The notes under the pieces: generated by a model
Databases searched by the model: none
Seen by the model: only the letters and a program-made list of their open reading frames with translations
Told to the model about the DNA's origin: nothing
DNA from: Acetobacter orientalis
GTDB lineage: Bacteria; Pseudomonadota; Alphaproteobacteria; Acetobacterales; Acetobacteraceae
Direction of reading: 5' to 3'
Length of the DNA stretch: 64,000 nt
NCBI RefSeq assembly: GCF_000963965.1
Contig: NZ_BAMX01000022.1
Span: 62,001 to 126,000 of the forward strand
Translations under genes and position numbers: made by a program
Shown here: positions 1 through 64,000 of the stretch, piece by piece
Numbering within the stretch: position 1 is the first letter of the stretch
How the letters are laid out: each line of letters begins with the position of its first letter

Positions 1-989
1 GAGAGAAGGGCAACCCCAAGCGTAAGTGCTGCCCCTTTCAAAAAGGCTGCCGAAAAAAGCGCAGAGAAGAAAGACTGCCAGTTAAACCCACCACTGCTTT
101 CATCTGCCGTTAGGGCTTGTTCAGCCTGCGAGGAGAGAGACCATTTTTGGCGCAGTTTTGCGAGTGTTCCGTCTTGTTCTAGCTCTGCTATGGTTTGGGA
201 CAATAAGGCACGGTCTTGCTTATTTTTGCGCAAATAGGCCGCAAAATGGCGGTAGTCTTGGTAGTCGGGTTTAAGGATAATGCGTACTTTACCGTGTAAC
301 TGTTTTTGGCGGTAATACAGCTCTACATCTTGGCTAACAAACGCAAATACCCGGCCAATAAGCACCTGCTGTACCACTTGGTCTTCTGTTGGGTATTGCT
401 GCACAAGAATAGGGGCTTTACCTGCGGCGGCCAGGCTTACATTTTCACGCTCTATGCGGGCTGCGTAGCTTGTGCCTGCTTGCACGGCAATGGTTTTGCC
501 AGACAGTTCGGCCATGCTTTTAATGGGGGGGGTATTGGCGCGCGCTACAACGGTTAACGCTGTTTCTTGGTAGGCTACTGCGTCAAAATTCTTTTCTCTG
601 TCTGCTAATTGTATAATGCCGCTTATAACCAACCCACAACGTTGCGCGGCAAGGCTCGGGAAAAGCCCTGTAAAGTCCATTGTTATTAAAGACAAAGACG
701 CATGCCACCGTTGTGCAAGTGCGCGCACAACGTCAATATCCATACCTTCTGGCTTGCTGGCGTCTGAGCCTTGAATAAAGGTCATGGGGGGGAGGGTCGG
801 GTTTGTGCATACGGTTAATGTGCCGTCTTGTACAAAAGAGGGCACAGTCTCCGAGCTGCTTTGGGCACGGCCCATGGTAGGCGTGCTGAGTGCCAGCCCG
901 GTGCCAAGCAGCCCAATAAGTAAGGCAGAGGCCCACTTATTTGGCTTACAAACCTTGTTTTTTGCAGCAAAAAAAGAAAGAGCAGCCAT
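1..989 (-). CDS. amino acid ABC transporter, fused substrate-binding protein and permease (partial)
   Basis: Reading the minus strand from ATG at 989 gives an open frame of 329 codons that runs off the left edge. A signal peptide (hydrophobic ALLIGLLGTGLAL, cleavage near GRAQ-S) is followed by a bac_3 type periplasmic amino acid-binding domain (residues about 50-270: LTVCTNPTLPPMTF, DIDVVRAL, then SGKTIAVQAGTS). The last residues (FLKGAALTLGVALL) match the first membrane helix of a GlnP/HisM-type permease, so this is a binding protein fused to its permease. The start overlaps the stop of the upstream LysR gene in a TAATG arrangement, implying translational coupling. The substrate cannot be read from the sequence; a polar amino acid or guanidino/ureido acid is plausible from the neighbours. 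Confidence 0.85.
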   Translation of the reverse strand, partial: MAALSFFAAKNKVCKPNKWASALLIGLLGTGLALSTPTMGRAQSSSETVPSFVQDGTLTVCTNPTLPPMTFIQGSDASKPEGMDIDVVRALAQRWHASLSLITMDFTGLFPSLAAQRCGLVISGIIQLADREKNFDAVAYQETALTVVARANTPPIKSMAELSGKTIAVQAGTSYAARIERENVSLAAAGKAPILVQQYPTEDQVVQQVLIGRVFAFVSQDVELYYRQKQLHGKVRIILKPDYQDYRHFAAYLRKNKQDRALLSQTIAELEQDGTLAKLRQKWSLSSQAEQALTADESSGGFNWQSFFSALFSAAFLKGAALTLGVALL

Positions 990-1963
990 TAGTATGAGTC
1001 TTCCAACAAGGCGCGAAACGTCTCAACCATGAGTTCTGTTTCGGGAGATGTGCGCGCTAAAAAATGACAGCAGGTGATAAGTTGTAAATTATTGAAGTTG
1101 ATGTGCCGGAGCAGCCCGCGGTCAACTAAAGGTTTTGCAAAGGCTTCGGGTAGAAAACCAATGAAGTTGCCAGACAAAATAAGCAGAGCACGGGCATCAA
1201 CATTTTCAGCCGCCGCTCTAAACGACAGGTGTTTTCTTATTTCGTCCCATTGGGGAGATGTCGCGGCTTCAGAGACCGCAATCATGCGTTGAGCGGCCAA
1301 AACGTCTAATGTTATGGTCTCTTCCGGCACGGAGTAAAGGGCGTTACGCGCACCACAATAAAGATTGAGGGCTTCAGACACCAAAGGGATGCCCTGCATG
1401 CCGGGCATATTTTGTGGGTATAGTGCAATGCCTGCTGTGGCTTGGCCGGTGGTTACGGCAACCTCTACCTCCCGCGTGTTGGCCGAATGGACGGTCATGA
1501 ACACATTTGGGTGGTGGCTGGTAAAGGTTTCTATGGCCCGTATAAGGGGTGTTTCGCCATGTGTTTGCAGGTTGTCTGGTACGTAAAGGCGGAAGGTGCC
1601 AGACAAAATGCCACTTATCTGGTTAATGCGCTGCTGAAAATGCTGAATATTTTGCAAAAGCCCTAACGTGGCCTCCAGCACAGATTGCCCTTCGCTGGTG
1701 AGAGAAAACCCACTTCTGCCGCGTTTACACAGTTTAAGGCCCAAGCGTGTTTCAAGGGCTGAAATATCAAGACTGATAGAAGACTTGCTTTTACCCAAAG
1801 CAATTTCAGCCGCAGCAAAACCGCCTTGTGCAGCAACAGTATGAAAAACACGGAGCAGGCGCAAATCAACTTCAGAAACCTGACCGCTAAAACCACTTGA
1901 GCGCCGCGCTGTGGCTTTGCGCTGTGGGGTGGGGGCTGTTAGGGGCTTGGCTGATCTTTTCAT
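989..1963 (-). CDS. LysR-family transcriptional regulator
   Basis: N-terminal winged HTH (SEVDLRLLRVFHTVAAQGGF, then AAEIALGKSKSSISLDISALE) followed by a LysR substrate-binding domain with a DNLQTHGETPLIRAIE segment and inducer-pocket strands to the C-terminus. The open frame extends upstream to 2050, but those 29 codons (Arg/Pro/Thr rich) look unlike coding sequence; ATG at 1963 gives a normal 324-residue LysR. Neither start has a strong ribosome binding site. Its stop overlaps the start of the solute-binding/permease gene, so the two form one transcript. It is divergent from the amidinohydrolase operon at 2380 and is the obvious candidate to control that operon. Confidence 0.85.
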   Translation of the reverse strand: MKRSAKPLTAPTPQRKATARRSSGFSGQVSEVDLRLLRVFHTVAAQGGFAAAEIALGKSKSSISLDISALETRLGLKLCKRGRSGFSLTSEGQSVLEATLGLLQNIQHFQQRINQISGILSGTFRLYVPDNLQTHGETPLIRAIETFTSHHPNVFMTVHSANTREVEVAVTTGQATAGIALYPQNMPGMQGIPLVSEALNLYCGARNALYSVPEETITLDVLAAQRMIAVSEAATSPQWDEIRKHLSFRAAAENVDARALLILSGNFIGFLPEAFAKPLVDRGLLRHINFNNLQLITCCHFLARTSPETELMVETFRALLEDSY

Positions 1964-2379
1964 CTGATCTGTCGAGTCCTCTCTCAGGCGGCGGGTGGGC
2001 GGTGTAAAACAGAGTCTTGTGGTGCGCGGTCGTGGGCTTGGGGCGCACATAGCGTGCCACCACTTCTACAGTAAGACCTCGGTTACCCTTTGCATTCTGT
2101 TACTCTACCGTAAGAACGTAGGGCCGGGAAGTAGGTTGAAGCCCAAATATGCCTCTAAACTCGTGTAAAGACTAAAGTGTGGCGTGTGGGTAGTTTTACG
2201 CATTGTAGAGATTTTTGGCAGAAAACAGCCAATTTTCATTTTGAGGTTTGGCCATGAAAGATATTTTTACCGCGATAATTAATGATTTTGTAAAGTGAAC
2301 TCCGGTTAATTCTAATTTTGCACTCGTTCCTTTTCCGTTACAGTCTGGGGGAACTTAGCAATCTCAAGGATTTCCGGTA
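1964..2379. promoter_or_regulatory. divergent intergenic region with palindrome TTGGC-N8-GCCAA
   Basis: Non-coding region of about 0.4 kb between the LysR gene and the amidinohydrolase operon. It contains a perfect inverted repeat TTGGC-N8-GCCAA at 2215-2232, a plausible operator for the adjacent LysR protein (inference). An AGGA ribosome binding site precedes the ATG at 2380. No other gene is seen. Confidence 0.45.
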
Positions 2380-3252
2380 ATGGTAGCAAACCGCTGGTTT
2401 ATTGATAGCGAAACCGGTGAACTGGCTGATGTGCTGCTCTGCTCGCCAGAGTACTATCAGTGGATCCCCAGTAACGATATTGCCATTCAAACAATGGCAA
2501 ATGGCGGTAAAATTGACCGCGCAGCCCTAAACACACAGTTTGCTGAGCTGGTAAGCACCTTGAAAGAGGCAGATGTTACCTGCCACTTCTTAAAACCTCA
2601 GGCTGATATGCCGTATCAGGTTTATACCCGTGACAGCTCCCAAACTACGCCGTTTGGCACGGTTGTAACCCGTTTGATGCGTAAAGAGCGTGTAGCCGAA
2701 GAAAGCGAAATTCGCGCTTTTTATGCGCCAGACGAAATTTGGAAAAGCTGCACTAAAGGGCATATTGAAGGGGGTGATATTCATATCATTCGCCCTGGTT
2801 TGCTGGCAGTGGGCGTGAGTGGTGGCCGCACTGATGAGGCTGGTGCTGCAGAGTTTATTGGCTGGTTTGAAGAGGCTGGCTGGACATGCCGCATGATTCG
2901 CTTTCCGGAGCATTTTTTGCATCTGGACGTTATTTTTACCATGGTGGCAGAAAATCTGGCCATTGCAGCCGTTGACTGCTTGGCCGATGAAGATCTGGAG
3001 TGGTTCAAGGCGCAGGGTATTCGCCTTTTGCCGGTAAGCTATAAAGAAGCCATGCGCGACATGGGCTGTAACGTGCTGGCGCTGGGTAAAGACCGCGTAG
3101 TGAGTCCTTTCCATTCAACACGTATTAACGCCATGCTGCGTGCTGAAGGTTTAACTGTGCTTGACCCTGAGCTAAACCAGTTTTCTCAAGGGGGTGGCAG
3201 CATTCATTGCATGACCATGCCTTTGCGCAGGAAGTCTCTTTTGCCAGCATAA
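2380..3252 (+). CDS. amidinotransferase/arginine deiminase-fold hydrolase (DDAH-like)
   Basis: 290 residues of the guanidino-group modifying superfamily (arginine deiminase, DDAH, agmatine deiminase, glycine amidinotransferase). The catalytic set is visible: YTRD at 82-85, H-I-E-G-G-D with Glu130 and Asp133, His181 in HLD, and nucleophile Cys277 in GGGSIHC near the C-terminus. Such enzymes attack the guanidinium carbon through a thiol; hydrolytic members release ammonia and leave a ureido group, or release an amine. It is the first gene of a three-gene operon with a hydroxyacid dehydrogenase and an N-carbamoyl amidohydrolase. That context suggests a deiminase producing an N-carbamoyl (ureido) acid for the third enzyme. 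The substrate is inferred and could be a guanidino acid or a methylarginine. Confidence 0.8.
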   Translation: MVANRWFIDSETGELADVLLCSPEYYQWIPSNDIAIQTMANGGKIDRAALNTQFAELVSTLKEADVTCHFLKPQADMPYQVYTRDSSQTTPFGTVVTRLMRKERVAEESEIRAFYAPDEIWKSCTKGHIEGGDIHIIRPGLLAVGVSGGRTDEAGAAEFIGWFEEAGWTCRMIRFPEHFLHLDVIFTMVAENLAIAAVDCLADEDLEWFKAQGIRLLPVSYKEAMRDMGCNVLALGKDRVVSPFHSTRINAMLRAEGLTVLDPELNQFSQGGGSIHCMTMPLRRKSLLPA

Positions 3253-3276
3253 ACAGCAAAACTAAGGTGTAATATT

Positions 3277-4218
3277 ATGGCGCGGCTTATTATTAGTGCG
3301 GATGGCCCAGACAAATTTGCAATCTGGAAAGAAGCCTTTGCAAAAGCCGCGCCAGACTTAACTGTGTGCTCGTGGTACGCGCCAGAAACACACCTGTTAC
3401 CGTCTGATTATGTGCTGGTCTGGAAACCAGAGGCAGACCATTACGCCGCCTTGGCACAGGCTAAAGCTATTTTGTGCACAGGGGCAGGGGTAGACCATTT
3501 GCTCCAACACCCACACTTTCCGGTTCATGTGCCGTTAGTGCGTATGGGTGGAGAGCAAACGGCGCACTTAATGGCCGATTACGTAACCTGGGCCGCTATT
3601 GGCTTGTTACGAGATGCCCGAACCTGGGCTATTCAACAAAACCAGCACCAATGGGTTTATAACGGTATTGCCCGTACCTCGGCTGAAATACGCATTGGTG
3701 TTATGGGCTTAGGGCACTTAGGGGCGTATGTTGCCACGCACTTGGCGCGCGTAGGGTTTCAGGTTGCAGGGTGGAAACGTTCTGCTGCCAGCGTGCCTAA
3801 CGTGCAGGTTTATGTGGGGCAAGAAGCGTTGCCAGAATTTCTGGCAACAACAGATATTTTGGTTAACCTTTTACCCAGCACCCCTCAAACACGTGGCCTT
3901 GTAACCTACGATTTTTTGAAAAATCTACCACGTGGGGCCGGGTTTATTAACGTGGGCCGGGGTGAGCATGTTGTGCAGGCAGACCTATTGCAAGCACTCG
4001 ATACCGGCTTGCTGTGTGGTGCCGTGCTTGATGTCGTAACCCCAGAACCACTGCCAGAGCAGTCGCCCCTGTGGGGGCACCCGCGGGTTACGGTTACGCC
4101 GCATGTTGCCTCAGAAGCCTCTGCTTACAAACAGGCAGAGTATGTGGCGCAGGCTATTGAACAATTAGAACGGGGCGAAAAACCCGCATTACTTTGTAAC
4201 CCGCATACCGGGTACTAA
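3277..4218 (+). CDS. ghrA: 2-hydroxyacid dehydrogenase, glyoxylate/hydroxypyruvate reductase A type
   Basis: 313 residues with the NAD(P)-binding Rossmann motif GLGHLG at 144-149 and the D-2-hydroxyacid dehydrogenase catalytic triad: Arg228 (NVGRGE), Glu257 (TPEPLP) and His276 (TPHVAS). Length and motif order match GhrA, which reduces glyoxylate or hydroxypyruvate to glycolate or glycerate. It starts 24 bases after the amidinohydrolase and ends 36 bases before the carbamoylase, so the three are almost certainly cotranscribed. A job in reducing a keto acid formed by transamination of the amino acid released by the neighbouring enzymes is an inference. The exact substrate and cofactor preference cannot be told from the sequence. 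Confidence 0.8.
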   Translation: MARLIISADGPDKFAIWKEAFAKAAPDLTVCSWYAPETHLLPSDYVLVWKPEADHYAALAQAKAILCTGAGVDHLLQHPHFPVHVPLVRMGGEQTAHLMADYVTWAAIGLLRDARTWAIQQNQHQWVYNGIARTSAEIRIGVMGLGHLGAYVATHLARVGFQVAGWKRSAASVPNVQVYVGQEALPEFLATTDILVNLLPSTPQTRGLVTYDFLKNLPRGAGFINVGRGEHVVQADLLQALDTGLLCGAVLDVVTPEPLPEQSPLWGHPRVTVTPHVASEASAYKQAEYVAQAIEQLERGEKPALLCNPHTGY

Positions 4219-4254
4219 AACAGTAAAGCCAAAGAGCAGATAAAGGACGTTAAT

Positions 4255-5508
4255 ATGGTTGCGCACAGCAATATGGTAATAGATGGCCCAGCCCTTTGGC
4301 GTGACCTTATGGAAACCGCTCAATTTGGAGGCACCCCCAAAGGCGGTATATGCCGTTTGGCTTTATCTGATGAAGATGAAAAAGTAAGGGCATGGTTTAC
4401 CAAAACCTGCGAAAATTTGGGGTGTACGGTTACGTATGACTCAATGGGTAACCTGTTTGCCCGTAGGCCCGGTGCTCGTAACGATTTGCCCCCTATTATG
4501 ATGGGTAGCCACCTTGATACCCAACCAACGGGTGGCAAGTTTGATGGTATTTTAGGGGTATTGGGTGGGGTTGCCGTACTGCGTGCATTACATGCAGCAG
4601 GTATTACAACCCAACACCCTATAGAGGTTGTAAACTGGACAAATGAGGAAGGTGCACGCTTTACCCCCCCCATGTTGGCATCGGGCGTATTTGGTGGTGT
4701 GTTTACCCAAGAGTATGCACGGGGCCGGGCAGATAAAAACGGTATAACACTTGGCCAAGCCTTAGAGCAGGCTGGTTTTATTGGGCAAGAGCCATGTGGC
4801 CAGCACCCTGCCAGCGTCTATTTTGAACTGCATATTGAGCAAGGCCCCGTTTTGGAAGCCGAGCAGAAAACCATTGGCGTGGTAACCGGCGTGCAAGCCA
4901 TGCGATGGTATACCGTTACAGTGACTGGGCAAGATGCCCACGCTGGTACAACCCCCATGACCATGCGCTCAGACGCCTTGTGGGCAGCTGCCCGCATGAT
5001 AGATGGTGTGCACCAAGTTGCTATAAACCATGCGCCAGATGGCTTGGGTACTGTGGGTATTGTTGACTGCCAGCCGGGTAGCAGCAATGTAGTGCCGGGG
5101 CATGTGCAGTTTACAGTAGATTTACGCCACCCGACAGATAGTGTGCTGGAAGGTATGGAAAAAGAATTTTACGAAACACTTACCAATTTGGCAGAAACAT
5201 GTGGTGCGCAAATTGCCATTGAGCCAACATGGGTTTCTGCCGCTGTGCATTTTGACCCCTTCTGCCTTTCCTGTGTAGAAGAGAGTACGGAAAAATTGGG
5301 CTATTCGTCTCGTAAAATTGTATCTGGCGCAGGGCATGATGCTGTTTATGTTGCAAAAGTTGTACCCACAGCTATGATTTTTGTACCATGTTGGAAAGGC
5401 ATTAGCCACAACGAAGCAGAAAGTGCCGAACCGCAAGACGCAACAGCGGGGGCAAATGTTTTGCTACATGCTGTGTTACAAGCCGATGCACAGTTACTAG
5501 CTTCTTAA
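4255..5508 (+). CDS. Zn-dependent N-carbamoyl amino acid amidohydrolase (M20/HyuC-AllC family)
   Basis: 417-residue binuclear metallo-amidohydrolase of the hydantoin/carbamoylase (Zn-dependent hydrolase) family. Metal ligands are visible in GSHLDTQPTGG (His86, Asp88), KFDG (Asp98), NWTNEEG, HIEQGP, the HAGTTPM dimerisation-domain signature, GAGHDA and the terminal SHNEAE. The family hydrolyses N-carbamoyl amino acids, N-carbamoyl-beta-alanine or allantoate to amine, CO2 and ammonia. It is closely related along its whole length to the second copy at 17908-19182 in the pyrimidine operon. An AAAGGA ribosome binding site precedes the ATG. Here it follows a predicted deiminase, so a ureido acid is the expected substrate. 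A strong terminator follows. Confidence 0.85.
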   Translation: MVAHSNMVIDGPALWRDLMETAQFGGTPKGGICRLALSDEDEKVRAWFTKTCENLGCTVTYDSMGNLFARRPGARNDLPPIMMGSHLDTQPTGGKFDGILGVLGGVAVLRALHAAGITTQHPIEVVNWTNEEGARFTPPMLASGVFGGVFTQEYARGRADKNGITLGQALEQAGFIGQEPCGQHPASVYFELHIEQGPVLEAEQKTIGVVTGVQAMRWYTVTVTGQDAHAGTTPMTMRSDALWAAARMIDGVHQVAINHAPDGLGTVGIVDCQPGSSNVVPGHVQFTVDLRHPTDSVLEGMEKEFYETLTNLAETCGAQIAIEPTWVSAAVHFDPFCLSCVEESTEKLGYSSRKIVSGAGHDAVYVAKVVPTAMIFVPCWKGISHNEAESAEPQDATAGANVLLHAVLQADAQLLAS

Positions 5509-5538
5509 AAATTAACACAATTTGTATAATGGTTTGAA

Positions 5539-5570
5539 AAGCGTGTGGGTTTAGGCTCACACGCTTTTTT
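5539..5570 (+). terminator. rho-independent terminator after the amidinohydrolase operon
   Basis: 11-bp stem AAGCGTGTGGG / CTCACACGCTT (one G-T pair) with a six-base loop and a T run ending at 5570, 30 bases after the carbamoylase stop. Confidence 0.85.
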
Positions 5571-5620
5571 ATTAGGCTACACAAGGCAGGGCTCAGCACT
5601 ATACGGGAGTGGCCGCAACA

Positions 5621-6529
5621 TTATTGTTGGATCAGTATTTTTTGAAAACTATCGTATATAACTTGCCGTAACCATGGGTTATCTGTTGCTTTTTGCCAAA
5701 GTAACGAGACAGTATAAGACCCTAAATCAAGCGGGGTTGGGCAAAGTGTAAGCCCTGATAGGGTGGCAAGACACTGGGCTGCATGTGCCGGGAGTGTTGC
5801 AACCGCACGTGTGCCTACCAAGAAGGGCGGCAGGGCTGAAAAATGAGTGAGTGCTGAGCGTACTTGGCGTGTAAGCCCATGTTGTTTTAAAACATGGTCA
5901 ACAATGCCTTCTCGTCCAGAAAATGAAACAAGCACGTGTGGCAGGGTCAGGTAGTCTTGCAGCGATAAGGGAAGGTCTATACCGCAGGCCTTTGGGTCAA
6001 GCAGGCAGGCATAACCAGATTGCCCAATCTCATGGTGTTGTAGCCCAGAGCGTAGGGCTGGTTGGGCAATTACTGCAAAATCAATTTCGCCCGCTTCAAA
6101 AAGAGATTCTACCTTATGTTTATTCGCTTGCCTAAACGTAAGAGAAACATGCGGTGCGGCTTGCGCCACTGTATGCGCAAGTAAAGGGCCTACCGCAATT
6201 TGAAAATCATCTGACATACCGATGGAAAAATGTTGGCGGCTTGTAGCGGGGTCAAAAGCGCTAATAGATGAAAAAGCCGTTTTAATAAGTGCTGTCCCAT
6301 TTTGGAGTGGCTCTACCATAGACACGGCACGGGGTGTTGGCTGCATGCCGGTGCGGGTGCGTACAAATAAGGCGTCATTTGCGGCATCGCGTAGGCGCGC
6401 AAGACTAGCACTGACCGCAGACTGGCTGAGAGAAAGCCTGCGGGCCGCTTTTGACACGCTGCGCTCCTCCCACAACACTAAAAAAATGGTGGCAAGATTA
6501 AAGTCGAGCCGAGACATAATATCACTCAT
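5621..6529 (-). CDS. LysR-family transcriptional regulator (NodD-like)
   Basis: 302 residues: HTH at the N-terminus (SRLDFNLATIFLVLWEERSV, AARRLSLSQSAVSASLARLR) followed by a NodD/PNR-type effector domain. The Met at residue 5 is an equally likely start because family members usually begin directly before the DFNL segment, and neither site has a clear ribosome binding site. The gene is divergent from the nitrilase at 6619 across 89 bases. It is therefore the likely regulator of that gene, although no inverted-repeat operator stands out in the gap. The effector is unknown. Confidence 0.82.
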   Translation of the reverse strand: MSDIMSRLDFNLATIFLVLWEERSVSKAARRLSLSQSAVSASLARLRDAANDALFVRTRTGMQPTPRAVSMVEPLQNGTALIKTAFSSISAFDPATSRQHFSIGMSDDFQIAVGPLLAHTVAQAAPHVSLTFRQANKHKVESLFEAGEIDFAVIAQPALRSGLQHHEIGQSGYACLLDPKACGIDLPLSLQDYLTLPHVLVSFSGREGIVDHVLKQHGLTRQVRSALTHFSALPPFLVGTRAVATLPAHAAQCLATLSGLTLCPTPLDLGSYTVSLLWQKATDNPWLRQVIYDSFQKILIQQ

Positions 6530-6618
6530 AGCGATTTAGAATATCATAATAATCAATTTGCCTGATAGTGGCAAAACGTTCAGTCTCTTTAAAAGCATGT
6601 TGTTTATAGGCAGAGGAT

Positions 6619-7593
6619 ATGAACATGACCCCCTTACGTGTTGCTGTTGTACAAGCCGGAACGTCACTTTTTGATACGCCCAAAACGTTAGAGCGTATGC
6701 AAGCGCACTGCGAGGCCGCAGCGGCATTAGGCGTTAAGTTGGTTGTTTTTCCTGAAGCTTATATTGGCGGCTACCCCAAGGGGTTAACGTTTGGCGCTGT
6801 TATGGGCAGCCGCTTTCCTGAAGGACGAGAGGAATATTTACGCTACTGGAAATCGGCCATTATGGTGCCGGGGCCAGAAACGGTGCAGATAGGCTCTTTT
6901 GCCGCCACTATGAAAGCGCATATTGTGGTGGGTGTTATAGAAAAAGAGGGAGCGACATTGTACTGTACGGCTCTTTTCTTTGGCCCAGACGGTGCGTTGC
7001 TTGGTAAACACCGTAAACTTATGCCCACCGCCACCGAACGACTGGTGTGGGGGCAGGGAGATGGCTCAACCCTGCCGGTGTTTGAGACGGAAGCTGGACG
7101 CTTGGGTGCCGCCATTTGCTGGGAAAATTATATGCCAGCCTTGCGGCAGAGCCTGTACGCGCAAGGCATTAATGTGTGGTGTGCTCCAACGGTAGATGAA
7201 CGAGACATCTGGCAAGCCTCCATGCGGCATATCGCGTATGAAGGGCGCACATTTGTTTTAAGCGCTTGCCAATACATGACCAGAGCTGATGCACCCGAGC
7301 AGTATGAGTGCCACCAAGGGCACAACCCAGAGACGGTGCTTATTAAAGGGGGGAGTGTTATTGTTAACCCCTTTGGCGAAATTATTGCAGGCCCGGTTTA
7401 TGACCGTGAGGCTATTTTAACGGCAGATATAGACCTAGATGACGTTATTCGGGCTAAATACGACCTAGATGTTGCCGGCCATTACGCGCGGCCAGATGTT
7501 TTTAGCTTGCAGGTTGATACAACGGCTAAAACCCCGGTTGCGTTTACAACGCAAGAAACAGGCCCGCTCTCCTTACCTGATGCCATAGAATAA
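6619..7593 (+). CDS. nitrilase (C-N hydrolase superfamily, branch 1)
   Basis: 324-residue thiol hydrolase with the Glu-Lys-Cys triad: Glu46 in FPEAYIGGYPKG, Lys133 in HRKLMPTATERLVWG, and Cys167 in CWENYMP. These motifs are those of true nitrilases that hydrolyse R-CN to carboxylate and ammonia, and differ from the amidase and beta-ureidopropionase branches. The ATG at 6619 lies 5 bases after GAGG. Single gene, divergent from a LysR regulator, with no partner downstream except rutR. The natural nitrile is unknown; release of ammonia or of an amino/ureido acid for the neighbouring pathways would fit the locus. Confidence 0.85.
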   Translation: MNMTPLRVAVVQAGTSLFDTPKTLERMQAHCEAAAALGVKLVVFPEAYIGGYPKGLTFGAVMGSRFPEGREEYLRYWKSAIMVPGPETVQIGSFAATMKAHIVVGVIEKEGATLYCTALFFGPDGALLGKHRKLMPTATERLVWGQGDGSTLPVFETEAGRLGAAICWENYMPALRQSLYAQGINVWCAPTVDERDIWQASMRHIAYEGRTFVLSACQYMTRADAPEQYECHQGHNPETVLIKGGSVIVNPFGEIIAGPVYDREAILTADIDLDDVIRAKYDLDVAGHYARPDVFSLQVDTTAKTPVAFTTQETGPLSLPDAIE

Positions 7594-7756
7594 GCCATTA
7601 TTGAGGGGCGTTGTGGGGCACCACAAAGGGGCCTACATGTGCTGCGGCAGTGCTGGTTTTAGGGGGTAGTGCTGTGGCGCATCTTGTTTTTTGTCTATTA
7701 AACTCATGAAATTTGGTGCTACGTCCTTATGAAGAGAGAGACGTAGTCTAAAGGCA

Positions 7757-8413
7757 ATGAGCGTGACAACAAAGACAAACCGTATTGCTGATGCTGGTGT
7801 GCCTAGGCGTAATAATACGCAGCGTATACTGACCGCCGCAGAGAAAATTTTTGCGGCGTATGGGCTGGCTGGGGCACGGATAGATGACATTGCCAAGGCT
7901 TGCGCGTTACCTAAAGCAAATATTCTTTACTATTTTGGCAGTAAAGAAGGGCTGTACCGTGCCACACTTGAGCGGTTGTTAGCCGGGTGGCTGGCCGATG
8001 CAGATGAATGGCTTACAATAGAACACGCCCCACGAGTTGGGTTGGAGGGGTACGTACGCGCAAAAATGCTGTTTTCGCGGCGTAAACCTGCGGCCTCTCG
8101 TTTATTTATGCATGAGCTTTTGGCCGGTGGTGGCTGTGTGCAAGACTTTTTGCGCACAACATTACGCGACTTTGTGCAAAGCAAAGCGCTTGTATTTGCC
8201 CACTGGCAAGAGCAAGGCCTATTTGCACCAATAGACCCGGCTCATTTTCTATTTCTATTATGGTCTACAACCCAAGCTTATGCAGATATGCAGGTTCAGT
8301 TTGCTGCGGTTTTAGGCCGCAAAAGCTTGAGCGTGGCAGACTTCGAAAAAGGAATAGAAACCCTTATGCAACTGGTTGATTCTGTTTGCTTGCCAAAAGA
8401 GGCAAACGGTTAA
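7757..8413 (+). CDS. rutR: TetR-family regulator, RutR-like (pyrimidine catabolism)
   Basis: 218 residues. The TetR HTH (ILTAAEKIFAAYGLAGARI, then DIAKACALPKANILYYFGSKEGLY) is followed by a YcdC-type C-terminal domain with SRLFMHELLAGG, HWQEQGLFAPIDPAHFLFLLW and TTQAYADMQVQ. These line up along the length with E. coli RutR (LLYYFPSKEALY, SRLFCMEMLAG, APIDPQHLIFMIWASTQHYAD). RutR is a repressor of pyrimidine-utilisation genes released by uracil/thymine. A near-consensus RutR operator lies at 9861-9876 in the promoter of the permease and dihydropyrimidinase genes, supporting the call. Its 3' end overlaps the convergent permease gene by 50 bases. The classical rut operon itself is absent from the window. 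Confidence 0.85.
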   Translation: MSVTTKTNRIADAGVPRRNNTQRILTAAEKIFAAYGLAGARIDDIAKACALPKANILYYFGSKEGLYRATLERLLAGWLADADEWLTIEHAPRVGLEGYVRAKMLFSRRKPAASRLFMHELLAGGGCVQDFLRTTLRDFVQSKALVFAHWQEQGLFAPIDPAHFLFLLWSTTQAYADMQVQFAAVLGRKSLSVADFEKGIETLMQLVDSVCLPKEANG

Positions 8414-9821
8414 GGCAAATATGCAGCAGTCCCCCTGCACAAAACCCAAAAAACCATGAAAAATTTTGTAAAGCAGCATAAGGCTGTACAAAAAGAACAA
8501 TAAGCCCACAACATACCCCAGCAATTAGAGAGAGAATTGCAAGGGGGTTAGTGCCATTTTTATACCAATAGGCGTCATTGGGGTTCATGGAATAAAGGGC
8601 GTTAGGCACTAGTTTTTGCTTTTGTACGCTGTAATAATCGGCCAATAAAATACCAATAAGCGGGGCAATAAAAGCGCCCAAAATGTCTAGAGTAAAATGT
8701 ATCAGCTCTGGCCGCGTGTAGAGGTTCCAAGGCATAACAATAATAGCGCCAAGTGCCGCAATAATACCGCCCCGCCGCCATGAAAGAATATGGGGGGCAA
8801 GGTTTGAAAAATCAAAAGCAGCAGAAACAAAATTTGCAGAAATATTAATGCCAATTGTTGCCGTTAAGAATGTAGCCATACCTACAATAAGCACGGTCAT
8901 ACTGTTAATTTGGGTTACGGTTTCAACCGGGTCTATAATAATGCGGCCAAATACTGGTTGGGTGAGGGCTATGGTTGCAAGTGTTAAAATAGAAAAACCC
9001 ATGAAATTAACAGGTAAGCCCCAGAAATTGCCCATTTTTATGTCGCGCATGGTTTTGCCGTAACGGGCAAAGTCACCAAAATTGAGGATAATGGGAGAGA
9101 AGAAAGCAATTGTAAGCGCCATAGCGTTTAAAATACCCAGCAGGCGTGGGGTAAAGCCGGTTTTTTCTACTGCGCCAAAAACATGAAAATTTATATGGCC
9201 ATGTGTTTGCCAAAGCAGCCAGCCGTCAAGCGCAATCATCATGACGTAAATAGTAGGGCCTGCCCAATCAATAAAATGCCGAATGGCGTCCATACCACGC
9301 CAAAAAATACAGAGTTGCAGCAGCCATACGGTCATGAACGTGGCCCACCCAAGGGGGGAAAGACCAATAAACCCATGGTGTGCGGTATCGGCCCACGGCG
9401 CTATTTGTGGCCAGAGCTTTAAGCCGAGAATAAGGAGCGCATTAGAAGCGAGCCATGTTTGGATACCGTACCACCCCACCGCAATAGCCCCGCGTACAAA
9501 CGCAGGCACTAAAGCGCCTTTAACACCAAACACCATGCGTATTGTAACGGGAAACGGCGTGCCTGATAGAAAGCTGGGTTTAGCCACCAAGTTACTGGCA
9601 ACCTGCACAATGCAAATAGCCAGAATAAGGGCTACAAAAACATCTTTAGCGGGCAGGCCCATGGCAAATAGGCTACCTGCGGTAACGTAGCCTGCAACGC
9701 TATGCACGTTAGACATCCATAAAAACAAGTAATCTGGCCATGCCCAACTGCGGGTTTTAATGGGGGCTAAATCATCGTTTATCAAATGGGTATCAGTCTG
9801 GACATCTGGGGGGACGGGCAT
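8364..9821 (-). CDS. NCS1-family nucleobase:cation symporter (uracil/allantoin/hydantoin permease type)
   Basis: About 485 residues, 12 predicted membrane segments. NCS1 signatures include TRSWAWPDYLFLWMSNVHSVAGYVTAG-like start, the SGTPFPVTIRMVFG segment, GWYGIQTWLAS, FSPIILNFGDFARYG, NISANFVSAAFD and the GIL-LADYY helix near the C-terminus. ATG at 9821 has AGGAAGA eight bases upstream, whereas the longer start at 9845 has none. It diverges from dihydropyrimidinase across a RutR-type operator, so it is the likely inner-membrane importer for uracil, dihydrouracil or a hydantoin. The 3' end overlaps rutR convergently. Confidence 0.88.
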   Translation of the reverse strand: MPVPPDVQTDTHLINDDLAPIKTRSWAWPDYLFLWMSNVHSVAGYVTAGSLFAMGLPAKDVFVALILAICIVQVASNLVAKPSFLSGTPFPVTIRMVFGVKGALVPAFVRGAIAVGWYGIQTWLASNALLILGLKLWPQIAPWADTAHHGFIGLSPLGWATFMTVWLLQLCIFWRGMDAIRHFIDWAGPTIYVMMIALDGWLLWQTHGHINFHVFGAVEKTGFTPRLLGILNAMALTIAFFSPIILNFGDFARYGKTMRDIKMGNFWGLPVNFMGFSILTLATIALTQPVFGRIIIDPVETVTQINSMTVLIVGMATFLTATIGINISANFVSAAFDFSNLAPHILSWRRGGIIAALGAIIVMPWNLYTRPELIHFTLDILGAFIAPLIGILLADYYSVQKQKLVPNALYSMNPNDAYWYKNGTNPLAILSLIAGVCCGLIVLFVQPYAALQNFSWFFGFCAGGLLHICLNRLPLLASKQNQPVA

Positions 9822-9860
9822 GGCGAGTCTTCCTGATTGGTGCATGTGCGGAATATATTA

Positions 9861-9876
9861 TTGACCAAAGGGTCAA
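9861..9876. promoter_or_regulatory. RutR-type operator TTGACCAAAGGGTCAA
   Basis: 16-base palindrome with perfect TTGACC/GGTCAA arms. It differs by one base from the known E. coli RutR consensus TTGACCA-NN-TGGTCAA. It sits between the divergent NCS1 permease (start 9821) and dihydropyrimidinase (start 9954), where a bound repressor could block both promoters. No second good match was noticed elsewhere in the window. Confidence 0.8.
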
Positions 9877-9914
9877 AATAACAATACGGTTTCGATATAA
9901 AATATGAGTCGTGA

Positions 9915-12392
<2,478 letters not shown>

Positions 12393-12653
12393 GGATACAA
12401 AGCTTTCATGGTAGGGTCTTGCAGACAGAGTAAATTCTCTTGTCCGTAATATTCAAGAATTATCATGAGTGGTTGTTACATTTGTTCCACACCATCAGAT
12501 AAAATCTAACCAAATAGTCGAATTTACGTTGCTAACCCGGATCGAATCATCATATCGTTCCGCGGTCGGTTCGATCTTTTAAAGAGGAGGCCCTTTCCAG
12601 TCTTTTAGACCCCCATCTGCCCCGCCCCCTCTTGCTCTGGAGCTCGAAAGGCT

Positions 12654-15053
12654 ATGCCTCTCATTCGAACATCTGCCACGCATCTACTTTTAACCGGAAC
12701 GTTTTTGGGTTCTGTTCTGCTTTCTCATGCAGCATCGGCACAAAGTGCCCCTACACATACAAAGCCAGTTCATCGTGCGGCACCTAAAAAGATTAAGCGT
12801 AATTATGGCCCGGTAAGTGCTACAAACTCACCTGAAGAAATACAGGTTGCAGGGTCTACAACCGTGCAAGGGGTTACACGCCACGCGCCGGGTGGTGGTC
12901 TTATGCGTGTGGAGTCTCGGGCCGGAACAATCCAGTCTGTAACACGAGATTTTATTGCAAAGCAGCCACCTTCTGCTAACCCTGTGCAAGTATTGGCACT
13001 GACCCCGAGTGCTTATGTGGCCCTTACAGAGCCTTACGGCATAGCTGGGGGTAATCTTATGCTCCGTGGTTTGCCCGGAGACCATGTCGGCTGGATTTAT
13101 AACGGCGCCCCAGTGAATGACGTGGGCGATGGTGGCTTTTACGCCAACCAGACTTCTGATGGTGATAACCTTAAATCTGTATCCTTAATGCCGGGCTCTG
13201 CTGATATTGATACGCCTAGTATTTCTGCCGCAGCGGGCAGTGCGTATGCAGAGCTTATTGACCCATCGCACAGGCGTGGGGGCTTTGTAGATTTTTCTTA
13301 CGGTTCTTATAATATGCACCGTGAGTTTGTGCGTTTAGAAAGTGGGGATATTGGTAATAGCGGCTTCCGTGCTTTTGCGTCTTTCTCCAACACAGCGGCA
13401 GACAACTGGCGTGGGCCGGGTAAGTTTACCCGTAAGCATGTTGACTTTAAAATGGTTAAGGATTTTAGCCCAGATAGCCATTGGAGCCTTAATGCGAGTT
13501 ATAACACCAATAATCTACAGCTCGACATGTACCCCACCAAAGAGCAGTTTGATAAATACGGTAAGCATTACGATTTTTCATCTAAATATGACCCCAATAA
13601 TAAAACAAGCTACCATAAATATGGGCTAGATGCTTTTCAGAACATGATTGCTTCTGCCCCGCTCTCTGTTAAATTAGCAGAAGGGCTGCGGTTTGATGAC
13701 ACGCCCTATTTGTGGTGGGGTTCTGGTACAATTGGCGGTGTCAGTACTGTAACAGATGGCCAGACTTTCTCTGGTAACCAGCCTGTTAATGTTGATGTTG
13801 CAAACGGCACAACAGTTTATACGCCGCTTTATTTTAGCTACCACCGTACAGGTAACAACGCCAAACTAACATGGAAACAAGGGGTTAACACCCTTACCTT
13901 TGGGTGGTGGTTTGAATGGTCTCGTACCAACCAGTCTACCCCTGTGTCTTATATTAACCAGCAAAATGGTGGCCCTGCGAATATTTATGGTGATTACGGG
14001 CCAAATATTTATAAAACGCAGGAAGGTAACCGTTGGTATTTGAATAACCACAACACCTTTACGCAAGTGAACATGCTTTATTTGGGCGATAAGCTAAGCC
14101 TACTGCATGATAAGCTGGAACTTCAAGCTGGTTTGCGGGTGGCTATGGTTAACCGCAAGGTTGATAGCTACGTGCCTAATATTCAACAAAAGCGTGCCCA
14201 AAACGTTTTTGAGCCGTTGCCCCAATTTAGTGCCAGTTACCGGTTTAATAGCCATCATCAACTTTATGTTTTGGGCACCACTAACTTTAAAATGCCTAAC
14301 AACAACACTATGTTTGAGCTGTATAACCTTGATGGCTCCATGTCTACAGCGCCCTCTGCTAACGTAAAACCCGAATATGCGATTGAAGAAGAAATAGGCT
14401 ACCGCTACCACGATGACCTATTTGTGGGTGAAATTTCTTTCTTTAACTATAACTTTACCAATAGACAGATGAGTGTGCTGAGCTACTTTGGTAGTGCACC
14501 AATGTCTACCACAATGAACGTGGGTAACCAGACCTCTCGCGGGGTTGATGTGCAGTTCGGTACGCGGCCCATTTTTGGGCATTTCCGTCCTTATGTAAGT
14601 TTTGAATATCTGGATGCGACAACAGACTCCAATATTCATTATTTGAATGATGATTTGCGGACAAAAGGGAAACGACCAGTAGGCACCCCGCACGAAATGG
14701 GTGCGCTCGGCATTGACTGGGATAACGGGCATATTTTTGCGAACTTGAACCTCAAATATATTGGGGCCCAGTACGCAACGCTCGTAAACGATGAAAAACT
14801 ACACCCCTATATTACGGATACGGTTACTCTTGGGTATAGGTTTTCTAACAAATGGCACCTTCGTGCACCTCAAATCCAGCTTAACTTCCAAAACCTAGCT
14901 GGCTCTCTCTATCGCAATGGTGTGTATTCTATGTCTCCGTTTGCGCATGCAACAACGGGGGTAAATGGTACCAATTATGGTGCGGGTTCTGCGCCAACTT
15001 ATACATTGTCTCCGGGGTTTGCGGTTTCATTCTCGCTTTCTACCGGTTTCTAA
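12654..15053 (+). CDS. TonB-dependent outer-membrane receptor
   Basis: 799 residues with a signal peptide ending near SHAASAQ, an N-terminal plug domain (SVTRDFIAKQPPSANPVQVLALTPS, LRGLPGDHVGWIYNGAPVNDVGDGG) and a C-terminal 22-strand barrel finishing in FSLSTGF with the expected terminal aromatic residue. GGAG and AAAGG lie upstream of the ATG. TonB receptors drive energy-dependent uptake across the outer membrane. It lies between dihydropyrimidinase and the preTA operon and has its own terminator, so it may import a pyrimidine base, nucleoside or related compound, but this rests on position only; an iron-siderophore role cannot be excluded. Confidence 0.88.
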   Translation: MPLIRTSATHLLLTGTFLGSVLLSHAASAQSAPTHTKPVHRAAPKKIKRNYGPVSATNSPEEIQVAGSTTVQGVTRHAPGGGLMRVESRAGTIQSVTRDFIAKQPPSANPVQVLALTPSAYVALTEPYGIAGGNLMLRGLPGDHVGWIYNGAPVNDVGDGGFYANQTSDGDNLKSVSLMPGSADIDTPSISAAAGSAYAELIDPSHRRGGFVDFSYGSYNMHREFVRLESGDIGNSGFRAFASFSNTAADNWRGPGKFTRKHVDFKMVKDFSPDSHWSLNASYNTNNLQLDMYPTKEQFDKYGKHYDFSSKYDPNNKTSYHKYGLDAFQNMIASAPLSVKLAEGLRFDDTPYLWWGSGTIGGVSTVTDGQTFSGNQPVNVDVANGTTVYTPLYFSYHRTGNNAKLTWKQGVNTLTFGWWFEWSRTNQSTPVSYINQQNGGPANIYGDYGPNIYKTQEGNRWYLNNHNTFTQVNMLYLGDKLSLLHDKLELQAGLRVAMVNRKVDSYVPNIQQKRAQNVFEPLPQFSASYRFNSHHQLYVLGTTNFKMPNNNTMFELYNLDGSMSTAPSANVKPEYAIEEEIGYRYHDDLFVGEISFFNYNFTNRQMSVLSYFGSAPMSTTMNVGNQTSRGVDVQFGTRPIFGHFRPYVSFEYLDATTDSNIHYLNDDLRTKGKRPVGTPHEMGALGIDWDNGHIFANLNLKYIGAQYATLVNDEKLHPYITDTVTLGYRFSNKWHLRAPQIQLNFQNLAGSLYRNGVYSMSPFAHATTGVNGTNYGAGSAPTYTLSPGFAVSFSLSTGF

Positions 15054-15077
15054 GGTTTCCTACTTTTGCCCTGTTTG

Positions 15078-15110
15078 ATCCTGCCTGTTGCCACAGGCAG
15101 GATTTTTTTT
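15078..15110 (+). terminator. rho-independent terminator after the TonB receptor
   Basis: 11-bp perfect stem ATCCTGCCTGT / ACAGGCAGGAT, TGCC loop, followed by eight Ts. Confidence 0.9.
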
Positions 15111-15238
15111 GAGGGCATACACAAGTTCAGCATGCAGTCTTTTTTTATAAAAGCTGAAAAGATGGTCAGAAAAACGTTGCGCAATCGTCTCTTTTGATCT
15201 TATCGTTACGAAATCGGAATTTCATGGAAGCAGCAGTT

Positions 15239-16588
15239 ATGAGAATCCCAGATACCATCTGTGGTCGCCTGAGTGAGGGAGAGCTGGCAGCCAATTTTGC
15301 TGATGCTCACCCCCCTCTAACGCATGCTCAAGCAGTAATAGAAGCAGAGCGCTGTTTTTATTGCTACGATGCCCCTTGTGTGCAGGCTTGTCCTACCAGC
15401 ATTGATATTCCTAAATTTATCAAGGCTATAGCCACCAACAATATGCAAGGCTCTGCACGGACTATTCTGGAGTCTAATATTTTGGGCGGGGCTTGTGCCC
15501 GCGTGTGCCCAACAGAAATTCTGTGCGAACAAAAATGTGTGCATACCGCGCGCGAAGCCGGGCAGGCTATCCGTATTGGTGCATTGCAGCGCCACGCCAC
15601 AGATTGGCAGATGGAGCATGGTGGCCAGCCTTTTACGCGTGCTGTTGCAACGGGTAAACGTATTGCCGTTGTGGGGGCTGGCCCAGCAGGTTTGGCGTGT
15701 GCGCACCGCCTTGCCATGCATGGCCATAATATTGATTTGATTGATACCCACACCTTGCCAGGTGGCCTGAACGAATACGGCGTTGCCGCTTACAAACTGG
15801 CAGATGACTTTGCTCAAAAAGAAGTAGATTTTCTTATGGCCATTGGAGGGATTACCTTCCAGGGTGGGCTGTCACTTGGCAAAGACTTTACCGTTGCCCA
15901 ATTACGCAAAGAGTATGATGCTGTTTTTCTTGCTGTGGGCCTAGCTGGCGTAAGAGCCATGGGTATTGAAGGTGAACAGCTTGATGGCGTGATGGATGCC
16001 GTTACTTTTATTGAAACTCTGCGCTCACAAGACAAAAAGACCGTGCCAGTTGGCCGCAGGGTTGTGGTTGTGGGCGGTGGTAACACGGCGGTTGATGCTG
16101 CGGTGCAGGCACGTCGCCTTGGTGCGGAAGATGTGTTTTTAGTTTACCGCCGTGGTCATGAGCAAATGTCCGCCACCACGGTTGAGCGGGAGTGGGCACA
16201 GACCAATGGCGTTACGGTTAAGCTGTGGGCTTCTCCTGTGCGTATTGTGTCTGAAAACGGTGTTTTGCGCGGCGTAGAGTTTGCCCGAGGTGCCATTGGC
16301 CCAGATGGTAGCATTGCCTACAACCCCGCCGACACCTTTATTATTGAAGCTGACATGGTGTTAAAGGCCGTAGGCCAGACATTTTTATCTACCCCCTTAC
16401 AAGCAGATACCATAGCCATAAGTGGTGGCCGCATTTTGGTAGATGACCAGTACCAGACCACAATGCAGGGTGTTTTTGCGGGTGGTGACTGTACGCCGGG
16501 TGAAGACCTGACTGTTGCTGCCGTGCGTGATGGCCGTGATGCGGCAGAGGCTATTCATGCCATGCTCTCTCAAAATTCTGGCCAATAA
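15239..16588 (+). CDS. preT: NAD-dependent dihydropyrimidine dehydrogenase, PreT subunit
   Basis: 449 residues from the ATG at 15239 (GGAAG eight bases upstream; in-frame starts at 15194 and 15224 exist). The N-terminal alpha-helical ferredoxin-like domain has the cysteine clusters AERCFYCYDAPCVQACPT and GACARVCP-TEILCEQKC for 4Fe-4S centres. It is followed by an FAD domain (VVGAGPAGLACA) and an NAD(P)H domain (VVGGGNTAVDAA), ending in the FAGGDC segment. This matches the GltD-like flavoprotein subunit that passes electrons from NAD(P)H to PreA. First gene of a five-gene operon for reductive uracil breakdown; preA follows after 12 bases. Confidence 0.92.
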   Translation: MRIPDTICGRLSEGELAANFADAHPPLTHAQAVIEAERCFYCYDAPCVQACPTSIDIPKFIKAIATNNMQGSARTILESNILGGACARVCPTEILCEQKCVHTAREAGQAIRIGALQRHATDWQMEHGGQPFTRAVATGKRIAVVGAGPAGLACAHRLAMHGHNIDLIDTHTLPGGLNEYGVAAYKLADDFAQKEVDFLMAIGGITFQGGLSLGKDFTVAQLRKEYDAVFLAVGLAGVRAMGIEGEQLDGVMDAVTFIETLRSQDKKTVPVGRRVVVVGGGNTAVDAAVQARRLGAEDVFLVYRRGHEQMSATTVEREWAQTNGVTVKLWASPVRIVSENGVLRGVEFARGAIGPDGSIAYNPADTFIIEADMVLKAVGQTFLSTPLQADTIAISGGRILVDDQYQTTMQGVFAGGDCTPGEDLTVAAVRDGRDAAEAIHAMLSQNSGQ

Positions 16589-16600
16589 AGGATAGAAACA

Positions 16601-17869
16601 ATGGCTGACCTGCGCACAACTTTTGCCGGTATTAAGTCTCCTAACCCTTTTTGGCTGGCCTCTGCCCCCCCAACAGATAAAGCCTATAACGTGCGCCGTG
16701 CGTTTGAGGCGGGCTGGGGTGGTGTTGTCTGGAAAACTTTGGGTGAAGACCCACCCGTGGTTAATGTAAGCTCTCGTTACGGGTCGCTAAACTATAACGG
16801 CAATCGTTTAATGGGGCTTAACAATATTGAGCTTATTTCAGACCGCCCACTGGCCGTTAACCTTGCAGAAATTAAGCAGGTTAAACGAGACTACCCAGAT
16901 AGAGCGGTAGTTGTCAGCCTTATGGTGCCCTGTGTTGAAGAAAGCTGGAAAGCCATTCTACCGTTGGTTGAAGAAACGGGGGCAGATGGTATCGAGCTCA
17001 ATTTTGGCTGCCCACATGGTATGTCTGAGCGAAATATGGGGGCTGCTGTAGGGCAGGTTCCAGAATATGTTGAAATGGTTACGCGGTGGTGTAAGCAATA
17101 CACCCGTATGCCGGTTATTGTTAAACTTACCCCTAATATTACCAATATTCTTATGCCAGCACTTGCTGCCAAACGGGGTGGGGCAGATGCCGTTTCTCTT
17201 ATCAACACCATTCAGTCTGTTATTGGTGTTGACCTAGACCAAATGGCCCCCATGCCTGTTGTAGGCGGTAAAGGCACACACGGTGGGTATTGTGGCCCAG
17301 CCGTTAAACCTATTGCCCTGCGTATGATTGGTGACATTGCCCGCCACCCAGAGCTGGCTGGTATTCCCATTTCTGGTATGGGTGGTATTGGTTCTTGGCG
17401 TGATGCCGCAGAGTTTTTAGCAATGGGTGCGACGACATTGCAGGTTTGTACGGCCGCAATGCACTATGGTTTCCGTATTGTTGATGACATGATAGATGGT
17501 CTTTCTAGCTGGATGGATCAAAAAGGGTATGCAGATATTCCCTCTGTTAGTGGGCAGGCTATTCCACGCTTTGTTAATTGGGGTAATTTAAACTTAAAAT
17601 TCAAAACACTTGCAGACATTAACCAAGATGCCTGCATTGGGTGTGGCTTATGCCATATCGCCTGCGAAGATACATCGCATCAGGCTATTTCAAAAACACT
17701 TGTTGATGGCAAAAACCATTATGAAGTGATTGATGAAGAGTGCGTAGGCTGCAACCTATGTGCGCATGTTTGCCCCATTGATGATTGTATTACCATGCAA
17801 CCTCAGCCTGTAGAAGGCGAGCTGACATGGCCAGAGCACCCCAATAACCCTAACCGGGTTACAGCGTAA
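16601..17869 (+). CDS. preA: NAD-dependent dihydropyrimidine dehydrogenase, PreA subunit
   Basis: 422 residues. An FMN-binding dihydroorotate dehydrogenase-like barrel (NPFWLASAPPTDK, ELNFGCPHGMSERNMG, VKLTPNITN, ISGMGGIGSW) is followed by two C-terminal 4Fe-4S motifs, CIGCGLCHIAC and CVGCNLCAHVCP. With PreT it reduces uracil and thymine to dihydro forms. The position of the mammalian enzyme's acid-catalyst cysteine (GLACGQ) reads GAAVGQ here, as I recall for other bacterial PreA proteins, so this is not a sign of inactivity. AAAGGA precedes the ATG. Middle of the pyrimidine operon. Confidence 0.92.
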   Translation: MADLRTTFAGIKSPNPFWLASAPPTDKAYNVRRAFEAGWGGVVWKTLGEDPPVVNVSSRYGSLNYNGNRLMGLNNIELISDRPLAVNLAEIKQVKRDYPDRAVVVSLMVPCVEESWKAILPLVEETGADGIELNFGCPHGMSERNMGAAVGQVPEYVEMVTRWCKQYTRMPVIVKLTPNITNILMPALAAKRGGADAVSLINTIQSVIGVDLDQMAPMPVVGGKGTHGGYCGPAVKPIALRMIGDIARHPELAGIPISGMGGIGSWRDAAEFLAMGATTLQVCTAAMHYGFRIVDDMIDGLSSWMDQKGYADIPSVSGQAIPRFVNWGNLNLKFKTLADINQDACIGCGLCHIACEDTSHQAISKTLVDGKNHYEVIDEECVGCNLCAHVCPIDDCITMQPQPVEGELTWPEHPNNPNRVTA

Positions 17870-17907
17870 ATTACGGTTTGAGTAGTGTATTAAAGCGGAG
17901 AAAAGGT

Positions 17908-19182
17908 ATGTCTCAGGTAGGTTTTACAGGTAAAAATAATAACCTTTGTGTAGATGGTCAGGCACTTTGGGCAGACCTTATGCAAACAGCAGAGTTTGGT
18001 GGCACACCTAAAGGGGGTGTAAAGCGCCTGACATTAACGCACGAAGATAAGCTGGTGCGTGACTGGTTTATAAAAACCTGTAAAGAGCTGGGCTGTACAG
18101 TTTCTTATGACTCTATGGGCAACTTGTTTGCCCGCCGTGCTGGGCAGGATAATACGCTTGCTCCTATTACTATGGGTAGCCATCTTGATACGCAGCCAAC
18201 GGGCGGTAAGTTTGATGGGATTTTGGGTGTATTAGGGGGGCTGTCGGTGCTCCGTGCGCTGCATAAATCTGGTTATGTAACACGCCACCCTATTGAGCTT
18301 ATTAACTGGACAAACGAGGAAGGCTCACGTTTTTCTCCTCCCATGATGTGCTCAGGCGTTTTTGCTGGTATTTTTAAAGAAGAAGATATTCTGGAAAAAC
18401 GTGACCGTGCGGGCATTCGTTTTCAAGACGAATTAGAAAAAATTGGTTATCGGGGTGAGGAAAAATGCGGTGAGCACCCTCTGGCGGCTTATTTTGAGTT
18501 GCACATTGAACAAGGCCCAATTTTAGAGTCTGAAGAAAAAACGATTGGTATTGTTACAGGTATTCAGGGTGCGCGGTGGTATGAAGTAACCGTAACCGGC
18601 AAAGATGCCCACGCAGGCTCTACTCCTATGCCGCTACGGCACGATGCACTGGTAGCCGCCGCAGGTATGATTACGGCTACCAGTCAGGTTGCCAAAGCGC
18701 ATGCTCCCTCTGCGGTAGGGACTGTTGGTCTTTTGGAAAACCGGCCTAATAGCAGCAACGTTGTGCCGGGTGAGGTTTTCTTTACTATTGATATTCGCGA
18801 CCCTAACGATGCGGTTGTGCTAGAAATGGAAAAAGAACTGCTGGCTCGTATTAAAACGATTGCAGAAGAAAACAACGTGAGCGTAGATGTTGTGCAGATT
18901 TGGGATGCCCCTGCGGTGCATTTCAACAAAGATTGTGTTGCGATAGTTGAACAAGCTGCAACAGAGGGCAAATATCTTGCCCGCCGTATTGTTTCTGGCC
19001 CCGGCCATGATGCAGGTTATATGGCACACGTAACCCCAACTGCTATGATTTTTGTGCCCTGTAAAGATGGCCTAAGCCATAACGAAGCTGAAAGTATTTT
19101 GGAACAAGATGCAACAGCAGGCGCAAATGTTTTACTTGAAGCCGTTTTAAAAGCTGATAGCTTTTTTAATAAAGCGGAGTAG
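17908..19182 (+). CDS. N-carbamoyl-beta-alanine amidohydrolase (beta-ureidopropionase, M20 type)
   Basis: 424 residues from the ATG at 17908, which has GGAG eight bases upstream; an in-frame TTG at 17878 lacks support. Same family and nearly the same motifs as the copy at 4255: GSHLDTQPTGGKFDG, NWTNEEGSRF, HIEQGP, DAHAGSTPM, GPGHDAGY and LSHNEAE. In this operon it follows PreTA and precedes the beta-alanine aminotransferase, so the third step of reductive pyrimidine catabolism (N-carbamoyl-beta-alanine to beta-alanine, CO2 and ammonia) is the natural assignment. Substrate preference within the family is not readable from sequence alone. Confidence 0.9.
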   Translation: MSQVGFTGKNNNLCVDGQALWADLMQTAEFGGTPKGGVKRLTLTHEDKLVRDWFIKTCKELGCTVSYDSMGNLFARRAGQDNTLAPITMGSHLDTQPTGGKFDGILGVLGGLSVLRALHKSGYVTRHPIELINWTNEEGSRFSPPMMCSGVFAGIFKEEDILEKRDRAGIRFQDELEKIGYRGEEKCGEHPLAAYFELHIEQGPILESEEKTIGIVTGIQGARWYEVTVTGKDAHAGSTPMPLRHDALVAAAGMITATSQVAKAHAPSAVGTVGLLENRPNSSNVVPGEVFFTIDIRDPNDAVVLEMEKELLARIKTIAEENNVSVDVVQIWDAPAVHFNKDCVAIVEQAATEGKYLARRIVSGPGHDAGYMAHVTPTAMIFVPCKDGLSHNEAESILEQDATAGANVLLEAVLKADSFFNKAE

Positions 19183-19255
19183 TAATTTTTAGAGCCTAAC
19201 CGACACGCGTTCTTTTGTTAAAACACCACAGGCCAACGCCGAAAGGGCATTTGCA

Positions 19256-20593
19256 GTGAGCAATTTTGATAGTGTGGCAACAGTAAAAAAGGGCACTTAC
19301 TGGCAGCCCTTTACCGCAAACCGGTTGTTGCAGGCCAACTCACCCCCTCGTACTTTGGTCGCTGCTAAAGGCGCCTATTACGAGAATGTTGAGGGCCAGA
19401 AACTGTTTGATACGCTGTCTGGCTTGTGGTGTACTCCCCTTGGGCATGCTCACCCTTTAATTGCGGAAGCTGTTAAAAAACAGGTCGATACACTCGATTT
19501 TGCTCCCTCTTTTCAGATGACGCATAATAACGCGCTCTCGCTTGCGCAGCGTATTGCAGATATGGCCCCAGAAGGCATGAACCACGTGTTCTTTGCTAAT
19601 TCTGGCTCAGAGTCTGTTGATACGGCACTCAAGGTCGCGCTTGGTTACCACCGTATTAAAGGGGCAGGAAACCGCTTTCGTATGATCGGGCGGGAGCGGG
19701 GCTACCACGGTGTAGGTTTTGGCGGCATGTCTGTTGGGGGTATTCTCTCCAACCGTAAAATGTTTGCGCCGTGCATGATGCCCGGCGTAGATCACCTGCG
19801 GCATACTTACGCACCAGAGCATATGGCCTTTACCCGTGGGCAGCCAACATGGGGAGCAGACTACGCCGAAGACCTAGAGCGTTTAGTGGCTTTGCATGAT
19901 GCCTCAACCATAGCGGCTGTTATTGTAGAACCTGTGCAGGGGTCTACAGGGGTTATTGTGCCGCCACTTGGCTATTTACAACGCCTGCGTGAAATTTGCA
20001 CAAAGCACGGTATCCTTCTTATTTTTGATGAAGTTATCAGCGGTTTTGGCCGTATGGGTGCGCCATTTGCCGCACAGCGTTTTGGCGTTACACCTGACAT
20101 TATTACCTTTGCTAAAGCGGTTACAAACGGCATTGTGCCCATGGGCGGGGTTATTGTAACAGACGAAATTTATAAAACGTTCATGACCGGCCCGCAAAAC
20201 GCCATTGAGTTCTGCCATGGTTATACTTATTCGGGCCACCCCTTGGCTGCTGCCGTCGGTCATGTTGTGCTAGACGTTATGGAAAGCGAAGGCTTGTTTG
20301 AGCGTGTTGCGGCTCTTGAGCCTGTGTTGGAAGATGCCGCCCATAGTCTGGCCGATGTGCCGCAAGTGGCAGATATTCGTAATATTGGCCTGACCGCAGC
20401 GATTGAGCTCAAACCTGCACAAGAAGGTGTTGGCGTGCGTGGTTTAGCCGTGTTTGAAGAAGCGCTCAAACAAGGGCAACTGTTGCGCGTAACCGGTGAT
20501 ATTATTTCTTTCGGGCCGCCCTTTATTGCAACAGAAAACGAGCTAAAAAATATGATGCAAACTGTGCGTAAAGTCATTGAAACTGTTGGTTAA
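19256..20593 (+). CDS. beta-alanine:pyruvate aminotransferase (class III, omega-amino acid)
   Basis: 445 residues starting at a GTG with GAAAGGG 9 bases upstream. Class III PLP aminotransferase motifs: WQPFTANR, NSGSESVDTALK, GYHGVGFGGMSVGG, EPVQGSTGV, FDEVISGFGRMG and the PLP lysine Lys287 in TFAKAVTNG. Closely resembles omega-amino acid:pyruvate transaminases, which convert beta-alanine and pyruvate to malonate semialdehyde and alanine. It lies between the carbamoylase and a malonate semialdehyde decarboxylase homologue, so both substrate and product fit the neighbours. Confidence 0.88.
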   Translation: MSNFDSVATVKKGTYWQPFTANRLLQANSPPRTLVAAKGAYYENVEGQKLFDTLSGLWCTPLGHAHPLIAEAVKKQVDTLDFAPSFQMTHNNALSLAQRIADMAPEGMNHVFFANSGSESVDTALKVALGYHRIKGAGNRFRMIGRERGYHGVGFGGMSVGGILSNRKMFAPCMMPGVDHLRHTYAPEHMAFTRGQPTWGADYAEDLERLVALHDASTIAAVIVEPVQGSTGVIVPPLGYLQRLREICTKHGILLIFDEVISGFGRMGAPFAAQRFGVTPDIITFAKAVTNGIVPMGGVIVTDEIYKTFMTGPQNAIEFCHGYTYSGHPLAAAVGHVVLDVMESEGLFERVAALEPVLEDAAHSLADVPQVADIRNIGLTAAIELKPAQEGVGVRGLAVFEEALKQGQLLRVTGDIISFGPPFIATENELKNMMQTVRKVIETVG

Positions 20594-20642
20594 TGCAGCT
20601 TGTAAAATATTTCTTGTATAATTGTTAAAAAGGAAAAAAGTT

Positions 20643-21035
20643 ATGCCTTTGCTTCATTTTCACCTTATTAAAGGGAGCAGAACAACAGACGAAGTGGGCA
20701 CTCTGCTTGATGCTGCTCATGGTGCCATGTTGGCTGCTTTTAAAGTGCCAGAACGTGACCGGTATCAACTTGTGTCTGAGCATGATGCAACACACATGAT
20801 CATTCAGGACACTGGGCTTGATATTCCAAGAACAAACAAAGTTGTTTTGCTGCAAGTGGTCTCACGCCCACGGCCGAAAGAGCAAATAGCAGAATTTTAC
20901 CGCTTATTGGCAGAAGCACTCGAAACAAAATGTGGGCTTAAACCGTCAGACTTAATGGTTTCAATTGTTCAAAATGCAGATGAACACTGGAGCTTTGGCT
21001 GGGGCCGTGCCCAGTTTTTAACTGGGGAGCTATAA
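20643..21035 (+). CDS. malonate semialdehyde decarboxylase (tautomerase superfamily)
   Basis: 130 residues starting at ATG 20643 with AAAGG upstream. Met removal would expose the catalytic N-terminal Pro (PLLHFHLIKG). The rest matches the Pseudomonas malonate semialdehyde decarboxylase as I remember it: PERDRYQ with the catalytic Asp (38 after Met removal), SRPR with both substrate-binding arginines (74 and 76), and WSFGWGRAQFLTGEL at the C-terminus. These enzymes turn malonate semialdehyde into acetaldehyde and CO2. Placed as the last gene of the pyrimidine operon, directly after the aminotransferase that would make malonate semialdehyde. A promiscuous tautomerase is the alternative, but the residue set favours the decarboxylase. 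A terminator follows. Confidence 0.88.
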   Translation: MPLLHFHLIKGSRTTDEVGTLLDAAHGAMLAAFKVPERDRYQLVSEHDATHMIIQDTGLDIPRTNKVVLLQVVSRPRPKEQIAEFYRLLAEALETKCGLKPSDLMVSIVQNADEHWSFGWGRAQFLTGEL

Positions 21036-21055
21036 TTTAATTATTTTTACATTTT

Positions 21056-21092
21056 ACCACTAAGAATAATATAGATTCTTAGTGGTGTTTTT
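21056..21092 (+). terminator. rho-independent terminator of the pyrimidine operon
   Basis: 12-bp perfect stem ACCACTAAGAAT / ATTCTTAGTGGT with a seven-base AT-rich loop and T run, 20 bases after the decarboxylase stop. The remaining gap to 21356 holds a second inverted repeat (CAGAGACCT 21190-21198 / AGGTCTCTG 21210-21218) without a T run, and no convincing gene. Confidence 0.85.
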
Positions 21093-21356
21093 ATAGTTTT
21101 TCTTCCTAAAAGGCACATGGACTTAATCGGCATTATAACCCTAAGCTCATTATTCACTAAATTATTGAACTGAGCGGGTTGTTGTGTTTCAGAGACCTGC
21201 GATGGAGGTAGGTCTCTGACTGGTATGTCTTTGCGATCTGAAAAGTAGATGGAATGGATTAAGCCGTATTTTCCTCTGGTGCATGTCGTTCTGCGTGTGG
21301 GCCAGAGCGCAGGGTCTAATATACTACTCGTGCGGTATGAATTACTAATGTGTAGG

Positions 21357-22580
21357 TTAGTAATTCTGTAAATCACTTTCTGGGTCAGCCAGCACTTCTA
21401 TTGGTATAGATGCAGAGTTAACCACTAACCGTCGGAGCTTGCGTAAGGCGCGTGTAGAATTAATTGCTGTGATCCCGCAAATAGTAGAGCCATCTAAATG
21501 AAAAATGAGACAACCCTCAGTGTCCGGGTTGCCACGTACAACCTCGCTTGTTCCTAGTGGGTTACCTATTACTTGAATGTTGAGATCATACTGGTCTGTC
21601 CAGTAAGAACCAAGGGTGGAGTAATCATCTGGTGCACCAATCATAGCTTTGGCGACGTGTGCACCATGGCTGGCTGCATGTTGCCATGTCTCATCACGAC
21701 GTTGCGTGCCGTAATGTATATTATGATGAAACGCGACCTCTCCAGCGGCGTAAATGTCTGTAATCGTCGTTCTGCCTTGTGCATCTACTTTAATACCAGC
21801 AGGAGTAACGTCAATTCCTGCTAGTGTGCTCAGTTCGAGTTCTGGGCAGACACCCACCCCCACAACAACGAGATTAGCTAAAATCTGAGTGTCATTAGAG
21901 AGTGAGAGGCAATATCCAGAATGACATTTTTCTACGTTTATGATGTGGGTATTGCATAAAATTCTTACGTCATGTTCGGTATGTTTTCTGGCTAGAAAAT
22001 GAGCGAGAAACGGACTGCCAGAACGCCCCAGAGGCCTTTCCCCTGTCTCTATAACTGTTACCGTAAGACCTTGTGTTGCTGCTGCAGCAGCAACTTCTAG
22101 GCCAATAATGCCAGCACCCACAATAACCATGTTAGCGTCTTGGGGGAGCTTTTCCATATCATCTTTTAATCTTTGCGCATCGTTTAAGGTGCGCAAATAA
22201 TGAATGCCGGGTGATGCGTATGGGAAAAGAGGGAGTGTTCGCGCGCGAGATCCCGTTGCTAAAAGTAGTTTGTCGTAAGTGAGGTATGTATTATTGGAGA
22301 GAGTTAAAACGTGGCCATGTGGGTCTATGCTTGTGGCTGAAACACCTAGCCTAAGATCGATGTTATTGGCCTCATAAAATGTCTTGTCTCGGAGTAAAAA
22401 AGTAGCGGAGGAAGAACTTGCCGTAAGGGCCTCTTTGGAGAGCGGTGGTCTGTCATAAGGCATAGTATTTTCACGGCTTAATAAGACAATTCCTCCTTTG
22501 AAGCCGTTTTCGCGTAAGGCTTCAGCTGCAGATACACCCGCCACGCCGGCCCCTACAATGACAATTCTCTTTTCTTCCAC
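21357..22580 (-). CDS. FAD-dependent ferredoxin reductase (Rieske-type electron transfer chain)
   Basis: 407 residues of the BphA4/HcaD/putidaredoxin reductase type. FAD motif GAGVAGVSAAEAL at the start, then PYDRPPLSKE typical of this family, NAD motif VGAGIIGLEVAAAA, the GER-PLGR segment, and the second FAD segment DIYAAGEVAFHHN. It takes electrons from NAD(P)H to a small ferredoxin. The matching Rieske ferredoxin is 10 kb away at 32047. It is divergent from a membrane di-iron hydroxylase, so it may feed that enzyme. No Rieske terminal oxygenase is present nearby. Confidence 0.88.
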   Translation of the reverse strand: MEEKRIVIVGAGVAGVSAAEALRENGFKGGIVLLSRENTMPYDRPPLSKEALTASSSSATFLLRDKTFYEANNIDLRLGVSATSIDPHGHVLTLSNNTYLTYDKLLLATGSRARTLPLFPYASPGIHYLRTLNDAQRLKDDMEKLPQDANMVIVGAGIIGLEVAAAAATQGLTVTVIETGERPLGRSGSPFLAHFLARKHTEHDVRILCNTHIINVEKCHSGYCLSLSNDTQILANLVVVGVGVCPELELSTLAGIDVTPAGIKVDAQGRTTITDIYAAGEVAFHHNIHYGTQRRDETWQHAASHGAHVAKAMIGAPDDYSTLGSYWTDQYDLNIQVIGNPLGTSEVVRGNPDTEGCLIFHLDGSTICGITAINSTRALRKLRRLVVNSASIPIEVLADPESDLQNY

Positions 22581-23104
22581 TTTTTAACTCTCATTTGCGT
22601 GCCAACATGGGTGGCTGATTTCTTTACTGATCGTAATTTAAATCATCAGCAAAAATTACAAAAACAGGATTCTCACTCACATATGTCAGATAACGTTTTT
22701 CGCGACAAGGGAGGAAAAAATGATATTCAACGTAAAATAAGGAAAAATTATATTTTACATTCGAAATGAAATGATTATATAATTTGGGCTGGCTGATGAA
22801 AGCAAATGGAAGGTAGTCATGAAGAAATAAGAATTTCTGAATTAATAAAAAACTTCACTGTAATCTGCCATATAAAAATATTAATATTTTTCAATAATAA
22901 TTTGTTTATTTTCAATAATAGTGTATTTTTATTCACATATTAGTTTGTAATTGATTTTCACTTATACAAAAGAGAGTGAAGTAAAGTGTTCGCCTGTCTT
23001 GGTGGTAAGCGTGCTTCTGTTACGTCAATCTGGGTCAAATGACGTATGAAGCTCTTATGGATAATGAGGTAAATTCTTCACTAAAGTAAGGCTTGGAGGT
23101 GGAG
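22581..23104. promoter_or_regulatory. AT-rich divergent promoter region with direct and inverted repeats
   Basis: About 520 non-coding bases between the ferredoxin reductase and the hydroxylase. Two identical 12-mers TTTTCAATAATA start at 22887 and 22909, exactly 22 bases (two helical turns) apart. A perfect inverted repeat TACGTCA-N12-TGACGTA lies at 23021-23046, about 60 bases before the hydroxylase start. Both look like protein-binding sites; the factor is unknown. No gene is seen. Confidence 0.45.
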
Positions 23105-24100
23105 ATGAGCGGAACTCGCGTTGGAAACAGAGTGATTGGATCGCAAGCTCCTGTCACGGTTGGCTGGGACAATATACCAAAAGTGGAGGGGGGAAAGGTT
23201 AAGCAGTTTGTCTTTACCTATTTTCAGCCTGCAATGCTCCTTGGCTTAATTATTTTTTGGTATTATGCGCCTAATTCTATAGCCACAGCAACAACCGCCA
23301 TTGGTATTGGGGTAGGCTTTCGAGTGCTCTTGATGGCACTTGAATGGGTAAACCCACGTTATGAAAGTTGGCGCTTAACATGGAAAGAGCTGGTTACAGA
23401 CCTTTTCTATGTAGGTATTGGCTATACTTTTCTACGTATTGTAAATAGTTATATCGGTAGCGATGCTGTAATAGATTTTATTCAATTGCATCTCCATTTT
23501 GACAAATTTACATGGTTTCTTGTTCTGCCCCTTTTGGTTCAGGCTTTTCTTATTTCGTTTATTTTTGATTTTGGTCAGTACTGGATGCATCGTGCAATGC
23601 ATACATGGTACCCATTGTGGTTACCGCATTCAGTCCATCATTATGTTACTCAATTAAATATTAATAAGGGTGCCGTTGGTAATCCGACCGAGTTGTTTCT
23701 TATAGGTCTTGGGTTGGGTGGTTTTTTTGATTTTTTACCCCGTGCAGTTTTGCTGGCTGGGGCTATGTCTATGGCTATTGGTGAATATCAGCACATTAAC
23801 GTGCGGTTTAACACACCGCGGTGGTGGAGGTATTTATTTAATACAACAGAGCATCATAGTTTGCATCATGCGCAAGATTATGAAGCGACATGTAGTAATT
23901 ACGCGAGCGTTTATATCTTCATAGATAGAATGTTTGGTACCTGTGTTGATGGTGAGGCAGAATTGCTTGGTACAGAAGGAGGGCGTCGCCTAACAATTGC
24001 TGAGCAAATGACTTATCCATTCACCAATGGTTGGCGCTATTATAAAAGGAAATTCAAAAAAGTAACTAAACAGTGGTTTGGTGAGAAGGCTCGGCAATAA
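23105..24100 (+). CDS. sterol desaturase/fatty acid hydroxylase superfamily membrane protein
   Basis: 331 residues from ATG 23105, five bases after GGAGG; a TTG at 23093 is unlikely. Four to five membrane helices carry the histidine boxes of integral membrane di-iron oxygenases: HRAMH (about 163-167), HSVHH shortly after, and HHSLHH further on, with an additional EYQH. Members hydroxylate or desaturate sterols, fatty acids, carotenoids or sphingolipid chains using O2 and two electrons. The divergent ferredoxin reductase and the Rieske ferredoxin at 32 kb are plausible electron donors. The lipid or terpenoid substrate cannot be assigned. Confidence 0.85.
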   Translation: MSGTRVGNRVIGSQAPVTVGWDNIPKVEGGKVKQFVFTYFQPAMLLGLIIFWYYAPNSIATATTAIGIGVGFRVLLMALEWVNPRYESWRLTWKELVTDLFYVGIGYTFLRIVNSYIGSDAVIDFIQLHLHFDKFTWFLVLPLLVQAFLISFIFDFGQYWMHRAMHTWYPLWLPHSVHHYVTQLNINKGAVGNPTELFLIGLGLGGFFDFLPRAVLLAGAMSMAIGEYQHINVRFNTPRWWRYLFNTTEHHSLHHAQDYEATCSNYASVYIFIDRMFGTCVDGEAELLGTEGGRRLTIAEQMTYPFTNGWRYYKRKFKKVTKQWFGEKARQ

Positions 24101-24148
24101 CTCTTATATGGCTTTCTACTTCAGCGTAGTTTGAAAAAGGACATAAAA

Positions 24149-24751
24149 GTGAACTGGCACCTTATCGATTGGGTCTGGCATGTAAGAGGAAACCTTTCCC
24201 TGCCCGTGCAACAAACAAATAGTGAAACACTTGGTAAAATAGAACCATTGTTTCAAGAAGTGGGTACAACGCACGAGCTGACAAATGATGGGTTGGTTTT
24301 TTCTAAGAAAAATCAACCATCTCAAGACAAGATGGCCGTATTTGATAATGGTGTTTTGAGTATAGAAAAAAATCAGGATGGTTCTTTTTTGCGCTACGAC
24401 TTAACCAGCAAAACACTACTTTTTTGCTTTTTAGCGCCACTCTTTTTTTTGATAATGGCAGAACTGACTATTGTCGTTAAGCATTTACAGAAACCATCAA
24501 CCGAAGTATCGCAATCTGTTAGTGATAAAGCTAAAGAAGAGAAATACCTTATACAGAGCCCAATAGACAAAGCGTTAGGGGTGCCTGCACCGGAAAAGAA
24601 GAGCGAGAAAGATAAAGAAGGACAGGGAAAACGAAAGCTGTCTCCAACTGCCGCATATGTATTTGCTGGAATATTTTCTATTTTATACGTTATTGGCAGA
24701 ATTAGAGAGGCTTTATCAGTAAAATCTCTTTTTAGGAAATACATATCCTAA
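24149..24751 (+). CDS. uncharacterised membrane protein with two transmembrane segments
   Basis: 200 residues from a GTG with AAGGA seven bases upstream (TTG at 24131 is the alternative). A polar N-terminal part of about 85 residues (KVNWHLIDWVWHVRGNLSL) is followed by a strong hydrophobic helix (LLFCFLAPLFFLIMAELTIVV region), a Lys/Glu-rich linker of about 50 residues, and a second helix (AAYVFAGIFSILYVIGRI). I do not recognise the family. It is 48 bases after the hydroxylase and 33 before the beta-propeller gene, all on the same strand, so it is probably part of that operon. Confidence 0.65.
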   Translation: MNWHLIDWVWHVRGNLSLPVQQTNSETLGKIEPLFQEVGTTHELTNDGLVFSKKNQPSQDKMAVFDNGVLSIEKNQDGSFLRYDLTSKTLLFCFLAPLFFLIMAELTIVVKHLQKPSTEVSQSVSDKAKEEKYLIQSPIDKALGVPAPEKKSEKDKEGQGKRKLSPTAAYVFAGIFSILYVIGRIREALSVKSLFRKYIS

Positions 24752-24784
24752 TATTAATTATTTAATAAATTAGAAGAGGTTTTC

Positions 24785-25735
24785 ATGATGTATCGTAAAA
24801 CAATTTTAAAATATACTTTGATGTTAGCGGTGCTTTCACCGCTAAGCTGTTTTTCTAATGTGTTTGCGCAAACAGCTCCTATGCCGCAGGTTATGCATGT
24901 GCCCGGCTCACCTGACTTTCTTGCTGTTGATGGTAGTTCAGTATGGGTTATGAATAGAGGGCGGGTAGAGCACTGGTCGACAGAGGGAAAGCTGGCTGAA
25001 GTCAAGCTGGATCATCCTTGCGGTGCAATGGCAGTAGCATTTGGCTCTTTATGGGTTGCCGATTGTAAGGCCAAGACACTCAACCGTGTTAATTTGCAAA
25101 CTGCGAAAAACGATATTGTTATTCAAACTGGTATTGCAAACCCAAGAGGTGAACTAAATGTTGTTAGTGGAGATGGTTCTATTTGGGTAGGGAGTGACGG
25201 TAGCGGAAAGATCTCCCGTGTTGACCCACTCACAAACAAGGTAATTGCCTCTATTCCCGTTGATTCTGAAACTTATTATTTGGCATTTGGTTTTGGTGCT
25301 TTATGGGGGGTGAGCCCTACTCATAACACTCTTCAGAAAATTGACCCGCAAACAAATAGTGTCGTTAAAAAAACGGCCCTTGGTCAAAATCCGGGCTTTC
25401 TTGTTGCTGGAGAAGGCGCTGTCTGGGTGCAGGAACAGGGCGATGGAACGCTTGTGCGCATTGCGCCAGAAACAGGAGAGATTTCTGGCCGCGTTAAAGT
25501 AGATAATACATTAACGTATGGAGATATTGATGCAGGAGGTGGCAAGGTTTGGCTCCGTACAACAGATCACCAGACATTTGTTGTGGTTGATCCAAAAACT
25601 CTTGCTATCCGTGCAAGGCTTGGCACACAAACGGGTAGTGGAGCGTTACGTTATACCCCTCAGGGGATATGGACCACATCTCACGATATTCATGTGCTGG
25701 CATGGTGGGAGAAGCCAGAAAATATAGGCAATTGA
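24785..25735 (+). CDS. periplasmic beta-propeller (YVTN/virginiamycin B lyase-like) protein
   Basis: 316 residues with a signal peptide (hydrophobic YTLMLAVLSPLSCFS, cleavage near NVFAQ). Repeated blades each read like AVAFGSLWVADCKAKTLNRV, GSIWVGSDGSGKISRVDP, GALWGVSPTHNTLQKIDPQ, GAVWVQEQGDGTLVRIAP, GKVWLRTTDHQTFVVVDP. This gives six or so propeller blades. Such proteins bind or sense ligands, or act as lyases, in the periplasm; no catalytic residues can be assigned. It is the third gene of the run beginning with the di-iron hydroxylase and may deliver or bind the same substrate, which is an inference. Confidence 0.75.
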   Translation: MMYRKTILKYTLMLAVLSPLSCFSNVFAQTAPMPQVMHVPGSPDFLAVDGSSVWVMNRGRVEHWSTEGKLAEVKLDHPCGAMAVAFGSLWVADCKAKTLNRVNLQTAKNDIVIQTGIANPRGELNVVSGDGSIWVGSDGSGKISRVDPLTNKVIASIPVDSETYYLAFGFGALWGVSPTHNTLQKIDPQTNSVVKKTALGQNPGFLVAGEGAVWVQEQGDGTLVRIAPETGEISGRVKVDNTLTYGDIDAGGGKVWLRTTDHQTFVVVDPKTLAIRARLGTQTGSGALRYTPQGIWTTSHDIHVLAWWEKPENIGN

Positions 25736-25881
25736 ATCATCAACCTGAACCTTATTTTATAGAGGGCAGATGTTTCTTGTGTTGCAGGGTGCATCTGCTT
25801 TCAATGAGTAATCATGGCAAGTCTATGAAACAGAATTTTTTATGAAAATTAGCTTTATGAGATGCTTCTATAATGATTATT

Positions 25882-28083
25882 CTAAATCGTGTTTTTGTCT
25901 TCATTAAAAAAATATTGTGAAAATGGATAGCGCCTACATCTTGTGCCTGTCGCGTTAAAAAGCGCATTCCCTAGCGATGGAAATGCGGCAGTCGTGCCAA
26001 CCTCTCCAATACCGCCAGGGTTTTCTGTACTTTTGATAATATGAACGTCAATTGGTGGTGCTTCATTAATTCTCATAAGCGGATAATTATGAAAATTACT
26101 CTGCTCTATACGTCCATTTTTTATGGTTATTTCGCTATAAAGGGCTGCACTAAAGCCAAACAGTAACCCACCTTCTATTTGTGCTTTAATAGTATCAAGG
26201 TTAACGGCTATACCACAATCTATAACGGCTGTTACCTTTGTTATGGCAATATATTTTTTATCTGTCACCATCACTTCAGTAACAACTGCGCAGTGGGTAC
26301 CAAAAGCATTATGTAATGCTACTCCACGGCCCGTGCCCGAGGGTAAGGGTTTACTCCATTGGCTCTCTTGTGCAACACGTTTTAGTAGAGCTACAGAACG
26401 AGGGTTTTTACGTAAAAGATGTAGTCTGTAATCTAATGGGTCATTATCTGTTGCGGTCGCTAGTTCATCTATAAAGCTTTCTACCACATAAACATTATGC
26501 GCTGGGCCTACGCCACGCCACCACCCAACGGGCACTGGGGTTTCAGCGCGCGTCCAAGTTACAAACATTTGTGGTAAGTCATACGGTGTATCCACAGCCC
26601 CTGCTACGGCGTCTGAATCGAGCTTGCCTAGAGGGAGGCCACCTGGTGTAAACCGATCGACAACTGAAGGGCCGCTTACATGGTGCTGCCAAGAGAGCGG
26701 CTGCCCGTCTTGGCCAAGTGTTGCGCTAATACGGTCATAATATGCTGGGCGAAAAAGGTCTTGGCGTATATCTTCCTCACGGCTCCAGATAAATTTTACT
26801 GGGCGCGAAACCTGGCAGGCAAAGTGCGTTGCCTGTTCCAAAAAATCTGTTGCTAATCTACGCCCAAAACTACCACCTATCATGTGATTATGAATGGCAA
26901 TTTTTTCTTGGGGTAAGCCTGTTACCTGTGCAACCGCAGCACGAGCACGTGTTGGCACTTGTGTGCCCATCCAAACATCGCAGCCATCTGCGCGTACATG
27001 TACAGTTACGTTAGCCGGTTCCATCGGAGTATGAGATAAAAACGGGAGTTCATAAGCGGCTTCTAGTTTTCTACCTTCAACAGAAGCATCCTCCGCTCTT
27101 TCATCGCGCGCAATAACCTCTGGAACAGAGAGGGAGGCGTCACGAATGGTTTTTCGAATGTCTATAGAAGAGAGAGAAGCCTCTTTTCCCTCTAACCATG
27201 TAACCTTAAGAGCACCTAACCCTTTTTTCGCTGTCCAGTAATTTTTTGCGATAACGGCAACGGCTGTATCCGTTTTTAGAACGTCCAGAACACCAGGAAT
27301 ATTTTTGCAGAGCGTGTCATCGATAAAGCGAACTTTAGCACCAAGCGATGGTGGCCCCATAATAGTGCCAATCACCATGTCTGGTATACGGACATCAATT
27401 CCGAAAACAGCTGTTCCGTTTGTTTTTGCAGGGATATCTAAGCGTGGAAAAGACTTGCCTATAAGTTTCCAGTCATCGGCGGCCTTGAGCGGCACTACTT
27501 GGGGTATGTTCTGTCGTGCTGCTTCAGCTGCAAATTCACCATATTTTGCACAACGCTGGCCAGTATGATCTTTTATGTAACCGTTTTCAGCTACGAGAAA
27601 ACGTTGCTCAGTGTTCCAACGGGTAGCTGCTGCGGCAAGAAGCATTAGTCTAGCAGTTGCGCCAGCTTGCCGTAAGGGCACCCAGCCTTTGCGCACCGAA
27701 CGCGAGCCGCCTGTTGAGAGTGATTTAAGGAATTCTGGTGCAAATTCACTCACGTCTTGTGGGAGTGCTGGCAGCACAGTAATGTCGTTGGGGTCTACTT
27801 CTAACTCTTCTGCAATAATGATAGCTTCAGTTGTATAAATGCCTTGCCCCATTTCAACGTTGGGAACAATGAGAGAGATTTGATTGTCACTCCCAATACG
27901 AACAACACCGCCAAGTGTGACATCTGATGAAGGGGGGGGATTTAGGTTTGTCTGTGCTAAGGCGCCTTTACCGCAGGCGGAAGGGAGGGCTGCAAAAGCA
28001 AGTGCGATTCCCCCTCCCAAAAAGTGGCGCCTTAAGAGAGAGCCTAAAGCATTATCGGCTTTACTAACGAAAAGAGAAGACAT
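25882..28083 (-). CDS. xanthine dehydrogenase family molybdopterin-binding subunit (IorB/aldehyde dehydrogenase large-subunit type)
   Basis: 733 residues. A twin-arginine-like signal (LLRRHFLGGGIALAFAALPSA) suggests Tat export. Molybdopterin-binding segments follow: VEMGQGIYTTEAIIIAEEL, TGGSRSVR, HTPMEPANVTVHV, GGSFGRRLATDF, GWWRGVGP, and the catalytic Glu694 in GGIGEVGT. This is the isoquinoline 1-oxidoreductase beta / membrane aldehyde dehydrogenase large-subunit type, which normally works with a small 2Fe-2S subunit and often cytochromes c. No 2Fe-2S partner gene is adjacent, so the complex must use a distant partner or none. Substrate likely an aldehyde or N-heterocycle, unknown. Confidence 0.85.
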   Translation of the reverse strand: MSSLFVSKADNALGSLLRRHFLGGGIALAFAALPSACGKGALAQTNLNPPPSSDVTLGGVVRIGSDNQISLIVPNVEMGQGIYTTEAIIIAEELEVDPNDITVLPALPQDVSEFAPEFLKSLSTGGSRSVRKGWVPLRQAGATARLMLLAAAATRWNTEQRFLVAENGYIKDHTGQRCAKYGEFAAEAARQNIPQVVPLKAADDWKLIGKSFPRLDIPAKTNGTAVFGIDVRIPDMVIGTIMGPPSLGAKVRFIDDTLCKNIPGVLDVLKTDTAVAVIAKNYWTAKKGLGALKVTWLEGKEASLSSIDIRKTIRDASLSVPEVIARDERAEDASVEGRKLEAAYELPFLSHTPMEPANVTVHVRADGCDVWMGTQVPTRARAAVAQVTGLPQEKIAIHNHMIGGSFGRRLATDFLEQATHFACQVSRPVKFIWSREEDIRQDLFRPAYYDRISATLGQDGQPLSWQHHVSGPSVVDRFTPGGLPLGKLDSDAVAGAVDTPYDLPQMFVTWTRAETPVPVGWWRGVGPAHNVYVVESFIDELATATDNDPLDYRLHLLRKNPRSVALLKRVAQESQWSKPLPSGTGRGVALHNAFGTHCAVVTEVMVTDKKYIAITKVTAVIDCGIAVNLDTIKAQIEGGLLFGFSAALYSEITIKNGRIEQSNFHNYPLMRINEAPPIDVHIIKSTENPGGIGEVGTTAAFPSLGNALFNATGTRCRRYPFSQYFFNEDKNTI

Positions 28084-28226
28084 GTGTGTGCCGGTTCCCC
28101 AATAGCCTTGCAGAAGAGAAGCGAGGAATGTTTTTAGAGAAATAGACTAGAGAAATTTTTAGACTATCTTCAGAAACATTCCTGTGAATGCACTCCTGTT
28201 CCCCAATAAATTTCTACTGTATTTTT

Positions 28227-28925
28227 TTAATAGCTTTCCTCAGCCCTGCAATTTACTGGGATTTCAGAAATACTCACTTCATTGGGTGATGTGACAAGAA
28301 AATGCGCCACACGGGCAATTTCTTCAGCTGGGGTCATATGTAGGCCCGGCATCATACCTTCAACCATATCTGTTTTCACAAAGCCTGGGCATATAACGGT
28401 CGCTCTAATGCCATATTCAAACCCAGTGTGGCGAATAGCATGTGCCAAAGCAAGCGTTGCAAATTTGGATACCGCATACGCCCCGGAATCTGAATCGTAA
28501 ACGCGTTTGCTTGATAAAGAACCGATCATAACAACTCGACCGCTACCGCTTGCAACAAGCTGCTGCCAAGCGGCACTTACAAGCCGGCGTGGGCTTTTAA
28601 TATGCACGTCCAATAGGTCATCCATTTCCCCTTCAGAAATTTCTATAACATTTTTCCAAATGCCAATGCCTGCATTTGCAACAATTGCATCAATATGGCC
28701 AAAATGGCTTATGGTCTTTTCAACCCATGCCGTTTCGGTTGTGGCATCTAATGCGTCGTAGTAACCAATTAAAATACGTGTTGTATCAGTTGCCCATGCT
28801 GGTGTTTCAGATTTACGCATACCAAGGCTAACATGCCAGCCCTCATCGTAAAATTTTTTGGCGATGGCAGCACCCATACCTCTTGCCGCGCCTGAAACCA
28901 TAATCACTTTTTGCGGTGTTTTCAT
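28227..28925 (-). CDS. short-chain dehydrogenase/reductase
   Basis: 232 residues with the classical SDR layout: cofactor motif SGAARGMGAAIA near the N-terminus, NAGIG, catalytic Ser in MIGSLSS, YAVSK with the Tyr/Lys pair, and ICPGFVKTDM. The family oxidises or reduces alcohols and ketones with NAD(P)H. It lies 143 bases upstream of the molybdopterin gene on the same strand and may be cotranscribed. It would fit a lipid or terpenoid oxidation pathway, but the substrate is not readable. Confidence 0.85.
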   Translation of the reverse strand: MKTPQKVIMVSGAARGMGAAIAKKFYDEGWHVSLGMRKSETPAWATDTTRILIGYYDALDATTETAWVEKTISHFGHIDAIVANAGIGIWKNVIEISEGEMDDLLDVHIKSPRRLVSAAWQQLVASGSGRVVMIGSLSSKRVYDSDSGAYAVSKFATLALAHAIRHTGFEYGIRATVICPGFVKTDMVEGMMPGLHMTPAEEIARVAHFLVTSPNEVSISEIPVNCRAEESY

Positions 28926-28984
28926 CAGAGATTTCCCTCTATTTATGGTATTTTAAAGGTTGCTATAAGCATAAAGTAAATAAT

Positions 28985-29032
28985 AAAAGAACCCTTCTAT
29001 GGAAAATAACTTTCACATAGAAGGGTTCTTTT
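28985..29032 (-). terminator. bidirectional rho-independent terminator
   Basis: 17-bp perfect stem AAAAGAACCCTTCTATG / CATAGAAGGGTTCTTTT with a 14-base loop that can pair further (GAAA/TTTC). It lies just downstream of the minus-strand TonB receptor and upstream of the SDR gene. The A and T tails allow termination in both directions. Confidence 0.88.
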
Positions 29033-29058
29033 AAATTATATTGATCGAGTGCATTACT

Positions 29059-31545
29059 TTAGAAATGAGCGCTTGCTTCCAGACCAAAGGTGCGAGGTGT
29101 GAGAACACTGTAAGCATAATAACGTTCAGCAACACCATCACGTGAGCGAATAGAACTCATGTCGTTACTAACAGCTGTTACGGCGTATTGGTCAGTCAAG
29201 TTATTAACAAAAAGATCAACGCTCCATTTTGGCGTATTATATGTTACAGAGGCGCGGTGCGTTACGTAGCTTGGCATACGGTAGCCATATCCTTCTAGCC
29301 CAACGCGGGAGAAAATACTGCCTTGGTATGTTGTCGCCCAGTTGAGTTGAACGTTACGGTCTTCGTCAATATGTATAATGTAGTTTGCAATAACACTCCC
29401 AGAATTTTTGGTCGAACCAGGTAGACGGTCGCCTGGCTGACCGGCATAGGAACCAAGTACGTTCGTTACCAAACCAGGCGAGTATTTAGTCAGGTGTGCA
29501 TCAACATAAGAATACGTGGCCGAAATCGTAAAATTAGGTAGGACTTTTACATTAACAGACGCATCGAAGCCTCTTGAAACCGCCGCGGCTCCGTTTTTTG
29601 TAATTCCGACATTCCCATATTGGGTTTGGCCCGGAACCTGTATATTGCTCCAGTCTATATTATAGCCAGCTAGCGTAAACATTAACCGGCGATGGAAAAA
29701 ATTCCCGCGAATACCAAGCTCAGCGTTGCGAGTTTTATCGGGTTTATAGCTTACCTCATTAGGGAGAGCGCACGCATGCTGCACGCTTGTATCTAGTGGC
29801 ATAGAGCAGGGTGCTACTTTATTAACCCCACCAACACGATAGCCAGTGCTGTAAGTGAAATAGGCCATAATATTAGGGTTAACACGGTAAGAAATGTTTG
29901 CTTTCCACATAGTGCCGTTGGCACCGGTAGAGCCTTGCTGCGAGCTATAATTTACATTTGGGTAGGCTTGAAACAGCGGTAAAGCGGTGCCGCCGTTCAC
30001 AGAGGCATCATAGTCAAAGTATCGGAAGCCACCTGTAATCTGTAGGTTCTTTAAGATATGATACGTAAGCTCTCCATATACTGCACGTTCTTGCGTTTTG
30101 GTGTGTACACGGGAGGCATATTCCAACTCATCTGGGCGATCTATACCCGCCCATGACGTATAGCCGGGCACGTATTCATGACGGTTTGTATCTGTTTTAA
30201 GGTCGTTATAAAAACCACCAATAACCCAGCTTATCGGCCCTTTGTGGGTCGAGACAAGGCGTAGCTCTTCGTTAAACTGTGTATATTTGCGGTGGTTGTT
30301 GGCATAAGAAGAGAAGCTCGGAAAGGCTTGGTAGCCATAATCTAAATCAAGCAAAAGATCCGTGTTATCTTCTACAGAATCGATTGTCTGGTGTGTATAA
30401 GCTGTTGTGTTAACTAGCTGGGCAAAGTTGAAGATATTAAAATAGAACTCCCCGCTATAAAGGTCTGATGTGCGGTTAACTGGTTCTTGATAGCGCCAAG
30501 GGGCTTCATAGTGGCCGGTGCCCATAACACCAACACCATTGGCCTGTTGGCCACCAGTACGTGTTTCTTGGTGCATATAGGTAAGGTAGCCCTTAATATT
30601 AGGGTTCACCTGTACCAAGAGCTGGTTACGAGTTGTAAAGGTGTGGTCGTAGTTCAGGTCTTTGCGGCGATAGAAATTTTGATCGCGTTGTTCGGCTGTG
30701 CCTAAAGAATTTGCACCGGGTTGTGGGTTAGAGACCCCAGGCGTTTTAAGAAGGTAGTTGTAGTCCATAAAGCCGGGGTCGTTATAGTACCCAACAACAG
30801 TTCTAAATGCTAAATGGTCTTTCATGAGTGGAATGTTAAAGGTGCCGGTTGTTTCACCGCCAGGCGAGCTGCTGTGTGATTCGCCAAAAGTTTTTCCGGT
30901 TACGTCAGCAGACCAATGATTAAGAACCGGGCGGTGTGGCATATAGCGTATCGCGCCAGCTAGTGTGCCCAAGCCATACAGTGTTCCCTGTGGCCCTTGC
31001 AGAACTTCTAAGCGATCAATGTCGATCATCTTGAAGTCAGTGTAAAGCGGCACTTCACCAAGGTAGACACCAACCGAGTTGTTGGTGAAATTTCCGGTTG
31101 TAGAGGTTGAGCCAGAAGATAGCCCACGCATAATAATATTACCGGTATTACCAGGGCCGTTATCGGTAATGGTTAAACCCGGGACAAAAGAGCTAAGTTG
31201 GCGAATATCAGTGATCCGCTCATTTTTCATGAGTTTCTGATCAACCACTGAAATATTGATTGGTGAATCTTCCAGCTTAGTGGCACGCCGTGTCGCTGTA
31301 ACCATAATCTGCTCTTCTTGGGCAGCATGGACTTTGGGCGGTGTAGTTTTAAGCGCTGCGGCTTTTGTGGCAGCGGGTTGTTGTTTTGCTGGCGCAGCAG
31401 GGCGCGTTTTTTTCTCTGCAACTGGGCGCTTCTGTTGGTCAGAAGATGCTGCATGAGCGGAGACGACGAAGGCAAAGGGAGCGCCACTGATGAGCATAGT
31501 GGCGCAAAACAGATATGCCCTTTTTTTAGCCGGACAATCCTGCAT
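29059..31545 (-). CDS. TonB-dependent outer-membrane receptor
   Basis: 828 residues. Signal peptide ends near VSAHAAS, followed by a Lys/Ala/Pro-rich spacer of about 45 residues, a TonB box-like QIMVTATRRATKLEDSPI segment, plug domain (ISVVDQKLM, RQLSSFVPGLTI, IMRGLSSGST, DRLEVLQGPQGTLYG, GAIRYMPHRP) and a long barrel ending in FGLEASAHF. This is the type often found with catabolic genes in alpha-proteobacteria. It is divergent from the Rieske ferredoxin gene, suggesting it imports the substrate of the oxidoreductase region. Confidence 0.88.
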   Translation of the reverse strand: MQDCPAKKRAYLFCATMLISGAPFAFVVSAHAASSDQQKRPVAEKKTRPAAPAKQQPAATKAAALKTTPPKVHAAQEEQIMVTATRRATKLEDSPINISVVDQKLMKNERITDIRQLSSFVPGLTITDNGPGNTGNIIMRGLSSGSTSTTGNFTNNSVGVYLGEVPLYTDFKMIDIDRLEVLQGPQGTLYGLGTLAGAIRYMPHRPVLNHWSADVTGKTFGESHSSSPGGETTGTFNIPLMKDHLAFRTVVGYYNDPGFMDYNYLLKTPGVSNPQPGANSLGTAEQRDQNFYRRKDLNYDHTFTTRNQLLVQVNPNIKGYLTYMHQETRTGGQQANGVGVMGTGHYEAPWRYQEPVNRTSDLYSGEFYFNIFNFAQLVNTTAYTHQTIDSVEDNTDLLLDLDYGYQAFPSFSSYANNHRKYTQFNEELRLVSTHKGPISWVIGGFYNDLKTDTNRHEYVPGYTSWAGIDRPDELEYASRVHTKTQERAVYGELTYHILKNLQITGGFRYFDYDASVNGGTALPLFQAYPNVNYSSQQGSTGANGTMWKANISYRVNPNIMAYFTYSTGYRVGGVNKVAPCSMPLDTSVQHACALPNEVSYKPDKTRNAELGIRGNFFHRRLMFTLAGYNIDWSNIQVPGQTQYGNVGITKNGAAAVSRGFDASVNVKVLPNFTISATYSYVDAHLTKYSPGLVTNVLGSYAGQPGDRLPGSTKNSGSVIANYIIHIDEDRNVQLNWATTYQGSIFSRVGLEGYGYRMPSYVTHRASVTYNTPKWSVDLFVNNLTDQYAVTAVSNDMSSIRSRDGVAERYYAYSVLTPRTFGLEASAHF

Positions 31546-32046
31546 ACGTTACTCCTGTTTTTACTTTGGTGCGTGTCTCCGTTGCTAGATCCAGCAACCA
31601 AGAAGAGAGGCGCCCAATACATTCATCTAGGATCGTAGACTCATCATTTCGAAACCGATATGTGTTATTTGACGTAATTAAAGGTGTTTGTCACCAGAAA
31701 AAGAGGCTTATTTTCGTATTTGCAGCTTATAATTTTCGGGGTTGAGCGTGGGGGAGGCGAATAATATCAAGGCGTAAGAATGCATATAAATAAAAATTAC
31801 TATAAAATATAATGATATTTCATAAAAAATAAAAATATCCTTCAAGTTTTTAGAGAAAATTTAGAAGATTTTTAGGGTGAACCTCAGGAATGAAGGAGGC
31901 CATGTCAACGACGGTGGCGGCTATGGTTAAATAATTTTGTGCCATGGAATGTGTGTAGAGATTGTAAAATCCAGCGACCTATGTCAGTTTTTGTTCTTAG
32001 ATCAAAACGGTCTTTGTATTTACAAAAATATATGCTGGAGAAAGCA
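31546..32046. promoter_or_regulatory. AT-rich divergent region between TonB receptor and Rieske ferredoxin
   Basis: About 500 non-coding bases. A TGACGTA heptamer at 31670-31676 equals one arm of the inverted repeat before the hydroxylase gene at 23021-23046, but its mirror arm is absent. GGAG at 32037-32040 is the ribosome binding site for the ferredoxin. No gene is supported. Confidence 0.35.
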
Positions 32047-32367
32047 ATGGTTGAAAAAGTTTTTTTGTGCCGTGACAATGAACTGCGTGAAAGCGATATG
32101 CGCCAGGTGGCAGTTGCCGGGTTAGAGACGAAATTGGTGGTTTATAAAGTTAAAGGTAAAGTGTATATCACCGATGCTCTTTGCACGCATGGAAAGGCAG
32201 TCCTGACAGACGGAGATCTGGAAGGCACTACAATTTATTGTCCATTGCATGGCGGGGGGTTTGACATTTGTACGGGAAAGGCTGCCTCGCCACCATGCAC
32301 TGTACCGCTTAAAACATATCCTGCGGTGGTTGAGGGGAATGATATTTTCGGTTTGCTGGGCGAATAA
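32047..32367 (+). CDS. Rieske [2Fe-2S] ferredoxin (dioxygenase-type)
   Basis: 106 residues from ATG 32047, six bases after GGAG; longer frames upstream are not supported. Rieske cluster ligands are Cys46 and His48 (CTHG) and Cys65 and His68 (CPLHGG), followed by FDICTGKAASPPCTVPLKTYP, matching the small ferredoxins of naphthalene, biphenyl and phenylpropionate dioxygenases. It would carry electrons from the ferredoxin reductase at 21357 to a terminal oxygenase. No Rieske oxygenase alpha subunit is in the window, so the nearby membrane di-iron hydroxylase is the best candidate acceptor (inference). Confidence 0.9.
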   Translation: MVEKVFLCRDNELRESDMRQVAVAGLETKLVVYKVKGKVYITDALCTHGKAVLTDGDLEGTTIYCPLHGGGFDICTGKAASPPCTVPLKTYPAVVEGNDIFGLLGE

Positions 32368-32564
32368 CAGTGAGCCTTGAGAGAATTTAATACTGAATAG
32401 CTATCTCGTCAGGAAAAAGAGTGTTTTTAGCTATGGTTAAAAGCACTCTTAATATTTCAAGGAAAAATATATAAAATACAATATGTTATTGCTGCTATGT
32501 GTCTCTAAAAAGTCTTTTCCAATAGGATTGGCTAAACACAAATTATAAAAAATTCGTTACGGTA

Positions 32565-32594
32565 TTGATTTGATGTGTCGGACTCTGTTATAAG
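32565..32594 (+). promoter_or_regulatory. candidate sigma-70 promoter of the guanidine operon
   Basis: TTGATT (32565-32570), an 18-base spacer and TATAAG (32589-32594). Transcription would begin about 30 bases before the riboswitch. Pattern match only. Confidence 0.4.
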
Positions 32595-32632
32595 CAATTA
32601 TGCAGTTTTAGTTAGACTGTAAAAATATGCAA

Positions 32633-32730
32633 TGGTTCGCTAGGGTTCCGGTCTGTTTATGCAGATGTCTGGTCCGAGAGCGAACGACCTCTGGTTGAGG
32701 TTACACGGCGGGACAAAAGCCCGGGAGACA
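32633..32730 (+). ncRNA. guanidine-I riboswitch (ykkC class)
   Basis: Contains the conserved ykkC elements in order: CTAGGGTTCCG, GGTCCGAGAG, ACACGGCGGGAC and GCCCGGGAG. The first stem is closed by GTTCGCT (32635-32641) pairing with AGCGAAC (32679-32685). This class binds free guanidinium and switches on guanidine export or degradation genes. It lies 200 bases upstream of the DUF1989 genes and carboxylase. Downstream, CCACATTTGTGG with weak flanking pairs and a short T-rich stretch (to about 32760) may be the expression platform. Confidence 0.93.
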
Positions 32731-32786
32731 GCCCACATTTGTGGTGCGCTGCTCTTTTGTTGTCGTGTTAACCAGGGGTTTTGAAG

Positions 32787-32933
32787 ATGCAATTTTCTCT
32801 TTTTCCCATAATTATCAATAAAATAGACATCAAATCGGCAATGTTTTGCGGGTCTGGTCTTTTTATTCCCTCTGCTGTGCGTGCTTGTTCACGCTGTTGC
32901 GCATTCCACCCTCTAGGTGTTGGGAGTTTGTAA
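32787..32933 (+). CDS. possible 48-codon leader peptide, coupled to the first guanidine gene
   Basis: Open frame ATG at 32787 to TAA at 32931-32933, between the riboswitch and the first structural gene. Its stop overlaps that gene's ATG in a TAATG arrangement. The product is hydrophobic at the start (MQFSLFPIIINKI) and Cys-rich later (ACSRCCAFHP). AGGGG lies about 10 bases upstream. It may be a coupling or regulatory leader, or chance; no homologue is recognised. Confidence 0.35.
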   Translation: MQFSLFPIIINKIDIKSAMFCGSGLFIPSAVRACSRCCAFHPLGVGSL

Positions 32934-33664
32934 TGAAAAACGATATGCTGACTTTGCGTCCGTGCCTTTATGAAGAACACGTGCCGGGTGGAGGGCATAC
33001 CTCACTTATTCTTAAGCGTGGGCGTGTTTTGCGCATTAAAGATATTGAAGGTGGCGCTAATATAAGCGCAACTTTTCTAAATGCCGACCAAAAGAGCGAG
33101 CGTTTTAATCTTCCAGATACCCTAAAGGGGCAGCATACCGCAAAACTTACTGCAGGGCACTGTCTATATTCTGATATGGGCCGTGTTCTGTTGGCTATTA
33201 CTGAAGATAGTTGCGGTTGGCACGATTCTTTTGGCGGGGTGCTTAATGCGCAAGAAGTAGAAGAGAAATATGGAAAAGGGCCCTATCAGGAACTGCGTAA
33301 TAAATTTTACCGTAACGGGCATGATAACCTGCTGGTAGAAATGGGAAAATGGAACCTTAATCTACAAGATCTTCTTATGGTTGTGAATTTTTTCAGTAAA
33401 GTAACAGTCGATGAAGAAGGCCGATTCTCTTTTGTATCGGGTCATTCTTCTGCAGGTGACTTTATTGATCTGTATGCCCCCATGGATGTGTTGATTATTC
33501 TTACAGCTTTGCAGCACCCAATGGACCCAGATCCGCATTATAACCCTAAACCTATCTCTTTTTCCGTACATGAGGTTGTAGAAGACGGTATTTCCTTGGG
33601 TTGTCATACCTCTAGGCCAGAAAATGGACGTGCGTTTTTCAATACAGCTCTTTACTGCGTGTAA
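32933..33664 (+). CDS. carboxyguanidine deiminase-type subunit (urea amidolyase-associated protein 1, DUF1989)
   Basis: 243 residues from ATG 32933 with GGGAG six bases upstream; a longer frame to 32846 is unlikely. DUF1989 family with the shared motif [11 protein letters not shown] and a [12 protein letters not shown] segment near the C-terminus. Paired DUF1989 proteins beside biotin carboxylases of this kind were called urea amidolyase-associated; later work on guanidine-riboswitch operons showed that they act together as a deiminase turning carboxyguanidine into allophanate. Riboswitch and gene order here fit that reading. The second subunit follows 11 bases downstream. Confidence 0.85.
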
Positions 33665-33675
33665 GGAAAATAAAA

Positions 33676-34311
33676 ATGAAGCTGACACCAAGTAATCTGT
33701 CGCAAGAAACAGCATTATTCCGCCATGTGATTCCTGCAGGTGAACCCTTCTTATTTGAAGTGAAAGCCGGCCAGACACTCCGCCTTCTTGATCTTGAAGG
33801 TAACCAGGCTATCGATACGTTGTTTTATAATGCGCAAGCTCCACGGGAGCGTTACGACCCGCAGCGCACAATACGGCGTCAGAACAGCGTTTATCTTACG
33901 TGTGGTACAGTGCTGTATTCCAATATGGGTAATCCTATGCTGACAATTGTGGCAGATACTTGTGGTCGTCACGACACTTTAGGCGGTGCCTGTGCGCAGG
34001 AAAGTAATACGGTTCGCTATGCACATGACCGTAGGTTTATGCATAGTTGCCGTGATAATTTTTTGTGTGCCTGCCTGCATGATGGCAGATTGGATAAGCG
34101 TGACATTGGTGCCAATATTAACTTCTTTATGAATGTGCCTGTCACTTCAGATGGTGGACTTACGTTTGAAGATGGTATTTCCGCGGCAGGAAAATATGTT
34201 GAAATGCGCGCCGAGCAACATGTCATGGTTCTTATTTCTAATTGCCCACAATTGAATAACCCCTGCAATGGGTGGAACCCCACTCCTGCAGAAGTGCTTG
34301 TGTGGGAGTAA
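33676..34311 (+). CDS. carboxyguanidine deiminase-type subunit (urea amidolyase-associated protein 2, DUF1989)
   Basis: 211 residues, paralogous to the preceding protein: [32 protein letters not shown], and [22 protein letters not shown] near the C-terminus. The conserved Cys and His residues are typical metal or catalytic positions in DUF1989. It probably forms a hetero-oligomer with the upstream protein to deiminate carboxyguanidine. AAGGAAA precedes the ATG. The carboxylase starts 90 bases later on the same strand. Confidence 0.85.
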
Positions 34312-34401
34312 ACTGAAAGACATGTAAGGTCTTTCAGTTCTTTTTCTACGCTAGACTTTCTCCTGTAGTGGGTTAGCTGTTTTCTTCTGAATGAGATCAT
34401 A

Positions 34402-37400
34402 ATGTTTGAAAAATTGCTGATAGCCAACCGTGGTGCCATAGCATCTCGCATTATAAGAACCTTGCGAGATCTAAAGGTTAATTCAGTAGCTGTTTATTCG
34501 GAAGCAGACCTCGGAAGTCTTCATGTACGTAATGCTGATCAGGCTATTTCACTTGGAACTGGTGCAGCAACTGAGACTTATTTAAGAACTGACAAGATTT
34601 TGGAGGCTGCACGGCAGGTAGGTGCCAAAGCGATCCATCCAGGTTATGGGTTTCTATCTGAAAATGCGGCTTTTGCTGAAGAGTGTGAAAAACAAGGATT
34701 CGCTTTTGTTGGGCCAACTCCTGAGCAGCTTCGCACTTTTGGGTTAAAGCATACCGCGCGAGATCTAGCCGCAGCACAAGGTGTGCCCATGCTACGTGGC
34801 ACCACGTTGCTGGCTACAGTGCAAGATGCAACTGATGCTGCTACCCATATTGGGTATCCAGTTATGCTGAAAAGCACAGCGGGCGGTGGCGGCATAGGTA
34901 TGCGTGTCTGTTATAATGAGGCAGAGCTCGTTGAGGCATTTGATAAAGTGCGTCAACTTGGTATGAACAACTTCTCTGACGGTGGTGTGTTTATTGAAAA
35001 ATACATTGAACATGCACGCCACCTTGAAGTTCAGATATTTGGTGATGGAACAGGGGAGGTTGTTGCCCTTGGCGTGCGTGATTGTTCAATCCAGCGCCGC
35101 AACCAGAAAGTTATAGAGGAAACACCTGCCCCCGGTTTACCCGATGGCATAGCCGAAGCGTTGTGTGAGGCGGCAATTCGGCTGGGTAAAGCAACACATT
35201 ATCGTAGCGCTGGTACTGTTGAATTTGTTTATGATAGTGATGTTAAGCAATTTTATTTTTTAGAGGTTAATACACGCCTTCAGGTTGAGCACGGGGTAAC
35301 GGAGCAAGTCTGGGGGGTTGACCTGGTGCGTTGGATGGTTGAGCTGGCGGCAGGTACACTGCCCCCTCTCAGCAGCCTTATGGCTGACCTAACGCCGCAG
35401 GGTCATGCCATTCAAGCCAGACTCTATGCTGAAGATCCCGGTCGTAATTTTCAGCCGTCTCCGGGCCTTGTTACGCATGTTCATTTTCCACCCTCAGACG
35501 GAAAAGCTCTGCGTATTGATACATGGATAGAAGCTGGTGTAGAAATTCCTGCATTTTTCGACCCAATGGTTGCCAAGGTCATAGCTCATGATAGCTCACG
35601 ACAAGAGGCACTGGCGCGACTAGATGACGCGCTTGCTAAAACAGAAATTTACGGCGTTGAAACAAATCGCGGCTATCTTAGGCAAATTCTAGCCTATAAA
35701 CCGTTTGTAGAAGGCGCACCTTGGACAAGATGTCTGGAGCGCTTAACGTATCATGCCAATACGTTTGAAGTTATTGTAGCGGGCACACAAACAACCGTAC
35801 AAGATTGCCCTGGAAGACTTGGCTATTGGGCTGTTGGTATTCCGCCTTCTGGCCCAATGGACGATCGTTCTTTTCAACTAGCGAATACACTTTTGGGCAA
35901 TAGCTCAGATGCCGCTGGTCTCGAAATAACCATGAATGGCCCAACGCTACGCTTTAATACAGAAGCTGTTGTTGCCATTACTGGTGCTGAAATTGTTGTT
36001 GAGCTTGATGGGCAACCTTGCCCTATGAATACAGCATTGCATATTGCTGCGGGCTCTGTTTTGCGGCTAGGCGGTATTGTTAGAAAAGGGGCAAGGAGTT
36101 ATCTCGCCCTGCGTGGCGGTATTATTGTTCCTGCGTATCTGGGTAGCTGTAGTACTTTTGTTCTGGGGCAATTTGGGGGGCATGCTGGGCGTGCGCTCCG
36201 TGTGGGAGATGTGTTACACATTTCGCCTCTGCAAAACCCACTTGCAGGCAATACTCTTCCTGAAGTGCTTACGCCACCACTACCTGATGTTCAGACCTTA
36301 CGTGTTATTTATGGGCCTCATGCGGCACCTGAATATTTTACGCAAGCATATATGGAAACATTCTTTTCTACAGAATGGGAAATTCATTTCAATTCTAGTC
36401 GCACAGGTATTCGCCTTATTGGCCCAAAGCCAGAATGGGTACGTGAAAGCGGAGGAGAAGCTGGCCTGCACCCCTCTAATATTCATGATAACCCTTATGC
36501 GATTGGCGCAGTCGATTTTACAGGAGATATGCCGGTTATTTTGGGCCCAGATGGCCCTAGCTTGGGTGGGTTTGTGTGTCCCGCCACTGTTATCAGAGCA
36601 GACCTTTGGAAGCTCGGGCAGCTCAGAGCTGGTGATCTCGTACGTTTTGTTCCGGTTGATCTCTCCACTGCACATAATTTAGCGCGCTGTGGTGAGCGAG
36701 AAGTCCAAACATTAATTGAGCACGGTCCGTCTTGGGAGCGTGCACAACTTTGCTCACCAGTGGTTATGACTGAAGGAGAGGGCGCTACCCGTCTTGTTGT
36801 TCGTCTCTCGGGTGATGCTAATCTGCTTCTTGAAATCGGAGAGCCTGAACTTGATCTGACACTCCGATTTAGAGCGCATGCGCTTATGCGAGCGATGGAG
36901 GCTGAAAACCTAAAGGGTATTATTGATCTAACGCCCGGTATACGCTCGTTACAAATACATTATGCTCCTGATCAAATTACGTCTGTCCAGTTGCTCAGCC
37001 TTATTAAAGGGCTGTGGTCAGAAGTTTTAAAAACTCAGAATTTACGTGTCCCCTCGCGTATTGTGCACTTGCCTCTTTCTTGGGATGATCCCGCCTGTCA
37101 GCTTGCAATTCGCAAATATATGACCACGGTAAGAAAAGATGCACCATGGTGCCCAAGCAATCTTGAATTTATCAGGCGTATTAATGATCTTGGTAGTATC
37201 GATGATGTTTACAAGATTGTTTTCAATGCAAGCTATCTGGTTATGGGCTTGGGGGATGTCTATTTAGGCGCACCAGTGGCAACCCCCATAGACCCACGGC
37301 ACAGGCTGGTTACCACAAAGTATAATCCGGCGCGTACTTGGACAGCCGAAAACTCGGTGGGTATTGGCGGCGCTTATTTGTGCGTGTACGGTATGGAAGG

Positions 37401-38001
37401 GCCTGGAGGGTACCAGTTTGTAGGCCGTACTTTGCAAATGTGGATGCGCTATCGTTTACCAGAAGCTTTTCAGGATAAATCATGGCTTTTACGGTTCTTT
37501 GACCAGATTCGTTTTTATCCTGTTTCAGCAGAAGAGCTTGAGACTATTCGCCGGGATTTTCCGGTGGGGCGTTATGCTCTTAAAATTGAACCAACAGAAC
37601 TTTCTCTTGCAGACTATCATGCTTTTCTTGAGCAAGAGCACACATCCATTGCGGCGTTCAAAAAAAATCAGCAGGCTGCTTTTAACGCAGAGCGCCAGCG
37701 TTGGATTGAAAATGGTACAGCTGATTTTGCAAGTAATGACATTGCACCGGAGGAGGGGGAAGATGTGCCCTTGGCCAATGGTTTGCAGGCAGTTGAAAGC
37801 GGCATAGCGGGTAATTTGTGGCAAGTACTTGTAAGCTTGAACGAAAAAGTTGAAGTGGGGCAGGTCGTTGTCATTCTAGAATCAATGAAAATGGAAATAT
37901 CTCTTGTTGCGCCATGTGCTGGCACAGTGGTGGAAATTCGGGTTCAACCTGGCGCCCCGGTAAGATCTGGGCAATGCGTCATCGTGATCAAGGAAAACTA
38001 A
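34402..38001 (+). CDS. biotin-dependent guanidine/urea carboxylase
   Basis: 1199 residues. Biotin carboxylase domain at 1-450 (KLLIANRGAIASRI, HPGYGFLSENAAFAE, KSTAGGGGIGMRV, EVNTRLQVEHGVTE). A KipA/KipI-like carboxyltransferase region covers about 460-1080 (GPMDDRSFQLANTLLGN, NSVGIGGAYLCVYGMEGPGG), and a biotinyl domain carries Lys1163 in ESMKME. It carboxylates guanidine or urea with ATP and bicarbonate. Guanidine and urea types are reported to differ at one Asp/Asn position in the carboxyltransferase; Asn984 lies in that general region, but I cannot align it with certainty. The guanidine riboswitch and DUF1989 pair favour guanidine. Confidence 0.9.
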   Translation: MFEKLLIANRGAIASRIIRTLRDLKVNSVAVYSEADLGSLHVRNADQAISLGTGAATETYLRTDKILEAARQVGAKAIHPGYGFLSENAAFAEECEKQGFAFVGPTPEQLRTFGLKHTARDLAAAQGVPMLRGTTLLATVQDATDAATHIGYPVMLKSTAGGGGIGMRVCYNEAELVEAFDKVRQLGMNNFSDGGVFIEKYIEHARHLEVQIFGDGTGEVVALGVRDCSIQRRNQKVIEETPAPGLPDGIAEALCEAAIRLGKATHYRSAGTVEFVYDSDVKQFYFLEVNTRLQVEHGVTEQVWGVDLVRWMVELAAGTLPPLSSLMADLTPQGHAIQARLYAEDPGRNFQPSPGLVTHVHFPPSDGKALRIDTWIEAGVEIPAFFDPMVAKVIAHDSSRQEALARLDDALAKTEIYGVETNRGYLRQILAYKPFVEGAPWTRCLERLTYHANTFEVIVAGTQTTVQDCPGRLGYWAVGIPPSGPMDDRSFQLANTLLGNSSDAAGLEITMNGPTLRFNTEAVVAITGAEIVVELDGQPCPMNTALHIAAGSVLRLGGIVRKGARSYLALRGGIIVPAYLGSCSTFVLGQFGGHAGRALRVGDVLHISPLQNPLAGNTLPEVLTPPLPDVQTLRVIYGPHAAPEYFTQAYMETFFSTEWEIHFNSSRTGIRLIGPKPEWVRESGGEAGLHPSNIHDNPYAIGAVDFTGDMPVILGPDGPSLGGFVCPATVIRADLWKLGQLRAGDLVRFVPVDLSTAHNLARCGEREVQTLIEHGPSWERAQLCSPVVMTEGEGATRLVVRLSGDANLLLEIGEPELDLTLRFRAHALMRAMEAENLKGIIDLTPGIRSLQIHYAPDQITSVQLLSLIKGLWSEVLKTQNLRVPSRIVHLPLSWDDPACQLAIRKYMTTVRKDAPWCPSNLEFIRRINDLGSIDDVYKIVFNASYLVMGLGDVYLGAPVATPIDPRHRLVTTKYNPARTWTAENSVGIGGAYLCVYGMEGPGGYQFVGRTLQMWMRYRLPEAFQDKSWLLRFFDQIRFYPVSAEELETIRRDFPVGRYALKIEPTELSLADYHAFLEQEHTSIAAFKKNQQAAFNAERQRWIENGTADFASNDIAPEEGEDVPLANGLQAVESGIAGNLWQVLVSLNEKVEVGQVVVILESMKMEISLVAPCAGTVVEIRVQPGAPVRSGQCVIVIKEN

Positions 38002-38005
38002 AGCT

Positions 38006-39820
38006 ATGAAAAAAGATTTTCCTAACCTGCATATTGATACTCTTTCTGCGGCTTATGCTCGAGGTGAAATAACACCACGTGCTCTTATGGTGCAGTTAAA
38101 GCACCGTGCAATCGAGCTTAACGCAGAATATAATCTGTTTATCCATATTCTCGATGACAAAGAGCTTGCGCCTTATCTGGCACGGTTGGAAGACCCTGCT
38201 GCTAAAGCATTGCCTCTTTACGGAATTCCCTTTGTTTTAAAAGATAATATTGATTTAAAAGGCATACCTACTACCGCAGCGTGCCCAGATTTTGCATATA
38301 TTCCAGAGCGTAGCGCTACCATTGTAGAGCAACTGATTGAACTAGGAGCTTTGCCTGTAGGGAAAGCCAATTTGGATCAATTCGCCACAGGCTTAAATGG
38401 CACACGCTCTCCTTACGGACTATGCAAAAATAGCGTTTTGCCTGAGTATCCCTCTGGTGGGTCTAGTGCTGGTTCTGCGTTGGCTGTTGCCTTGGGTGTA
38501 GCCAGTTTCTCTCTCGGGACAGATACAGCAGGGAGCGGGCGTATCCCGGCTGCTTATAACAATCTTGTCGGTCTAAAAGCGAGTAAAGGCCTCATCTCAA
38601 CTGCAGGCGTTGTACCTGCATGCCGAACGTTAGATTGCACTACGCTTTTTACAACAACCGCAGCAGAAGCCAGTCGTTTATTAGGGTTAGTTGCTCGGCG
38701 TGACCCAAGAGATGACTTTAGCCGACATAACCCGGCTTGGAACGATGCAACCGCTTTTGGTGCTATTGCGCCGGGGTTTCGATTTGGCGTTCCAGAAACA
38801 CTAGAATTTTTTGGTGATGCAGAGAGCGCGGCGCTTTTTAGCGTTGCTATCTCTCAACTGGAAAGTATAGCTGGTACAGCTGTTTCTATTGATTTTGAAC
38901 CATTTTTAGAGGCTGCCCGCCTACTGTATGAGGGGCCATGGGTGGCCGAGCGTTATTTAGTTGCTGGTGCGTTAATTACCAAAAACCCTCAAGCCGTTTT
39001 ACCTGTTATTCATGATGTTCTTGAAAAAGCGCCTCATTATTCAGCACTAGATCATTATGAGGCTCTCTATAGGCTGCAGCACTTGAAAACGGTTTGTGAT
39101 GCCATTTTGGCAGATCTGGACTTTGTTGTAACGCCCTCCATGCCGCGACCGGTTTCCCTTGCAGACCTCTCTAAAGAACCTGTGGCGGCAAATTCAAGGT
39201 TGGGTTGGTATACCAATTTTATGAACCTGTTAGATTATGCGGCAGTGGCAGTACCTGCCAGTTTTATGCGCAGTGGTCTGCCATGGGGTATTACGCTGTT
39301 TGGACGTGTGTTTACAGATCAGTATCTTCTGTCTGTTGCCAACACATTCCAGCACGCCACCAACTTACCATTGGTAGGGGGCCATGCATTACCAGCTCCA
39401 AAAAGTACGGGGCGTAAAGCTAGAAACGATAAAGCCCGCGTTGTTGTTTGTGGTGCTCATCTAGAAGGTTTGCCCCTTAATTGGCAGTTGCGTGAGCGGC
39501 AGGGGCATCTCGTTTCTGCTACCACGACTGCACCGCATTATAGATTATATGCTTTGCCAGGCGGGCCACCTTTGCGCCCAGCCATGGTAAGGGCAAGTGA
39601 AGGCGGTCAAGCCATAGAAGTGGAAGTCTGGGAGCTGCCCTCAGCAGAACTAGGGTCTTTCTTAACTAACATTCCCGCTCCACTGGGTCTTGGTAAAGTT
39701 GAATTGGCAGATGGCTCATGGGAAACAGGCTTTGTATGTGATGGCTATGCTATTGCGACCGCTGAAGAAATTACCTCTTGGGGAGGCTGGCGCGCATGGT
39801 TAGGGTCTCGCGCAGCATAA
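38006..39820 (+). CDS. atzF: allophanate hydrolase
   Basis: 604 residues, four bases after the carboxylase stop. An amidase-signature domain has the Ser-cisSer-Lys triad at Lys79 (FVLKDN), Ser153 (SGGSSAGS) and Ser177 (GTDTAGSG), with the same spacing as AtzF. A C-terminal domain from about 470 (KARVVVCGAHLEGLPLNWQL, YRLYALPGGPPLRPA) is typical of full-length allophanate hydrolases. It splits allophanate into two CO2 and two ammonia, finishing the guanidine pathway. Confidence 0.93.
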   Translation: MKKDFPNLHIDTLSAAYARGEITPRALMVQLKHRAIELNAEYNLFIHILDDKELAPYLARLEDPAAKALPLYGIPFVLKDNIDLKGIPTTAACPDFAYIPERSATIVEQLIELGALPVGKANLDQFATGLNGTRSPYGLCKNSVLPEYPSGGSSAGSALAVALGVASFSLGTDTAGSGRIPAAYNNLVGLKASKGLISTAGVVPACRTLDCTTLFTTTAAEASRLLGLVARRDPRDDFSRHNPAWNDATAFGAIAPGFRFGVPETLEFFGDAESAALFSVAISQLESIAGTAVSIDFEPFLEAARLLYEGPWVAERYLVAGALITKNPQAVLPVIHDVLEKAPHYSALDHYEALYRLQHLKTVCDAILADLDFVVTPSMPRPVSLADLSKEPVAANSRLGWYTNFMNLLDYAAVAVPASFMRSGLPWGITLFGRVFTDQYLLSVANTFQHATNLPLVGGHALPAPKSTGRKARNDKARVVVCGAHLEGLPLNWQLRERQGHLVSATTTAPHYRLYALPGGPPLRPAMVRASEGGQAIEVEVWELPSAELGSFLTNIPAPLGLGKVELADGSWETGFVCDGYAIATAEEITSWGGWRAWLGSRAA

Positions 39821-39853
39821 AATATAACTTGGTGGCTATACTAATGGCCGGCT

Positions 39854-39893
39854 AAACCAGTGGGGCTACCAAACACTGGTTTGCAGTAGCCCC
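39854..39893 (+). terminator. two interleaved hairpins after allophanate hydrolase (terminator or RNA switch)
   Basis: Stem A: AAACCAGTG (39854-39862) with CACTGGTTT (39874-39882). Stem B: GGGGCTAC (39862-39869) with GTAGCCCC (39886-39893). The 5' arm of B lies in the loop of A, so they are mutually exclusive or form a pseudoknot. No long T run follows, so this is not a standard terminator. Located between the guanidine operon and the histidine kinase. Confidence 0.4.
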
Positions 39894-39974
39894 TACGACA
39901 AGCATGAGGTGCTTGCTTAGGCGGCCGCAGCACGTAAGCATGGAAACTGTGGTTCACACGAGGTAGCGCAGGGC

Positions 39975-41687
39975 ATGATGATAAGTAAAAGGTCGGAAGG
40001 AGAACTGCAAAGCCGGAGCATTGTTGCAATGCGTCTGGTAATAGGTTCTTTCTCCATCCTTTTATTTGTAGCCGTGTTTGGGTTTGGTTGGGCCCTTGGG
40101 TTGCGTAATATAGGTCTTTGGTTAGCCTTAGGGGGTATTGTCACTGTATTAGCTGGAATTGTTGCGTGCTTACGGGCCTTACAAAACAAATACCGCTGTA
40201 TAGCTGAGGAAAAGATTCAAAATTGCGAGAAAGCGTTAAAAATAGAGCGTGATATTTTTACTCAAGCACAAGCAGAGCTACGTAAAACGCATGATGCCGC
40301 TATCGCTGCAAACGAAGCAAAAACACGTTATCTTATCTCTGTTAGTCATGATATTCGCTCGCCGCTTAATACAATCTATGGTTATGCGCAACTTTTAGAG
40401 CGTGGCACACGGTTTTCTCCTACAGAAGCAGGGGCTGTTATTCGTCAATCTGCTGAGTATTTAACAAGTCTTGTTGAGGCTTTGCTTGAGGTTTCAAAAA
40501 TAGAAAGTAGGCAAATAGAAATTCAGTCAGATGTTGTTTCAATAAAAGACTTGCTTGATCATATTGTCATGATGTTTCAGGTGCAAGCTCATGCCAAAGG
40601 TCTTAAACTTAATTTTGTTGTGCATGACTCACTTCCTGCGAAGGTTAAAACAGACGAAAAGCGGTTGCGCCAAATTCTTGTTAATCTGCTTTCAAACGCA
40701 ATAAAATATACAGACGCAGGGTGCGTCACGCTGTCAGTGCACTATCGTAGTGAGGTTGCACGTATTGAGGTGAGCGACACAGGTACCGGTGTTGAAGCAC
40801 ATGATCTTGAACGGATTTTTGAACCCTTCGAGCGTGGTCGTGATGATCAAACAAGAGGGAAGCCCGGAATAGGGTTAGGTCTTGCTATTACACGGGTTCT
40901 TACGCAGATGTTGGGTGGCGACATTACGGTAGAAAGTCATCTCGGCATTGGGAGTACGTTTTGTCTTCGGCTCATGTTGCCGAGCGTTCATACCCAGTAT
41001 GACAAGGAGAGCGTTCTACACTCTAAGGGCAAGATATCAGGGTATGAAGGCAGACCTCGTTGCATAGTGGTAGTGGATAATGATGTGCTACAATGTGATT
41101 TTTTGGAAGCATTATTGGTTCCGCTCGGGTTTGTTGTGCATAAAGCCCATGATGGTCATTCAGGTATGCAGGCAGTGATACAGTCTGACCCAGATATGGT
41201 GCTGCTGGATATGAAAATGCCTGGTGAGGATGGTCTTATAATAGCTGCTAAAATACGTTCTCAAGAGAAAAGAAATCCAGCAATTGTTATAGTCTCTGCT
41301 AATACTGCCGAGTTAAGTGCAGATGCTGCTTTGGCAGCATACTATGACGATTTCGTAACAAAGCCAGTAGATAGTAACGCCTTGCTCGCTACGATTGGCA
41401 ACGTGCTACACCTTGAATGGATTTGCGCCGAACAGAATGAGCCAGAAAGTGAGGCGCCTCTCCGCTCTGAAGCAGATTTTTCGAGCCTTTCGGCACAAAT
41501 TCGGCAGCATTTTCCTCAAATACGTCAAGCAGCAGAATTGGGGCATATTAGAGGCGTAGAAACGGTGCTAAATTCTCTCGCAATCGAAACAGAATCTGAT
41601 AAAGTGTTTGTTGCGATAATAAAACGGTATGCGCATGACTTTGACCTGGCAGCAATAACCAGAGCAATCAACGATGCCGAATTATGA
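39975..41687 (+). CDS. hybrid sensor histidine kinase
   Basis: 570 residues: two membrane helices at about 20-67, a short coiled segment, HisKA domain with phospho-acceptor His125 (SVSHDIRSPLN), HATPase domain (RLRQILVNLLSNAIKYT, DTGTGVE, GIGLGLAITR), and a receiver domain (VVVDNDVLQCDF, phospho-acceptor Asp412 in LLDMKMPGEDG, and the TKPVD lysine). A C-terminal tail of about 90 residues is of unclear fold. No periplasmic sensor domain of note, so the signal may be cytoplasmic or membrane-borne. Its end overlaps the response regulator by 14 bases. Control of the adjacent guanidine genes is a guess from position. Confidence 0.9.
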   Translation: MMISKRSEGELQSRSIVAMRLVIGSFSILLFVAVFGFGWALGLRNIGLWLALGGIVTVLAGIVACLRALQNKYRCIAEEKIQNCEKALKIERDIFTQAQAELRKTHDAAIAANEAKTRYLISVSHDIRSPLNTIYGYAQLLERGTRFSPTEAGAVIRQSAEYLTSLVEALLEVSKIESRQIEIQSDVVSIKDLLDHIVMMFQVQAHAKGLKLNFVVHDSLPAKVKTDEKRLRQILVNLLSNAIKYTDAGCVTLSVHYRSEVARIEVSDTGTGVEAHDLERIFEPFERGRDDQTRGKPGIGLGLAITRVLTQMLGGDITVESHLGIGSTFCLRLMLPSVHTQYDKESVLHSKGKISGYEGRPRCIVVVDNDVLQCDFLEALLVPLGFVVHKAHDGHSGMQAVIQSDPDMVLLDMKMPGEDGLIIAAKIRSQEKRNPAIVIVSANTAELSADAALAAYYDDFVTKPVDSNALLATIGNVLHLEWICAEQNEPESEAPLRSEADFSSLSAQIRQHFPQIRQAAELGHIRGVETVLNSLAIETESDKVFVAIIKRYAHDFDLAAITRAINDAEL

Positions 41688-42600
41688 CCCGCTAACACAA
41701 GGAACACAGCCCTGTGTTCTGGTTGTCGATGATATGCCACAGTCACTGCATTTTGTGACCGCTGCACTGGAGGAAGCCGGCATGACAGTGCTTATTGCTC
41801 GCGATGGTTTTGCCGCACTGGATCTTCTTAAGAAGGTGGTACCTAACATTATTATTATGGATGGGTTAATGCCGGGCTTGGATGGTTTTGAGGTGACACG
41901 GCGGTTAAGAGCTGACCCAACATTTACCCATGTTCCCGTTATTTTCATGACTGGTCTAACGGAAACTGAACACGTCATACAGGGGCTACAATCTGGTGGT
42001 GTAGATTATATCCGTAAGCCGGTCGATGTGAATGAACTTGTGGCACGCGTACGTGTGCACCTGCAAAATGCAAGAACGGGGCAGGCAGTCACGCAGGCTC
42101 TTGATTTTGGGCATCGCCCAACTATTGGTGTTGATAATCAAGGCGTATTGTTGTGGCATACTCCCCAGTCAGCTCTTGTTTTAACCAGCGCTTTCCCAGG
42201 TTGGGCCCTTAACAAGCCGCTACCCGAGCCGCTCCTTTCCGTCATGACAGCACTTCTTGCGCAACGCTCTCTTATGTTGCGCCGGACAATAGATATTACA
42301 GAAGGCGTGATAGAGTGTGTTTTAATGGGCACGATGAATGACGGTACAAACGCTGTCTCTCTTTTGTTAAAACGCCCTGGTGATGAAGAGCGTTTACTTG
42401 AAACAACTCTTGGCCTCACGGTAAGAGAAGCACAGGTATTGCTCTGGATTAGCAAAGGCAAGTCTAACCGAGACGTAAGTGCCATTTTGAATATCAGCCC
42501 ACGAACGGTAAACAAACATCTTGAGCAGATATTTGTAAAACTCGGTATCGAAAATAGAACGTCCGCTGCGGCTATTGCTATGGCAACTATGAATAAGTGA
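41674..42600 (+). CDS. LuxR/NarL-type response regulator
   Basis: 308 residues. Receiver domain at 12-130 with Asp63 (IIIMDGLMPG), the Thr in FMTGLT and Lys in IRKPVD. A middle region of about 100 residues (DNQGVLLWHTPQSALVLT onward) is unusual for NarL types. The C-terminal LuxR HTH reads LTVREAQVLLWISKGKSNRD, then ILNISPRTVNKHLEQIFVKLG. Translationally coupled to the hybrid kinase. Target genes are unknown; the kinase-regulator pair sits between the guanidine operon and an APC permease. Confidence 0.9.
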   Translation: MPNYDPLTQGTQPCVLVVDDMPQSLHFVTAALEEAGMTVLIARDGFAALDLLKKVVPNIIIMDGLMPGLDGFEVTRRLRADPTFTHVPVIFMTGLTETEHVIQGLQSGGVDYIRKPVDVNELVARVRVHLQNARTGQAVTQALDFGHRPTIGVDNQGVLLWHTPQSALVLTSAFPGWALNKPLPEPLLSVMTALLAQRSLMLRRTIDITEGVIECVLMGTMNDGTNAVSLLLKRPGDEERLLETTLGLTVREAQVLLWISKGKSNRDVSAILNISPRTVNKHLEQIFVKLGIENRTSAAAIAMATMNK

Positions 42601-42773
42601 TTCTGTATGAATATTATAAAAATCTATTCCCTTAAAATGCAGCACAACTTTCCCTGTTAAACACAATACAAGTAAGAGAGTGTAAGGCATATGACATTAG
42701 CTTTAATCTTACAAAGTTGCTTATATCGGGTAAAAAACGTAGATACATCACTATACTTAGAGAATATTTTCTC

Positions 42774-44363
42774 ATGATGTTAAGCTCTACCTCCGTTCAT
42801 ATCAAGCAAGCACTAAGTGCGCTTGAGCAAGGCAATTTGCCTAAAGCACAATCTCTTGCCGCTGCAGTTTTGGCGCGGGATTCTCGTTCGGCTAGAGCAT
42901 ATTTTATACTCGGTGTTTGTGAGATTACACTTGGCAATATACGTGCAGGAAAAACGCTTTTAGAAACCTCAGTTAGTCTAGAGCAATCCGTCGAAGGTTT
43001 TGCACAGCTTGCACGTACTTTTTTGCTTTTGCGGCGCGATGCAGATGCACTTTCTGCACTCCAGAAAGCAGAAATATGCTTAAAGTCTGGAATAAACGCT
43101 GACGCTTTAACGCGAGATACGATTGGATGTGCGTATTCTCGTTTAGGAAAGCATGCTGCATCTATAGCGCATTTTGAGGCTGCAACGCATGGTGCGCCAA
43201 ATAATACAGCATTTATATATAACTGGGCCGTAGCACTCAGTTTTGTTGGGCGTGTAGATGAGGCAGAACAAGCTTTTGAAGCCCTTATTGCTCATGCACC
43301 AGCCAATGCTCGTGCTCACCATGGTTTAAGCGGGTTACGGCGTCAAACAATAGAACATAACCATATTCTACGCTTAAAGGCAGCGTTGACAAAAGCAAAA
43401 GACTCAGAAGCACGGTTGCTGTTAGGCTATGCGATATCAAAAGAATTGGAAGATGTTGGACAAACACAAGAGTCTTTCCAATTTTTATTCAATGCTAATA
43501 CTCAACATAAGCAGCAGTTAGCATATAATATTAATCAGGATGAGAAAATTTTTGATGCGATAGAAAAAAATTGGCCTCTTTATGCGCAAACAGCAGTGAA
43601 TAATGCGCCTGTTGACTCTCCTGTTTTTATTATAGGAATGCCACGGACAGGTACAACATTGGTAGACCGTATTATTTCCTCTCATCCAGATATGGTGAGT
43701 GCAGGCGAATTACAGGCATTTCCTATCGCAGTAAAATCTGCTTCTGGTGTAAGAACCAGAATGGTTCTTGATGTTGAGACACTTATCAATGCAGCTAATA
43801 AAAACCTTGGTATGATAGGGCGCGACTATATTGCTCGTGCTTTCTCACATTTACCATTACAAAATATAAGATTTAGCGATAAATTTCCTGGAAATTTTAT
43901 GTATGCGGGTCTGATCGCAAAAGCTCTCCCTGCAGCGCGAATTATTTGCCTGAGAAGGCACCCTATGGATACCGTTTTAAGTAATTTTAAGAATTTATTT
44001 GCAACAACATCACGATATTACGACTATAGCTATAGCCTTGAGGATATTGCTAGATATTACGTACGCTTTGATCGGTTAATGCGTTTTTGGCAAAAAGAAA
44101 TACCAGGTCGTATTTTGGAAATTTATTATGAAAGTATTGTTCTAGACCAAGAAAATACCACACGGTCTATTCTTAACCACTGCGGCTTAAGCTGGAATAA
44201 TGCATGTCTCTCTTTCCACACTAATCGTGCTGCAGTTTCTACCCCAAGTGCTGCACAGGTGCGCCGGCCACTTTATCGAGATGCTCTCGAGCGTTGGAAG
44301 CAGCATGAAGAGGCCTTAAAGCCTGCTCGTCTTATTTTGGAAAATGCAGGGATTATCGTGTAA
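42774..44363 (+). CDS. TPR-containing sulfotransferase family protein
   Basis: About 529 residues from ATG 42774 (an in-frame TTG at 42717 is less likely). The N-terminal 230 residues form tetratricopeptide repeats (AYFILGVCEITLGNIRAG, IAHFEAATHGAPNNTAFIY, VDEAEQAFEALIAHAPANAR). The C-terminal half is a PAPS-dependent sulfotransferase fold with the 5'-phosphosulfate loop in FIIGMPRTGTTLVDRI and a 3'-phosphate segment RHPMDTVLSNFKN. Such TPR-sulfotransferases are common in alpha-proteobacteria, and few have a known substrate. Single gene here; acceptor unknown. Confidence 0.82.
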   Translation: MMLSSTSVHIKQALSALEQGNLPKAQSLAAAVLARDSRSARAYFILGVCEITLGNIRAGKTLLETSVSLEQSVEGFAQLARTFLLLRRDADALSALQKAEICLKSGINADALTRDTIGCAYSRLGKHAASIAHFEAATHGAPNNTAFIYNWAVALSFVGRVDEAEQAFEALIAHAPANARAHHGLSGLRRQTIEHNHILRLKAALTKAKDSEARLLLGYAISKELEDVGQTQESFQFLFNANTQHKQQLAYNINQDEKIFDAIEKNWPLYAQTAVNNAPVDSPVFIIGMPRTGTTLVDRIISSHPDMVSAGELQAFPIAVKSASGVRTRMVLDVETLINAANKNLGMIGRDYIARAFSHLPLQNIRFSDKFPGNFMYAGLIAKALPAARIICLRRHPMDTVLSNFKNLFATTSRYYDYSYSLEDIARYYVRFDRLMRFWQKEIPGRILEIYYESIVLDQENTTRSILNHCGLSWNNACLSFHTNRAAVSTPSAAQVRRPLYRDALERWKQHEEALKPARLILENAGIIV

Positions 44364-44526
44364 TGGAAATGTATTTTCTAGAGTGTTCGTAAATACTGGT
44401 TTTTCATTTTGTGGCGTTATGTAGTCTTCAAAATGCTCGGTTAAGCCATTCTGTATGGCCATAGTATGTTTTTAAAAGCTCTATGCCACTATTCGGTCGT
44501 TGTTGCGACTACTCGTTAAGGGTGAA

Positions 44527-46032
44527 ATGATGTCTGGTTCGCAAAATATATCTTCTGTTAAATCTGTGTCTGATATTTCTAATGCAGAAGATCTTGCTCA
44601 GTTTGGGTATGGTCAGGAGTTACGTAGAGAATTAGGGCCATTTGCCTCTTTTGCTTCTGGTTTTTCATTTGTCTCTATTTTATCAACTATTTTCGAACTC
44701 TTTGCGACTGGATATGGTTTTGGTGGGCCACTTTTTTTTTGGACATGGCCTATTGTCTTCATCGGTCAGTTTTCTACAGCGTTATGCTTTGCTGAACTTG
44801 CTGCATCTTACCCTGTTGCTGGTGCTGTCTATCAATGGTCTAGGCGTTTATCAAACGATAGTATCGGCTGGTTTGCAGGGTGGTTCATGCTTATTGGGTA
44901 TATTATGAGTGTAGCAGCTATTGCTATTGCAATGCAGTCTGTTTTACCCAGCGTTTGGAGCGGTTTCCAGATTATTGGTGGTGATACAGCAGTTGGGTCG
45001 CCAACAGGTGCGGCAAATGCTGTAATTTTAGGAACAGCTACTATTTTTATCTGCTCTTTAATATCTTCCCTAGGGGTAAGGGCAACAGCAACAGCTACGG
45101 CTATTGGTGTTTATTGTGAAATAATCGGTTTGGTTATTCTATTGGTTGTTTTGTTTACGCATACTAGTCGTGGCCCGTCTGTTGTGATGGGGGGCGGAGT
45201 GCCTGCCCCAACGTTTTGGAGTTTTTTATCGTCTACTTTAATGGCGGCTTATGTGATGTATGGTTTTGATAGTGCAGCGGAACTATCCGAAGAAACAAAT
45301 AACCCACGTCGCACCACGCCTAAAGCTATTATCCAATGCCTCTTAGTTTCATTTTTTGGTGGCGCTCTTATGGTTATGGCTGCTCTTATGGCCGCTCCAT
45401 CGTTAACTGATGGTAATTTGGCAAAAGATGGTGTTTCTTATGTTTTGTCTTCTGTAACAAGTGGTTTTTCTGGCCATATACTTTTTGCAATGGTCGCAAT
45501 TTCTATTCTCTCAGCTACGCTTGCTATTCAAAATGCAGCCGCTCGGGTTATGTTTTCAATGGCACGTGATAATCGGTTGCCGTTATCTTCTTTCTTAACG
45601 CGTGTATCTGCTAGAACTGCAACTCCATGGATTGCAACGCTCGCTGTTACGGTTATGGCAATAAGCCTTTTGTGGGTCTCTTATGGTGACCCAGCAATTT
45701 TTAGTGCTTTATGTTCTGTTACAACTGTTACAATCTATTTTGCGTATCTGCTTGTTACCTTGCCTATGCTCATTTTACGGATAAAAGGCATTAATCCTGT
45801 ATCAGGTGGTATGGAGTATTTTTATTTAGGTCGGCGTAAAGGGTTATTTGTTAATATTGTTTCTGTGGTAATTGGTGTCATTCTATTGGTAAACGTAGCA
45901 TGGCCAAGATTATCAGTGTTCGATCCGGGTAATACACATTGGTATTTGCATTATTTCCCTATTATTTTTATGTTTTTTGGATCAATTTCTGGATTTATTG
46001 TTTATAGGTATAAGCAGAAACAAAATGGCTAG
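44527..46032 (+). CDS. APC-superfamily amino acid/amine permease
   Basis: 501 residues from ATG 44527, preceded by AAGGGTGA; a TTG at 44500 is less likely. Twelve membrane helices with the APC signatures FASFASGFSFVSI, CFAELAASYPVAGAVYQW, GFDSAAELSEETNNPRR and RVMFSMARDNRLP. Belongs to the amino acid-choline transporter (ACT) type of permeases for amino acids, GABA, choline or related amines. Located between the guanidine and choline-sulfate regions, so guanidine, choline or an amino acid are candidate substrates; none can be chosen from the sequence. Confidence 0.85.
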   Translation: MMSGSQNISSVKSVSDISNAEDLAQFGYGQELRRELGPFASFASGFSFVSILSTIFELFATGYGFGGPLFFWTWPIVFIGQFSTALCFAELAASYPVAGAVYQWSRRLSNDSIGWFAGWFMLIGYIMSVAAIAIAMQSVLPSVWSGFQIIGGDTAVGSPTGAANAVILGTATIFICSLISSLGVRATATATAIGVYCEIIGLVILLVVLFTHTSRGPSVVMGGGVPAPTFWSFLSSTLMAAYVMYGFDSAAELSEETNNPRRTTPKAIIQCLLVSFFGGALMVMAALMAAPSLTDGNLAKDGVSYVLSSVTSGFSGHILFAMVAISILSATLAIQNAAARVMFSMARDNRLPLSSFLTRVSARTATPWIATLAVTVMAISLLWVSYGDPAIFSALCSVTTVTIYFAYLLVTLPMLILRIKGINPVSGGMEYFYLGRRKGLFVNIVSVVIGVILLVNVAWPRLSVFDPGNTHWYLHYFPIIFMFFGSISGFIVYRYKQKQNG

Positions 46033-46071
46033 TTTTTTGAGACCTTTTCAAAAATATAGAATGCTGGATGA

Positions 46072-46097
46072 GAGGGCTGCTAAAGCCCTCGTGGTTT
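46072..46097 (+). terminator. weak rho-independent terminator after the APC permease
   Basis: 7-bp stem GAGGGCT / AGCCCTC, five-base loop, then GTGG and four Ts, 40 bases after the permease stop. The gap to 46319 shows nothing else. Confidence 0.5.
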
Positions 46098-46319
46098 TAA
46101 GAAAACCGTTTCGGATTTAACGGAAAGAAATTTATTTAGAGATTAGGCATGAACACCAGAACTGTCTTGGTTCATATAGAAAAGGTAAGTTCAATTTCGA
46201 CAGGGAGGGGGGTAGTCGATATAGGCAGCAGGAATTGATTATTTTAGCCCATTTATTGGGGTTCTGACTATTCGGTATGTGCTATAAATTTATATCCTCT
46301 CATATAATAAAATGGAAAA

Positions 46320-47249
46320 TCATAATTTATTTATTTTCGCTTGTTGCTGTATCCATTGTGTAAAGTTATCTATGTGTGCCCTCCTGTTAAACGGAGTGGA
46401 AAGAAAATATCCTCTTTTGCTTTTTATTGGCTTATTACTCAGGGAAACAATTTGTTTTGTTTTTATAAGGTCATCAACTAAAGGCCGCCACCCCAAAGCA
46501 ATGCCTTGATTCTGCAAAACAGCTTGCAAAAGTAATGGGTAATTTCCAAAAGAAAGATTGTTTTTTGAAAAGGTCTTAATTGGAAGAGACGTATCAATAG
46601 ACGCAAACCAGTCTGCCCATGTAAACCACTGATGGTCTGGGCCGGTTAAATGTAATAATTTTGCCTTTACAATATCTCGTGGGTGGTTAAATGGCCCTGC
46701 TGCCTTGAAATATGCAGCGCTACAGATAGGAACGATTTCTTCTTGAAATAGGCAGGTCCACGATAGATCATGGGTCTGCGGTTTTTCTCCAAAAAGAATA
46801 GAAACATCATGATGAGTGTTTCTATGGTCTATTTTGGCGTCACGTTTCGCCTGAGTTGTGAGTAAGCTTACATCAATTTCAGGAAATTTTTCTTCAAAGT
46901 CTGACAAGCGTGGTAGAAGCCAGTTAGCGGCAAATCCGTAGTCTGTCAGAATGATTAATGTTTCACGACTGTCACTATCATGGATTATTTCCATGGTATT
47001 ATAGAGTTGTGTCAGCACGTCTGCAGTCGTGGTGTGTAGCATTTGGCCATGACGGGTCGCGGAGACCCCTCTATGCCGACGCTCGAATAAAATAACTCCC
47101 AGTAATTTTTCTAGGTGCGCAATTTGCTGGCTGACGGCGGGTTGGGTCATTCCCAGTTCAAGGGCGGCCGTACTGAAGCTGCCGCATCGACCAACAGTCT
47201 CAATCAGGCGCAGGGAGCGTAATAGATAGTCTGCTTGATTCGGTGTCAT
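46320..47249 (-). CDS. LysR-family regulator of the choline-sulfate genes
   Basis: 309 residues: HTH (LRLIETVGRCGSFSTAALELGMTQPAVSQQIAHLEKLLGV region) and a GcvA-like effector domain (LTDYGFAANWLLPRLSDFEEKFPEIDV, DVSILFGE). This type occurs beside choline sulfatase genes as their regulator. Divergent from the choline sulfatase with about 120 bases between, so it is the expected controller. The intergenic region is AT-rich and contains the 16-mer AAACGTAGATACATCA also found before the sulfotransferase. Confidence 0.85.
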   Translation of the reverse strand: MTPNQADYLLRSLRLIETVGRCGSFSTAALELGMTQPAVSQQIAHLEKLLGVILFERRHRGVSATRHGQMLHTTTADVLTQLYNTMEIIHDSDSRETLIILTDYGFAANWLLPRLSDFEEKFPEIDVSLLTTQAKRDAKIDHRNTHHDVSILFGEKPQTHDLSWTCLFQEEIVPICSAAYFKAAGPFNHPRDIVKAKLLHLTGPDHQWFTWADWFASIDTSLPIKTFSKNNLSFGNYPLLLQAVLQNQGIALGWRPLVDDLIKTKQIVSLSNKPIKSKRGYFLSTPFNRRAHIDNFTQWIQQQAKINKL

Positions 47250-47368
47250 AACTCGTGCTTATACAACATATATAAACGTAGATACATCAAAAATAACATA
47301 TAAAATGGTTTATTGTTTTCGATTAAAACTATTTTAAATGGTTGAATTGAGGGATGGAGACTGACCCC

Positions 47369-48898
47369 ATGACACAAACCTCTCCGCTGAATTTTTTGGT
47401 TGTTGTGGCTGACCAGCTAACAGCTCTTGCGTTGCCTGCTTGTTTGGGTGGGCGCGATCCGTCTCCAGCTCAGGTGCCTAACTTACTCAAGCTGGCTCAA
47501 CGCGGTGCCGCCTTTACGAATGCTTACACGGTTAGCCCTCTGTGTGGGCCTTCTCGTGGTGCGTTTATGACAGGCCTTATGCCGTCCCAAAGTGGGATTG
47601 TGGATAATGGCAGCGAATGGCACTCAGATATTCCAACGTTTGGGCACAGACTGCGAGATGTGGGGTATCAGACCATTCTTGCTGGAAAGATGCACTTTGT
47701 TGGCGCCGACCAGCTTCATGGTTTTGAAGAGCGCCTGACGACAGATATTTACCCCTCAGATTTTACCTGGGTGCCTGATTGGCAGAATGAGAAGGATCGA
47801 CCTGACTGGTATCATTCTATGGATTCTGTGCTGAATGCTGGGCCGATTTTACGCAGTAATCAAATTGATTTCGATGAAGAAGTCGCATTTGCATCACGCC
47901 GAAAATTGTTCGATTTAGCCCGTCAACGAGATGATAGTCGGCCATTTTGCATGGTTGTGTCTTTTACGCACCCCCATGACCCTTTCAATATTACGCCACA
48001 CTGGTGGGATCTGTATGCAGACACCGACATTCCACTTCCCCGAGTGCCAGAGGCGGTAGAGAACCACCCTGCTGAAGAGCGTATTCGCGCGGCGTGTGGT
48101 ATTGATACGCACCGCCCTACCGAAGCGGATGTGCTGCGGGCAAAGCGTGCTTACTACGGGGCGATTTCTTATGTTGATCATCAACTAGGAGAGTTGCTCG
48201 CTGTTTTGCAGCAGACCGGGCTAGACAAAACCACAGCAATTATTTTCACGAGTGACCATGGTGAAATGCTCGGTGAACATGGACAGTGGTATAAAATGTC
48301 TTTCCGGGAGGGGGCAAGTCGCATACCGCTTCTGTTTGCCCTGCCGCAAGGTCAGTCAGGGCGTGTTGATTGCGCTGTCAGCTTGGCTGATGTTGGCGAG
48401 ACAATTTGTGGTCTCGTCGGTGCGCCGTCTGCTCCAGAAGTGAGTGGCCGTGATTTGACACCCCTTCTACATGGGCAGACGGCTTGGCCAGATGAAGTGT
48501 TTGGTGAGTATTTGGGTGAGGGAACGTTTGAACCGACTGTTATGATACGGCGTGACAGATGGAAATTTCTGTACACACCAAACGATCCTGAGCAATTATA
48601 TGATCTGGAAAATGATCCAGACGAAAAGCAAAATCTTGCGTTAGTACCTGCTCACCAGGAGCGTGTCCGTGCGTTTCAGGCTGAAGCGCTCCAAAAATGG
48701 GACTTTAGTAGGCTCCGGCACAATGTGGTGCTTAGTCAGCAAAGGCGTGCATTAGTTAAGCGTGCTCTGGCCACTGGTCGCTGTACAGCATGGGACTATC
48801 AGCCCCCTGCAAATGCGCACCGAACCTATATTCGCCATCATAAACCCTTGGAGCAGCTTGAAGCCGAAGCGCGGCTGCTACCACAGGGAGTTAGGTAA
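47369..48898 (+). CDS. betC: choline-sulfatase
   Basis: 509 residues from ATG 47369 (GGAG about nine bases upstream; ATG 47354 is alternative). Arylsulfatase fold with metal-site VVVADQLT, formylglycine motif SPLCGPSRG (Cys59), GKMHFVGADQLHGFEERLT, TDIYPSDFTWVPDW, RPDWYHSMDSVL, THPHDPF and TSDHGEMLGEHG. Many of these strings recur in rhizobial choline sulfatase, including the choline-pocket regions. It hydrolyses choline-O-sulfate to choline and sulfate; no secretion signal, so it acts in the cytoplasm. The betA/betB choline oxidation genes are not here, suggesting use mainly as a sulfur or choline source. Confidence 0.9.
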   Translation: MTQTSPLNFLVVVADQLTALALPACLGGRDPSPAQVPNLLKLAQRGAAFTNAYTVSPLCGPSRGAFMTGLMPSQSGIVDNGSEWHSDIPTFGHRLRDVGYQTILAGKMHFVGADQLHGFEERLTTDIYPSDFTWVPDWQNEKDRPDWYHSMDSVLNAGPILRSNQIDFDEEVAFASRRKLFDLARQRDDSRPFCMVVSFTHPHDPFNITPHWWDLYADTDIPLPRVPEAVENHPAEERIRAACGIDTHRPTEADVLRAKRAYYGAISYVDHQLGELLAVLQQTGLDKTTAIIFTSDHGEMLGEHGQWYKMSFREGASRIPLLFALPQGQSGRVDCAVSLADVGETICGLVGAPSAPEVSGRDLTPLLHGQTAWPDEVFGEYLGEGTFEPTVMIRRDRWKFLYTPNDPEQLYDLENDPDEKQNLALVPAHQERVRAFQAEALQKWDFSRLRHNVVLSQQRRALVKRALATGRCTAWDYQPPANAHRTYIRHHKPLEQLEAEARLLPQGVR

Positions 48899-48905
48899 TA
48901 TCGCC

Positions 48906-51299
48906 ATGATATTTAATCGTCTTTCGTATCGCGCTTCTTTCGCTTTTGTTGTTTCCCTTGGAGCAACGTACTCGGCACATGCTGCTGAGGCAGAGCGTTA
49001 CCAGAGGGTACCTCAGCCCAGAGAGGTTGTGCAAAAGCAGAACAAACAGAAGAAGGTCTCTGCGGTTGCAGCACAGACCAAACAATCCTCCGCTCTGGAG
49101 GAAGTGATCGTTCGTTCTAACAGGCGTACGCAGCAAGCAGTGAACACGCCAGCGTCAGTTGTCGTTTTGACAGGGAAGACACTTCAGACAACCGGCGTGC
49201 GTGATGCATTGTCGCTAGCCCGTGATATTCCCGGCCTTATGGCAGAAAGTACGTCGGGTTCTACCAATCCGCGCTATAGATTACGTGGTATTGGAACAAA
49301 TGATTTTTCAGCCAACATGACTACAGCCGTTGGCGTGTCTGAAGATGAAGTGTTTTTGGATAGTGGTGCCTCTCAGGGCACGCCAATTTATGATTTGGAT
49401 CATGTCGAGGTTTTTCGTGGGCCGCAAGGTACTTTGCAAGGTAAAAACACAACAGCGGGCATGGTCTCTTATTATACCAAAAAGCCAACCAACACACTTG
49501 ATGGTTATGTGCGGGGTACTGCCGGAAATTATGGGCTTTGGGGAGAAGAAGGGGCTATTGGTGGGCCGATTATAAAAGATAAACTCATGGCACGTTTTGC
49601 CATTGTGAACCGGCGTATGGATGGCCAGTATTATAATGGCACACATAAAAACCCCACAGGTGGCTATCAGTACTATGATATGCGCGGGCAAATTCTTGCA
49701 AAGCCGGTTGATAATCTCTCTATTCTGATCAAGGCTCACCTTGGCCGAAACAGAACGGAAGTGCCTATTGACCATGTCGGGCTGCTAGAGGGGGGCACAG
49801 ATGCGCAAGGGTATGCTCAAACGTCCCGCCGCAATATCCAGAACAACGGGCGCACAGATGCAACAACCCGTAGGGCAGGGCTTTCTGTTAATGCACGTTA
49901 TGAGTTTGAAAATGGCTGGAGCCTAAGCAATATTTTTGCTCTCGAGTGGAATCACTTCAATGTTTTTTCTGATGATGATGCAAGCCCTGCGGCTGTTGAT
50001 TATCAGGAAAATATTGGCGGCGTAGCGCGAGTGCTCAGCAACGAAGTTCGTGTGGCATCACCACAAAATAAGAAAATAAGATATATTGGTGGTGTCTATT
50101 ATTTAAGGAACATGACGCAATCTTCTAGTCAGCAGCCGCTTTATAGTCCGACTGATTTCGGTGTGAATGGCAATGCATCCAGCTTCAATATTAACACGCA
50201 GGACGCAGCTGTCTTTTCTGCTCTCTCCTTCGATCTTACGCGCCGCCTTACCCTTGATATTGGGGGGCGCTTTACATCTGAAACCCGTAGCGCCAATGGT
50301 GAAGCATGGGCCTATAATACCCTAGCCTCAGACCCGTATTATACCGGTAATAGAGCACTCACTTATATAAACACAAATACAGGCACATTTATTGACCCCG
50401 CGACTGGGCAAAGTCTGAGTGGGCCGCCGTTGAAAAAAACGTTTAACCGTGACAGTGAGGATGCCAGCCTAAAATACCAGTTTTCTCATGGCATTACTGG
50501 CTATTTACGTTATGCGCGTGGTTTCCGTACCGGTAATTACAATACCTACGTTGCAACAGCGTCAGATTTTAGTCTCTATAACCCTGAAGTGCTGACTGAT
50601 TATGAAGGCGGTATAAAGGCTCGGTTATGGAACGGCAAAGCTCAGCTTAATCTTTCTGGTTTCCATTACGACTATAATAATATGCAGGTTACAATTCTGC
50701 AAAATACTGGCACGCACACAACTAATGCCGCACGCGCCGTGTCTAACGGGTTTGAATTTGAAGGTCAGGTTCGCCCACTTGAAAACTTGTTTGGTTCATT
50801 TGGTGTGTCTTATCAAGATGCACATTATACCAGTTTTCGTAATGCAAGTGCGCCAACACCGTTTAACGGAGGTAACCCGGTTGACTTGTCCGGGCAGCCG
50901 TTGGAACGCGCGCCCCATGTTACGACTAATTTTTTATTGAGTTATAAAATTCCGGTCTCGTTTGGTGATTTCACAGTCCAAACCGACTGGCGTTATACCA
51001 GCCGTTATCGTTTCCAAGCATGGTCCGATGTGCATCCGGCTACGCCTGCGCCATTTCTTTCTTCACCGCAAACACAAGCCTTAGTACGAAATGCTTTTTC
51101 CCAGAAAGCAGTCATCACAGGAAATGTAAGGCTCGCATGGCATTCTGTTGATCAGAAAACAGAAGTAGCTGTCTGGCTACACAACATCACTAACCAGATG
51201 ACCTATACCAATGCGTTTGGTGAATTCTTTAACCGGAATATTAGTCGTTACCCCGGTGACTTGCGCTCCTTTGGTTTTGAAGTCATGCGGTCTTTATAA
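48906..51299 (+). CDS. TonB-dependent outer-membrane receptor (choline-sulfate module)
   Basis: 797 residues from ATG 48906, eight bases after the sulfatase stop; the longer frame to 48762 overlaps the sulfatase and is not needed. Signal peptide ends near ATYSAHAA; plug domain with LEEVIVRSNRRTQQAVNTPASV, DALSLARDIPGLM, RYRLRGIGTNDF and VEVFRGPQGTLQGKNTTAGM; barrel ending in FGFEVMRSL. Tight placement between sulfatase and MFS carrier suggests it brings the sulfate ester across the outer membrane. This is an inference from operon structure. Confidence 0.88.
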   Translation: MIFNRLSYRASFAFVVSLGATYSAHAAEAERYQRVPQPREVVQKQNKQKKVSAVAAQTKQSSALEEVIVRSNRRTQQAVNTPASVVVLTGKTLQTTGVRDALSLARDIPGLMAESTSGSTNPRYRLRGIGTNDFSANMTTAVGVSEDEVFLDSGASQGTPIYDLDHVEVFRGPQGTLQGKNTTAGMVSYYTKKPTNTLDGYVRGTAGNYGLWGEEGAIGGPIIKDKLMARFAIVNRRMDGQYYNGTHKNPTGGYQYYDMRGQILAKPVDNLSILIKAHLGRNRTEVPIDHVGLLEGGTDAQGYAQTSRRNIQNNGRTDATTRRAGLSVNARYEFENGWSLSNIFALEWNHFNVFSDDDASPAAVDYQENIGGVARVLSNEVRVASPQNKKIRYIGGVYYLRNMTQSSSQQPLYSPTDFGVNGNASSFNINTQDAAVFSALSFDLTRRLTLDIGGRFTSETRSANGEAWAYNTLASDPYYTGNRALTYINTNTGTFIDPATGQSLSGPPLKKTFNRDSEDASLKYQFSHGITGYLRYARGFRTGNYNTYVATASDFSLYNPEVLTDYEGGIKARLWNGKAQLNLSGFHYDYNNMQVTILQNTGTHTTNAARAVSNGFEFEGQVRPLENLFGSFGVSYQDAHYTSFRNASAPTPFNGGNPVDLSGQPLERAPHVTTNFLLSYKIPVSFGDFTVQTDWRYTSRYRFQAWSDVHPATPAPFLSSPQTQALVRNAFSQKAVITGNVRLAWHSVDQKTEVAVWLHNITNQMTYTNAFGEFFNRNISRYPGDLRSFGFEVMRSL

Positions 51300-51301
51300 C
51301 T

Positions 51302-52453
51302 ATGTGGGGGCAAACGCGTAAAATTGGTCTTATAACATTAGCTGCTATCAGCGCAGCAGATTGTGCCGCGCACAGTATGAACTCGCTAGGCCCATTTGCT
51401 GTGGGGGAGTTGATAAAAAATGGCCAGATGACAGCAGCACAGGCTGGTCTTTGGAGCAGCATAGAAATGCTGTCCTATGCTGCTGCCATGACAGGCATTG
51501 CACCCCACGTAAATCGTGTGCGTTTGCGGATGCTGGCCCTTGTTGCTGCGGGCTGCGTTGTTGTTGCACAAACCGGGTCAGCTTATTTGCATGTTTTCTG
51601 GGGGCTACTGTGTTTACGTGGTTTGTCCGGTTTGGGGCTAGGGGCATTGAACACAGTTGTTAACGTGGGGGCCAGCCGCATAGGGCAACCTGTTTTTGTG
51701 CTTTCGTTTGTTATGGTTGTACAGACAGTCGTTTTTTCTGCATCAAGCCTTTTTCTGCCATATGTTGGTAAAGTGCTTGGGCAAAAGGGTATTTTTTTAC
51801 TATTGGCATGCATTGTTCTTTTGCTCATGCCCTTGATGCGGCTGTTACCTAATAGGCCCCATAAGACTGCGGAGGCGCCACAAGCGGCCCACCCGGCATC
51901 TGGCCAAGAGATTGCCGCGTTACTTGCTGTTTTATGTTATACAGGTGGTAGCCTTGCTGTGTGGCCATTTACAGAACGGATCGCTGCATCAGTAGGGCTT
52001 ACACCTAACGCATTTGGTGCTTTGTCTGCCTTTGCAAATTTTTTTGGTTTATGTGTCTGTCTTTTCAGTGTTCGGTTGAGCCAAAATAAAAGTAATATGC
52101 GCTTGTTAAGTCCGGCACTTATCCTGACGGGAGTGATTTGTATTTTTCAGGCGTGGCCACCATCGTGGTTATTTTTTAACACAGCATTTTCTTTAAATTA
52201 TGCCCTATGGTTTTTTATTTACCCTAGTCTGGTTGGTGTAACCTGTTTGATTGACCCTTCTGGTAAGCTTGCGTCCCGCTCTGGGGGCGTATGGATGCTC
52301 TCTCAAGCCGCAACCACGCTACTGGCTGGTGTGGCGGGTAATAGTGGGCAGTACATGTGGGTGGGCTTTTTTGGCTTTTTATTGTGCCTTATATCAGCCA
52401 TCTGCATATTTTTTATCAAACCACATCAGATAATAGCCTCGCGGCCTTTATAG
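51302..52453 (+). CDS. MFS transporter (choline-sulfate module)
   Basis: 383 residues with about 12 membrane helices, two bases after the TonB receptor stop and so coupled to it. MFS layout with an RLRMLAL loop after helix 2, RGLSGLGLGALNTVVNVGAS in helix 4 and a central polar loop (NRPHKTAEAPQAAHPASGQE). It probably carries choline-O-sulfate, choline or sulfate ester over the inner membrane, judging by context only. Confidence 0.82.
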   Translation: MWGQTRKIGLITLAAISAADCAAHSMNSLGPFAVGELIKNGQMTAAQAGLWSSIEMLSYAAAMTGIAPHVNRVRLRMLALVAAGCVVVAQTGSAYLHVFWGLLCLRGLSGLGLGALNTVVNVGASRIGQPVFVLSFVMVVQTVVFSASSLFLPYVGKVLGQKGIFLLLACIVLLLMPLMRLLPNRPHKTAEAPQAAHPASGQEIAALLAVLCYTGGSLAVWPFTERIAASVGLTPNAFGALSAFANFFGLCVCLFSVRLSQNKSNMRLLSPALILTGVICIFQAWPPSWLFFNTAFSLNYALWFFIYPSLVGVTCLIDPSGKLASRSGGVWMLSQAATTLLAGVAGNSGQYMWVGFFGFLLCLISAICIFFIKPHQIIASRPL

Positions 52454-52468
52454 CCTGGTTTGTTTTCA

Positions 52469-52645
52469 TCATGATGCGACTTCTAGTGGTTGCAGCGTTA
52501 CGTCGTATTGGAACAGGCTAGCAGTGGCGTCAGATAAAGCAAAAAGCACTGCCTGAGCATTGTGGTGGGGGAGAGAGGCTCCTGCCACAATGGCAAGCAG
52601 CCCCCCTATGGCAAAAGTCGGCCAGAGCATTTTTCTGAATAACAT
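52469..52645 (-). CDS. small secreted or membrane protein, unknown
   Basis: 58 residues from ATG 52645, which has GGAG six bases upstream (ATG 52657 lacks one). A basic start (MLFRKMLW) precedes a hydrophobic stretch (FAIGGLLAIVAGASL), like a signal peptide or single membrane anchor, then a short tail. Convergent with the MFS gene and divergent from the peroxiredoxin. Not recognised. Confidence 0.45.
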   Translation of the reverse strand: MLFRKMLWPTFAIGGLLAIVAGASLPHHNAQAVLFALSDATASLFQYDVTLQPLEVAS

Positions 52646-52801
52646 TGTGTTCTCCATGAGGGCTGGACGTCTTACCGTCGGTGCTTTCGATCGTTGGATA
52701 ATCTTATTCCACTAAAATATGATGAATTATATTTTTTACAACGATAAAAATATGTGCTTATTTTTATCTCAGATTTTATTGTGTGATTCTGAGGGGAACT
52801 T

Positions 52802-53431
52802 ATGACACTCCAGCTTGGTCAGATCGCTCCTGATTTCGTGCAGGATAGCACGCAGGGGCCAATCCATTTTCATTCATGGCTCGGGACGGCTTGGGGTATT
52901 CTGTTTAGCCACCCGAAAGATTTTACCCCCGTTTGCACAACGGAGCTTGGTGCTGTTGCCCGCCTTGCGCCTGAGTGGGCTAAGCGGGACACGAAAGTAC
53001 TAGGTCTGTCTGTTGATGGGCTCAAAGATCATACGGTTTGGGAGGCAGATATTGCCGAAACTCAGGGCGGTATTGTGAATTTTCCTATCCTTGCAGATAC
53101 AGATCAAAAGGTTTCGACCCTTTATGGCATGATCCACCCAGATACTGACCCAAAGGTAACGGTGAGAAGTGTTTTCATTATTGATCCCAACAAGAAAGTC
53201 AGACTGACACTGACCTATCCTCCTTCAGCAGGGCGAAACTTCGATGAAATTCTGCGCGTGTTGGATAGTCTGCAACTGACAGACCAACAGAAGGTAACAA
53301 CGCCCGCAAATTGGAAAGCGGGGGAGGATGTGATTATCGCCCCCTCTGTCAGTGATGAGCAGGCAAAAACGCTTTTCCCTCAGGGATGGAAGACTCTCAA
53401 ACCCTATCTGCGTTTAGTGAAACTTTCATAA
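52802..53431 (+). CDS. 1-Cys peroxiredoxin (Prx6 type)
   Basis: 209 residues. AhpC/TSA domain with the catalytic DFTPVCTTELG (Cys45), LGLSVDG, FPILADTDQKVSTLYGM and SVFIIDPNKKVR, then a C-terminal Prx6 dimerisation domain (TPANWKAGEDVIIAPSVSDEQA, GWKTLKPYLR). Reduces hydrogen peroxide or organic peroxides in the cytoplasm. GAGGGG eight bases before the ATG. Followed after 38 bases by a hydrolase gene. Confidence 0.92.
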   Translation: MTLQLGQIAPDFVQDSTQGPIHFHSWLGTAWGILFSHPKDFTPVCTTELGAVARLAPEWAKRDTKVLGLSVDGLKDHTVWEADIAETQGGIVNFPILADTDQKVSTLYGMIHPDTDPKVTVRSVFIIDPNKKVRLTLTYPPSAGRNFDEILRVLDSLQLTDQQKVTTPANWKAGEDVIIAPSVSDEQAKTLFPQGWKTLKPYLRLVKLS

Positions 53432-53469
53432 AACACGCAGAAACAGAGTAACCAAAGGGGACTATCAGG

Positions 53470-54279
53470 GTGCGGCACAGTGTCAACAAGCGAACGCCAG
53501 AAGTAAAATACGCAAGAACCATGCCTTCTGTGGTCAAAAGTAAAGCTGTGTCGCAATCAGCGTTTTTAATGCAAAAATTAGCGAAACAAAGAGCGTTTTC
53601 TTTGCAGGCTAAGCTTGAGACTACTGATGACGTGCCTGCGGATATTGTCCGTCATCTTTCTACGTCTCTCGCAGCGTTTGAACTTATTATTGTACCTGGT
53701 TTAGATGGCTCTGCCCGTCATCATTGGCAGTCTCTTTGGCAGGCACTCTTTCAGGCAGAAGGCATTCCCGTTGGAAGGGTCAATCAGGAAATTTGGTCAA
53801 GGCCCCACTATAAAGGTTGGATAATGACGCTGGTTGCTACTGTCAAAAAAAGTAAAAAACCGGTGCTGTTGGTGGGGCACAGTGTAGGCTGCGTGCTGAT
53901 AGCGCATGCTGTTAAGGAGGGCCTCTTGCCAGATACAGTGGCAGGAGCCTTGCTGGTTGCTCCAGCTGATGTCGAGAATGGGCCAGAACAGGATATTTCT
54001 CGTGTTGCGGCGTTTAGCCCGGTGCCGCTTTCTTCGTTACCTTTTCCTGCATTGGTCGTTGGCAGTCGTAATGATCCATGGCTGAGTGTTACGCGGGCTC
54101 GTACGTTTGCCCGGCATTGGAACGCTTCTTTTGTTGATGCCGGTCGTAAGGGGCATATCGGTAACCAGTGTGATCTGGGATACTGGCTGGATGGTCTGAT
54201 GTTTCTGGATCGGTTGGCCCAAACTGTTCTGATCGAGAAGACGGGCTTACGGCGTCTGCATAAAAAAACACTGCAATAG
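53470..54279 (+). CDS. RBBP9/YdeN-family serine hydrolase
   Basis: 269 residues from a GTG with AAAGGGG upstream; ATG at 53521 is an alternative. The first 60 residues are basic and lack clear fold. The alpha/beta hydrolase core shows IIVPGLDGSARHHWQ, nucleophile Ser138 in LVGHSVGC, Asp in GSRNDPW and His in RKGHIGN. Family members are small intracellular esterases/hydrolases of mostly unknown substrate. Lies between peroxiredoxin and serine acetyltransferase on the same strand. Confidence 0.82.
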   Translation: MRHSVNKRTPEVKYARTMPSVVKSKAVSQSAFLMQKLAKQRAFSLQAKLETTDDVPADIVRHLSTSLAAFELIIVPGLDGSARHHWQSLWQALFQAEGIPVGRVNQEIWSRPHYKGWIMTLVATVKKSKKPVLLVGHSVGCVLIAHAVKEGLLPDTVAGALLVAPADVENGPEQDISRVAAFSPVPLSSLPFPALVVGSRNDPWLSVTRARTFARHWNASFVDAGRKGHIGNQCDLGYWLDGLMFLDRLAQTVLIEKTGLRRLHKKTLQ

Positions 54280-54588
54280 AGAGCAGGTGATGATTTTTCA
54301 TAACGCTGACATTCTATGGGTTCTTTCTTGTTATGGACGCTGTGTGGGTTAACAATGAAAAATAATGTTATCTCTTAGAATATAAATTTATTTTTTGGAT
54401 ATTAATAAAACTATTATTGGATAAAATGATTTTTATAATAGCTACATTTGTTTTGTTTTCTGTTCAGCGTAAAGACGGCGCTTTGCGTCTCTTTGGGCGG
54501 GCTATTCTTTTTTTGCCTGAGTGTATGCTCTGAAAAACCATTTCCAGAAAATATTCTTTAAAAACGGTTTTGAAAGTAATGACTCATA
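54280..54588. other. AT-rich intergenic region
   Basis: About 310 bases before cysE. A short inverted repeat AGACG-GCGCTTTG-CGTCT lies near 54473-54490. No gene or clear promoter is seen beyond general AT richness. Confidence 0.3.
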
Positions 54589-55455
54589 ATGGGCGATCAG
54601 GCTTATAGGTCTCGTGAACAAAAATTGGGTAAAAACAATTTATTTTCGGCTGTCAACGCATTCGGAAAGAGTGATCTTGAGACTGTATGGGATCTTCTGC
54701 AAGCAGACTCCAATCCACTTTTGGATGGTTTGCTAGCAAGGAGTGGTGGCGGCAAGGTAGCTTCTGAAATACATTTTTCTATGGCATTGTCTTTACTTTT
54801 ATCAGAGAAATTATTGTTAGAAAAAGAAGAGAGTCTGTATCTGTATCGTTTTTTGCAGGAACTCTATGCGGTGCACCCTCATCTTTCTAGGGCCGCATGC
54901 TCTGATTTGATGGCGTTGTACGATCGGAATCCTGCGGTGCGTGACTATGGCACGGCTTTTTTAGAATTTAAAGGCTATCATGCACTGCAATGTTATCGTG
55001 TTGCGCATATTTTGTGGGAGGAAAAAAGGGAAACAGCTGCCAGATTTTTCCAGAGCCTCATTTCGGAGCGATGGAATATTGATATCCATCCTGCCGCTGT
55101 TCTGGGTGAACGTCTTATTCTCGACCATGGAACCGGAATTGTAATTGGTGAAACAACTATTATTGAAGAGGATGTTGTACTTTTTCAGGGTGTAACACTA
55201 GGGGGTACTGGTAAAGAGAGTGGGAAGCGTCACCCAACGGTGCGGCAAGGGGCAATAATAGGGCCTGGCAGCAAAATACTTGGGGCTATTGAAATTGGGC
55301 AAGGGGCGAAAGTGGGTGGTGGATCGGTCGTTGTGAAAAATGTTCCGGCTTTTACGTGTGTCTTTGGTAATCCGGCGCAGGTTGTCGGGCGTCATACTCA
55401 CTTGCCCGCGCTGACATTTGACCAATCTCTTCCGGCCATAGACTATATATTATAA
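54589..55455 (+). CDS. cysE: serine O-acetyltransferase
   Basis: 288 residues. An alpha-helical N-terminal half (FLEFKGYHALQCYRVAHILW) is followed by the left-handed beta-helix of hexapeptide repeats (DIHPAAVLGERLILDHGTGIVIGE and onward, FQGVTLGGTGKESGKRHPT, IGPGSKILGAIEIGQGAKVGGGSVV, FGNPAQVVG). The catalytic His and Asp of the LDHGTG segment are intact. It makes O-acetylserine from serine and acetyl-CoA, the acceptor for sulfide in cysteine synthesis. CysE genes often accompany sulfur-type family 2 encapsulins, as here, 230 bases upstream of the shell gene. Confidence 0.9.
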   Translation: MGDQAYRSREQKLGKNNLFSAVNAFGKSDLETVWDLLQADSNPLLDGLLARSGGGKVASEIHFSMALSLLLSEKLLLEKEESLYLYRFLQELYAVHPHLSRAACSDLMALYDRNPAVRDYGTAFLEFKGYHALQCYRVAHILWEEKRETAARFFQSLISERWNIDIHPAAVLGERLILDHGTGIVIGETTIIEEDVVLFQGVTLGGTGKESGKRHPTVRQGAIIGPGSKILGAIEIGQGAKVGGGSVVVKNVPAFTCVFGNPAQVVGRHTHLPALTFDQSLPAIDYIL

Positions 55456-55503
55456 CAAAAATAATCGTTATATATTAATACACACAAAAAATTCTGTTTT
55501 TTG

Positions 55504-55531
55504 TTGACGTTTGATAGAGAGGTGTTACGCT
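55504..55531 (+). promoter_or_regulatory. candidate promoter of the encapsulin operon
   Basis: TTGACG (55504-55509), 16-base spacer, TACGCT (55526-55531), about 150 bases before the shell gene. Pattern match only. Confidence 0.3.
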
Positions 55532-55684
55532 CAGAGTTACGGGTTCCTATTCAGGATTACCGACAATATGCTGGAGCGGAAAAATGGTTTATCCGGTTCG
55601 TCTACAAATGCGATGTTGTTAAATAGTTGTAAAAATAAATTATTAATATTTTTATAGTATTAAAGCCATAAGGTATAGTTGTTC

Positions 55685-57064
55685 ATGACTGAAATTCAGC
55701 CTACATCTGCAGGTGCGTCTGCGCTTGATCGTAATTTGTCAGCAAGGCAGCTTTCTACAGCGCACGTTACCCGCGTCCAGAATTTGGAGCGTACACCGCG
55801 CTGGCTGCACCGGCTTTTGCCGTGGGTCAATGTTGGGGGCGGTGTTTTTCGTGTGAACAGGCGCCGCATCATCTCGTCACGATTTGCTGGTGTGGTTTTT
55901 GCGGGACAGGGCAATACTGTCGTTCCCACTCCTGAAAGTCTTTCTCTTTTTCCCGGTTTTTCCGGTCAGAAGCCAGCAGATATTCATGCTATCAGTAAGG
56001 CGTTTAAATCACAGAAACTACCGACAGGAAAAGAGGTTTCGCTTGATGATGGTAGCCTTCTGATTGTTGTGGAAGGGCAGGTACAGCAAAAAGCGACAAC
56101 GTTAGAAGGGCGGCAAGTCAGGAATCTGTTTCTAGCGGCCGGTCAAAGTAGTGTTGTTCGGAACGATGCACAGCATGGCCCACTTGTTGCTACTAGTGAC
56201 ACAACAGTGCTTACGCTTTCTCCTGCTCTGGCAGAAGAATATCCCTGGTTGACTGATGCTTTTGACCAGATTGAACGGGAAGGGGAAGCAGGTGTTGGCG
56301 TAAACCAGTATGGAGAGGCAGCCATTCAGGTTCTGTCCAGTGTTGATGGTGAACCAAAACTGCCAACAACATTCGTGGATTATCAGGATCATCCACGTGA
56401 ATATTATCTGCATTCCCTGCAAACTGTTTTGCGTACGCATACGCGCATTACCGATCTTTATAGTAATGAGTTTGACCAGTTGCGCGAGCAGGTTAGGGTG
56501 GTCATAGACGTTATTCGGGAGCGTGAAGAGTGGGAGCTTCTCAATAATTCTGAATTCGGTCTGTTGCGGGAAACTGCGATCGCTCAGCGCCTTCCAACAC
56601 GAAGTGGGCCGCCCACACCGGATGATTTGGATGAGCTACTCAGCAAAGTTTGGAAAAAGCCCGGTTTTTTCTTAGCGCATCCCAAAGCAATTGCGGCTTT
56701 TGGCCGTGAGGCAACGCGCCGGGGTGTTCCGCCGCCAACAGTAACCCTTTTTGGTTCACCTTTTTTGACGTGGCGCGGCATTCCTCTTGTTCCATCAGAC
56801 AAAATTCCGGTCTCGGAACTAGGAGAAACCAGCATTCTACTGCTTCGGGTTGGGGAAGAAGAGCAGGGGGTTATTGGGTTACACAATACGGGCATCACGG
56901 GGGAGGTCGAGCCAGGACTTTCCGTGCGTTATAGCGGCACCGACCAGTTCTCTGTCGCGTCTCATCTCATCACACGGTACTTTTCTGCTGCTGTTTTGGT
57001 CGAAGATGCCATTGCCCGGCTCGATAACGTGCTGATTGGAAATTACTATGACTACGCACCCTGA
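55685..57064 (+). CDS. family 2B encapsulin nanocompartment shell protein
   Basis: 459 residues from ATG 55685 (TTG 55679 is an alternative). N-terminal arm RTPRWLHRLLPWVNVGGGVFRVNRR and the HK97-fold shell regions from about 205 on (NQYGEAAIQVLSS, TTFVDYQDHPREYYLHSLQTVLR, NNSEFGLL, RLPTRSGPPTPDDLDELLSKVWKKPGFFLAHP, WRGIPLVPSDKIPVSELG, ESGEEEQGVIGLHNTGI-like end) match family 2B shells. Residues about 103-200 are the inserted cyclic-nucleotide-binding-like domain, but it is short and lacks a recognisable phosphate-binding cassette. The protein self-assembles into an icosahedral shell. The next gene overlaps it by 17 bases and is the expected cargo. Confidence 0.9.
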   Translation: MTEIQPTSAGASALDRNLSARQLSTAHVTRVQNLERTPRWLHRLLPWVNVGGGVFRVNRRRIISSRFAGVVFAGQGNTVVPTPESLSLFPGFSGQKPADIHAISKAFKSQKLPTGKEVSLDDGSLLIVVEGQVQQKATTLEGRQVRNLFLAAGQSSVVRNDAQHGPLVATSDTTVLTLSPALAEEYPWLTDAFDQIEREGEAGVGVNQYGEAAIQVLSSVDGEPKLPTTFVDYQDHPREYYLHSLQTVLRTHTRITDLYSNEFDQLREQVRVVIDVIREREEWELLNNSEFGLLRETAIAQRLPTRSGPPTPDDLDELLSKVWKKPGFFLAHPKAIAAFGREATRRGVPPPTVTLFGSPFLTWRGIPLVPSDKIPVSELGETSILLLRVGEEEQGVIGLHNTGITGEVEPGLSVRYSGTDQFSVASHLITRYFSAAVLVEDAIARLDNVLIGNYYDYAP

Positions 57065-58643
57065 TGTTGACGGTGCGCCCTCCATCTCGGCGCACCAGTC
57101 TTTGCTTGCCCAAGCTTTTCGGGATGTTCTGAACGAGGGAGCGGCTGACGCTGCTCCCTTTGGTAACCAGAAGCTTACATCACCCGCCTTTGCGTCAGGG
57201 GCTGATGCATCCCGCTATGAGCCTGTCTGGTCAAGAACTCCCGTAACTGGGCCTGCTGCGCCAGACAGTTCGTTTGGTGCAATTTCAGAAAAAGCTGTCT
57301 CACCATTTTTCTCGGGTGCGGTGTCTCTGCCTAGCCACTCTTTTTCGCCTGATACAGCGGCACAGGGATCAACCGCTCCGTATTTTCTGCACGCTTCTCA
57401 GAAACCGGGTAGCGTAGTGAAAACCCTTTCTGGTTATGATATCCGGCAGATTAAAAACGATTTTCCAATTCTTAATCAGTCCGTCAACGGACATAAGCTG
57501 GTCTGGCTGGATAACGCAGCAACAACACAAAAGCCGCGAGCCGTAATTGACGCCACCTCTCGTTTTTACGAGCGGGATAATTCAAACATCCATCGTGCAG
57601 CGCATACTTTGGCTGCACGTGCTACCGACGCTTTTGAAGGGGCGCGTGAGAAACTCCAGCGTTTTATTGGCGCACATGAAGCTGCTGAGATCGTTTTTGT
57701 AAGAGGTACAACAGAAGCCATTAATCTGGTGGCGCAAAGTTATGGACGTGCTAATATTGGCGCTGGTGATGAAATTCTGATTACGACGATCGAGCATCAC
57801 GCTAACATTGTGCCGTGGCAGTTGTTGGCCAAACAGACAGGAGCCGTCTTACGGGTTGCTCCTGTGAACGACAAAGGCGAACTTCTGCTTGAACAGTTCG
57901 CAGCTCTTTTGTCCGGACGCACAAAAATTGTTGCCGTGACGCATGTTGCCAATGCGCTGGGTACAATTAACCCAATTGAACAGATCATCGCTTTAGCGCA
58001 TGCATATGGTGTGCCAGTTTTGGTTGATGCCGCGCAATCCTCGCCCCATTTGCCACTAAATGTGGCCGCGTTGGATGCAGACTTTCTGGTGCTGTCTGGC
58101 CATAAGGTTTACGGCCCTACCGGGATCGGTATTCTTTATGGTAAACGCGAACTCCTTGAGGCTATGCCGCCCTGGCAGGGTGGCGGGCACATGATACGGG
58201 ATGTCACCTTCACTCATACGGAGTTTCAAGGGCTACCCGAGAAGTTTGAAGCAGGTACGCCAGACATAGCTGGCGCTGTTGGGTTGGGGGCTGCGGTAGA
58301 TTATCTGGAGCAGATAGGCCTGCCGGCCATTGCAGCGCACGAACATGCGCTGCTTGAGTATGCCACTGCTGAATTTGAGCGCTTACCGGATGTTAGGATT
58401 ATCGGGACGGCTGCGGCCAAGGCGAGTGTTTTGTCTTTTGTGGTTAAAGGGCATGATGTGACCGATGTTGCAAAATATCTGGACAGTTACGGTATTGCTG
58501 CGCGCTCTGGGCACCATTGTGCACAGCCTGCACTTAGGCGTTTTGGTGTAGAGGCCACGGTGCGGGCATCTTTCGGTCTCTATAACAGTTTTGAGGACGT
58601 AGATACTCTGGTCTCTACGCTCAGGTTACTGGTAAGGCACTGA
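57048..58643 (+). CDS. cysteine desulfurase with disordered N-terminal encapsulin-targeting extension
   Basis: 531 residues from ATG 57048 inside the shell gene's end. About 128 residues of Ser/Ala/Pro-rich low-complexity sequence with scattered aromatic patches (AVSPFFSGA, TAPYFLHA) precede a complete SufS-like class V domain: LVWLDNAATTQKP, NIHRAAHTLA, TTIEHHANIVPWQ, VDAAQSSPHLP, PLP Lys353 in LSGHKVYGPTG and catalytic Cys491 in RSGHHCAQP. It takes sulfur from cysteine as a persulfide. The long extension is the hallmark of desulfurases packed in family 2 encapsulins, where sulfur is stored. Confidence 0.92.
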   Translation: MTTHPDVDGAPSISAHQSLLAQAFRDVLNEGAADAAPFGNQKLTSPAFASGADASRYEPVWSRTPVTGPAAPDSSFGAISEKAVSPFFSGAVSLPSHSFSPDTAAQGSTAPYFLHASQKPGSVVKTLSGYDIRQIKNDFPILNQSVNGHKLVWLDNAATTQKPRAVIDATSRFYERDNSNIHRAAHTLAARATDAFEGAREKLQRFIGAHEAAEIVFVRGTTEAINLVAQSYGRANIGAGDEILITTIEHHANIVPWQLLAKQTGAVLRVAPVNDKGELLLEQFAALLSGRTKIVAVTHVANALGTINPIEQIIALAHAYGVPVLVDAAQSSPHLPLNVAALDADFLVLSGHKVYGPTGIGILYGKRELLEAMPPWQGGGHMIRDVTFTHTEFQGLPEKFEAGTPDIAGAVGLGAAVDYLEQIGLPAIAAHEHALLEYATAEFERLPDVRIIGTAAAKASVLSFVVKGHDVTDVAKYLDSYGIAARSGHHCAQPALRRFGVEATVRASFGLYNSFEDVDTLVSTLRLLVRH

Positions 58644-58645
58644 GC

Positions 58646-59065
58646 ATGGTTCTTGCGGTCTTGAGTGCGGTGGGCGGCGGTATTCTGATTGGGAGTGCCG
58701 TCGTTTTTTTGAAAGCGACAACAGGGCATATTCTCGGAGTAAGTGGTATTCTGGGTAATGCATTCTCGCGTCCCGTAGCGGGTTGGCGTTGGGCGTTTCT
58801 TGCTGGCGTGATTGGTGCTGCGGTTATCGTGCGCGCTACGGGAGCGCCTGTACCCGAAAGTTTCCGTCATTTGGCATGGCAACGCCTGCTGGTTGCTGGC
58901 CTGTTGATAGGCGCAGGCACCCGATTGGCGAATGGGTGTACGAGTGGCCATGGTGTGTGTGGGCTCGGAAATCTGTCAGGACGCTCTCTGATTGCGGTTT
59001 TGGTTTTTATGGTAACGGCCGGGCTTATTGTCTTTCTCCAGCATATCGGGGGCTGGTTCTTATGA
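58646..59065 (+). CDS. YeeE/YedE-family sulfur transporter, first half
   Basis: 139 residues with four membrane helices and the conserved NGCTSGHGVCGLGNLSGRS motif, whose cysteines relay thiosulfate or sulfur in YeeE proteins. Two bases after the desulfurase stop; its TGA overlaps the next gene's ATG (ATGA). Together the two short proteins equal one full-length YeeE transporter. Probably imports thiosulfate or related sulfur for the compartment. Confidence 0.85.
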   Translation: MVLAVLSAVGGGILIGSAVVFLKATTGHILGVSGILGNAFSRPVAGWRWAFLAGVIGAAVIVRATGAPVPESFRHLAWQRLLVAGLLIGAGTRLANGCTSGHGVCGLGNLSGRSLIAVLVFMVTAGLIVFLQHIGGWFL

Positions 59066-59484
59066 AGAAGACTATGGTGGCCGCGCTCTGTGGTTTTATT
59101 TTTGGCTTGGGTCTAATTGTTTCAGGCATGTCAGACCCCGCCAATGTGTTGGGTTTTCTGGATGTGACAGGCGCGTGGAACCCTCTTCTGGCTTTTGTTA
59201 TGGGGGGTGCTGTTGCTGTGACACTTCCCGGTTTTTGGTGGCTGCGTAGGCGGCAATTTTCAGATGTGCAACACTGGCCGAGCCGCTGGCCGCCTAATGT
59301 GGCCCTTATACTGGGTTCAATCCTGTTTGGTATTGGCTGGGGGCTGACTGGCGTGTGTCCCGGCCCGGCCCTTGTTTTGCTCGGGCTGGACGGTTGGAAA
59401 GCGTGGCTTCTGGTTGTGAGTATTCTACTGGGATGGAAAGGCACGCAGTACTTACAGAGCTATTACTCGAGATACAGGGGGTAA
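59062..59484 (+). CDS. YeeE/YedE-family sulfur transporter, second half
   Basis: 140 residues from ATG 59062, overlapping the previous stop. Four membrane helices with FGLGLIVSGMSDPANVLGFL and GWGLTGVCPGPALVLLG, the second Cys motif of the family. An in-frame start far upstream (58783) would overlap the whole first half and is not credible. Partner of the first half in sulfur uptake. Confidence 0.85.
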   Translation: MKKTMVAALCGFIFGLGLIVSGMSDPANVLGFLDVTGAWNPLLAFVMGGAVAVTLPGFWWLRRRQFSDVQHWPSRWPPNVALILGSILFGIGWGLTGVCPGPALVLLGLDGWKAWLLVVSILLGWKGTQYLQSYYSRYRG

Positions 59485-59533
59485 TCGTCTGCTATCGCTA
59501 GGTGTGAAAGCAGACGACCATGAGAAATGCTCT

Positions 59534-60406
59534 TTAGGTATTGTGCTGAGCTATGCTTTTTTCCGTAAAATCAGAGGCTTCATGGCGTTCCGGTAAGTGT
59601 TCTTCTGCGGGGCCGCTTATGCGATTAACACGACGGCCGCGCTGCACTGCTGGGCGAGCTAACAGGCGGTCTGCCCATGCTTTTACATGAGGATAGGCCT
59701 GAACATTCAGAAAGTCTGATGCACCGTATAGCCCGCCTTCTACCAGACCGCCATACCATGGAAAAATTGCGATATCGGCGATGCTATAGGTTTCACCAGC
59801 AATATAAGGCACGTCCTGTAGGCGGCGTTCAAGAACGTCTAGTTGTCGTTTGGTCTCTAAAGTAAAGCGGTTGATGGGATATTCCAGTTTTTCAGGTGCA
59901 TATGCGTAGAAATGGCCAAAGCCGCCACCAACGTAAGGAGCACTTCCCACCTGCCAAAAAAGCCAGTTAAGGCATTCTGTGCGGCCGTGAATATCTTGTG
60001 GAATAAAGGCCTGAAATTTGTCTGCTAGATAGAGCAGAATAGAGCCAGATTCAAAAACTCGGAGTGGTGGAGTGATACTATGATCAACAAGGGCAGGAAT
60101 TTTTGAATTGGGGTTAATGGCAACAAAGCCTGACCCGAACTGGCTCCCTTCAGAAATATTGATGAGCCACGCATCATAGTCAGCATCTGCATAGCCAGAG
60201 GCTAGAAGTTCCTCAAGCAAAATGGTGACTTTAACGCCATTGGGTGTGCCCAATGAATAAAGCTGAATGGGGTGGCGCCCAACGGGAAGGGCTTTCTCAT
60301 GGGTAGCCCCAGCAACAGGCCGGTTGGTGGCGGCAAACTTACTACCATCTGAGCCGTGCCACTTCCAGACTTTGGGTGGCTGATAAGGCGTGATCTGGTT
60401 GCTCAT
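59534..60406 (-). CDS. yghU: glutathione-dependent disulfide-bond oxidoreductase, YghU type
   Basis: 290 residues of the Nu-class glutathione transferase-like family. Thioredoxin-fold N-terminal domain (HPIQLYSLGTPNGVKVTILLEEL, GSGFVAINPNSKIPALVD, VFESGSILLYLAD) and an all-helical C-terminal domain (WLFWQVGSAPYVGGGFGHFYAYAPEK, YSIADIAIFPWYGG). YghU binds two glutathiones and reduces disulfides. Convergent with the YeeE pair; fits a sulfur and redox theme. The start lies in a region without a strong ribosome binding site. Confidence 0.9.
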   Translation of the reverse strand: MSNQITPYQPPKVWKWHGSDGSKFAATNRPVAGATHEKALPVGRHPIQLYSLGTPNGVKVTILLEELLASGYADADYDAWLINISEGSQFGSGFVAINPNSKIPALVDHSITPPLRVFESGSILLYLADKFQAFIPQDIHGRTECLNWLFWQVGSAPYVGGGFGHFYAYAPEKLEYPINRFTLETKRQLDVLERRLQDVPYIAGETYSIADIAIFPWYGGLVEGGLYGASDFLNVQAYPHVKAWADRLLARPAVQRGRRVNRISGPAEEHLPERHEASDFTEKSIAQHNT

Positions 60407-60961
60407 AAAACTATTCCATCTGTGACATTGATAGTCAAAGTGACATGCTCTTCACCTCAAAACAACGATATAATTCGTCCATATAAAAAACAACGAAATA
60501 TAACGATTTAATATATTGACTACATTTAAATCAGGTGGAATCATCTGTTTCAGTTTGTGGCCGACTGATGTCACCAGCGGAGTCAAAGTATGATGCGCAG
60601 TTACTACCAAATGTCGGTCTGGAGCCGATGTAGGAGCAATCGGTTGGTAGGCCGAAGTGTTTCCCAAATTTGCCGATAGGAAACTGTCGGCTCTGCAAGA
60701 TGTGCAGAAGGTAGAGTGTTATGGTGACATCCAAAATTCTCGAAATCGATGGTGTTTTTGTCGGTTCCTTTATTCAGGATTGTAAACGGTGTGAAACTGC
60801 GATTTTACGCTGTTAATGAAGCCGTGAAATCCTTTCACAATCATATCTCGATCGCTCTGGTGCTCTAAGCCGTCAGATTGTCCGGCAGTTCCGTCAGATT
60901 AAAACGTCTTATGCCTTGGCCTGAGAGCAGTTTCGTAAATACCCAAGAAAGTTCAAATACA
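60407..60961. promoter_or_regulatory. groES upstream region with palindrome GTGAAA-TCC-TTTCAC
   Basis: About 555 non-coding bases. A perfect 15-base palindrome GTGAAA-N3-TTTCAC lies at 60824-60838, 124 bases before groES. No CIRCE element (TTAGCACTC-N9-GAGTGCTAA) is present, so HrcA control is unlikely. No gene is supported. Confidence 0.45.
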
Positions 60962-61261
60962 ATGAGTAAATTTCGTCCTTTACAGGACCGTGTTGTGTTG
61001 AGGCGTATTACCGCTGCTGAAAAAACAGCTGGCGGAATTATTATTCCTGACACAGCCAAGGAAAAGCCGGTTGAAGCTGTGATTGTGGCGGTTGGGCCGG
61101 GGGCGCGTGATGAACGCGGTCAGGTTGTGCCGCTGAGCGTTAAAGAGGGGGATCATGTACTGTTTGGTAAATGGTCTGGCACAGAGGTCAGTATTGCAGG
61201 AGAAGATTTGCTGATTGCTAAGGAATCTGATCTTTTCGGTATTCTTGATAATACACAGTAA
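60962..61261 (+). CDS. groES: co-chaperonin GroES
   Basis: 99 residues from ATG 60962; the frame runs upstream to 60878 but those codons are not GroES-like. Typical Gro[17 protein letters not shown], the mobile loop [19 protein letters not shown], and [30 protein letters not shown]. Caps GroEL during protein folding. groEL follows after 32 bases. Probably an accessory copy because of its partner's unusual C-terminus and the missing CIRCE element. Confidence 0.93.
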
Positions 61262-61278
61262 TGTAAAATTTTTATTGA

Positions 61279-62919
<1,641 letters not shown>

Positions 62920-62945
62920 GGATCGTTTTTTGTAAGAGAAAGAGA

Positions 62946-62980
62946 GAGGGCATCGCCTTATGACGATGCCCTCATCTGTT
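62946..62980 (+). terminator. rho-independent terminator after groEL
   Basis: 10-bp perfect stem GAGGGCATCG / CGATGCCCTC with an eight-base loop, then ATCTGTTTT. An ATG at 62960 lies in the loop, so it is not the start of the next gene. Confidence 0.82.
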
Positions 62981-63025
62981 TTGAAAGCTTACCAATTTTT
63001 CAATGAAAGTAATGGAGCTAACTTT

Positions 63026-63571
63026 ATGACAGAAAAGCTATATGTGGTTGATAAAGAAATACAGCGAGACAAATCGGAGTTTGTTTCGTCCGATGTGTTC
63101 CGCGAAGCAATGAGCCGCCTCAGTGCGCCTGTGGCGTTAGTCACAACAGATGGGCCTGCCGGTCGGTATGGTCTTACTGTGTCTGCTATATGTAGCGTGA
63201 GTGTTGAGCCGCCTACCGTACTGGTTTGCCTTAACCGTGATAACCGGTCTCACGCAGCCTTCTTGAGAAATGGTGTTATTGGTATCAGTATTCTCGAACC
63301 CGGTCATGAAGAGCTCGCCTTTCGTTTTGCGTCAAGCAAAACTGATCAGAACGAAAAATTTCTTGGCGCAGACTGGGTTGAACGGCTCGGCGGCGCCTCC
63401 GTTCTTGCCAATGCCGCGGTTACGCTAGTCGGGCGTATTGCACAAACGCTCTCATCTGGGTCACACGATATTCTTGTTGCTCATATTCATGATATTGGGT
63501 TGCACACGGAGAATACCAAAGGCTTAGTCTGGTTTGACAGAGCGTTTCATCATCTCCCTGCGCAAACATAA
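63026..63571 (+). CDS. flavin reductase (DIM6/NTAB, FMN-binding split barrel)
   Basis: 181 residues from ATG 63026 with GGAG nine bases upstream; an ATG at 62960 falls in the preceding terminator. Motifs FREAMSRLSAPVALVTTDGPAGRYGLTVSAICSVS-type start, PPTVLVCLNRDNRSHAAF, FGISILEPGH-like segment and GSHDILVAHIHDI mark the flavin reductase family that supplies reduced FMN/FAD to two-component monooxygenases. The oxygenase partner is not in the window; sulfonate or sulfone monooxygenases would suit the sulfur genes. Confidence 0.87.
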   Translation: MTEKLYVVDKEIQRDKSEFVSSDVFREAMSRLSAPVALVTTDGPAGRYGLTVSAICSVSVEPPTVLVCLNRDNRSHAAFLRNGVIGISILEPGHEELAFRFASSKTDQNEKFLGADWVERLGGASVLANAAVTLVGRIAQTLSSGSHDILVAHIHDIGLHTENTKGLVWFDRAFHHLPAQT

Positions 63572-64000
63572 GAGTTATATCGTAAAAAATAAGTGAATTA
63601 TGGGGCGGAATAGCAATCTAAGTTGTTATAATGGCCGCATAAATATAAGCCGTAGTCATAGACACTGCTTTGGTACAGCAGAGTTTATGCGTCCAATCGA
63701 TGAAGTGTCTGCTACGGCCAGCAAGCATAAAATTGGCTATTATTGCGAATATTTGGAAGAATATGTCGTATTCTGTGCAGCTTTAATTGCGTGGGCTTGT
63801 TCTTGGGGGACAGGGACAGTCATGGGTTTAGATCGGTCATAGTACTTCAGGTTGCCAGAGAGCTGCAATATTTTCCGCTCATCCGCCGGAATACCGTTGA
63901 CGGAAATCAGAAAAATCAAAAAATATGCATAATTCATAAATGCATAAATAGAATCGTAAAATTATAATTGACTACTATTTTTTGTGGTGGAATATTATAT
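63572..64000. other. right-edge region without a convincing gene
   Basis: About 430 bases. A minus-strand frame of 65 codons (63740-63937) contains the readable stretch SVNGIPADERKILQLSGNLKYYDRSKPMTVPVP, but it lacks a ribosome binding site and I do not recognise it. It could be a decayed gene end. The last 100 bases are very AT-rich. Confidence 0.3.

Follow-up and report, generated by a model that had tools for sequence, protein, structure and literature searches.

A predicted malonate semialdehyde decarboxylase as the likely last step of reductive uracil catabolism in Acetobacter orientalis

Malonate semialdehyde decarboxylase (MSAD) is known mainly from the breakdown of a man-made fumigant. 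Extended routes of the pyrimidine pathway have reportedly been put forward by Yin in 2019 and by Zhu in 2020. The gene clusters of reductive pyrimidine (Pyd) catabolism include a malonic semialdehyde dehydrogenase or reductase, as stated in the available part of one report (PMC7332683). In the MSAD of Pseudomonas pavonaceae, Asp37, Arg73 and Arg75 aid catalysis alongside Pro1, according to the available part of another (PMC11641302). None of the listed matches among titles and opening lines of abstracts of open-licence papers linked MSAD to pyrimidine or beta-alanine catabolism, and an earlier mention is possible; the words 'pyrimidine', 'beta-alanine' and 'operon' are absent from the available part of PMC10606566.

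The window analyzed here is a stretch of 64,000 nucleotides from Acetobacter orientalis (assembly GCF_000963965.1, contig NZ_BAMX01000022.1, positions 62,001 to 126,000). It carries a set of uracil genes (Table 1), the last of which encodes a protein of 130 amino acids that opens with ATG-CCT and begins MPLLHFHL. This ATG lies at 20643; a longer ORF with a TTG start at 20622 would bury the N-terminal proline. The protein exceeds the cut-offs of the Pfam families Tautomerase_2 (90.9 bits) and Tautomerase (35.8 bits) and matches no NCBIfam family at E 0.001. At the same threshold, PDB matches were confined to three distinct sequences, all named MSAD (2aag, 8e-41; 2aaj, 1.8e-39; and FG41 3mjz, 3.1e-20). 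Identity to the P. pavonaceae MSAD of solved structure is 55%, and the closest MSAD among named organisms is that of Acetobacter peroxydans (86%). In the alignment, with numbering from Pro1, Asp38, Arg74 and Arg76 correspond to Asp37, Arg73 and Arg75 of the P. pavonaceae enzyme, the shift being due to one inserted residue. These three residues and Pro1 are invariant in all 53 aligned rows, that of P. pavonaceae MSAD among them, as are W115, F117 and F124; the rows, which contain repeats, were gathered through similarity and do not count as independent. In the active site of the P. pavonaceae enzyme, the equivalents of W115, F117 and F124 presumably line the hydrophobic side. Proline follows the start methionine in 53 of 53 rows, and an N-terminal Pro1 assumes that this methionine is removed. 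An AlphaFold2 monomer (mean pLDDT 86.6) matched the two-unit beta-alpha-beta MSAD fold, with 2aag and 2aaj as the best PDB entries (TM 0.87, 55% identity), followed by FG41 MSAD (33%). Differences from four relatives at first, second and third codon positions (24/11/77, 24/11/83, 32/12/67 and 29/10/84, of 130 each) indicate purifying selection on the gene. The preliminary description had proposed a tautomerase-superfamily protein with MSAD residues, and the Pfam and PDB matches, the aligned residues and the predicted fold all confirm it. By these measures the protein is an MSAD, which would be expected to catalyze the decarboxylation.

Table 1. Uracil-related genes of the window and the hairpin that follows them
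Feature	Coordinates	Strand	Evidence
RutR-type TetR regulator, family resemblance only	7757..8413	+	TIGR03613 163.7 bits (below cut-off 368); NF011584 144.6 bits (below cut-off 230)
NCS1 nucleobase permease, possibly for uracil uptake	8364..9845	-	TIGR00800 248 bits, below cut-off 353
Dihydropyrimidinase (hydA)	9954..11354	+	TIGR02033 609 bits, cut-off 393
TonB-dependent receptor, between hydA and preT	12654..15053	+	Pfam Plug, TonB_dep_Rec_b-barrel
preT, dihydropyrimidine dehydrogenase NAD-binding subunit	15194..16588	+	Pfam Fer4_20 'dihydropyrimidine dehydrogenase domain II', Pyr_redox_2; adjoins preA
preA, dihydropyrimidine dehydrogenase catalytic subunit	16601..17869	+	NF006183 716 bits, cut-off 335
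Carbamoylase, start codon uncertain	17878..19182	+	NF006769 599 bits, cut-off 452
Omega-aminotransferase, beta-alanine:pyruvate type	19256..20593	+	NF052567 AptA 646 bits, cut-off 500
MSAD	20643..21035	+	Pfam, PDB, alignment, predicted fold
Terminator-like hairpin, directly 3' of MSAD	21055..21087	+	13 pairs, loop 7, T-run tail TTTTTATAGT

The five genes from preT to MSAD are co-directional, with gaps between ORF boundaries of 12, 8, 73 and 49 bases, some of the starts being uncertain. The best NCBIfam match of preT is below cut-off and the gene was assigned through its Pfam domains; it more likely starts at one of two in-frame ATGs, 15224 or 15239, than at the listed position. The closest PDB entries of the carbamoylase are the uncharacterized amidases 5thw and 5i4m, followed by N-carbamoyl-beta-alanine amidohydrolase 8c46 (E 4.9e-114) and beta-alanine synthase 1r3n (E 1.1e-88), and the protein is probably an N-carbamoyl-beta-alanine amidohydrolase. 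The three closest entries of the aminotransferase (4uhm, 4b98 and 3a8u) are omega-amino acid or beta-alanine:pyruvate transaminases, and it has no close paralogue in the genome, where the runner-up reaches 184 bits and 33% identity. Since every pathway family was matched between 9954 and 20593, the gene set leading from uracil to malonate semialdehyde is complete ahead of MSAD, with uracil-derived substrates assigned to the enzymes as their families suggest. The claim that the operon ends with MSAD was borne out by the order preT, preA, carbamoylase, aminotransferase and MSAD followed by the terminator-like hairpin; that of a complete route in one locus holds for the genes, which cover every step from uracil, the last reaction being a predicted one. 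Another terminator-like hairpin (15077-15104) lies after the TonB-dependent receptor gene, ahead of preT. Terminator-like sites are close to chance in number (16 found against 12.9 expected), and the argument from the hairpin behind MSAD therefore rests on its placement and stem length.

The surroundings of these genes offer further observations. The NCS1 permease gene adjoins hydA also at seven other loci (L025, L026 and L050-L054). Between hydA and preT, the receptor, whose position suggests a role in the pathway, is accompanied by a protein of 347 amino acids (11349-12392) with no NCBIfam match at 1e-15. The two occupy this position in L051-L054 as well, which may point to a pyrimidine-type compound being taken up across the outer membrane. 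The uracil genes are closely preceded by a second carbamoylase-family amidase (4255-5508), a LysR regulator (5621-6529) and a nitrilase-family protein (6619-7593), which suggest a wider catabolic region for cyclic amides or ureides.

In the route that we propose, uracil would be reduced by PreTA, its ring opened by dihydropyrimidinase and the product decarbamoylated to beta-alanine. The aminotransferase would transfer the amino group of beta-alanine to pyruvate, yielding alanine and malonate semialdehyde, which MSAD would split into acetaldehyde and CO2. Protonated Pro1 would serve as its general acid, in an active site that includes Asp38 and both arginines. This ending would very probably yield acetaldehyde rather than acetyl-CoA, and the MSAD step would require neither CoA nor NAD. 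Malonate semialdehyde decarboxylates spontaneously too, so MSAD may only speed the step. The acetaldehyde would then be oxidized in the way usual for aldehydes in an acetic acid bacterium and leave as acetate; the fit of such an ending to this group, pointed out in the preliminary description, is taken up here, as the variant would suit a specialist in aldehyde oxidation.

A dehydrogenase had been named as the usual end of reductive pyrimidine pathways, and the distribution of methylmalonate-semialdehyde dehydrogenase (MMSDH, TIGR01722) agrees with this. Among the 385 genomes of a sample of the class, preA was found in 62 (E 1e-100), MMSDH above cut-off in 201 and both in 54. MMSDH thus occurs in 54 of the 62 preA genomes against 147 of the 323 without preA (Fisher p 5.5e-10, kinship ignored), and in at least eight of the 62 it lies on the same strand within about 6 kb of preA, as in L098 and L099. 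From its presence in 54 of 62 preA genomes, MMSDH is the common ending in the class, and the lineage of the window differs. The genome of the window, estimated to be 100% complete, has no MMSDH match above cut-off: five places match the model, all below it, the best with 294 against 448.5 bits. It is one of eight preA genomes of the sample in this state, together with seven others. MSAD was detected (E 1e-25) in three of the 385 genomes and in none of the 61 preA genomes other than that of the window.

A narrower genus set of 37 genomes, including that of the window, was searched for MSAD at E 0.001 and for preA at 800 bits or more. MSAD was found in 29 of them (once as a fragment) and preA in 14. 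MSAD lies in the preTA cluster in four of these 14 (the genome of the window, G029, G015 and G027), elsewhere in nine, and is lacking in one. This exception, G011, carries preTA with MMSDH 1.5 kb from preA and has no MSAD at E 0.001, and the slot beside preTA appears to be occupied there by MMSDH in place of MSAD. A strict exchange of the two enzymes was rejected, as 13 of the 16 MMSDH genomes of the set carry MSAD too. An exclusive tie of MSAD to preTA was likewise rejected, since 16 of its 29 MSAD genomes are without preA. Three Gluconobacter genomes with preTA and MSAD have no MMSDH above cut-off; the Acetobacter pasteurianus genome has one.

The context of MSAD was read at 31 of the 32 genus-set places outside the genome of the window, leaving out a 46-residue fragment at a contig end in G020, and neighbors were counted by tblastn. 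Directly upstream of MSAD stands the aminotransferase at 16 of the 31 loci, the carbamoylase at two and neither at 13; among loci of named organisms, the aminotransferase takes this place in 11 of 20. The gap between aminotransferase and MSAD is 21-50 bp in all 28 measured pairs. Since L059 and L073 repeat places already counted in G002 and G035, 27 distinct pairs remain, the window counted, and their flanks change from one to another. Genes for preTA and MSAD share a locus in the window and in L022, L025, L026, L060, L063, L066 and L067, the aminotransferase being absent from L025 and L026. The search for the same gene beside preTA elsewhere, which the preliminary description had suggested, found it in A. 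pasteurianus LMG 1262, Gluconobacter cadivus, G. wancherniae and G. roseus, and also in genus-set genomes G029, G015 and G027. In Gluconobacter the pair lies with preTA in all three loci examined. A link of MSAD to the aminotransferase across the Pseudomonadota was not found: the pair occurs in one of 14 loci of a phylum sample (L083) and in none of the six named loci outside acetic acid bacteria (L072 and L074-L078). A midpoint-rooted MSAD tree groups 39 rows of acetic acid bacteria in one clade (support 98/92); since the pair is present on each of its two main branches, it is probably old in these bacteria. Second MSAD copies in G006 and G025 (L048 and L049) fall outside the clade and have no aminotransferase alongside. 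The aminotransferase at L020:6624-7948 is in two overlapping pieces and looks frameshifted, or reflects an assembly error.

Taken as the end of a pyrimidine pathway, MSAD was supported in the window, while the original idea had to be refined: the enzyme appears coupled to beta-alanine transamination generally and to preTA only sometimes. We regard the aminotransferase-MSAD pair as a functional unit that probably also takes beta-alanine of other origin. It would constitute a beta-alanine-to-acetaldehyde module of acetic acid bacteria, placed in some of them at the end of the uracil genes or together with these.

The neighbors of the pair bear on this product. In L021, L023, L027 and L030, the same-strand genes after MSAD encode 2Fe-2S, molybdopterin and cytochrome c subunits of aldehyde-dehydrogenase type, identified by Pfam in L030 and by similarity in the other three. 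Ethanolamine ammonia-lyase (EutB and EutC), an enzyme that makes acetaldehyde, is encoded near the pair in L038-L044, the families having been verified on L073, the same place as L043. An ethanolamine permease is present in six of these seven; the stretch of L041 has none, and EutB is there 5.5 kb away on the other strand. Two Asaia loci have a permease and an aldehyde dehydrogenase after the pair, with NCBIfam matches below cut-offs in L071. Such surroundings are consistent with acetaldehyde as the product of MSAD, a fit rather than a proof. In the window itself, the large subunit of a molybdopterin aldehyde dehydrogenase type is encoded at 25882-28083; it is 48% identical to the L030 subunit and is its closest match in the genome. 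A MocR-type regulator (a GntR/aminotransferase fusion, confirmed by Pfam on L019) is found near many of the pairs (L019-L024, L030, L037, L060, L063, L065-L071 and L083), mostly divergent from the pair and on the same strand in L037, and is a candidate beta-alanine sensor. In the window, no regulator of this type lies between the aminotransferase gene and the preceding gene. MSAD homologues with 52-71% identity also occur near genes for an IlvD/Edd-type dehydratase and an HpcH/HpaI aldolase (L046, L047 and L062; L091 has HpcH without IlvD). These settings suggest additional pathways for MSAD or for a relative that acts on a different substrate, and a second role in sugar-acid breakdown is possible.

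Malonate semialdehyde could instead be mainly reduced to 3-hydroxypropionate by an enzyme of RutE/PydE type, or oxidized by a general aldehyde dehydrogenase, with MSAD clearing the excess. The genome indeed holds, besides the five sub-cut-off matches to the MMSDH model, a RutE-family malonic semialdehyde reductase (NF003768, 271 bits, cut-off 152). Nevertheless, its gene lies away from the uracil genes, among neighbors that look housekeeping when their ORFs are read by eye, and the gene kept closely behind the aminotransferase in relatives is that of MSAD; we consider such a division of labor unlikely. More doubtful still is an MSAD-fold enzyme that acts on some other beta-oxo acid, or on a hydratase or tautomerase substrate, and stands behind the aminotransferase by accident. 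The available part of PMC5818174 describes most proteins of the MSAD subgroup as uncharacterized, with other activities possible, and the homologues beside IlvD and HpcH genes would accord with this, whereas the MSAD catalytic residues tested are all retained and the accompanying aminotransferase belongs to the type that converts beta-alanine to malonate semialdehyde. That MSAD is unrelated to the operon and its neighborhood a matter of chance is very improbable: while 13 of the 31 genus-set loci show neither aminotransferase nor carbamoylase beside MSAD, the 27 distinct pairs persist amid varying flanks, one of them outside the family (L083), and in the window the hairpin comes immediately after the gene. 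We consider it likely that the gene encodes a true MSAD and that this enzyme carries out the final step in the reductive catabolism of uracil.

The conserved pair, together with the known pathway genes, would give MSAD a specific native role and bacterial uracil and beta-alanine catabolism a third ending; in acetic acid bacteria, it would connect the use of nucleobases with acetaldehyde and acetate. We also lean towards a broader reading, in which MSAD is native and general in these bacteria and forms, with a dedicated beta-alanine aminotransferase, an acetaldehyde-releasing module that supplies respiratory aldehyde oxidation and can take the place of a CoA-acylating malonate semialdehyde dehydrogenase. 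If this is true, the MSAD of xenobiotic pathways would be a recruit from such core metabolism.

Compared with the MSAD of P. pavonaceae 170 (PDB 2aag, 2aal and 2aaj), the protein of the window shows homology over its full length at the identity given above, the same fold, and Pro1, the aspartate and the two arginines in register. However, the P. pavonaceae enzyme serves the degradation of 1,3-dichloropropene, whereas that of the window is encoded in a uracil operon, behind a beta-alanine-type aminotransferase. FG41 MSAD from a coryneform bacterium (PDB 3mjz) shares the fold and the named reaction and is more distant, with 33% identity in the structure comparison. With the Pyd pathway, the locus has in common dihydropyrimidine dehydrogenase, dihydropyrimidinase, a ureidopropionase-type carbamoylase and a beta-alanine aminotransferase; the final step of that pathway is a dehydrogenase or a reductase, while in the window it is very probably a decarboxylation to acetaldehyde. 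The preTA clusters of other Alphaproteobacteria share the early genes and carry MMSDH where the window has MSAD.
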